This document shows positions 1 to 37,830 of a stretch of DNA of 37,830 nucleotides, piece after piece (position 1 is the stretch's first letter; each line of letters opens with the position of its first letter). A program made the position numbers and the translations under genes. Source of the DNA: an uncultured Planctomyces sp. (GTDB lineage: Bacteria > Planctomycetota > Planctomycetia > Planctomycetales > Planctomycetaceae); assembly GCA_937904325.1 (NCBI GenBank), contig CALGTK010000429.1:1-37830 (forward strand). The letters run 5' to 3'. Below the pieces are notes generated by a model. The model was not told the DNA's origin. It did not search any database and worked only from the letters and a program-made list of their open reading frames with translations.

Positions 1-43
1 TGCCACCTGACGCGAATATGAACAATTCCTGGAGGAAACTCTC

Positions 44-271
44 GTGACTGAAGAAAAAGTAATCGACATCGTCAGCGAACAATTGGGCGTTGAAAAAGCC
101 GAAGTTACTCGTGAATCATCGTTCGTCGACGACTTGAAAGCGGATTCGCTGGACGTCGTCGAGCTGGTTATGGAATTCGAAGACGAATTCGGCATCACCA
201 TCCCGGACGACGACTACGACAAGATCAAAACCGTCGGAGACGCTATTACGTACATCGACGAGAAGAGCTAG
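44..271 (+). CDS. acpP: acyl carrier protein
   Basis: This is the 75-residue acyl carrier protein that carries growing fatty acyl chains on a phosphopantetheine arm in type II fatty acid synthesis in the cytoplasm. The sequence has the hallmark D-S-L motif, with the phosphopantetheine-accepting serine at residue 35 inside [13 protein letters not shown], and the acidic helices typical of the family; the length is normal. It starts at GTG, 8 nt after a strong GGAGG ribosome binding site at 31-35. The next gene downstream is fabF, the usual partner, about 130 nt away and separated by a hairpin. The identification is close to certain. Confidence 0.97.
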
Positions 272-284
272 AATGGCGACACAC

Positions 285-325
285 GGGCCGGCTGAGCCTC
301 TCAACCAGGCAACTTCAGCCGGCTC
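285..325 (+). repeat. acpP-fabF intercistronic hairpin
   Basis: A perfect 9-bp inverted repeat, GCCGGCTGA at 287-295 and TCAGCCGGC at 315-323, begins 15 nt after the acpP stop codon. Inside the loop a second short stem, GCCT (296-299) with AGGC (307-310), extends the structure. No T-run follows, so it is not a standard intrinsic terminator. It may stabilise the acpP message or reduce read-through into fabF; that role is inferred. Confidence 0.6.
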
Positions 326-400
326 AACTTGCTGATTCCGCGTTGAAATCATGCACTGATTTGTCGAATACACACGCTCAGTTTCTGAAAGATTTTCTGG

Positions 401-1645
401 ATGGCCAGGCGAGTTGTCATCACTGGAACGGGGATTGTTTCCTCGCTTGGATTCGAAGTTTCCGAACTGTGGGACAAGATCTGTGCTGGCAAAAGTGGCA
501 TCGGTCGAATCGAGCGTTTTGACTGCTCTGATTTCAAAGTCCGTTTTGGCGGTGAAGTTCGAAATTTCGACTGCACCGAGCACGGTGACATTACTTCTAA
601 AGAAGTGAAGCGAGTTGATCGCTTTGTGCAGTTTGCATATGCCGCAGCCAGCAAAGCCATCGTTTCTTCGGGTATAGACTTCACGACTGGCGATCCGTAC
701 CGACACGGCGTTCTGGTCGGAAGCGGAATCGGCGGCCTGAGCGAAATTGAAATGCAGCACGACGCACTTTTCGACAAAGGTCCGTCACGAGTTTCGCCGT
801 TCATGATTCCCAAGCTGATGGTCAATGCCGCCAGCGGGAACATCTCCGTCCATTGGGCGCTGAAGGGGCCTAACAGCGCCGTTGCGACAGCGTGTGCATC
901 GGCCACGAACGCCATTGGTGACGCCTTCCGACTGATTCAGCTCGACATGGCTGATGTCATGGTGACGGGCGGTAGCGAAGCAGCAATTACCCCATTGGGG
1001 CTGTCGGGCTTTGCACGCATGAATGCACTGTCGACTCGGAACGACAGTCCGGAAACAGCCAGCCGCCCGTTCGACAAAGATCGAGATGGATTCGTGATGG
1101 CCGAAGGTGCCGGTGTCCTCGTGCTGGAAGAGTACGAACACGCCGTCGCTCGCGGAGCAATAATTCTGGCCGAAGTCTTCGGCTACGGAATGTCCGCCGA
1201 CGGAACTCACATGACGGCACCTGATCCAGAAGGCAAAGGGGCCGCACGAGCCATGTCCGGAGCGATTCGCGATGCGAAGATGAATCCCGACGAAATCGAC
1301 TACGTCAACGCGCACGGAACAAGCACCCCGCTCGGCGACAGAGCGGAAACCGTTGCTATCAAGACAGTCTTCGGCGACCACTCGAAGACGATGGCCGTTT
1401 CCAGCACGAAGAGCCAGATCGGCCACTTGCTGGGCGCATCCGGCGGCGTCGAGTCAGTCGTTTGCGTCCAGGCTCTGCAGGATCAGACAGCTCCGCCGAC
1501 GATCAACCTCGACAACCCTGACGAAGGCTGCGTCCTCGACTACGTCGCCAACCAGGCCCGCCAGATGCCCATCCGTCGCATCCTGAAAAACAGCTTCGGC
1601 TTCGGTGGCCACAACGCCTGCCTGGTCTACGGCACGGCTGACTGA
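401..1645 (+). CDS. fabF: beta-ketoacyl-ACP synthase II
   Basis: This is the 414-residue elongating condensing enzyme of type II fatty acid synthesis, which joins malonyl-ACP to acyl-ACP. The thiolase-fold catalytic triad is visible: Cys165 in VATACASATNA, His305 in NAHGTSTPLGD and His342 in KSQIGHLLGASGG. Length and motif spacing are those of KAS II (Cys-His-His); the family reading FabF rather than FabB rests on the overall sequence and the acpP context. The ATG at 401 gives the family-typical start MARRVVITGTG, although no strong Shine-Dalgarno is seen. It is co-directional with acpP, so the two are probably one transcription unit. Confidence 0.96.
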   Translation: MARRVVITGTGIVSSLGFEVSELWDKICAGKSGIGRIERFDCSDFKVRFGGEVRNFDCTEHGDITSKEVKRVDRFVQFAYAAASKAIVSSGIDFTTGDPYRHGVLVGSGIGGLSEIEMQHDALFDKGPSRVSPFMIPKLMVNAASGNISVHWALKGPNSAVATACASATNAIGDAFRLIQLDMADVMVTGGSEAAITPLGLSGFARMNALSTRNDSPETASRPFDKDRDGFVMAEGAGVLVLEEYEHAVARGAIILAEVFGYGMSADGTHMTAPDPEGKGAARAMSGAIRDAKMNPDEIDYVNAHGTSTPLGDRAETVAIKTVFGDHSKTMAVSSTKSQIGHLLGASGGVESVVCVQALQDQTAPPTINLDNPDEGCVLDYVANQARQMPIRRILKNSFGFGGHNACLVYGTAD

Positions 1646-1684
1646 GTCATTCTCAATGTTGCTGGAGCAGATTTTGGAGTTCTC

Positions 1685-2062
1685 ATGTTTGAGGCTGTCA
1701 GATGTCCGCTAATGTTGTCTCTGGTGATTTCAGCTGTCCTGACTATCTTTCCGCCATGGACCATTCAGATGGTATCGGATCAGTCAGAGAACTATCCAAA
1801 GTCGAGATCCTATGCTGGGCGTAGTTTCCTTTTCGGAGACGCAAGTTCAAAACCTGCATTTCACTCGTGGATCCATGACCGACGATGGGACTACATCAGT
1901 GGTTCTCAATCTATCGACGTCACGAGGCTGTGCTGCGAGATCATGTTCGTATGGTTTTCCGTATTTGGCATGACTCTAGCCAGCCGGAAAACGATTCAGA
2001 ACTGGTTCAACAAAGATTCTGCAGTAACTGAACAACGTATCGCGGATGACTCAGAACCTTAG
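1685..2062 (+). CDS. small two-TM membrane protein, unknown
   Basis: A 125-residue protein that I do not recognise by name. It has a hydrophobic segment near the N-terminus (about residues 9-25, followed by FPPW) and a second near residues 80-100 (CCEIMFVWFSVFGMTLA), with a polar stretch between. This two-TM layout is common in small planctomycete membrane proteins of unknown role. A GGAG at 1676-1679 lies 5 nt before the ATG, which supports translation. The following reading frame (2097-2476) is also hydrophobic and may once have been a partner. Coding status is likely; function is unknown. Confidence 0.6.
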   Translation: MFEAVRCPLMLSLVISAVLTIFPPWTIQMVSDQSENYPKSRSYAGRSFLFGDASSKPAFHSWIHDRRWDYISGSQSIDVTRLCCEIMFVWFSVFGMTLASRKTIQNWFNKDSAVTEQRIADDSEP

Positions 2063-2096
2063 GTTAAACTGCACGACCTTTTTGAAGGTTGAACCT

Positions 2097-2476
2097 ATGG
2101 GCTCACACAAGAAGCAGCCGATTTCTAGTATGGTTGCCGATTCGCTCAGTACGTTCTTTGGCTGTGTTGACTTCTTTGTTACGCAGAACAGGACTTTTCA
2201 CGGGCGTAGAAATCAATTTCAGGTGTATCCGCAGGTGGAGCCGTTTACGGCTTCCTGCTTGGTTTTTATGGGAACCAACCATTCAAAAGTTGGACGAAGT
2301 ATGTGACGATTGCGATGGTCACCGGAGTAATCATTGGGCTGTCTGGTCGCGTCATTTTTTCGGATTTCTGTGCGAGCACGCGATCGATTTTTCCCGGCTT
2401 GATTACGATGATCCGTTCTTCAGCAAGATGTCGGTTGGAATTCGAATTCATTACCGTACCTGCGGCTTGTGCTTGA
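2097..2476 (+). pseudogene. frameshifted small membrane protein gene
   Basis: An ATG at 2097 follows AAGG (2085-2088) by 8 nt and opens a frame beginning MGSHKKQPISSMVADSL, which reads to about 2210. From 2210 to the stop at 2474-2476 a different frame encodes a convincing membrane segment (GGAVYGFLLGFYGN, then VTIAMVTGVIIGLSG) but has no early start codon of its own. The simplest reading is one small membrane protein gene broken by a frameshift near 2200-2215. A sequencing error would look the same. It sits 34 nt after the preceding small membrane protein. Family unknown. Confidence 0.4.
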
Positions 2477-2770
2477 GACCGTTGGTCGGAGGCGTTATCG
2501 GAGCATTAATCTGACTGCGGGTCCGCTCCGAATGTCGTACTTGCCGGTAGCTGGGCCAGCGATTCCTGGATGAGTATTCCCGGCCCTTGAAACGGGTTTG
2601 ACACGGTCCACAATCCTCGCCAGCTATGCGATGGATTCCGCCTGCTTCGCTTTGCGGGCGATGATGCTTTTCCGTGGACCACCCCTCACTAGACTGCAGA
2701 AAAAGACTTTGCGATGACAGTTCAGATGTGAATGCGCCGTTACTTTCAATAAGGCGGCGAGGAAGAAGAC
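2477..2770 (+). other. intergenic stretch, no gene recognised
   Basis: About 290 nt between the broken membrane protein gene and the AhpD-like fragment. Reading frames here on either strand do not resemble a protein I recognise. I looked for the missing N-terminal half of the AhpD-like protein and did not find it; the frame of that gene has a stop six codons before its ATG. The stretch may be degraded sequence. Confidence 0.4.
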
Positions 2771-3097
2771 ATGACGTCAGACGTGCTGGCTGTGGCCTTG
2801 ACAAACTCGATGTACAGCTCATTTTTCAAGTTTAGAGACTTAAGCGGTTCAGAAACCTTCGGCGGGATGTCGGTCGGCCTGCGAGCCCACACGTTCATAA
2901 ACACGTCTCATGACGACAAGACGGTTGAGTTGCTCAACACGGCGATCAGTAACCTCAACGCCTGCAAGCCTTGCACTTCCGGTCACGTCACAAAGAGTCG
3001 CGATCTGGGGGTGTCAGACGATCAGCTTCTGGAAGCCATCCAATGCGCCTCAACCATGGCCGCCGGATGCAGTTTTCTGAAAGCCGCGGAAGCCTGA
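2771..3097 (+). CDS. AhpD-fold alkylhydroperoxidase-like, N-terminally short
   Basis: This 108-residue protein matches the catalytic half of the AhpD/carboxymuconolactone decarboxylase fold, which reduces peroxides through a CxxC pair. Glu53, Cys65, Cys68 (CKPC) and His72 are spaced like the Glu-Cys-Cys-His relay of mycobacterial AhpD, so the active site is intact. Typical AhpD proteins have about 175 residues; the first helical half is absent, and an in-frame stop lies six codons upstream of the ATG. A purine-rich GAGGA-like sequence ends about 8 nt before the start, so translation is plausible. It is either a decayed gene or a minimal single-half enzyme like short CMD-family proteins. It sits in a gene-poor stretch between fabF and the sulfhydrylase gene. 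Confidence 0.65.
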   Translation: MTSDVLAVALTNSMYSSFFKFRDLSGSETFGGMSVGLRAHTFINTSHDDKTVELLNTAISNLNACKPCTSGHVTKSRDLGVSDDQLLEAIQCASTMAAGCSFLKAAEA

Positions 3098-3318
3098 CAA
3101 ATGCTGTCGATCGTGACGGCCTGTCGGTTGCTTTCCCGCTTGAATGTTGGAAAGTGTTGCACAATGATGGCCGCTTCGGCTCGTGGATGAGCCGCCAATT
3201 TGCTGATCAAACTGCAATGCAGGGTGGGTTGAGAGGAGTGATACCCGCCGCCACGACAAGAATCGTGGCTGCCGCTCCGTTCGGTCCGCCCTGATTTCGT
3301 TTTTACACGTCGGAATGA

Positions 3319-4653
<1,335 letters not shown>

Positions 4654-4694
4654 GCTTTGCTGAGTTCGTTCAACTCTGCATGCGACCATATCGA

Positions 4695-4721
4695 AGCCCG
4701 CTCAATCGAGCGGGCTTTTTT
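4695..4721 (+). terminator. intrinsic terminator after sulfhydrylase gene
   Basis: A perfect 8-bp stem, GCCCGCTC (4696-4703) and GAGCGGGC (4708-4715), with a 4-nt loop AATC, is followed directly by a run of six T. An A-T pair extends the stem. This is a textbook intrinsic terminator about 40 nt after the stop codon. Its position also argues against starting the next gene at 4680. Confidence 0.9.
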
Positions 4722-4802
4722 GTTATCAGCCGCTCTCGTTGGAGACTAGAATTTTCTGTTGATACGCTGCTCCAGTCAGCCACTACTCAGGATGAATGGA
4801 TA

Positions 4803-6044
4803 ATGGGTCTTCTCAGTCAATTCTTCGGACCTCCCAGTCAGGATCAATTTGCAAAGACCATCATGCGCGCATTTCGCGATGCCGGCGACAGCCGTAAGTT
4901 CGTTTACGAAGCCGATCAATTCCGACTGGTTGTGGCAGGGGACGAGGAATCCGACGACTCACCATCAGCCGAAGTGCTGAATCTGCACAACTTCTACGCC
5001 GAGCACTGCAACCTTTTACGAGGCCTGCGGAAGGAGCATCTCAAGCAGGTCGTTCGCGGAGTGTTGCAGGGCAAGATCGAGATGCCGGACGAGTTCGCTC
5101 ATGCCGCTCCGGATTTGCGGCCTCGGATCTGGCCGCGGTCGATGTTCGCAAAACTTGAGCTTCAGCAACGAATCGAGGGTGACAACGAAGTTGACGTTCC
5201 GCGTTACCTGATCGGCAACAATCTTTCGCTGGGACTGGTTTACGATCTGCCGCATTCGATGAGGTCAATTTCGGGTGATGACCTGAAGGGCTGGGAGATT
5301 TCGTGGTACGAGGCGATGGAAGCGGCGAAGGAAGCACTTTCCGAACTGGAGTTCGTCGTCGCAAAGATCGGCGGCCATCTTTACGCATCGGCTTCGGGCG
5401 ATAACTACGACGCGTCCCGCTTGATCCTGATCGATTTCATTCGTCAGATGGAAGTCGACGGCGACCATATCGCGATGATCCCCAACCGGGACACGCTTCT
5501 GGTGACCGGATCAAACGATGACGAAGGCATGGCAATGATGGCCGAGCTTGCCAAAAAGGCACTGGCAGATCCTCGCCCGCTGGGAGCGACGCCGGTTCGG
5601 CTGCACGACGACGAATGGGTTGACTGGATGCCTCCGCCGGGACATCCGTTGCGAGACAAGTTTCGCGAACTGGAGCGACAGTTTTTCTACCTGGAATATG
5701 CCGATCAGAAAGAATCGCTTGAGCAGCTCTACGAGAAAGAAGGTGTCGACGTTTTCGTGGCAACGTGCTCGGCCGTTCGGAACCAGGATACCGAAGAAAT
5801 CTTCACATACTGCGTCTGGTCAGAAGGCGTCAATGCTCTGTTGCCCGTTTGCGACAAGGTCATCCTGGGAGCCAATGGTCAGTCCGGACAAATGGCCGAC
5901 TGGGACAAAGTTCAAGCCATCACGGGCAAACTACTGAACGAGCACGAAACTCTCTACCCGCCGCGACTTCAAGTCAGCGACTTCCCAACGCCAGCCCAGC
6001 TCGAACTCATCGGCGGAGAACCGCTCGGTGCCGACCAGGGCTAG
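4803..6044 (+). CDS. DUF1444-like protein
   Basis: A 413-residue soluble protein of unknown function. The middle part resembles DUF1444 (YtpQ-like): DNYDASRLILIDFIRQME, then GDHIAMIPNRDTLLVTGSNDDEGMAMM, matching the family's aspartate-alanine-serine and PNRD signatures as I remember them. No signal peptide or membrane segment is visible. The ORF is open from 4680, but that start would place the upstream terminator inside the gene, so the ATG at 4803 (MGLLSQFFGPPSQ) is preferred, with AGGA at 4789-4792. It stands alone between a terminator and an IS remnant. The family call is moderate; no biochemical role can be stated. Confidence 0.65.
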   Translation: MGLLSQFFGPPSQDQFAKTIMRAFRDAGDSRKFVYEADQFRLVVAGDEESDDSPSAEVLNLHNFYAEHCNLLRGLRKEHLKQVVRGVLQGKIEMPDEFAHAAPDLRPRIWPRSMFAKLELQQRIEGDNEVDVPRYLIGNNLSLGLVYDLPHSMRSISGDDLKGWEISWYEAMEAAKEALSELEFVVAKIGGHLYASASGDNYDASRLILIDFIRQMEVDGDHIAMIPNRDTLLVTGSNDDEGMAMMAELAKKALADPRPLGATPVRLHDDEWVDWMPPPGHPLRDKFRELERQFFYLEYADQKESLEQLYEKEGVDVFVATCSAVRNQDTEEIFTYCVWSEGVNALLPVCDKVILGANGQSGQMADWDKVQAITGKLLNEHETLYPPRLQVSDFPTPAQLELIGGEPLGADQG

Positions 6045-6228
6045 TTGGATTGTCGATTCGTTTTTCGTTTCGACTTTGCCTTCAATGGTGGCTCCGGGAA
6101 AGGTAGGCCTCCCTGAAAAAACGAATGGACACGACAATACTGGCCTGGATGTGGAACTTGAGCTGATTAAAATTGCAGGATACTGCTGTGGACGCCTGTG
6201 GGTTCTTGCAATTTGAGCCTCGTTTTTC

Positions 6229-6685
6229 ATGCAGCCGCGTTCGAAACCGGAGGACTCTCGGCTTAATCTGTTTCAGGCTAAATTGAAGCAGATTCTAAAC
6301 CTTGATCATCCGTTGTGTGTTTTGGCTGGGAAGATTGACTGGTCACGATTTGAGGGCGGGTTTGCGGAGTGTTACTGTCCGGATTTCAGGGCGCCCGCGA
6401 AAGACATTCGGCTGATGGTCGGGCTGCATAATCGCAAACATGCCTTTAATGAGTCGGATGAATCGCTCGTCCAGCGCTAGGTCAAAAATCCCTACTGGCA
6501 GTTCTTTTATGGCTTCGAAACCGTGCAGCATGAACCGCTGCATTCTGAAAAGCCTCGCCGGCGACGCGATCAACGCCATCCTTGTCGGAGCCGGCTCCAA
6601 TATCCGAAAGCTTCTGCGGCTGTTGTCGCCAGCGCAAAATCGGTGGCTCTCACGCATCCTCAGAAACCTGCAAGCTCAACACCGG
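6229..6685 (+). pseudogene. IS5-like transposase remnant, internally deleted
   Basis: The 5' part encodes an N-terminus typical of IS5-group transposases: LFQAKLKQILNLDHPLCVLA, IDWSRFEGGFAECYCPD and DIRLMVGLHNRKHAFNESDE. A TAG at 6478-6480 stands where these proteins usually have tryptophan (V-R-W-V-x-NPYW), and the frame continues in VKNPYWQFFYGFETVQHE. From about 6540 a second frame encodes the family's C-terminal signature, GDAINAILVGAGSNIRKLLRLL. The catalytic core between them, over 200 residues, is missing. No clear terminal inverted repeats or target duplication were found. The remnant lies between the DUF1444-like gene and the end of the kinase operon. Confidence 0.8.
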
Positions 6686-6784
6686 CACCGGCACCTGCTG
6701 AACACGGCGGCTACCGCTACGATTAAATTCGATCGGCTCTCATTAGCTTCAGAAATGATCGGCTGTTCGTGCAGCAGACGTTGG

Positions 6785-8623
6785 CTACCAGCGAGAAATC
6801 GCGTCCAGGTCAACGCGGCGGTGTTTTGGATCGGCTTGCAGGCAATTTTGAAGGAATGCACTGATTTCAAGAGACAGATTGTCCATGTCTGGCAGTTGCC
6901 AGTTCTTGTGCCGGTCTACGATATCGGTGAGTCCTATGTCCGCAATCAATTCTTTGCCAGTCAAAAGTTTCCACGCCATGCAGCCAAGGGCGAAAAGGTC
7001 AGCCTGCACGTCCGGTGGTGCTCCCTGAAGTTGCTCAGGTGCCATGAAACGTGGTGTTCCAGAGATGAGTCGCGAGCAGTTGCCCTCTCCGTTATCGACG
7101 GGCTTGGCGAGGCCAAAATCCATAAGCTTCACGTTGCCGTCTGACGTCAGAAGGACATTCGAAGGTTTGATGTCTCGATGGACGATGCCTTTTGAGTGGG
7201 CGTAGCTCAGCGCAGCTGCAAGCTGCGCCATGACTTTTCGAAATTGATTTTCGGCGAACGCGCCATTTTCCCGAACGTACTGATCCAGTGAGACGCCATC
7301 ACAAAATTCCAGCACAATGAAGAATGACCTAAACGCTTTAAAACGCCCCAGCATGCGAACAATATGCGGATGATCAAACTCTTCGATCATTCTTGCTTCG
7401 CTTTGAAATAGTTTGAGAGCATTGGCATCGTAAATCAGTCTGTGACTCATCATTTTCAAAGCAACCGGCGTCATGGTCTGCTCGTCCAAAGCTTCATAGA
7501 CGATAGCCATGCCACCCTGGCCAAGTCGTTCAGTAATGCGGTAACGGCCGAATCGTTTTCCACTGAGGGCGTCGTGGTCCTGCCCGCCGAGACGCTGAGC
7601 AAGCAACTGAGTCAGTACTTGCCCAATGACAGGGAAGTTGCTGGCCAGTTCCTGAAAGATTGGCAGCGGGAGAAACATTGCCGAGACTTTCGTAGTGGCA
7701 ACGACGCTTGCTGTTCTTAGCTGATCAGTCAGCAGTGCCATTTCCCCAAGGGTGGAACCAGGACCGCATCTGGCGATTTCATGATCCTGACTGAGTTGAT
7801 CGATGCTGAGAACTGTCACTCTGCCGTCTGTCAGAAAGTAAAGCCCATCTGCGGCATCTCCCTCTCGTATCAGATGCTCGTTCGGCTGAAAGTGGCGTTC
7901 ATCGAGTCGTTCTTCAATCTTCTCGAGAATGACTGGCGGCAATTGCGAGAAAGGTTCCGTGCTACCCAGTAGCGACGATTGATCGTGACCAAAGGACTCC
8001 GAATGGCAGGCCAATGAACTTTGAGCTGAATCACCAAAGTCCAACTGGACAGTCGCTGGGTCAAACGGCTTTTCATCCAGCACCCGAGGTTGCGTCGGGC
8101 CTTCAGGAATCGTCGGTTCGTGGCCACTTCCGGAAGAGCAGACAGCGTCAATGATCAACGTCTCGGACAGACCGTCGGAACGCGACAGATCAACGAGTTG
8201 TCCCTGAAACGTCGGGAATCGAGTGCAGAACTTCTTAAACGCGACATTCGAACTGGATTCGGCGTCCTTCAGAACCAATAGAAATTCTTGAGCAACGATC
8301 TGCCATTCGAACCTTGCCGAACCGTCGCCGATTCGAGTTCGTAGAAATGTGCAATACGTTTCTGCAGGGACGGCTTCTTCCGTGCTGTGCCGTCGATGTT
8401 GATCAGCCAGCAATGCATCGACACATTGCTGCGACGTGAATTCATTCTTTTGATGCACGAAGTCGAAAACGTCGGTGGCCTGCTGACTCGACGAAGACAA
8501 CGCAAGGAACTCAGCGGCGGCCGGACGCAGCAATAGTGATTCAAGGTCGAAGTCAACGTCACAGCGAGTTGTCAAACCGCTTTCGGCGAAGCTCGCCGTT
8601 TCTTTTTGCGGTACAGCATTCAT
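6785..8623 (-). CDS. Ser/Thr protein kinase with cyclic-nucleotide-binding domain
   Basis: A 612-residue protein with three parts. Residues 1-230 form a polar region I do not recognise. Residues about 232-348 are a cyclic-nucleotide-binding-like domain (HLIREGDAADGLYFLTDGRV, then GEMALLTDQLRTASV). Residues about 360-612 are a Hanks-type kinase with GQGGMAIV, Lys390 in VALKM, HRDIKPSN (Asp484), DFG (Asp502) and APE (528-530), so the kinase is probably active. No transmembrane segment is seen, unlike many PknB-type kinases. It is the last gene of a minus-strand operon, 33 nt after the J-like membrane protein gene and downstream of a Hsp70 gene. Ligand binding could control kinase output, but the ligand is unknown. 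Confidence 0.92.
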   Translation of the reverse strand: MNAVPQKETASFAESGLTTRCDVDFDLESLLLRPAAAEFLALSSSSQQATDVFDFVHQKNEFTSQQCVDALLADQHRRHSTEEAVPAETYCTFLRTRIGDGSARFEWQIVAQEFLLVLKDAESSSNVAFKKFCTRFPTFQGQLVDLSRSDGLSETLIIDAVCSSGSGHEPTIPEGPTQPRVLDEKPFDPATVQLDFGDSAQSSLACHSESFGHDQSSLLGSTEPFSQLPPVILEKIEERLDERHFQPNEHLIREGDAADGLYFLTDGRVTVLSIDQLSQDHEIARCGPGSTLGEMALLTDQLRTASVVATTKVSAMFLPLPIFQELASNFPVIGQVLTQLLAQRLGGQDHDALSGKRFGRYRITERLGQGGMAIVYEALDEQTMTPVALKMMSHRLIYDANALKLFQSEARMIEEFDHPHIVRMLGRFKAFRSFFIVLEFCDGVSLDQYVRENGAFAENQFRKVMAQLAAALSYAHSKGIVHRDIKPSNVLLTSDGNVKLMDFGLAKPVDNGEGNCSRLISGTPRFMAPEQLQGAPPDVQADLFALGCMAWKLLTGKELIADIGLTDIVDRHKNWQLPDMDNLSLEISAFLQNCLQADPKHRRVDLDAISRW

Positions 8624-8656
8624 GCAACGTTTCCACCGTGACAGGTTGACCGTGAG

Positions 8657-9724
8657 CTACTTCCAGTAGACCTTCAGGATGTAGAAGATCACGATCGGCG
8701 GCACGATCAACGTTGTCAATGAAGGCAAGTTTGCAAAGAGCCCCTGGGTCACTCCCAGAATGTATGGTTTCATCACAAACTGGTCGACCAGCACTGACCC
8801 GATCACTGACCACAGCATGAAAATCTTGCCCAGGTTCTTGCGTTCGGCTTGCTCGTCCTTCGATAGTTGAGTGAACGCTGTCTGTGTTCTCTGCTTCACC
8901 TTTGCTTTGGGTTTCGAAGTTTTTTCCTTTTTGCCGCCGCCTTTAGAGCCGTCTCCAGAAGGTGCAAGAGCAACGTCGCCAGCCGCTTCTTCCGCGGCGA
9001 TCATTTCGTCCATTTCGGAGTAGTACCTGCTGATTCCGTCGATGATTCCCCGCGGAGTTGCAAGGGCCCGTCGAACTGGCAGGGTGTACCGAAGACGTAG
9101 TTCATCCTCGAGTTCGTGCGTAATCTCATCGGCACAGGCGACAAGCAGCACGTCTTCGTCGATAAACAGTGGCAGGATCGTGTTTCGCTTGGCGACAGGC
9201 TGCGGAAGTCGCTTGAGAATCCGAAATTCAGGCGCCATATCCTCCAGGTCGACGTACGGAACGCCAAGTTCCGCTGCGAATGCCTGAGTGGCCACCTGAT
9301 CGTCAACGAGCTTCATCTGCACGACGGTGTCGCGCATCGTCAGCCCGTGAGATTCCGAATACTCCTGAGCTTCTTTCATCTGGTCGCGGTCGATGTGGCC
9401 CAGTTTGACCAGGACGCGTTCCATCGGCACAACGGCTGATTCGTCTTCTTCGAAGACTCGACCGAGGCTCTCGTCGTACTCGCGTTTTCGCTCCGGATCC
9501 GTCAGGCAAAGCATTGCCTTGGCGAGTTCGTTAAGCAAATTCTGCGAAATAACAGCGTACTGTCCGCTCGCATACTTGCGGACGTGAGTGTTGAGCTTCT
9601 TGTAGTTTTTGCGAACTTTGTCGATCGAATCTTCGAATCGGACTAGTCGCAGAAGTTCGTATTGATCGGGTGGCCGAGGTCCGTCGGGAATTCCCAACCA
9701 TTCTTTATAGACGTCCAGTTCCAC
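8657..9724 (-). CDS. J-like / MshEN-like membrane protein
   Basis: A 355-residue protein of unusual build. Residues about 20-90 resemble a DnaJ J-domain (DQYELLRL at the start, LTDPERKREYD at the end), but the HPD motif that stimulates Hsp70 is absent; the loop reads THVRKYASGQ. Residues about 100-235 look like the N-terminal domain of GspE/MshE ATPases (VLVKLGHIDRDQMKEA, LVDDQVATQAFAAELGVPYVDLEDM), without a clear RLG-type c-di-GMP motif and without any ATPase domain. A lysine-rich linker (265-285) leads to two C-terminal hydrophobic segments (about 300-318 and 335-352). The GTG at 9724 is chosen for its AGGAG site and family-like start VELDVYKEWLGIP. It lies between Hsp70-like and kinase genes. 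Confidence 0.8.
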   Translation of the reverse strand: MELDVYKEWLGIPDGPRPPDQYELLRLVRFEDSIDKVRKNYKKLNTHVRKYASGQYAVISQNLLNELAKAMLCLTDPERKREYDESLGRVFEEDESAVVPMERVLVKLGHIDRDQMKEAQEYSESHGLTMRDTVVQMKLVDDQVATQAFAAELGVPYVDLEDMAPEFRILKRLPQPVAKRNTILPLFIDEDVLLVACADEITHELEDELRLRYTLPVRRALATPRGIIDGISRYYSEMDEMIAAEEAAGDVALAPSGDGSKGGGKKEKTSKPKAKVKQRTQTAFTQLSKDEQAERKNLGKIFMLWSVIGSVLVDQFVMKPYILGVTQGLFANLPSLTTLIVPPIVIFYILKVYWK

Positions 9725-9732
9725 GCTGGTGA

Positions 9733-9737
9733 CTCCT
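9733..9737 (-). promoter_or_regulatory. ribosome binding site deciding GTG start at 9724
   Basis: On the minus strand AGGAG (plus-strand CTCCT) lies 8 nt before the GTG at 9724. The longer in-frame start at 9763 is a TTG. The 13 extra residues it would add do not look like part of the protein. Confidence 0.7.
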
Positions 9738-9782
9738 GAGAGCTGGCAATGCTGAGCAGGCAAACGTTGCTGCGAAACTCAG

Positions 9783-9815
9783 ACAGCGGAAACATGACAG
9801 TCATGTTTCCGCTGT
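9783..9815. repeat. perfect 15-bp inverted repeat in operon spacer
   Basis: ACAGCGGAAACATGA at 9783-9797 is the exact reverse complement of 9801-9815, separated by only 3 nt. It lies between the Hsp70-like stop (9838) and the start of the J-like gene (9724). Neither side carries the T-run of an intrinsic terminator. It could be a processing or stabilising hairpin that sets relative expression, a weak terminator, or a protein-binding palindrome. Confidence 0.85.
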
Positions 9816-9837
9816 TAAGTGACAATTGCTGACAGCC

Positions 9838-11418
9838 TTACTCGACTTCGTACTGTTGAGCGAGCCCTGTCATTACATCGATATTTTCTTCTGTTCCGCC
9901 GAGGTTCTCGCGAACGATTTCAGTCGCAGCTTCGGTGTCGCCAACAAGCTCTCTGGCAGTAACGTGAATTCGACCAGCGGAGTCGTATCGGTAAGTCACT
10001 TCGACGGGCGATCCTTTTGGAAGTCCGGCTGGCAGATCGTAAATGCGGAAATCACCAATCTGCTCGCAGGCCATAGGGTCTGGCGAATCGCCTTCCAGAA
10101 CGGAAACGTGAATCCGTTGCTGGTTGTCCGAGTTCGTGACAAACCGCTGCGTTCGTTCGAACGGAATCGATGTGTTCCTCGGAATCATGATGTGATTGAT
10201 CTTGCGAGTTTTTTCGTTCGGATCAGTCACCTTCACACCCAAAGAGTGCGAGTTAACGTCGGAAGTCGTCACAGAACGCAGTCGATTGATAATCGATTTG
10301 CCCATGCGTGATTCACCACCTGTCGCACGAGCTTCGAGGATCGCGGCGTGTATAGCGGCGCCCTTAGCAACGGCTTCTTCCGGAGTGACTTCGCGACTCG
10401 GCTTGCGCTTACAAACTTCGACCAGCATCTGCTCGACAACCGGCATGTTTGTTGAACCGCCGACCAGAACGACTTCGTCCAGGTTTTCAGCTTCTACGCC
10501 CGACTGCTGCAGCACGAGTTCGGTTGTGTCACGAGTTCGTTGCATCAGGTCGCCAGTCATCCGTTCAAAGTCGCCGCGAGTCAGCGACAGTGTCAATGAC
10601 TTGCCTTTGTAATAAACCGGGACGGCGGCCTGAGCTCGCGTACTAAGGTCGCGTTTTGCTTTCTCGCATTCCTGAGCAAGAATCTGCACCGTTTCCGGAT
10701 CTTCTCGTGGGTCTTCGCCGTGCTTATTGGCGAACTGCTCTGAGACGTGATCAAGGATTCGGCGGCTCCAGTCGAGGCCGCCCAGCATCACGTCACCGTC
10801 TGTAGCAAGCACTTTGAAGTTGGTTGGCGTGTACCGAACGACCGTGACGTCGAACGTTCCGCCGCCGAGGTCGTAAACGAGGATCGTTTTCTCAGTCTGT
10901 GCAAGTGCGGTATTACCGAGCTCACCGCGTTCCCAGGCGTAAGCCAGCGTGGCAGCTGTAGGCTCGTTGATAATGTCGATAATATTTAGACCAGCGATGC
11001 GTCCCGCATCCTGCGTGGCCTTTCGGCGAACGTCGTTAAAGTAGTACGGGACGGTGACGACGGCGTTGGCGATTTCACCGATGTGCTTTTCCGCGTCCTG
11101 CTTCATCTTCTTGATGATCAACGCGGAGATGAATTCTGGAGTCAATTTCTTGTTCTGATAAACCACGTGAAAATCTGCGTTGCCCATTTCACGTTTAATG
11201 GCTTCGACGACGTTGGAGGGGTCTTCGACTGCAATCCGTTCGTTCGACGGGCCAACCACAACTCTCCCATCGTCTGACAACAGCACGACCGACGGCGTGA
11301 TAACTCCCTCATCCGCGTTTGTGAGACAGTGAGCCAATCCGTCATCGCCTAATTGAGCGATAGTTGAGAATGTCGTTCCAAGGTCGATACCTACGGTTTG
11401 TCCGTCGAGCAGCTTCAT
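9838..11418 (-). CDS. Hsp70 (DnaK-like) protein lacking the lid
   Basis: A 526-residue Hsp70 family ATPase. The nucleotide-binding domain (about 1-365) carries GIDLGTTFSTIA, VYDLGGGTFDVTVV and VVLVGGSTNMPVV. A beta substrate-binding domain follows (about 385-505: HSLGVKVTDP, IPRNTSIP, GDFRIYDLPAG). The protein ends about 20 residues later, so the alpha-helical lid of canonical DnaK (about 605-640 residues) is missing. It is therefore more likely a specialised paralogue than the housekeeping dnaK, and no grpE or standard dnaJ is adjacent. The ATG at 11418 has AAGG about 6 nt upstream. It is the first gene of the operon with the J-like membrane protein and the CNB-kinase. Confidence 0.93.
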   Translation of the reverse strand: MKLLDGQTVGIDLGTTFSTIAQLGDDGLAHCLTNADEGVITPSVVLLSDDGRVVVGPSNERIAVEDPSNVVEAIKREMGNADFHVVYQNKKLTPEFISALIIKKMKQDAEKHIGEIANAVVTVPYYFNDVRRKATQDAGRIAGLNIIDIINEPTAATLAYAWERGELGNTALAQTEKTILVYDLGGGTFDVTVVRYTPTNFKVLATDGDVMLGGLDWSRRILDHVSEQFANKHGEDPREDPETVQILAQECEKAKRDLSTRAQAAVPVYYKGKSLTLSLTRGDFERMTGDLMQRTRDTTELVLQQSGVEAENLDEVVLVGGSTNMPVVEQMLVEVCKRKPSREVTPEEAVAKGAAIHAAILEARATGGESRMGKSIINRLRSVTTSDVNSHSLGVKVTDPNEKTRKINHIMIPRNTSIPFERTQRFVTNSDNQQRIHVSVLEGDSPDPMACEQIGDFRIYDLPAGLPKGSPVEVTYRYDSAGRIHVTARELVGDTEAATEIVRENLGGTEENIDVMTGLAQQYEVE

Positions 11419-11893
11419 GATGTACCTTCGCGAGAGTTCGCTGTTGAAGTGAACGGATTGTGATTGCAGACGCTCGTGTTAAATCCTTGCCGCCCTGCGA
11501 TTGCGGCCGATTTGAGCCGATAGCCTGAGATGATTCGTGGTAATTGTCATCAGACCGATGTTCAACCGCCGTGTTGAGCACCCGGAAGTGCCAGCCCGGT
11601 CATCCTCAATAACGCTGACGTTTTCAGGATTGGCGACTGGAGTGCCCTCGTAATCGTGCGGGAGCCCGTAGATTCCGAGAGTTATGCATTCTGCCACTCA
11701 CGTTTCAGGGATGCAAGCAGCCAGGCACACACACATGAGACAGTGTTGAGTTGACCACTACTTTGTCGGCTCAGTGAAACTCGCAGGCACGTGGGAATGC
11801 GCCGTGCCTTTTCAGCACTCTTCGCTGAAAACCTGGAGCGACACGCGTATCATTCATGGCGATATCAACTCCAATTGGCTGGGATTTCGCCTC
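11419..11893. other. divergent intergenic region, Hsp70 operon / histidine kinase
   Basis: 475 nt between two divergent transcription units; it should hold promoters for both. I see no convincing -35/-10 pair and no CIRCE element for the Hsp70 gene. Two adjacent hairpins lie in the histidine kinase leader (listed separately). A 72-codon minus-strand frame with a GTG start (11479-11697) has no clear ribosome binding site or recognisable family and is not annotated as a gene. Confidence 0.5.
11785..11831 (+). repeat. two adjacent hairpins in histidine kinase leader
   Basis: The first stem is AGGCACG (11785-11791) with CGTGCCT (11803-11809) around an 11-nt loop. The second is TTTTCAGC (11809-11816) with GCTGAAAA (11824-11831) around a 7-nt loop. 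They abut, sharing one base, about 60 nt before the chosen ATG at 11894. No T-run follows. They may form a leader RNA structure or a protein-binding site. Confidence 0.55.
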
Positions 11894-14800
11894 ATGACGC
11901 ACATCCTGATTGTGGAAGAACCTTCTGATGACAGTTCGAGGCTGAGGGAATTTCTAAATTCTTCAGGCTTTGAAACGTCAACAGCCTCGGCGGTCGACGA
12001 CACAATCGCCGCGGCAACAGCTGAGCCTACTCCCTGCATGATCGTGATTGACTCTCTTCTTACGGATGGTGCTGCGTGGGAACTTTGTCGTCGATTGCGC
12101 TCGCCAGAATTCACTCGTCACATTCCAGTGATCGTGCAGACAACCGCTGGTGTTGCTGAAGAGGTCCTTGAGGGGCTGGAGGCTGGAGCGGATGGTTACG
12201 TTGCTAGAGGACTGCCGAATGAAACAACAGCTTTGCGTATTCGACAGGTGCTGGAGCAGGTGTCGGCTAGCGAGCAGGCAGATTCGAACAACTATGACAA
12301 ATCGGTCATCGAGGAAGATCTCAGTCATGCCGAGATACGAATCAACGGTCGCGACTACAAAATCGACACTTCACGACAGCAACTGCTGAATGTGCTGGTC
12401 TCGGCGTTTGAGGATCTCGACCGAGTCAAAGAGCACCAGAAAAAAGAACTCGCTCGTCGCCGTGAAGTGGAACAGCGGCTGAAGGATTCGGAAGCACTGT
12501 ACGAGTCGTTAGTCGAAAGTCTTCCGTTATATTTGTTTCGGAAGGATCTCGACGGCAAGCTGACATTCGGTAACCAGCGATACTTTGAATTACTCAAATC
12601 GTCACCTGAAGAACTGATCGGTCTTACTGATTACGACCTGTTTCCGAAGGAGCTGGCCGATAAGTACACGGCAGACGATCGTCGAATTATCGACAGTCGT
12701 GAAATTTACGAAGACATCGAGTCTCATGCCGGAGCAGACGGCAGCACCTTGTATGTGCACGTTTTGAAAGCTCCTGTCTATGACGCGGCCGATAATGTAA
12801 TCGGGATTCAAGGAATCTTCAGAGATGTCACGGCTCGGCATGAAGCGGAAGCGGCTTTGAAACGTGAGCAGTTTCTACTGACAAGTCTGATGCAGAACAT
12901 TCCGGACAACATCTTCTTCAAGGATTGCGACGGCCATTACTTGCGAATCAACCGAGCAATGGCCGATCGATTTGGGCTGGAGTCTCCAGCCGTCGCCGTC
13001 GGTAAAAAAGCCCAGGACTTCTTTGACGGCGTCTACTCCGACCGTATCAAACGGGACGAGCAACAGATCGTGAAAACCGGCAAACCGGTTGTCGGTGAAG
13101 AAGAACTCGTCGACTGGCCCAACGGATCGCAGACGTGGGTCTCTGTCATCCAGATGCCGATCCGCGAAGACGACGGATCGATAGCCGGGCTGTTTGGTTT
13201 GTCGCACGACATTTCCGATCAGAAACTCGCCCAGCAGGCCATGCAGGAAGCTCGTGACGCGGCAGAAGCCGCCAGCGAGGCGAAGAGCAACTTCCTGGCA
13301 AACATGAGCCACGAAATCCGCACCCCCATGAACGCAATCATCGGGATGACCGAACTTGTTCTTGATACATCGCTGCAGTCGACGCAGCGTGAATACCTGT
13401 CAATGGTGCAGGAGTCTGGCGAGTCGTTGCTCAGCGTCATCAATGACATCCTCGACTTCTCAAAGATCGAGGCCGGGCGACTGGAACTTGATCCTCGACC
13501 ATTCTCACTACGGGAGAATGTCGGCGACACTCTGAAGTCGCTGGCCGTGCGTGCTCATCGAGGGCAGATCGAAGTTGCCTGTCATATCGGGCCGGACATT
13601 CCCGAATTTCTAACCGGTGATGCAGGCCGACTTCGACAGGTCGTGATTAACCTTGTCGGCAACGCGATCAAGTTTACCGAGCACGGTGAAGTCGTCGTTG
13701 ACGTTTCAAACTGCACAGCCGACTTCGGAACCAGTTCCAAAACGTCCGAAGCTGATTCAGCAGGTAAAAACGCCTCTGAAGCATCTGCCGATTCTTTGTG
13801 GCTGCACTTTCAGGTTAAAGATACCGGCGTCGGCATCGCCAAAGAAAAACTTCGCCGCATCTTCGAAGCGTTCGAGCAGGCTGACACGTCGATGACCCGG
13901 CGTTATGAAGGAACAGGTCTTGGCCTTGCCATTTCGTCACGGTTGGTCGAATTGATGGCCGGCCGGATTTGGGTCGAAAGCGAAATCGGCAAAGGCAGCA
14001 CTTTCCACTTTACGGTGCAGTTTGAACCGGCTCCCGAAGCATTCCAGACGCGGGGCAGCGAACCAACGGCCAGTCTCGACGGGAAAAGAATTCTGGTCGT
14101 CGATGACAACGCAACGAATTGCCGAATTCTCGATGAAATTCTTCGAAACTGGCTCACTCGGCCGGTCGTTGTTGACGGAGCGGCAGCCGCGTTTCAGGCA
14201 CTTGAAGAAGCGCAAGTGTCTGGACAACCGTTCAATCTGTTGTTGACCGATGCCAACATGCCGAATACCGATGGCTTCACTCTCGTTCAACGGCTTCGAG
14301 AGTCCAATGATCTGGACATTCCTGTGATCATGATGCTGACGTCGGGGGGGCGTCCAGGAGATATTGGTCGATGTGGTGAACTTCAAATTTCTCACCACCT
14401 GATGAAACCAATCAAACAATCCGAGTTGTTCGACACGATCGTTGAAGCGTTAAACGTGACCTCGGCGACAGACGAAGGTTCATCGCATGGCGCAGGTCCA
14501 CGTCCGCACACGCGAAGGCTTAACACACTGCTGGCAGAGGACAGTACAGTCAATCAGCGGCTGGCCATCGCCCTGCTTGAAAAGTGGGGACATGACGTGA
14601 CCGTCGCAAGCAACGGTAAGATCGCCGTCGAAACGTGGAAACAGGGCGGCTTCGATGTAATTCTGATGGACATTCAGATGCCCGAGATGGACGGTCATGA
14701 CGCCACGCGAGCGATTCGCGATTTCGAAGCAGGTACTGGCAAACGCATTCCGATCATCGCTATGACGGCTCACGCTTTGAAGGGCGACGAAGAGAAATGC

Positions 14801-15301
14801 CTCGCCGTCGGCATGGACAGCTACATCTCGAAACCGATCCGCGCTCCGCTGCTGTACGACAAGCTGTCAGATATTTGTGACTCCACTTCGGTCGATGGAT
14901 CAACTGCGTCAAAGGCGGATACTGCTTCGCCGGAAGAAACGTTCGAAACATCGGTGGCAAATGACGATGCGGTTGACTGGAACGCCGCGTCGGAAGTGGT
15001 TGGTGGCGATCATGAACTGCTTGGTGAAATTCTGGAAGCTCTGGTCGAAGAATGTCCACAGCAGTTTGCTGCTCTGGAAAAATCCATCGCATCGCGGGAT
15101 TCGGCAAAGGCACGTCGAGCCGCTCATACAATTCTCGGCAATATGCGAGCGATCGCGGCGAACGATGCGATGGACAAGGCGGGAGTTGTGGAAAGTCTTG
15201 CCAAAGAGTCAGAATTCGACGTGATCGCCGAACCGGTTGAAGCTCTCAGGAAAGCAACGAATTCGGTCTACCAGGCGATCCGCAAGTTTCAGGCAGAGTA
15301 A
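11894..15301 (+). CDS. hybrid histidine kinase, REC-PAS-PAS-HK-REC-REC-Hpt
   Basis: A 1135-residue, apparently cytoplasmic signalling protein. In order: receiver 1 (about 1-122, Asp53); a linker with coiled-coil character (about 165-200); PAS 1 (about 198-318); PAS 2 (about 325-445); HisKA with phospho-His473 in NMSHEIRTPMN; HATPase (NAIKF at 590-594, DTGVGIA, GTGLGLAI); receiver 2 (Asp786); receiver 3 (Asp926); and a C-terminal Hpt domain with His1078 in AAHTILGN. In receiver 1 the conserved lysine is replaced by Arg105, and in the Hpt the lysine usually three residues after the histidine is leucine. The ORF is open from 11774, but the ATG at 11894 gives the receiver start MTHILIVEE. selB follows 85 nt downstream. 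Input signal unknown. Confidence 0.95.
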   Translation: MTHILIVEEPSDDSSRLREFLNSSGFETSTASAVDDTIAAATAEPTPCMIVIDSLLTDGAAWELCRRLRSPEFTRHIPVIVQTTAGVAEEVLEGLEAGADGYVARGLPNETTALRIRQVLEQVSASEQADSNNYDKSVIEEDLSHAEIRINGRDYKIDTSRQQLLNVLVSAFEDLDRVKEHQKKELARRREVEQRLKDSEALYESLVESLPLYLFRKDLDGKLTFGNQRYFELLKSSPEELIGLTDYDLFPKELADKYTADDRRIIDSREIYEDIESHAGADGSTLYVHVLKAPVYDAADNVIGIQGIFRDVTARHEAEAALKREQFLLTSLMQNIPDNIFFKDCDGHYLRINRAMADRFGLESPAVAVGKKAQDFFDGVYSDRIKRDEQQIVKTGKPVVGEEELVDWPNGSQTWVSVIQMPIREDDGSIAGLFGLSHDISDQKLAQQAMQEARDAAEAASEAKSNFLANMSHEIRTPMNAIIGMTELVLDTSLQSTQREYLSMVQESGESLLSVINDILDFSKIEAGRLELDPRPFSLRENVGDTLKSLAVRAHRGQIEVACHIGPDIPEFLTGDAGRLRQVVINLVGNAIKFTEHGEVVVDVSNCTADFGTSSKTSEADSAGKNASEASADSLWLHFQVKDTGVGIAKEKLRRIFEAFEQADTSMTRRYEGTGLGLAISSRLVELMAGRIWVESEIGKGSTFHFTVQFEPAPEAFQTRGSEPTASLDGKRILVVDDNATNCRILDEILRNWLTRPVVVDGAAAAFQALEEAQVSGQPFNLLLTDANMPNTDGFTLVQRLRESNDLDIPVIMMLTSGGRPGDIGRCGELQISHHLMKPIKQSELFDTIVEALNVTSATDEGSSHGAGPRPHTRRLNTLLAEDSTVNQRLAIALLEKWGHDVTVASNGKIAVETWKQGGFDVILMDIQMPEMDGHDATRAIRDFEAGTGKRIPIIAMTAHALKGDEEKCLAVGMDSYISKPIRAPLLYDKLSDICDSTSVDGSTASKADTASPEETFETSVANDDAVDWNAASEVVGGDHELLGEILEALVEECPQQFAALEKSIASRDSAKARRAAHTILGNMRAIAANDAMDKAGVVESLAKESEFDVIAEPVEALRKATNSVYQAIRKFQAE

Positions 15302-15386
15302 TCTCCGCGGTACTTTCTGAAGCCGTCTTCCGCACCTGCAAGGGTTGCGGCACTGCAACTAAGAAGTTCTACGACATGGTCACCTC

Positions 15387-17306
15387 ATGACGACACTCGC
15401 CGCTTCAAAGTCAATCATCGTCGGCACCGCCGGCCACATCGACCACGGCAAGACCCGCCTCGTGGGTAATCTTTCGGGCATCAACACCGATCGTCTGCCC
15501 GAAGAGAAGGCTCGTGGAATTTCGATCGATCTTGGATTTGCGCACTTCCAGGCCGGCGAGTTTCAGATTGGCATCGTTGATGTACCAGGCCACGAACGTT
15601 TCGTCCGAAACATGGTCGCCGGCGCAACCGGCATCAACGTGGCGATGCTGGTTGTCTCGGCTGACGACGCCGTAATGCCGCAAACTCGTGAGCATCTCGA
15701 CATTATGAATCTGTTGGGGATTCAGGTTGGGCTTGTAGCGCTGACAAAGATTGACCTTGTTGATGAAGACATGGTCGAACTGGCTCGATGCGACATCGAA
15801 GACAATCTTGCTGGAACATTTCTCGAAGGCTGCCCGATCGTGCCCGTTTCGTCGGAAACCGGAGAAGGCATTGACGTGCTTCGAGAAACGCTGCTCGAAA
15901 TCTGCAGCAACATACAACTTCCCAAAACGCTACCAATGTTTCGAATGGCCATCGACAGGGTTTTCTCAATCCCCGGCCACGGCACGGTGGTGACCGGCTC
16001 AGTTCTCAGCGGCGATGTTCACGTTGGCGACTCGCTTGATCTCTGGCCGGAAGGCCGTGACGTCCGAGTTCGCAGTGTGCAACGCCATGGCGAACAGGCG
16101 GACGAAGCTGGTAGTCGACAACGCACGGCGATTAACCTGGCAAGTTTAAAGCACGATGAAGTTTCGCGAGGATTCGAACTCGCAACACCGAACTATCTGA
16201 AGCCAACGAAAAGGCTGCTTGTCGACGTCAAACTGCTCGACAATGCGCCCATCGGCCTGAAGAATCGAATCGAAGTTGGCCTGCACACCGGAACGCGGGA
16301 AATTCCCTGCCGAGTCATTCTAAAAGGAAGACGACTCGAAGCGGGTGAACGCGGCTATGCCGAGCTTCGCTTGACCGAACCGATGGTCGCAACGTGGGGC
16401 CAGCGATTTATTCTGCGAAGAATCTCGCCAGCCATCACACTGGGCGGTGGCACGATTCTCGATCCACACATTCCAGACATGCACCGTATCCGCGACATTG
16501 AATCAGTCGCACAACAGCTCGCCAGCCCGTCTCCTGCAGAACGTCTTTCGGCAAGACTTCGTCAGCGAGACGAGGTTTCCTCGTCAGACTTGACGCTGGC
16601 CAGTTCGATCGGAGTCATGCCCGACGAGCTTCAACAACTACTGGCCACACTCCGAGCCGAAGGCAAACTGCTGCAACCTGGCCGCGGCGACAAAGCATTT
16701 GAGATTCACACTGAACGACTGGAATCTTTGGCAGGCTCAGTGCTCCGCACAATCAGAAACGAAGTCATCCAGCATCAGCCAAGACGATCGTTGCCGAAAC
16801 CGACACTGCTTACAGCCTGCCGGTCAATCACATCGTCAAACCTGCTGGAGTTTATCCTCGATCATCTGGTGAAAAAGAAAAAGCTGGTCGAACTTGGAGC
16901 TAACCTCGGCCCCACCGATCTGCAGGTTCAACTAACGAAGCAGCAGCGAAAGAATCGAGACGAGCTGCTCAGGCAGATTTCTGACGCAGGTCTAACACCG
17001 CCGACTTTGGGCGAACTGTCAAAGTCATTCGGATTAAAACTGCCAGACGTCGAGCAGTTGCTGAACCTGTGGGTCGAAGACGCCATGCTGATCCGCATCG
17101 GTGACGGCCTGTGCTTTACCCCGGAAGCTCTCGACGAAGCCCGCCAGCGGTGCGTCGATCAGATCAACGAAAACGGCCCATCCACAATGGCCGAACTCCG
17201 CGACGCCTGGGGAGTCACCCGGAAATTCGCCGTCCCTCTATGTGAATACTTCGATTCAATCGGCGTCACGATCCGCGACGGCGACGTGCGAACGGTCAGC
17301 CAGTAA
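15387..17306 (+). CDS. selB: selenocysteine-specific elongation factor SelB
   Basis: A 639-residue translation GTPase that delivers selenocysteyl-tRNA to UGA codons marked by a SECIS RNA structure. GTPase motifs: G1 [11 protein letters not shown] (13-23), the SelB-typical [19 protein letters not shown]3 DVPGHE (65-70) and G4 TKID (120-123). Beta-barrel domains follow to about residue 370, then a long C-terminal region of winged-helix repeats (about 395-639) expected to bind SECIS RNA. Length matches bacterial SelB. selA, selD and the selenocysteine tRNA gene are not in this window, and no selenoprotein gene was recognised. It lies 85 nt after the hybrid kinase gene and may be co-transcribed. 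Confidence 0.94.
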
Positions 17307-17374
17307 ATGGCGTTCCAGCACTCAGTCATGTTGGCCGAATTCGCTGACAACATCCTGCGTGGCACCAGCAGTTG

Positions 17375-18790
17375 TCACGCGAGAATTTCGCTGATGATAC
17401 CGGTACTGTCTGCGTAGGTTTTCTGGTCGATACCGAGGCATTGCAGTTGTGTCAGCCATAGATTGGCCAGCGGCGTTTCACTTCTGCAATGAATGTGCTT
17501 GCCGAGCTTCAGGTTTCCGCCGCCCCCACCAGCGATGATCAGAGGCAGATCATTGTACTGATGAGTTGCTCCGTCGCCCATGCCGGCTCCAAGCGTAAAG
17601 ATCGTATTGTCGAGCAGCGTTGTGCCGCCGGCTTCTTCGATCGTGTCCATCCGTCCGAGCAACCGTGCAAATACTGAAATGTGGAAGCGGTCGAGCTTCA
17701 ACAGGTTATTGACGTGCTCTTGCTGGTTGTGAGTCATGGCGTGATGGCTGTGCGGCTTGTCGAGGATTCCTTCCCAGTTCGTCGGAGTCGTCCATCGCTC
17801 GGGACCGACCATCAGTGAGCCAACATTTGTTAGTCCACTTTGCAAAGCCGTCACGAGCAGGTCGCCCATCAGTTGGATGTATTCGTTCCGCGGAAGGTGT
17901 TCTGAAGGGCGTTTGACCTTTGCCGCTGCCAGTTCAGACTTCATCGCTTCGATGCGGTCCATTCGATTTTCAATCGTTCGAACAGCCTCGAAGTACTCGT
18001 CGAACTTTTGCTGGTCGGCATTGCTCAGTCGTTTCTTCAGTTGCCGGGCGCTGCCCAGCGCCAAGTCGGTAATGTTGCGGAACCGGGTATTGACTCGGGT
18101 GCCAAAAAGCCGGTCGTAGACCTTTCTGGGGTCTCGCATCGATGGTGCGACGTACCCGGTGTCGTACCACGACATATTGTCGAAGTAGATGGATTCAATG
18201 TTGTTCTTGTGATCGTTGCAGCTTAGCTCGAGCGTTGAGTAGGGCGTTGTCCGGCCGATCGTGTCGGCAGCGATGTGGTCGAGTGTTCGGGCGAGTGGAT
18301 AGGCAGAGTTCTTCACTTCGAACGGTGCAACGCTGGACAGAAAGCACGAAGCCGCTTGAGCGTGCGAATCCGTCCCATGCTGGAAAGTGCGGTCCATACC
18401 GGTAATCAGCGAAATCCGTTCTCGCATTTTGTGTAGCGGAGCCAGAGTTGGCGTGAATGTCAGCGGATGCGTCCCCACTGGCGTCGGCTTGCCCTCGAAA
18501 CGCCAGACGTTGTTCTGGTTCGCAAAATTCGGCAGAGGTCGATCACCTTCTCCCGGAAAAAATCCGCGGCGGACGATTCCGTTGGGCAGGTAGAAGAAAG
18601 CCAGTCGTTTAAACGGCGCAGCCTCTTTGTCGCCAGCAGCGTGACTGCGGCGAGCAAAACTTTCGAGCCAGGGCAGGCTCAACACGGCGCTGCCCGAACC
18701 TTCGATAAACCGACGGCGTGAAACGACTGATGCGACGGCTTTGTTTTTCATGGGAGCTGAGTCTTTCATTACTGAACTGACTTTGAACAT
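17375..18790 (-). CDS. DUF1552 secreted protein
   Basis: A 471-residue protein of the planctomycete DUF1552 family, whose biochemical role is unknown. A twin-arginine-like export signal is visible at residues 24-45 (SRRRFIEGSGSAVLSLPWLESFA). Family-typical segments include FFYLPNGIVRRGFFPGEGD, LITGMDRTFQHGTDSHAQAASCFLS and NTIFTLGAGMGDGATHQYNDLPLIIAGGG. Starts at 18790, 18769 and 18751 all lack a good ribosome binding site; 18751 (MKNKAV) would put the RR motif nearer the N-terminus. It follows the DUF1592-group gene by 75 nt in the same direction, the common planctomycete pairing, so they probably act together outside the cytoplasm. Confidence 0.9.
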   Translation of the reverse strand: MFKVSSVMKDSAPMKNKAVASVVSRRRFIEGSGSAVLSLPWLESFARRSHAAGDKEAAPFKRLAFFYLPNGIVRRGFFPGEGDRPLPNFANQNNVWRFEGKPTPVGTHPLTFTPTLAPLHKMRERISLITGMDRTFQHGTDSHAQAASCFLSSVAPFEVKNSAYPLARTLDHIAADTIGRTTPYSTLELSCNDHKNNIESIYFDNMSWYDTGYVAPSMRDPRKVYDRLFGTRVNTRFRNITDLALGSARQLKKRLSNADQQKFDEYFEAVRTIENRMDRIEAMKSELAAAKVKRPSEHLPRNEYIQLMGDLLVTALQSGLTNVGSLMVGPERWTTPTNWEGILDKPHSHHAMTHNQQEHVNNLLKLDRFHISVFARLLGRMDTIEEAGGTTLLDNTIFTLGAGMGDGATHQYNDLPLIIAGGGGGNLKLGKHIHCRSETPLANLWLTQLQCLGIDQKTYADSTGIISEILA

Positions 18791-18865
18791 TTTGGCGTAG
18801 ATTCTACGGCCGGACTTCAGAGCGTTCAGTGGGAAACTTTCAAACCGTTCCTGATGCAGATCCGA

Positions 18866-21418
18866 TCATTGTTTGTCTTCAGTGGATTCTTTCATGTTCT
18901 TGTGCAGAAACGGTTCACTCATGGCGACGCTCTTCAGAACAGCACGCATCCCGTCTTTTCCGGCCAGCGTCATTGCCGTGATTTCGTCCAGGGCTGGTGA
19001 GTCGGCAGGACCGACAGCACGGCAGAGGGCATACGAAAGCAAATGCGATGCGAATCCACGAACAAACCGATGTTTCTCTTTCAGAAGACCTTGCTTGAAA
19101 CCTGCCACAGTTTCGAATTTGTGCTTGCTGAACAACACTCCAGCGGTATCGACGTTACGACCATTTTCGTATTCGTCGCGCCATACGCCGGTCGGACCAA
19201 AGTTCTCCAGTGCAAAGCCCAGCGGATCAATCTCGTTGTGACACCCGGCACAATCCGCGCGTTTACGATGTTCAGCCAGACGTTCGCGAATTGTCAGTGT
19301 AGCCAGCCTTTCTTTATCGCCTTCCGGTAAAGGCGGAACATCTGCTGGCGGCGGTTCGGGTGGATTGTTGAAGATCACGGTGTTGACCCACGCCCCGCGA
19401 GTGATTGGCTGCGTGCGTATTGGAGTCGAGGTCATCGTCATTACGGCTGCGTTGGTAATGACGCCGCCTCGTCGAGGATCACTCAGCGGAACACGCTTGA
19501 ATGTGAGAACTCTATCTTCGTGCCTGGCGTTTACATGACCTTCGTAACTCGCGCCGAGCATATCGCTTTGCCAGGCGAAATTTGCATCAAGTAGTTCGAC
19601 GATCGACCGATTTTCGACGTAAATCGTTTCGAAGAGCAGGAGCGGTTCAGGCATCATGTGCATACTGACTCGGTACCCGTTGTAGTAGAAGTAGGGAAAC
19701 TTCTTTGGATCCGGAATCGAAGTGATCAATCGATCGAGCTGCAGCCACTGAGCGGGAAAGTTGTCGCAAAATCGACTCGACCTTTTGTCATTCATCATGC
19801 GGTCAATTTGGGCGCTAAGCGTTTCCGGTTGACTTAGCTCGCCGACTTCGGCAAGGTCGAGCAATGTGTCATCAGGGATGCTGCTCCAAAAAAACTGAGC
19901 CAGCCGAGAAGCGAGTTCAAAATCGTTAATACGCTGACGGCCCGCGATATTCGCTATAAGAGCGGTCTCGTCGATCGTTTCGTAAGAGTAGATAAAATCC
20001 GGCATTCCGAGGACAGCTCCCACGACAGTTCGCATCGTGCTTTCGACCGAACTTCCGACTGACAGCTGATTCTTAGTAAACGTAGCGAATCGATCGAGCG
20101 TTGCTGAATCGACCGGACGACGAAATGCACGACGCAGGAGCTTCGACAGTCTGAGCCGGATGACCTCGTTGTCAGAGAGGCCAGCCGCCTCAGATTTTGC
20201 GGCAGGGGCGCGGCCAGTAACTTCGATGTAATCCATCCCGAACAGGAAACTTCTGGACTGCTGCCTCTTACCAACGCACTTGAACTTCAACGTGTGCGAC
20301 CCCTTCGGAATCTGCAGGTTGCTGAGTTCATGATCTACCGCGCGGATCACTTTTGAATCGAAGAGGTCGACCGAGTCTTCCAATTTTTTGCCGTCAAGGT
20401 AAATTTCAAAAATGCCATAGTCGGGAGCTTTAGTGAATCCGAATCGCAAGCCGCGTCCGGCTTCCGTCGCATCGAAAGAGAGCGTCAATTCAAGGCTCTG
20501 CTCACGACACATCCAGATGAGCTGAGTATTGCCGCTCCAGTACGGCCCCCAGCCTTGCATATTCTGAGACCAGACTCGGCCCTTTGGCGTTCCAGCAAGC
20601 CTGATCGGGCCTCCTTCTTCCGCTTCATACCGGCCCTCGATTGCTACACGCGTTGGCTGCCCAGGTGGCGCAAACAGGTCATCCCAACTCCTGCATTCCT
20701 GAGCGTTCAGGTCGGGGCTGTCAACAATTGTCTGACTCAACTGAAGGAACGATTCCATCAACAGCGGCGACAAGGTCAAATGATCAGCACGGTTGTCGAA
20801 GCCGTGTTCGGCACGCTTGTCCTGAGGGAATGATGCCACACCTCGAAAGCCCTCCGGTCGTTGGCCGTCAACATCTTTGCTGAGAGGGCGGGTCGAAACT
20901 CTCACGACAGATGGCATTTTTCCTGAGTCGGGCCTGAAGTAATCATCGCGTCTTCGCAACAGGCGTTCGTTCAAGCGAAAGATGTCGCGGTCCAGTTCCA
21001 GAAGATCGACAACGGCATTGTTGTACTGAAACCGGTTCAACCGGCGGATCGGAGTCGAATTGAACGGCAGCGTCATCAGCGACTGTTGGAGCATCTTCTT
21101 TAATCGTTCGACCATGCGCGCTCGAAGTTGGTCCGGCAGGACAGGTCCATCTTCCGGTGGCATTTGTCGATCAGCCAAAACGGAAATCAGTTTTTCAAGC
21201 AGTTCTGCCTCGACCTGAAGATGCTGCTGAGAAACCAGCCGACTGAGGTCAACTCTATCTGCCGATAACTCGCTGTTGTTATGACACTTCACGCAATACT
21301 GCTGGAACGCCGACTTGAGAATCGACGTAGTCTCTTCGGCAGAAGTACACCGCACCTGCCCAACTATCATGAGCATTGCTGCAAAGATTAAGCATCGTGG
21401 ATTTTGAACAAGCTGCAT
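18866..21418 (-). CDS. DUF1592-group cytochrome-like secreted protein
   Basis: An 850-residue exported protein with an N-terminal signal peptide (hydrophobic about 10-22). A c-type heme motif CVKCH is at residues 42-46 and a second CxxCH (CAGCHNEIDPLGF) lies near the C-terminus. Domain order fits the family: DUF1587 (TPIRRLNRFQYNNAVVDLL), an inserted beta-rich, probably carbohydrate-binding segment (RYEAEEGGPIRLAG to YIEVTG), DUF1595 (LRRAFRRPVD), DUF1592 (ELASRLAQFFWSSIPDD), DUF1588 (RRGGVITNAAVM to the second CxxCH) and DUF1585 (LSYALCRAVGPAD). Electron transfer linked to polymer breakdown has been suggested for such proteins, but the function is not established. DUF1552 follows in the same operon. 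Confidence 0.92.
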   Translation of the reverse strand: MQLVQNPRCLIFAAMLMIVGQVRCTSAEETTSILKSAFQQYCVKCHNNSELSADRVDLSRLVSQQHLQVEAELLEKLISVLADRQMPPEDGPVLPDQLRARMVERLKKMLQQSLMTLPFNSTPIRRLNRFQYNNAVVDLLELDRDIFRLNERLLRRRDDYFRPDSGKMPSVVRVSTRPLSKDVDGQRPEGFRGVASFPQDKRAEHGFDNRADHLTLSPLLMESFLQLSQTIVDSPDLNAQECRSWDDLFAPPGQPTRVAIEGRYEAEEGGPIRLAGTPKGRVWSQNMQGWGPYWSGNTQLIWMCREQSLELTLSFDATEAGRGLRFGFTKAPDYGIFEIYLDGKKLEDSVDLFDSKVIRAVDHELSNLQIPKGSHTLKFKCVGKRQQSRSFLFGMDYIEVTGRAPAAKSEAAGLSDNEVIRLRLSKLLRRAFRRPVDSATLDRFATFTKNQLSVGSSVESTMRTVVGAVLGMPDFIYSYETIDETALIANIAGRQRINDFELASRLAQFFWSSIPDDTLLDLAEVGELSQPETLSAQIDRMMNDKRSSRFCDNFPAQWLQLDRLITSIPDPKKFPYFYYNGYRVSMHMMPEPLLLFETIYVENRSIVELLDANFAWQSDMLGASYEGHVNARHEDRVLTFKRVPLSDPRRGGVITNAAVMTMTSTPIRTQPITRGAWVNTVIFNNPPEPPPADVPPLPEGDKERLATLTIRERLAEHRKRADCAGCHNEIDPLGFALENFGPTGVWRDEYENGRNVDTAGVLFSKHKFETVAGFKQGLLKEKHRFVRGFASHLLSYALCRAVGPADSPALDEITAMTLAGKDGMRAVLKSVAMSEPFLHKNMKESTEDKQ

Positions 21419-21734
21419 CAGGTTGCTCCGCCACTCAATTTAACACCAGGGGTGACGCCGACTTCGCAGGCGACTACATGGCTACTTTAAGTGTCGTTCC
21501 CGGCCGATCGCCAGCCACCTGGTTTCTCTCAAGAGCTTTCACCAGAGCAAAACAGCTTCGTTTGAGTTAATTCTGCCGGTGCTACAGGGACGAGCAAACC
21601 GCGACCCGTTGATCGCGATGCAGGTACATATTGTTGCGAGAGTGACGTATTCTACAGGTTCACAGGAACGCGGGCGGACTGCCCGTTGGCTGTCTTGAAT
21701 GTAATTCGTCGACTGTTAGCAGAACTGAATCGCC
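21419..21734. other. divergent intergenic region
   Basis: 316 nt between the minus-strand DUF1592-group gene and the plus-strand amidohydrolase fusion gene. It should carry both promoters, but no convincing -35/-10 pair stands out. The only structure seen is a small hairpin, CGGGC (21671-21675) and GCCCG (21681-21685), with a 5-nt loop and no T-run. Confidence 0.5.
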
Positions 21735-24572
21735 ATGAATTTGCACCACTCGATTCGAATTATTGCCGTTGTGCTGCCTCTGCTCTCAGCTGAATTTTCG
21801 GCACCAGCGGCGGAACCCACATTTGATATTGTGATACGAGGCGGGCAGATTGTTGACGGAACGGGGGCGCCCTCTTACGTCGCAGATCTCGGCATCGATC
21901 ATGGGAAAATCGTTCGGATTGGGCGGCTCAGTAATGCTGACGGCAACGTTGTGATCGACGCCGCAGGATTGATCGTCGCTCCTGGCTTCATCGACATGAT
22001 GGGACAGACGGCTTCGCCGATGGTCGAAGATCCGACGACGGCAATGAATCTACTGACTCAGGGCATCACGACGATCAATGCTGGCGAAGGTGCCTCAGCG
22101 GCGCCTCTAAGTAAGGCCGATGGGCGTCGCAAAGGTTGGACAACAATGGCCGAATACTTCGCTCTGGTCGAGTCGAAGGGGCTGCCCGTCAATGTGGTTC
22201 AGACGGTTGGACACACTCAGGTTAGACGAATCGTACTCGGTGATGTTGAGCGCCGACCGACCGACGACGAGCTCAAACAAATGCAGGCTCTCGTGCGGGA
22301 AGGAATGGAAGCCGGCGCGATCGGCGTTTCGACAGCATTGATTTATCCACCGGCGATTTACGCCGAGACTGAAGAAATAGCTGCGCTGGTCGCCGTCGCA
22401 GGTGAATACGGGGGACGATATTACACCCACATGCGGAATGAAGGCGACCGACTGCTCGAAGCAATTGATGAAGCCTTGGAGATCGGGCGAGCGGGCAACA
22501 GTCCGGTCCACATCTTTCATCTGAAAGCGGCAGGTCGCCAGAACTGGGGCAAGATGCAGCTTGCCATCGCGAAGATTCGAGCCGCCCGGGCTGACGGCGA
22601 ACAGGTCACCGCCGACATTTATCCATACGTTAATAATGGACTCGGCATCGCCGCGTTGATTCATCCTCGGCACTTCACCGATGGTTACGAACGACTGAGA
22701 TCACGACTCGATGATCCGGAATTACGGGCTGAAATCCGCAAAGAAATGGAGTCGACCGACGGTTGGGAAAACTGGTTCCGACATTCGAGCCACGATTGGA
22801 ATCGCATCGTCGTCGGACAAAGCAACAATCCGAAGTACGAAGGGCTCGACGGGCAGTCAGTCGCCGCAATCGCGACCGCGAAGGGCGAGGATCAATGGGA
22901 GACATTTTTCGATCTGGTTCGATCCGGCGCGTTCGCATTGCCGGAGACGATGACCGATGCCAACAAAATACTGGCGATGCAGCAGAACTTCGTATCGTTC
23001 TGTACGGATGTCGGACCGGCTGGGGGCGGTCGAATTGCGTCTCATCCCCGAGCGTTCGGTTCTTTCCCACGGCTGCTGTCTCGTTACGTGCGAGACCTCG
23101 GTGCAATTTCTCTGGAGCACGCTGTTGCTCAGACAAGCGCCGCAGCCGCTAACGAAGTGCTGGCTTACGATCGAGGTCGTATTTCGGAAGGTCTCGCGGC
23201 AGACGTTATCGTCTTTGACTACGAAGAACTTACCGATCGCGCGGACTTTGCAAACCCTCATGCATTATCAGAGGGCATGAAGTATGTCATCGTGAATGGC
23301 CAGCTTGTGCTCAAGAACGGAAAGCTTACGGACGCATTACCCGGTCGCATACTTCGTGGTCCGGGCTATCGTGAAGAAACTGCTTCATACAACGTTGCAT
23401 CAGGCGGGGACGACGTACAATTTGCCAGTTTCGACAGACTGATGCACGAATTCATGAAGGAGCACCGCGTACCCGGCGCGTCGATCGCCGTGACGCATCA
23501 GGGGCGAACTGTCTTTGCACGCGGCTATGGCTACTCGGACATTGCCGCGAAGGAAATCGTTCAGCCAACGAGTCTGTTCCGCATCGCCAGTATTTCAAAG
23601 CCGATCACTGCCGTGGCGATTCTGCAGTTGGCCGAGCTGAAAAAACTGAATCTGGATGACAAAGTCTTCGAAATCCTTAACTCCGAAAACGAGATCAAGG
23701 CGGCTGGCGACAAATTCGATCCGCGGCTGCGTGAAATCACGATTCGCCATCTGCTGGAACATCGAGGCGGCTGGGATCGTAATCAATCCTTCGATGCAAT
23801 GTTTCAGTCGATCCGCTTTGCAAAGCAGGTTGGCGTCGACGCTCCGGCCGATCAAACAGCCGTTATCAAGGCAATGTTTTCGCAGAAGCTCGATTTCAAT
23901 CCAGGAGAGCGGTATGCCTACTCAAATTTTGGATACTGCCTTCTTGGCCGCGTCATCGAGAAGACCAGCGGGCAGAACTACGTCGACTACGTTCAGAACA
24001 AAGTGCTCGCGCCGATCGGTATCACGACAATGCGAATCGGTGCGACGCGGCTGGATGGTCGAGCGACAAAAGAAGTTCGGTATTACCAGGCGGGGACTGG
24101 CAAGTCGGTATTCGAAGCTGATCTCGATCAGGAAACTCCGCATCCGTACGGAGCATGGAATCTGGAGTCGATGGACTCGCACGGTGCCTGGATTGCTTCC
24201 GCTGGCGATCTCGCGAAGTTTGCGGCGGCGTTCGACGACCCGAACAACTGTCCGATCCTCAGCTACGAAAGTATCGAGCTGATGTATCGCCGCCCCCCAG
24301 GACTCGCCGGTCACGCGGAAGATGGTTCAAAGAAGGATGTCTTTTATTCCCTCGGCTGGTCAAATCGAGTTTTGAAAGGCGGGAGAATTAACCATTGGCA
24401 TACGGGTTCTTTGCCGGGCACCGCCGCCATCCTGATCCGTCGCCACGACGGACGAAACTTCGTTGCATTGCTTAACTGTCGCGTCAGTCCTGCGGCCAAC
24501 CATCTTGGCCGAGCTATCGACAGTCTACTCCATAAAGCCGCCAACCAGGTCACTGACTGGCCGACCGAGTAA
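21735..24572 (+). CDS. amidohydrolase (D-aminoacylase-like) / serine beta-lactamase-type fusion
   Basis: A 945-residue exported protein joining two hydrolases. A signal peptide covers about residues 1-26. Residues about 29-545 are a D-aminoacylase-like amidohydrolase (VIRGGQIVDGTGAP, APGFID, THMRNEGD with His232, FHLKAAG with His262, CTDVGPAG with Asp425). The first-strand HxH metal pair is absent (FIDMMGQTA), and the cysteine ligand position reads Glu (NAGEGAS). Residues about 565-940 are a class C beta-lactamase/DD-peptidase-like domain with SISK (Ser619, Lys622), YSN (729-731) and WHTG near the end. Substrates could be D-amino-acid-containing peptides such as peptidoglycan fragments; this is inferred. 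It converges on the next gene with only 13 nt between stops. Confidence 0.9.
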   Translation: MNLHHSIRIIAVVLPLLSAEFSAPAAEPTFDIVIRGGQIVDGTGAPSYVADLGIDHGKIVRIGRLSNADGNVVIDAAGLIVAPGFIDMMGQTASPMVEDPTTAMNLLTQGITTINAGEGASAAPLSKADGRRKGWTTMAEYFALVESKGLPVNVVQTVGHTQVRRIVLGDVERRPTDDELKQMQALVREGMEAGAIGVSTALIYPPAIYAETEEIAALVAVAGEYGGRYYTHMRNEGDRLLEAIDEALEIGRAGNSPVHIFHLKAAGRQNWGKMQLAIAKIRAARADGEQVTADIYPYVNNGLGIAALIHPRHFTDGYERLRSRLDDPELRAEIRKEMESTDGWENWFRHSSHDWNRIVVGQSNNPKYEGLDGQSVAAIATAKGEDQWETFFDLVRSGAFALPETMTDANKILAMQQNFVSFCTDVGPAGGGRIASHPRAFGSFPRLLSRYVRDLGAISLEHAVAQTSAAAANEVLAYDRGRISEGLAADVIVFDYEELTDRADFANPHALSEGMKYVIVNGQLVLKNGKLTDALPGRILRGPGYREETASYNVASGGDDVQFASFDRLMHEFMKEHRVPGASIAVTHQGRTVFARGYGYSDIAAKEIVQPTSLFRIASISKPITAVAILQLAELKKLNLDDKVFEILNSENEIKAAGDKFDPRLREITIRHLLEHRGGWDRNQSFDAMFQSIRFAKQVGVDAPADQTAVIKAMFSQKLDFNPGERYAYSNFGYCLLGRVIEKTSGQNYVDYVQNKVLAPIGITTMRIGATRLDGRATKEVRYYQAGTGKSVFEADLDQETPHPYGAWNLESMDSHGAWIASAGDLAKFAAAFDDPNNCPILSYESIELMYRRPPGLAGHAEDGSKKDVFYSLGWSNRVLKGGRINHWHTGSLPGTAAILIRRHDGRNFVALLNCRVSPAANHLGRAIDSLLHKAANQVTDWPTE

Positions 24573-24585
24573 CGAGTGCCAGAAA

Positions 24586-25419
24586 TCAGGCTTGCACGCT
24601 CGCCGGAGCAGCCAGAATTGTTTCGCGGAGCAACGCGAAGTATTCGATTGGCTTTGCAAAGAACTGCTCGGGAAGCACGTCGTACTTTCGTAAGTCCTGC
24701 TCGACGTTATTCCACCCAGTTTCCGCGGCGACGTTGAATGCGACTAGGCCTTTCGCGATCCGCTCTTCTTTGTTCGCAAAATTTCGGAACAGGAACGGGC
24801 GACGGAAATACGCGAAACGAATGACCGGTCTCAGTGCCAGACTTCGAAGCAGCGACCAGTCGAATTCGGCGATGGCTTTTTCGATGGTCGGTCCAACGAT
24901 GTGCTGCTGCTCCGATAAGAAGTGCGTGGTGAAGACTTCTCGCCGTTCGTCATCGGTCAGTTCGACGCCAGCTTCGTTGGAAGAGTGGATTCGGTTCAGA
25001 GCCTGCAGCAGATCAACCGGAACGACTTTCGAAGCTTCCGGATGCTTGCCATAATATTTTGTGAAATGGAAATTCGCATAAACGTCGACGCAGACTCGGC
25101 GATTGATGTCTCGAAAGACGTTGGCAAACTCTTCAAGTTTCACCAGCTTGTTTCGCCGTGTTTCTGAGTTGAACGCGTACTGCCAGGACAGAAGCTTGCC
25201 GAGTTTCATTCCAAAGCTGAACCAGCTTCGAGCCCACAACGCTCCGTGAGCGGCGATCAACGGAAAAACGTGATTTCCGCCGGACTCTTTGTAAACGTGA
25301 TGGTAAACGGTGGCTCGTTGAGAGAGGTCGTTCAGACCACCTGCCAGTCGAAGTCCATCCGCCTGTAAATCTTCGAAAGCGTTCCGAAGTTGGTCGAGTG
25401 TGATCGTCGCTGCTGCCAT
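24586..25419 (-). CDS. conserved-looking protein of unknown function
   Basis: A 277-residue soluble, largely helical protein that I do not recognise. It has no signal peptide or clear membrane segment and is rich in aromatic residues and histidines (ATVYHHVYKESGGNHVFPLIAAHGALWA; YANFHFTKYYGKHPEA; THFLSEQQHIVGPTIEKAIAEFDW). The conserved-looking histidines could hint at a metal or cofactor site, but that is speculation. The ATG at 25419 (MAAATITLDQL) is preferred over 25464 because of the site at 25428-25433. It is transcribed divergently from the esterase gene and converges with the amidohydrolase fusion. Confidence 0.75.
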   Translation of the reverse strand: MAAATITLDQLRNAFEDLQADGLRLAGGLNDLSQRATVYHHVYKESGGNHVFPLIAAHGALWARSWFSFGMKLGKLLSWQYAFNSETRRNKLVKLEEFANVFRDINRRVCVDVYANFHFTKYYGKHPEASKVVPVDLLQALNRIHSSNEAGVELTDDERREVFTTHFLSEQQHIVGPTIEKAIAEFDWSLLRSLALRPVIRFAYFRRPFLFRNFANKEERIAKGLVAFNVAAETGWNNVEQDLRKYDVLPEQFFAKPIEYFALLRETILAAPASVQA

Positions 25420-25748
25420 CTGCCTGGTCCTTCGCAAGAGCTGAAAAGTTGTTGCGATAGACACCTGACCGGAAGCGGCAAGTGCTATTAACTGAAAATC
25501 TCAGAATTGATCAAGGTGGAAGCGGTCGTACCCAGAAGCGGAAAATCCCCGAGAAGTTACACGCTTGGACCCAAACGAAGAGAACAGCGACGCCGTCAGC
25601 GGTTCGCACGAATTTTTTTCCGAACAGGAAAACCAGTGTCCTTTGATTCGCTTTACGGATTCGGCTTCTACCGCGAGAGTTCTTTTCGACAAGTCATGCT
25701 CAAACCGCGCATGACGAACCGAACCAGGACCGCTTTCGGAAGTTGAAC
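25420..25748. other. divergent intergenic region
   Basis: About 330 nt between the unknown minus-strand gene and the esterase gene. An arginine-rich 79-codon frame (25507-25746) has no ribosome binding site or family resemblance and is not considered a gene. No promoter could be assigned with confidence. Confidence 0.45.
25428..25433 (-). promoter_or_regulatory. ribosome binding site deciding start at 25419
   Basis: On the minus strand GAAGGA (plus-strand TCCTTC) lies 8 nt before the ATG at 25419. The longer start at 25464 lacks such a site. Confidence 0.65.
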
Positions 25749-26699
25749 ATGCCACTCGATCCTCAGGCGAAGGTGTTTCTTGAACAGTCGCCGCCCGCTC
25801 CGCCCTTTCCCCACGACGTTGCTTCGATCAATGAAATCCGAAAACTGACCGCGCGGCTTGAAGGTGCCCCTGAGTCCGTCGCGAAAGTTGAAGATCGAGC
25901 TGTTCCTTGTTCGGAAGCCGGTATAGAGATCCCCGTTCGAATCTACTGGCCGGCCAGCGCTGCCGGTTCGGAGTCTCCAAAGGCTGGGTTCGTCTTTTTC
26001 CACGGCGGTGGGTGGGTGCTGGGAAATCTCGACGCCTACGACCATCTTTGTCACGCACTGGCCAACAGCGGTGACTGTGTCGTGGTTTCGGTCGATTATC
26101 GACTTGCACCGGAACATCGGTTTCCCGCCGCGGCAGAAGACTGTTACAACGCAACTGTCTGGGTGGCTCAGCATGCTGCTGAGCTGGGCATCGATCCAAA
26201 ACTGATCGCCGTAGGAGGCGATAGCGCGGGCGGCAACCTCGCCGCGGTCGTCAGTCTGATGGATCGAGACCAGATGACATCGCACGTTGCTTACCAAGTG
26301 CTGATTTACCCGATCACGGACGCTAATCTTGAAACGCCATCGTACATCGAGAACGGCGCGGGCTACTTCCTCACCACCGAGCGGATGGCGTGGTTCTGGG
26401 AGCTCTACCTGAACGACGAGTCTGAGGCGTCGAACCCGTACGCAGCACCGCTTCAGGCCGAATCTCTGGCGGGTGTTCCGCCGGCCTACTTGATGACCGC
26501 CGAGTTCGACCCGCTCCTTTCCGAGGGCAATGCGTACGCTGATCGGCTGGAAGTGGCGGGAATTGCAGTCGAACGAGAACTCTACGACGGCCAGATACAC
26601 GGTTTTGTGCGTCGTATCGATCTTTATGACCGAGCAACCATTGCCATCAATCGGATCGGCGGGCGGATTCGTAGTCTTGGTAATCAGGGCAACGATTGA
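25749..26699 (+). CDS. HSL-family esterase/lipase (alpha/beta hydrolase)
   Basis: A 316-residue alpha/beta hydrolase of the hormone-sensitive-lipase group, which cleaves esters of short acyl chains. The oxyanion-hole motif HGGGW is at residues 85-89, the nucleophile Ser159 lies in GDSAGGN, and Asp254 (AEFDPL) and His284 (QIHGF) complete the triad. Length and motif order are standard for family IV esterases. There is no signal peptide, so it is probably cytoplasmic. The ATG at 25749 lies 6 nt after GGAAG and is preferred over the TTG at 25743. It points toward the sigma factor gene, which begins 145 nt downstream. The natural substrate is unknown. Confidence 0.93.
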   Translation: MPLDPQAKVFLEQSPPAPPFPHDVASINEIRKLTARLEGAPESVAKVEDRAVPCSEAGIEIPVRIYWPASAAGSESPKAGFVFFHGGGWVLGNLDAYDHLCHALANSGDCVVVSVDYRLAPEHRFPAAAEDCYNATVWVAQHAAELGIDPKLIAVGGDSAGGNLAAVVSLMDRDQMTSHVAYQVLIYPITDANLETPSYIENGAGYFLTTERMAWFWELYLNDESEASNPYAAPLQAESLAGVPPAYLMTAEFDPLLSEGNAYADRLEVAGIAVERELYDGQIHGFVRRIDLYDRATIAINRIGGRIRSLGNQGND

Positions 26700-26844
26700 T
26701 CATAGCCGCCCACGCGGCGTGCCGAGACTCATATTGCCCCAACCCGGTAGCTGGTTTAAAGTTGGGACTTGTTTCAGGCGACGCAACGATGCTGGCAAGG
26801 AAGCCTAATCCGTTCACACGTTGCCAGTTGTGGGTGCATCTGCC

Positions 26845-27426
26845 GTGGCCCTTACCGAAATCGATAGAAGTCTGTTGAAGTGTTGCCTGGCCGAAGAGCC
26901 GGGTGCGTGGAAAGACTTTGTAGACCGATTCATCGGATTGTTCATCCACGTCATCAATCACACCGCCCAGGCCCGCAGCGCTCAGCTCGTCCCGGACGAC
27001 ATCGACGACCTCTGCGCCGAGGTCTTTGTCACCCTGCTCGCCGACGACATGGCCATTCTTAAACGCTTCCGTGGGAAGTCGTCGCTGGCAACTTACCTGA
27101 CAGTCATTTCGCGAAGGATCGTGGTCCGACAGATCGCTCAGCGACGCCTGGCCAAAGAATTCGGGCATGTCACGGCACATCAGTCATCAATCGACCATGC
27201 AAAAGCCAACGCCAACTGGGATGTGAAACGGATCGACGACAACGATCAGGTCGAGCGCATGCTGCAGGACCTGCCCGAAAACGACGCCTCGATCGTTCGG
27301 CAGTTCCACCTCGAAGGCCGCACTTACCGTGAGATCAGCTCACGTCTAGGCGTGCCGGAAAACTCAATCGGCCCCACACTGAGCCGAGCCCGCGACCGTC
27401 TGCGGAACGAAACGTCACCAAGCTGA
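26845..27426 (+). CDS. ECF-like sigma-70 family RNA polymerase sigma factor
   Basis: A 193-residue sigma factor with region 2 (about residues 20-100: AWKDFVDRFIGLF, DDIDDLCAEVFVTLL, FRGKSSLATYLTVISRRIV) and region 4 (about 135-190: LPENDASIVRQFHLEGRTYREISSRLGVPENSIGPTLSRAR). The frame is open from a TTG at 26821, but the GTG at 26845 gives VALTEIDRSLLK, matching the start I remember for planctomycete relatives; a GTGGGTG sequence precedes it. No anti-sigma factor is recognisable next to it, so its control and targets cannot be read from this window. The next gene converges on it. Confidence 0.88.
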   Translation: MALTEIDRSLLKCCLAEEPGAWKDFVDRFIGLFIHVINHTAQARSAQLVPDDIDDLCAEVFVTLLADDMAILKRFRGKSSLATYLTVISRRIVVRQIAQRRLAKEFGHVTAHQSSIDHAKANANWDVKRIDDNDQVERMLQDLPENDASIVRQFHLEGRTYREISSRLGVPENSIGPTLSRARDRLRNETSPS

Positions 27427-27475
27427 GCAGCGTCACCCCGTGGTTGACCGTGTCTAAAGAATCTCAAAGCGTCAA

Positions 27476-27967
27476 CTACTGCTGCACGAAGGCGACATAG
27501 TAAAACCACAGACCCGTCACCGATGTCAGAGTCAGGTCAATGACCGACGCCCAGCCAAGTTTCTTGTGCAGCGGACTGTGGTCACTTGGCGCCAGCGGTT
27601 TCGGCATTCGGCGTAAGGCGAGCACTATGGTCACTGCCCACAGAATCGGGCTGCTCACGGCAAAGACCAGATGGATCCACAAGACGTACTTAACCGACTG
27701 AAGTTGCTCTACGCTGAGTAAAATTTCGCGTTTAGCGACGACGTTCTGCCAACCGCCCTGGATCATCTGCATGTCTACTTCAAATGCGCCGACGGCAATC
27801 AGCAGGACCACCGCCAGTCCAAGCTGCAGGTTTCGATGGGCGACGTACTTCCCTTTGAACTTGACGAGGTAAATGCTGTACACCAAAGCTGGCACAACCG
27901 CCGCCAGCGCACAGACAACAAAGTCCAGCATGAAGGATGTTCGAAAACCCAGAAACCCGTCAGCCAT
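27476..27967 (-). CDS. DUF420-like integral membrane protein
   Basis: A 163-residue protein with four hydrophobic segments (about residues 12-33, 45-63, 92-115 and 138-160). Histidines lie in or near the membrane (VAHRNLQLGLAV, LWIHLVFAVSSPILWA, HKKLGWASVIDLTLTSVTGLWFYY). The pattern and length fit the DUF420/YozB family, members of which occur near cytochrome oxidase assembly genes, though none is present here. A GGAG site precedes the ATG at 27967. It is convergent with the sigma factor gene and divergent from the small membrane protein at 28109. Confidence 0.75.
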   Translation of the reverse strand: MADGFLGFRTSFMLDFVVCALAAVVPALVYSIYLVKFKGKYVAHRNLQLGLAVVLLIAVGAFEVDMQMIQGGWQNVVAKREILLSVEQLQSVKYVLWIHLVFAVSSPILWAVTIVLALRRMPKPLAPSDHSPLHKKLGWASVIDLTLTSVTGLWFYYVAFVQQ

Positions 27968-28108
27968 CCGAATTCACTCCAGTAGCAAAAGCAGTCTGCA
28001 CAGCGAGATTTCCCAAGCACTCGCGGGTTGTAGAACGGAGCGGGTATCATTGCCAGACTGAAGTCACACGGTCGTGAAAACTGTGTCACGCAAGAAAGAG
28101 GTCGCCGG

Positions 28109-28513
28109 ATGCAGAGTTTGAAGACTCAGTTAAGACCGTGGGTCTGTTCGGGACTAAGCGGTGCCACGATCGGAATTTTGCTGCTCGGTTTCGCAACTGG
28201 CTTTCAATGCACGAGCGACAACTGGCGGGGTTTCGGATTGCTGGCAACTGTTCTGGTGTTGCCATGCGTCGCCAATTCTTTGCTAGGAGTTTGTGTTGAG
28301 AGAAAACTGGCTCGGCGTGAGACGTTGCTGTTGCTTGCGTCGTTTTGGCTAATTCTATCCTTCTTTGCTCCGTTCTACGTGAGTCTCGACTTTTTCTTAC
28401 TGCCAGCGATGGCGGTCTGGACCAGCGGACATGTCGGCATTTCGGTCACAACTAAGTGTGATAGCGAATCGCCGAAACTATCAGAGAATTGCCCGCCTGT
28501 CGCTTCTGAGTAG
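28109..28513 (+). CDS. small integral membrane protein, unknown
   Basis: A 134-residue protein with hydrophobic segments near residues 13-31, 42-62 and 70-108, so three or four membrane spans, and a polar tail. I do not recognise the family. An AGAGG site lies about 7 nt before the ATG. The next gene, a large membrane protein, begins 12 nt after the stop, so the two are almost certainly co-transcribed and may work together. Confidence 0.7.
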   Translation: MQSLKTQLRPWVCSGLSGATIGILLLGFATGFQCTSDNWRGFGLLATVLVLPCVANSLLGVCVERKLARRETLLLLASFWLILSFFAPFYVSLDFFLLPAMAVWTSGHVGISVTTKCDSESPKLSENCPPVASE

Positions 28514-28525
28514 TTACCGAAAAAC

Positions 28526-30487
28526 ATGGAAAACAAATCGCCTGGTGTAACGCCAGAACTACACACTTCGACGACAGTCACTTCCGCGGAGTGGTTGATT
28601 GTCGCATTGGGAGCGGCGTTGCTGTTTGCGGCGACGCTGAATGCTCGGCAGTTGCAGAGTGCTAACGATCGATCTCGCTGGTGCACGGTTTGGTCATTGG
28701 TTGAACGCGGCACTTACCAGATCGACGAGATCGACAAGAAGTCGGGCTGGACGACGATCGACAAAGTCCTGCACGACGGGCATCTCTACTCATCAAAGCC
28801 TCCGTTGCAGTCAACGGCGGTCGCAGGTGTTTACTGGGTTCTGAAAAAAGCGTTCGGGCTGGACCTTTTGAAGCAGACTGCTGACACGACTCGGCTGATT
28901 CTGCTCATCGTCAACTGGTTGCCGATGGTGATCTCGTTTGTCGTGCTGGCGAGGCTGCTCGCTCGGTCATCGGAGAACCTGACGGCACGTCTGATTGCAT
29001 TGGCGGCGTTCTGCTGCGGGTCGCTCGTCATTGGCTACGCGACGACGTTGAATAATCACTCCGTCGCGGCGATGTGCCTGGTGTTTACGCTCGCCCCGTT
29101 GTTGCGGATTCTGAGCGACGGCAGCCAACGAGGTCTCGACTATGCCCAAGTGGGATTCTGGGCCGCGATGGTTTGCTGCCACGAGTTGCCTGCCGCGCTG
29201 TTCGGTGTGGCGACGTTCGTCCTGCTGGTTCGGAGGTCGGTTCCGCAGACAGCGAAGTGGTTTGTACCTGCAGCATTGATTCCGCTGATCACTTATTTTG
29301 TCACGAACTACCTGGCAACGGACAGCTGGAAACCGTTCTACCTTTATTACGGAACCGAGAAGTATCTCTACGAACTCAACGGCGTGAAGAGTTACTGGCA
29401 CACGCCGCACGGCATGGATCAAAGCCTGGACTCGCCGCTCACTTACTTCTTCCATTGTGTGGTCGGGCATCACGGAATCTTCAGCCTTTCGCCAATCTTT
29501 CTGCTGGCGATCGTGCCTGCTTTCCGGAAGAGACTGCTGACAGGGCACCGACTTCGACCAGCGATCGTTCTCGGTGGAGTCCTCAGCGTCGCGGTGCTCA
29601 GCTTCTACCTCACGCGGACTTCCAACTACAATTACGGCGGTAACACGTTCGGGCTGAGGTGGATGATCTGGCTGACGCCATTCTGGGTGCTGGCAATGGT
29701 GCCAACGCTTGAACGGTTTACCGCTCATCGAACGGGCCTTGTCATTTCGCTGGTGCTGCTCGGTGTGTCGGTTTACTCGGCAGAGTCAGCAACAAGGAAT
29801 CCCTGGAGTTCTTCGTGGCTCTTCCAGCAAATGGAACAGGCCGACTGGATTGACTACTCCGACCCGCCCCCAACATTCCCCTTCAAACGAAATCTGCATA
29901 CATGGTTCGCGACACTGCCATACGAGAATGCCGACACCGCCTGGATCGAATTCACGGCCGCAGGCAGCAGCGTCCGAGTTGGCGGCACGCGATCTGACAC
30001 CTTGCGACTCTACAGTTTGAAGCGAAAGATGATCGAGGACGACCTTGTTCAGACGATCAAGGTCGTGTGGAACGAAGGCCGCTCCGATGAACGGTCTTCG
30101 ACGTTTGATCTGGACGTTCTGGCCTTCGAAGAGGGAAAAGAGATCGCCGCTCAGATTCCCGCGGCAAGAGTCGTCGAGTCCGACTTTTCGCGGTTTGAAT
30201 TACTCACCCTCCTGCGAGGAATTCCGGCCGACCGAGCATTCCGGCCAGCCACCATTCGCCATGTCAGAACCTCTGTCCGCAATGACGCGTTCCGTTGTCA
30301 GCGAGCGGCAACTCAGGAATACCTCAACCAGAAATCGACGGGGCAACGGTTCCGATACCGATGCGAATCCTGGCTGACGGACGAACTTCCGTTTGGTTGT
30401 GCGCAATTCGTCGTTTCAGAATACGAAGCTGCATCAGGCGAGATGTTCAAGCATCGCCGCTTCACGGTCTCAGCGTTCGGTAGATGA
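28526..30487 (+). CDS. large polytopic membrane protein, GT-C-like
   Basis: A 653-residue protein with about ten membrane segments in the first 420 residues and a soluble C-terminal part from about 430. The first large extracytoplasmic loop (about 41-100) contains NDRSRWCTVWSLVERGTYQIDEID and HLYSSKPPLQS, reminiscent of GT-C glycosyltransferases that use lipid-linked sugars and carry acidic residues in this loop. The C-terminal region has a probable beta-rich domain (WIEFTAAGSSVRVGGTRSD). It lies 12 nt after a small membrane protein gene. A sugar transferase acting at the cell envelope is plausible, but the family match is from pattern only. Confidence 0.7.
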   Translation: MENKSPGVTPELHTSTTVTSAEWLIVALGAALLFAATLNARQLQSANDRSRWCTVWSLVERGTYQIDEIDKKSGWTTIDKVLHDGHLYSSKPPLQSTAVAGVYWVLKKAFGLDLLKQTADTTRLILLIVNWLPMVISFVVLARLLARSSENLTARLIALAAFCCGSLVIGYATTLNNHSVAAMCLVFTLAPLLRILSDGSQRGLDYAQVGFWAAMVCCHELPAALFGVATFVLLVRRSVPQTAKWFVPAALIPLITYFVTNYLATDSWKPFYLYYGTEKYLYELNGVKSYWHTPHGMDQSLDSPLTYFFHCVVGHHGIFSLSPIFLLAIVPAFRKRLLTGHRLRPAIVLGGVLSVAVLSFYLTRTSNYNYGGNTFGLRWMIWLTPFWVLAMVPTLERFTAHRTGLVISLVLLGVSVYSAESATRNPWSSSWLFQQMEQADWIDYSDPPPTFPFKRNLHTWFATLPYENADTAWIEFTAAGSSVRVGGTRSDTLRLYSLKRKMIEDDLVQTIKVVWNEGRSDERSSTFDLDVLAFEEGKEIAAQIPAARVVESDFSRFELLTLLRGIPADRAFRPATIRHVRTSVRNDAFRCQRAATQEYLNQKSTGQRFRYRCESWLTDELPFGCAQFVVSEYEAASGEMFKHRRFTVSAFGR

Positions 30488-30586
30488 TCGACGAACGTCC
30501 CGCTACGCTGGCAGTTTTCGCCTGAGCCGTTTTAACGACATTCGACGGCCAACGTACAAAAATTCACACCGCCTCGGAGATAACCC

Positions 30587-31441
30587 ATGAGCAATTTCGC
30601 AATCCATGTTTCACGACGGCAGTTTCTAGCGACATCAGCCGCCGGAGCAGCCACGCTGGCTGGCATCTCGACCGCATCTGCGGCCGACGCTTACGGCGGA
30701 TTCAAGATGGGCGTGCAAAGCTACTCGCTGCGAGGCTTCGACGCTGTCACCGCTCTGAAGCATACGAAGACACTCGGCCTTAAATACTGGGAGGCCTATC
30801 CCAAACACGTACCAATGGGCACTCTTCCAGAACACGTTGCAAAGCAGCGAAAAATGCTCGCTGATGCTGGTGTAAAGCTGATCGCCTACGGTGTCCTCGG
30901 ATTCGATGGCAATGAAACCAAAGCTCGCCAGGCATTTGACTTCGCTAAAGCAATGGGAATCGTTTCGCTCAGCGCCAACCCGAACAAAGACAACAAGACG
31001 TTCGACTTGCTCGACAAACTTTGTGAGGAATACAAAGTCGCGATCGCCATCCACAATCATGGCCCGAACGCAAAGTATGATAAGATCAGCGACACCGTCG
31101 ACATGGTCAAAGATCGCCACCCGCTGATCGGTGGGTGCGTCGACACTGGTCATTATCTTCGCAGTGATGAAGAACCGGTCGAAGCCATCGAAAGACTTGG
31201 TAAGCGAACGTTTGGCGTCCACCTTAAAGATGTCAAAACAGTGACCGAAGGTGGCAAGAGCAAAAAACACTTCAAAATCCTTGGCGAAGGCGACCTGGAC
31301 GTACTCGGATGCCTGAAAGTTTTGAAGAAACTTAACTATCAGAACTGTCTGTCGCTTGAGTACGAAGAAAACCCAGGCAACCCGCTTTCTGACATCGAAG
31401 TCTGCCTGAAGACCGTTCGTGACGCAGTCGCAAAACTATAG
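30587..31441 (+). CDS. Tat-exported sugar isomerase/epimerase-like TIM barrel protein
   Basis: A 284-residue protein of the xylose-isomerase-like TIM barrel superfamily (AP endonuclease 2 group), whose members isomerise or epimerise sugars or act on keto-sugars. A twin-arginine signal (SRRQFLA at 9-15, then ATSAAGAATLAGISTASAA) points to export. Barrel motifs include GVQSYSLRGFD, LGLKYWEAYP, AIAIHNHGP, GGCVDTGHYLRS, FGVHLKDVK and CLSLEYEENP; the Glu, His, Asp and His residues at the strand ends fit metal binding. A GGAGA site precedes the ATG, and a strong terminator follows at 31477-31504. The substrate is unknown. Confidence 0.9.
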   Translation: MSNFAIHVSRRQFLATSAAGAATLAGISTASAADAYGGFKMGVQSYSLRGFDAVTALKHTKTLGLKYWEAYPKHVPMGTLPEHVAKQRKMLADAGVKLIAYGVLGFDGNETKARQAFDFAKAMGIVSLSANPNKDNKTFDLLDKLCEEYKVAIAIHNHGPNAKYDKISDTVDMVKDRHPLIGGCVDTGHYLRSDEEPVEAIERLGKRTFGVHLKDVKTVTEGGKSKKHFKILGEGDLDVLGCLKVLKKLNYQNCLSLEYEENPGNPLSDIEVCLKTVRDAVAKL

Positions 31442-31476
31442 TTTGATTGTTTCATCTTGAATCAGCACTTCGCGTG

Positions 31477-31504
31477 AACCGGGTTCGTTGAGCCCGGTTT
31501 TTTT
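31477..31504 (+). terminator. intrinsic terminator after TIM-barrel gene
   Basis: AACCGGG (31477-31483) pairs with CCCGGTT (31493-31499), extended inside by a G-T and a T-A pair around a 5-nt loop, and is followed by a T-run through 31504. It lies about 36 nt after the stop codon. Confidence 0.88.
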
Positions 31505-31536
31505 CGCATGAGTTCTGCACTGGCGTGTCTGCTGGT

Positions 31537-31596
31537 GCAGGGTGGGCACTGCCCACCAGATGAACTTTCCAGATTGGTGGGCGGTGTCCACCCTGC
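31537..31596. repeat. paired REP-like palindromes
   Basis: Two 21-nt arms, 31537-31557 and 31576-31596, are inverted copies of each other with two mismatches, both compatible with G-U pairing, separated by 18 nt. The first arm is itself a hairpin (GGTGGGC-ACT-GCCCACC), as is most of the second. The motif GGTGGGCACTGCCCACC resembles dispersed palindromic repeats known from many bacterial genomes. It lies between a terminator and the aldolase gene and probably has no coding role. Confidence 0.85.
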
Positions 31597-31611
31597 TTTT
31601 GGATCACTGTC

Positions 31612-32388
31612 ATGTTGAAAATAAAAGAGAAACTGGCCAGCAACGAAGTCGTTCGCATGATCGGCGTGGGCCGGTTGATGCATCACAACTTCCTGCAGAT
31701 TATCGGTGTGCAGGGTGGCTTTGATGGAGTCTGGTTTGACCATGAACACTGCGGCTTTTCGATCGAGCAGCTCGAGATTTCGTCACTGACAACCACCAGT
31801 GCCGGCCTCGAAAACTTCGTTCGAGTTGCACCAACGGACTACGCACTGGTTACTCGGTGCATGGAAGCCGGAGGGGGTGGAGTGATGGCTGCACAGATTT
31901 TTTCGGCAGAACAGGCTGAGCAGTTTGTCAAATGGGCGAAGTTCGCTCCACGAGGTAATCGCGGGCTGAACGTTGGAGGTCGAGACGGCGGCTTTGCTTC
32001 AACGCCCGCCGCAGAATTCTGCGAACGAGCTAACCGTGATTCGTTCGTGGCAATACAGATTGAAACTCGGCAGTCGGTCGAAGAAGTGGACGCCATTGCC
32101 GCGATTGATGGTGTCGATCTGTTGTTTGTCGGCCCGGCAGATCTTAGCCAGAGCCTTGGCGTGACTGGCGAGTTCTTCCATCCCAACTGCATCGCCGCAG
32201 TCGATCGAGTTTCAGCCGCCTGCAAAAAACATGGTAAATCCTGGGGAGCCGTAACAGTCAGCCCGGACCATACCGAGATGTACTACGAAAAGGGGTGCCG
32301 GCTGATCTCACCGACCAGCGATGCAAAGATTGTCAATACCGGCATTGCTTCGTTGAAGCAGCAGTACGAGCAGTTGTTCTCGATGTAG
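31612..32388 (+). CDS. HpcH/HpaI family class II aldolase
   Basis: A 258-residue cytoplasmic enzyme of the HpcH/HpaI family, metal-dependent aldolases that cleave 2-keto-3-deoxy or 4-hydroxy-2-oxo acids to pyruvate and an aldehyde. Catalytic positions match HpaI: His46 (WFDHEH), Arg71 (NFVRVAP), and metal ligands Glu151 (QIETRQ) and Asp177 (VGPADLSQSLG). Length is normal. The ATG at 31612 has only a weak GGA site. It sits between palindromic repeats and a 320-nt spacer, apparently as a single-gene unit. Its substrate cannot be read, but a sugar-acid product would suit its neighbours. Confidence 0.92.
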   Translation: MLKIKEKLASNEVVRMIGVGRLMHHNFLQIIGVQGGFDGVWFDHEHCGFSIEQLEISSLTTTSAGLENFVRVAPTDYALVTRCMEAGGGGVMAAQIFSAEQAEQFVKWAKFAPRGNRGLNVGGRDGGFASTPAAEFCERANRDSFVAIQIETRQSVEEVDAIAAIDGVDLLFVGPADLSQSLGVTGEFFHPNCIAAVDRVSAACKKHGKSWGAVTVSPDHTEMYYEKGCRLISPTSDAKIVNTGIASLKQQYEQLFSM

Positions 32389-32708
32389 TCCGGAATTCAT
32401 TTTCTACTACTGGTTCGCAGGCGTCAAATTTCGTGAGTCTGCAGAAAACTGACCACTCTCATCTTATTCTCGTTTTCAAATTGTATTCTCCGTCGCGAGC
32501 GCCACATCAAGTGTCGTTCTACCGACCCCGATTGGATGCTGAAATCCGATCGTCATGGCGGGCCGACCATCAATGACGGATAACTCTGATAAACCGCATT
32601 TCATGGCGTACAGCACGAAACATTGATGCCGGATATCCTGTAATTGATTGATACTGAAATACGCTGATAGGATTACGATTAGCAGTCGTCACGTCTTCCT
32701 TCAGCTGG
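32389..32708 (+). other. intergenic region upstream of PSD1 operon
   Basis: 320 nt with no credible gene. A weak promoter-like pair, TTGATT (32644-32649) and TAGGAT (32668-32673) with an 18-nt spacer, lies about 35 nt before the next start; it matches the sigma-70 consensus at only four of six positions in each box. No terminator for the aldolase gene was found. Confidence 0.35.
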
Positions 32709-35700
32709 ATGAATCGAGCCATGAATCGAACAATTCCTGGGTGTATTTTCCTGGTGTCGGTGTGTCATTGGTTTGCTGGCAGTGTGTCTGCTCAGGGCGA
32801 AGTCACTGATTTCAGGGCTGCAACGCCGGGGTTTGTCGACCTGTACAACAAGAAAGATCTCACGGGCTGGTCGACCACAGGAAACTGGATTCCGCAGAAG
32901 GATGGATCACTGGTTCTCCAGCCTCGCGAAGGTGAATTCGGATGGCAGCGATATGACGCCTACCTGTGGACCGAGCGGAAATTCAATGACTTTGAATTGA
33001 AGGTCGAATTCGCCTACCCGAAAAATGGAAATAGCGGCGTCTATTTTCGAGTGGCCGATCGGAACAACCCGGTCTACACAGGTATCGAAGCACAGGTGTT
33101 GGACTCATCAAAACATCAGGGTCCATTAAACGATCATACCGTTGGCGGAATCATCCCAGCTGGCATCGCTCCGTCAAAAAACATGGCCAAACTACCCGGC
33201 CAATGGAATCAGATGTTCGTTCGCTGCGTCGGTAGTCATCTCCAGATCCGACTCAATGACGAAAAGGTTATTGACGTTCAGCTGGACAGGACCACATTGA
33301 AGGATCGACCTGGTGAAGGCTATATCGGATTCCAGGATCATGGTGTTCCTCACACCGTCCGCTTTCGCAATATCCAAATCAAAGAAATCGCTCCCGCCAC
33401 GCCGGACGCAGCACAAGTATTCTTCGACCGTAAAGTAAGGCCGATTTTTCAGGCCAAGTGCATCCACTGCCATGGTGAAGACGAGCAGGAGGCGCAGCTT
33501 CGACTCGATTCACTGGCGCAAGTCATGCGCGGCGGTGACTCCGGCGAGCCCGTACTGGTCGTCGGCGACGAAAGGGAGAGCAACCTGATCCACCTGGTAA
33601 CGACCAGCGATGAAGAGCATCGAATGCCGTTGGGCGACGAGCCCCTCAGCAAGGCAGAAATACAACTGCTTCGTGACTGGATCGGTATTGAACGGGGGTG
33701 GGACGAGGCAATCGCTGAGGCGTCGGCCATCGAATCCGATCATTGGTCGTTTCAACCAATCGTGCGGCCACCAGTACCTGAAACCGGTCACGCCAATCCA
33801 ATTGATAGCTTCGTAGCAGAGGGGCTAAACGAGAATAAGTTGCACATGTCTCCCGAAGCATCGCAACGGCGGCTGGTTCGGCGGCTCTTGCTCGTCATGC
33901 ACGGCGTTCCGCCAACGACGAAACAAATGGACGGCTTCCTGGCGTCACGAGATACCGGTAAATGGGCGAATCTCGTCGAGGGCATTTTGCTCAATCCTCG
34001 CTACGGTGAGCGATTCGCTGTGAACTGGCTTGACCTGATTCGCTTTAGCGAAACGGATGGATTCGAGATGAATACGGAGCGTGGCTCGGCGTGGCGTTTT
34101 CGCGACTGGGTCATTAAGGCCTTCAACGATGACATGCCCTACGACAAATTCGTTACGAGCCAGCTCGCTGGAGATGTCGTCGGCGAACAACTCGGTACAG
34201 GCTTCCTGGTCGCGGGGGCGCACAACAAGGTGGTCGACGCAAATACAAAGGAGCAGGCTGAAAACGTGCAGAATGAAGTTTCCGATATGTTGAACGCAAC
34301 AGGGACAACCTTTCTTGGCCTCACTCTCGGTTGCGCGCGATGCCATAACCACAAGTTTGACCCGATCACGCAAAAGGACTTCTACTCATTGCAAGCGGTT
34401 TTCTCTGGGGTTAACCACGGTGTCGGTTCAGTTCCTCTGACCGAAGGTCGCCAGCGGGAACTTGAAAAGGTTGAACTCAGCATTACAGCTGCGAGGCGCT
34501 TTCTGTCGAAGTGCGCAGCCAGCCCGGATGAACTTGGCGAACCGCTCCGCTTCACGACCAACGTCGAGTCGTTTTCAGCACAGAATGCACGATTCGTGAG
34601 AATGACAATCAACGGTACCAACAGTGGCGCTCAAGCCTGTATCGATGAACTGGAAGTTTTCGCCGGGAGAAACAACGTCGGGCTGACGAGTGCCGGAGCA
34701 AAGACGACGTCGGGCGGCGACTTTGTACATCCACTTCACAAGTTGGCTCATATTAACGATGGCAAGTACGGAAATCCTTTCAGTTGGATTTCACGCGACG
34801 TCAAAGGCTGGGTACAAATCGAACTGGCCGAAGTCACATCCATCGATCGAATCGTCTGGGGCCGTGATCGCACGGAGAAAATCGCCGATCGGCTGGCGAC
34901 TGACTATCAGATGCAGATTTCCATCGACGGAGAGTCCTGGACGACAGTCGGCGATTCCAGGAAACGTCGAGCCGTAGGCACGGAAATCGTTTATCTGTTT
35001 GACCGTCTACCAGAACAGGAACGCGTCGTCGCGAAGCAGCAGCACACGAAACTACTTTCGTTGCTATCGCGGAAGAAAGAGCTTGAAAAGCTGCCTACGG
35101 CGTATATTGGTACGTTTTCGAGGCCCGTTACGACGCACCGGCTTTATCGCGGTGACCCGATGGCAAACAGAGAGGAAATGAAGCCCAACACTGTTGCAAT
35201 CATCGGAGATCTCAAGCTGACAAATGCGGCCTCTGGACCAGAGCGACGATTGGCATTTGCAAAATGGGTTACCAGTCCAGACAACCCACTGACTGCTCGC
35301 GTGATGGTGAACCGCATTTGGCAGTTTCATTTTGGTGAAGGCCTCGTAGGCACACCGAGTGATTTTGGCGCCAATGGAGCTCCGGCCAGCCATCCGCAAT
35401 TATTGGACTGGTTGGCTGCAGAATTGATCGAGAGCAGTTGGTCGATCAAACATATACATCGATTGATTCTAGCCTCGAAAACGTGGCGACAGGATAGCCG
35501 ACCGCGGCGCGACGCGATGGCGCAGGATTCGTCGAATCGATTCCTCTGGCGATTTCCTCCCCACCGTCTGGAAGCGGAGGCGATTCGGGACTCGATTCTG
35601 GCGACGTCGGGCAAACTACGCCACGCCGTAGGCGGTCCCGGCTTCAGTGGTTTTGCAATCCAATACGAAAACGTCAGGCACTATTTCCCCAAGAAGAAAT

Positions 35701-36077
35701 ACACCGAGCAAGACTGGCGTCGTATGGTCTATATGACTCGAGTGCGAAAAGAAGTCGAATCGGTCTTCGGCATCTTTGACTGCCCGGACGGGAATCAGGT
35801 GACCCCGAAGAGAACTCGCTCGACGACACCGCTCCAGGCGCTCAATCTGTTGAACAGCACGTTTGTGCTGCAACAAGCTGAGTTCCTCGCAGAACGATTG
35901 GAATCCGAGTCTGGTGATTTGCCCGATCAGTTGATCGAGCGGTCATACAATCTCTGTTTCGGACGCCTGCCCACAGCGCGGGAACGGCAACTGGCATCAC
36001 AGATGCTGGAACAACTCGGACTCACTCAATACTGCCGAGTGCTCTTGAACTCGAATGAATTTGTTTTCGTTTTGTAG
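32709..36077 (+). CDS. DUF1080-PSCyt1-PSCyt2-discoidin-PSD1 fusion protein
   Basis: A 1122-residue exported protein with a signal peptide (about 8-28). Residues about 40-226 are DUF1080 (LYNKKDLTGW, NSGVYFRV, GIEAQVLD, GYIGFQDHG), a family that includes 3-keto-glycoside hydrolases. Residues 235-330 are PSCyt1 with heme motif CIHCH (251-255). Residues about 360-570 are PSCyt2/DUF1549 with CARCH (542-546). About 614-750 is an F5/8-type discoidin-like, probably glycan-binding domain (ARFVRMTINGTNSGAQACIDELEVF). About 830-1110 is PSD1/DUF1553. The start is either ATG at 32709 or 32721. DUF1501 follows 39 nt downstream, the usual partner. Oxidation and cleavage of a glycan outside the cytoplasm is a reasonable but unproven role. 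Confidence 0.92.
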   Translation: MNRAMNRTIPGCIFLVSVCHWFAGSVSAQGEVTDFRAATPGFVDLYNKKDLTGWSTTGNWIPQKDGSLVLQPREGEFGWQRYDAYLWTERKFNDFELKVEFAYPKNGNSGVYFRVADRNNPVYTGIEAQVLDSSKHQGPLNDHTVGGIIPAGIAPSKNMAKLPGQWNQMFVRCVGSHLQIRLNDEKVIDVQLDRTTLKDRPGEGYIGFQDHGVPHTVRFRNIQIKEIAPATPDAAQVFFDRKVRPIFQAKCIHCHGEDEQEAQLRLDSLAQVMRGGDSGEPVLVVGDERESNLIHLVTTSDEEHRMPLGDEPLSKAEIQLLRDWIGIERGWDEAIAEASAIESDHWSFQPIVRPPVPETGHANPIDSFVAEGLNENKLHMSPEASQRRLVRRLLLVMHGVPPTTKQMDGFLASRDTGKWANLVEGILLNPRYGERFAVNWLDLIRFSETDGFEMNTERGSAWRFRDWVIKAFNDDMPYDKFVTSQLAGDVVGEQLGTGFLVAGAHNKVVDANTKEQAENVQNEVSDMLNATGTTFLGLTLGCARCHNHKFDPITQKDFYSLQAVFSGVNHGVGSVPLTEGRQRELEKVELSITAARRFLSKCAASPDELGEPLRFTTNVESFSAQNARFVRMTINGTNSGAQACIDELEVFAGRNNVGLTSAGAKTTSGGDFVHPLHKLAHINDGKYGNPFSWISRDVKGWVQIELAEVTSIDRIVWGRDRTEKIADRLATDYQMQISIDGESWTTVGDSRKRRAVGTEIVYLFDRLPEQERVVAKQQHTKLLSLLSRKKELEKLPTAYIGTFSRPVTTHRLYRGDPMANREEMKPNTVAIIGDLKLTNAASGPERRLAFAKWVTSPDNPLTARVMVNRIWQFHFGEGLVGTPSDFGANGAPASHPQLLDWLAAELIESSWSIKHIHRLILASKTWRQDSRPRRDAMAQDSSNRFLWRFPPHRLEAEAIRDSILATSGKLRHAVGGPGFSGFAIQYENVRHYFPKKKYTEQDWRRMVYMTRVRKEVESVFGIFDCPDGNQVTPKRTRSTTPLQALNLLNSTFVLQQAEFLAERLESESGDLPDQLIERSYNLCFGRLPTARERQLASQMLEQLGLTQYCRVLLNSNEFVFVL

Positions 36078-36116
36078 CATTCCTGAATCGATTACGAACT
36101 GGCAAAGGCTACGATC

Positions 36117-37583
36117 ATGAGTCACTGTTGGCAAAATCGCAGAGACTTTCTGGGATCGACGTGTGCGGGATTAGGCGGAATTGCGCTGGCAAGTCTGTTG
36201 CAGCAAGACGGCTTGCTTGCCGCGGAGGATGCTCCGAAACGCCCTGTGATTTCACCCGATCGGCCATTCGCGGCCCGCCCCGCACACTTTCCGCCTCGCG
36301 CGAAACAAGTCCTGGTGATCTATTGCTCCGGCGCTGTCAGTCAGGTGGATACGTTTGACCATAAGCCGGAATTGCAGAAACGGGACGGCCAGGCAATGCC
36401 GGGGGCGAAGAGCCTGATCACTTCACAAGGCGCCCAAGGGAATTTGCTTAAGAGCGCTTGGGAATTCAAGCCTCGCGGCGAATGCGGAAAAATGACTTCC
36501 GACCTGTTTCCTCAACTGGGCAAACTGGCGGACGATATTTGTTTTTTACATTCACTGTCGGGAAAGACCGCGGCTCATGGCCCCGGTGAGACATTCATGT
36601 CGACGGGACACTCCTTAAGTGGATTTCCCAGCATGGGGTCGTGGATGAGTTGGGCGCTCGGTACAAAAAATGAGGAATTGCCAGCCTATGTGGCAATTCC
36701 TGATCCGCGAGGAAAACCTCAGGCCAGCGTAGATAACTGGAGTGCAGGATTTCTGCCGGCAGCGTTTCAAGGCACCGATTTCAATGCCACCAATCCACTA
36801 CGCAACCTTGAACGACCAGAAGGCATCGACAAAGCTACGGATGCTCGTGCTCGCGAGTTTCTGCAGCGAATGAACCGGATGCAACTGGAGCAGTTTCCCG
36901 GAGACAGCGAGTTGTCCGCAAGAATCGCCAGTTACGAACTGGCAGCCAAAATGCAACTCACCGTTCCCGACATCATGGATTTCTCAACTGAACGTCAAAC
37001 CACCTTGCAAATGTATGGCGCTGACGACAGTTCGAACAAAGCGAAGTCCGCGTACGCGCGAAACTGCATCCTGGCGAGGCGATTGCTGGAAAAAGGAGTC
37101 CGCTTCGTCCAGCTGTTCAATGGGGCCTATCAGACGGGCGGAGAGGGAGTCAGCAATTGGGACGCGCACTCTCAGATCGTCAATAAATACGGCACTCACG
37201 GTGAAATTTTTGACCAACCCACTGCGGCGCTGCTGACCGATATGAAGCAAAGAGGCATGCTGCAGGATACCCTGGTTGTCTGGTGTACCGAGTTCGGCAG
37301 GATGCCCACGGTGCAGGCTTCCAAAGCAGCCGGGCGAGACCACAACATCCAGGGGTTCACGGCATGGCTTGCTGGTGCAGGAGTCAAAGCCCCGTTTACG
37401 TTCGGTGAGACGGATGAGTTTGGATACAAAGCCATCGCGAACAAAGTCACGGTCCATGACTTCCACGCAACTATCCTTCACCTGCTTGGTATCAACCACA
37501 AACGACTGACCTACCGCCAAAACGGTCTCGATCGTCGACTGACGGACGTCCATGGGCGAATCATTGACGATATCATCGCTTAA
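36117..37583 (+). CDS. DUF1501 secreted protein
   Basis: A 488-residue protein of the DUF1501 family, related to the alkaline phosphatase/sulfatase fold, with no established reaction. A Tat-type signal is present (NRRDFLG at residues 7-13, then [11 protein letters not shown]). Family segments include [50 protein letters not shown] and [17 protein letters not shown]. An AAGG lies about 9 nt before the ATG. It is translated right after the PSD1 fusion gene, and the two are likely one operon. A transposase remnant overlaps its last 11 nt on the other strand, yet the protein end appears complete. Confidence 0.93.
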
Positions 37584-37830
37584 GCAATGTCTGTGGTGAG
37601 GTGCGATTCATGTTGGGCGAGCATGTTGGCAGATAGCGGACTTCGGTGCCCACTGATTCGATCGCTTCCCGAACACCTTTCACTTTGTGACTCGACAGGT
37701 GATCCATCACGACGATGTCTCCGTGAGCCAGCGTGAGAACGAGATGCTGCCGCACCCATGCCAGAAAGATGCAACCGTTGAACGGGCCATCAACAGTCAG
37801 CCCATCTACAGTCAGCCCATCTACAGTCAG
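37573..37830 (-). pseudogene. IS630-like transposase fragment, runs off window
   Basis: The minus strand is open from the right edge of the window to a stop at 37573. It encodes part of an IS630-type DDE domain: [48 protein letters not shown], then [10 protein letters not shown]. In intact members the sequence continues SPDLNPIE, which holds the last catalytic acid; here it turns into unrelated residues ([10 protein letters not shown]) and stops, so the C-terminus is lost. The break lies near 37605-37612, just past the DUF1501 stop codon. The 5' part lies outside the window. Three tandem LTVDG repeats are present near the edge. Confidence 0.8.
37787..37830. repeat. 15-bp tandem repeat, about three copies
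   Basis: CCATCAACAGTCAGC (37787-37801) is followed by CCATCTACAGTCAGC (37802-37816) and a third copy cut by the window edge. The period is 15 nt, in frame with the transposase remnant, and encodes LTVDG repeated. The first copy differs at one base. Confidence 0.9.

Follow-up and report, generated by a model that had tools for sequence, protein, structure and literature searches.

A conserved planctomycete gene pair encoding a lid-less Hsp70 and a J-like membrane protein that has no HPD motif

What is the conserved unit in a planctomycete locus where genes for a chaperone, a J-like membrane protein and a protein kinase follow one another? The window considered here is the whole 37,830-nt stretch of DNA that was analysed, from an uncultured Planctomyces sp. 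Its list of open reading frames (ORFs) places all three genes on the minus strand. They run from HSP (9838–11418), which encodes a lid-less, non-canonical Hsp70 of 526 aa, through JM (8657–9724), which encodes a 355-aa membrane protein made up of a J-like domain, an MshEN-type domain and a two-helix membrane domain, to the gene of a Ser/Thr kinase with a cyclic-nucleotide-binding (CNB) domain (6785–8623), a lineage-specific neighbour. The spacers measure 113 nt between HSP and JM (9725–9837) and 33 nt between JM and the kinase gene (8624–8656). JM starts with a GTG codon at 9724, with AGGAG 8 nt upstream, and this start matches those of its orthologues. The initial annotation had described an operon of three co-directional genes in this order, and its gene order, its HSP–JM spacer and its domain assignments were borne out, including those of the kinase, in which a CNB domain (residues 242–328; PF00027, 73.6 bits) precedes the kinase domain (residues 361–602; PF00069, 198.9 bits). 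The domain make-up of the three genes is not a product of chance.

The three genes differ in how widely they are kept. All 150 genomes sampled within the window's order contained JM, and all 60 genomes checked for HSP contained it; in 49 of the 60 loci fetched, HSP lies directly upstream of JM and is co-directional with it, and by the same 60-locus table the adjacent pair occurs in 38 of 47 genera. The two genes are unlinked in the remaining 11 genomes, where a full or near-full HSP orthologue (66–70% identity) is encoded elsewhere. In a second collection, made up of named genomes and overlapping the first set (for example Gimesia, Thalassoglobus, Schlesneria, Planctomicrobium and Fuerstiella), 72 of the 79 informative loci kept the HSP–JM arrangement. 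Beyond the window's order, nine genomes from five other families encode full-length JM, and HSP adjoins it in five of these (G256, G390, G393, G399 and G416, from four other families). In contrast, of the 150 genomes from the order only 12 had the kinase-specific N-terminal region, and in the second collection the kinase gene stands next to JM at 7 of 80 loci. Clustering of the neighbouring ORFs revealed no other conserved partner near HSP–JM, and kinases clustered only as a general family. The proposal in the initial annotation that the three genes are neighbours in related genomes and form a membrane-anchored chaperone unit thus holds, as a conserved layout, for HSP and JM and fails for the kinase. 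Because the kinase is local and found in few genomes, the three-gene operon is not the conserved feature: the conserved core is the HSP–JM pair, which the CNB kinase joined recently and locally. A literature search, largely confined to papers outside subscription, returned no description of this pair.

HSP is an unmistakable member of the Hsp70 superfamily. It matches PF00012 with E = 1.3e-120 (403.9 bits against a cut-off of 20.6), its residues 9–524 covering profile positions 2–518 of 599, and because the match stops at position 518, the alpha-helical lid (SBD-alpha) is missing, as the initial annotation had suggested. The AlphaFold2 model (pLDDT 80.7, pTM 0.79) places a nucleotide-binding domain (NBD) at residues 1–383, SBD-beta at 384–501 and a single short C-terminal helix at 510–522, and it resembles the ATP state of DnaK (7krt and 4b9q; TM 0.83–0.84). 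Mean column identity is 76% among 28 orthologues. The catalytic residues of the actin-fold ATPase, D8, K70, E171, D194 and T199 (DnaK numbering), are invariant in 61 of 61 orthologues, and P143 and R151, which complete the set of catalytic and signalling positions compared, are likewise unchanged. The NCBIfam DnaK score is 388 against a cut-off of 822, and HSP lacks three features of canonical DnaK, namely the hydrophobic linker, the residues R167 and Q378, and the lid. In a FastTree phylogeny, the non-canonical planctomycete Hsp70s, HSP included, separate from canonical DnaK as one clade (support 0.975), within which HSP groups with one paralogue from the window's own genome (0.99). That genome encodes a second lid-less Hsp70 of 525 aa in the same clade (L154:6992–8569, G000 contig C459), which ends in YRVE. 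The C-terminal tail of HSP, LAxxYxVE (9838–9891, minus strand), is near-invariant in the order and is reminiscent of the EEVD tail of eukaryotic Hsp70.

JM is divided into three parts. The J-like domain (residues 1–92; 9449–9724, minus strand) was recognised from the helices of the predicted model, from Foldseek and from a weak profile match; the Pfam DnaJ profile stays under its cut-off (E = 0.28), and the CbpA J-domain profile matches weakly (E = 0.14). In the AlphaFold2 model (pLDDT 88), helices at residues 21–24, 34–49, 54–75 and 77–86 have a pLDDT of about 90, and Foldseek aligns this part with solved J-domains such as 6rzy (TM 0.84 of the target, 1.7 Å). The J fold, with antiparallel helices II and III together with I and IV, is therefore clear in the predicted structure without being significant in Pfam; the HPD motif is absent. 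The second part (residues 98–238; 9011–9433, minus strand) is an MshEN or GspE/PilB N-terminal-type domain, identified by PF05157 (56.6 bits against a cut-off of 23.1) and by Foldseek (7lkm PilB-N, E = 1.1e-7; also 5htl MshE). Both domains had been named in the initial annotation. The third part (residues 289–353; 8666–8860, minus strand) is a pair of hydrophobic helices, at 289–322 and 336–353 in model and sequence, which we predict to be a membrane anchor. MshEN receptors of c-di-GMP carry two copies of the 24-residue motif RLGxx(LVI)(LVI)xxG(LVI)(LVI)xxxxLxxxLxxQ (PMC5013675), and this motif was found in 0 of 69 JM orthologues in either its strict or its relaxed form; the NF053729 score of JM is 17.9 against a cut-off of 38. 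Because all eight planctomycete PilB-like relatives tried lack the motif too, its absence is a weak discriminator that separates JM only from the Vibrio cholerae type, and c-di-GMP sensing by JM is unsupported.

How could such a J-like domain meet such an Hsp70? In the DnaK–DnaJ complex, D35 of the HPD motif bonds with R167 and Q378 of DnaK, and H33 contacts the interdomain linker at L391 (PMC8215388). All of these positions are altered here. The R167 position is occupied by Asp (D148 of HSP; 10975–10977, minus strand) in 61 of 61 HSP orthologues and by Arg in 15 of 15 canonical planctomycete DnaKs; at the Q378 position the same two sets have His and Gln, respectively, with no exceptions. Where DnaK has the hydrophobic linker VLLLDV, that of HSP reads RSVTTSDV (10255–10278, minus strand), and the L391 position holds T, A, S, M or Q across all 61 orthologues, against L in all 15 DnaKs. 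On the other side, JM has Arg49-Lys50-Tyr51 (9572–9580, minus strand) in the helix II–III loop where DnaJ has HPD; none of the 69 orthologues has HPD, and all of them have Arg at the H33 position. For want of HPD, we reject a role for JM as a genuine J-domain co-chaperone of DnaK. The opposite charges of the HSP Asp and the JM Arg are suggestive of a contact and are not proof of one. The Asp is common to 13 of 18 non-canonical planctomycete Hsp70s examined and so is not specific to JM as a partner, and the Arg persists in genomes without HSP, so that HSP alone does not explain it; for these reasons we rejected the charge reversal as a demonstration of co-evolution. Helix II of JM stays basic, and the DnaK acids that would face it, E206 and E217, are R or K in HSP. 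Because these groups would repel each other in the canonical pose, a changed pose fits better.

On this evidence we favour, with a probability of roughly 0.55, the view that HSP and JM constitute a dedicated membrane-anchored Hsp70/J-like pair that would interact and function through a rewired, HPD-independent contact. JM would sit in the cytoplasmic membrane by means of its two C-terminal helices, with its J-like and MshEN-type domains predicted to face the inside of the cell, and the J-like domain would recruit the lid-less HSP to the membrane. Because the ATPase core and SBD-beta are kept, HSP most likely cycles with ATP and would hold a client, or a client segment, loosely, having no lid with which to trap it. 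Neither side retains the contact between HPD, R167 and the linker, so binding has to rely on a rewired one, which may bring the invariant Arg49 and Lys50 of JM near the invariant Asp148 of HSP as a putative charge contact. The MshEN-type domain is probably a docking site for a partner protein or a target and not a c-di-GMP sensor. A bolder generalisation is that a whole planctomycete branch of Hsp70s and J-like membrane proteins swapped the universal HPD–R167 handshake for another contact, for instance one between Arg/Lys of the J-like protein and Asp148 of the Hsp70, and operates as an orthogonal membrane-bound chaperone circuit beside DnaK–DnaJ; this we entertain only tentatively and consider rather unlikely.

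Other explanations of the locus give the kinase, or mere proximity, a larger role. The initial annotation had suggested a three-gene unit of chaperone and kinase, whose CNB kinase would act by phosphorylation to report or control the state of the chaperone. The gap between JM and the kinase gene is about 33–36 nt in the window's genus, and the two genes also stand together in three further genera (g17, g32 and, in one of its two genomes, g45). In the window's genus, where 33 nt and no hairpin separate them, JM and the kinase gene are probably co-transcribed. However, the HSP–JM pair is complete without the kinase in the great majority of genomes, the scarcity of the kinase-specific region noted above weighs against a shared unit, and in G110 about 15 kb separate the kinase gene from JM, and the two are on opposite strands. 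A unit of this kind is very improbable, and phosphorylation-based reporting or control would be at most a lineage-specific add-on. The HSP–JM spacer also tempers the picture of a single transcript. It has a minimum free energy (MFE) of −41.6 kcal/mol (z −3.21; 0 of 200 shuffles were as good) and contains a 44-nt hairpin of 20 pairs and one bulge (9777–9820, minus strand). No T-run follows it and a consensus scan did not list it, so an intrinsic terminator after HSP was rejected and the element is terminator-like or processing-like only. Of the 47 orthologous spacers that could be tested, 21 had a best local hairpin significant at the 5% level, where about 2 would be expected, and the sequences of these hairpins differ. 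The hairpin suggests that the expression of HSP and JM is at least partly uncoupled, which argues against tight co-expression and makes "operon" the weaker word in the initial annotation; it may set the level of HSP above that of JM.

Could the adjacency itself be a relic of gene order, with HSP an ordinary spare chaperone and the J-like part of JM a generic protein-binding module that never touches an Hsp70? Many unrelated planctomycete proteins do carry J-like domains without an Hsp70 neighbour, the two genes lie apart in the 11 genomes described above, and four genomes (G361, G436, G370 and G352), which belong to two families, have kept JM but have no HSP orthologue. Against this, in these same four genomes the J-domain scores fall to 46–98 bits, compared with 118–123 in five comparably distant genomes outside the order that have HSP, whereas the MshEN scores overlap (108–132 without HSP, n = 4; 115–143 with it). 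The comparison, drawn from a small sample of four genomes in two families, suggests that where HSP has been lost only the J-like part of JM decays, and a decay so specific to the J-domain is at odds with a relic. HSP–JM adjacency moreover spans at least five families, and independent neighbourhoods of this type exist, in which other non-canonical planctomycete Hsp70s adjoin unrelated HPD-less J-like membrane proteins. In G367 a protein with J-like and transmembrane (TM) segments is divergent to such an Hsp70; in G370 (L221:6101–8440) a protein with J-like, TM, Ig-like and FGE-sulfatase domains is divergent to a lid-less Hsp70; and in G211 (L212:4938–8869), a distant relative within the phylum, the pairing recurs independently, with a lid-less Hsp70 gene in tandem with a downstream gene whose product combines two HPD-less J-like domains, a TM segment and two PDZ domains. 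Among the profile-scored J-like loci there were two such Hsp70 pairs, against 0.07 expected by a rough estimate. We therefore think it quite improbable that the arrangement is a relic. A closer competitor accepts the complex and holds it to be stable and largely non-cycling, with HSP as a structural or regulatory subunit and JM as a platform that might act upon the canonical DnaK system or hold it in check. The lost lid, the altered linker and the missing HPD contact are in keeping with this, and there are precedents in the HPD-less J-like domain of Pam16, which acts by dimerising (PMC3806816), and in the non-canonical Hsp70 Ssz1 bound to its J-protein Zuo1 (PMC7083937). Yet every ATPase residue checked is kept in HSP, although a subunit with a purely structural role could dispense with them, and JM, having no HPD, is unlike Zuo1 in that it is not expected to stimulate a canonical Hsp70. 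This alternative seems to us unlikely.

The dedicated HSP–JM pair that we prefer resembles several known systems and coincides with none of them. With DnaK–DnaJ it shares a homologous Hsp70 ATPase core and SBD-beta, J-type helices, the order of an Hsp70 gene followed by a J gene, and an ATP-docked model; it departs from them in that HSP has neither lid nor hydrophobic linker and carries R167 to D and Q378 to H replacements, and in that JM lacks both HPD and client-binding beta domains and has a predicted membrane anchor. Because the lid, linker, R167 and HPD are all wanting, HSP–JM falls outside the canonical DnaK–DnaJ families and is a new form of Hsp70/J pairing. Pam16/Tim16 of the mitochondrial import motor is, like JM, an HPD-less J-like domain at a membrane and tied to an Hsp70 system (PMC3806816); unlike JM, it pairs with a true J-protein, Pam18, and its Hsp70 is canonical, and no second J-protein was found beside JM. 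Ssz1–Zuo1 of the ribosome-associated complex similarly joins a non-canonical Hsp70 to a dedicated J-protein (PMC7083937), but the J-domain of Zuo1 works and acts on Ssb, whereas JM has no working J-domain and no ribosome-binding part was seen in it. The MshEN and GspE/PilB N-terminal proteins agree with JM in fold and profile match and differ from it in that JM has no secretion ATPase and, in all 69 orthologues, no c-di-GMP motif.

Why might such a pair matter? In every Hsp70 tested, stimulation by a J-protein is held to need the HPD motif (PMC8215388). An allele-specific suppressor, R167H/D35N, shows that the HPD contact can be re-paired, as reported in PMC5519331. With replacements on both sides, this natural and conserved pair offers a direct test of whether HPD is dispensable for driving or recruiting an Hsp70; the same cells keep an intact canonical DnaK and DnaJ, which are built-in controls, and HSP–JM would supply orthogonal Hsp70/J parts.

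Some further observations concern related Hsp70 loci and the flanks of the pair. At L223:4814–8545 and L222:4896–11570, a non-canonical Hsp70 with a C-terminal membrane segment is encoded near a soluble lid-less Hsp70, directly in tandem with it in L223, so that planctomycetes also have Hsp70s with a membrane anchor of their own. L329 (G020:C1:3914000–3927000) contains two DnaJ-domain ORFs of about 510 aa near a divergent Hsp70 of 593 aa and is apparently another Hsp70/J cluster. In the window, a gene divergent to HSP (11774–15301, plus strand) encodes a hybrid histidine kinase of 1175 aa with three receiver domains, PAS, HisKA, HATPase and Hpt, and this neighbour is kept in the window's genus (L038–L041) and in G119 (L043). 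A DUF1444-like protein (28.1 bits, residues 189–297) is encoded at 4680–6044 on the plus strand.
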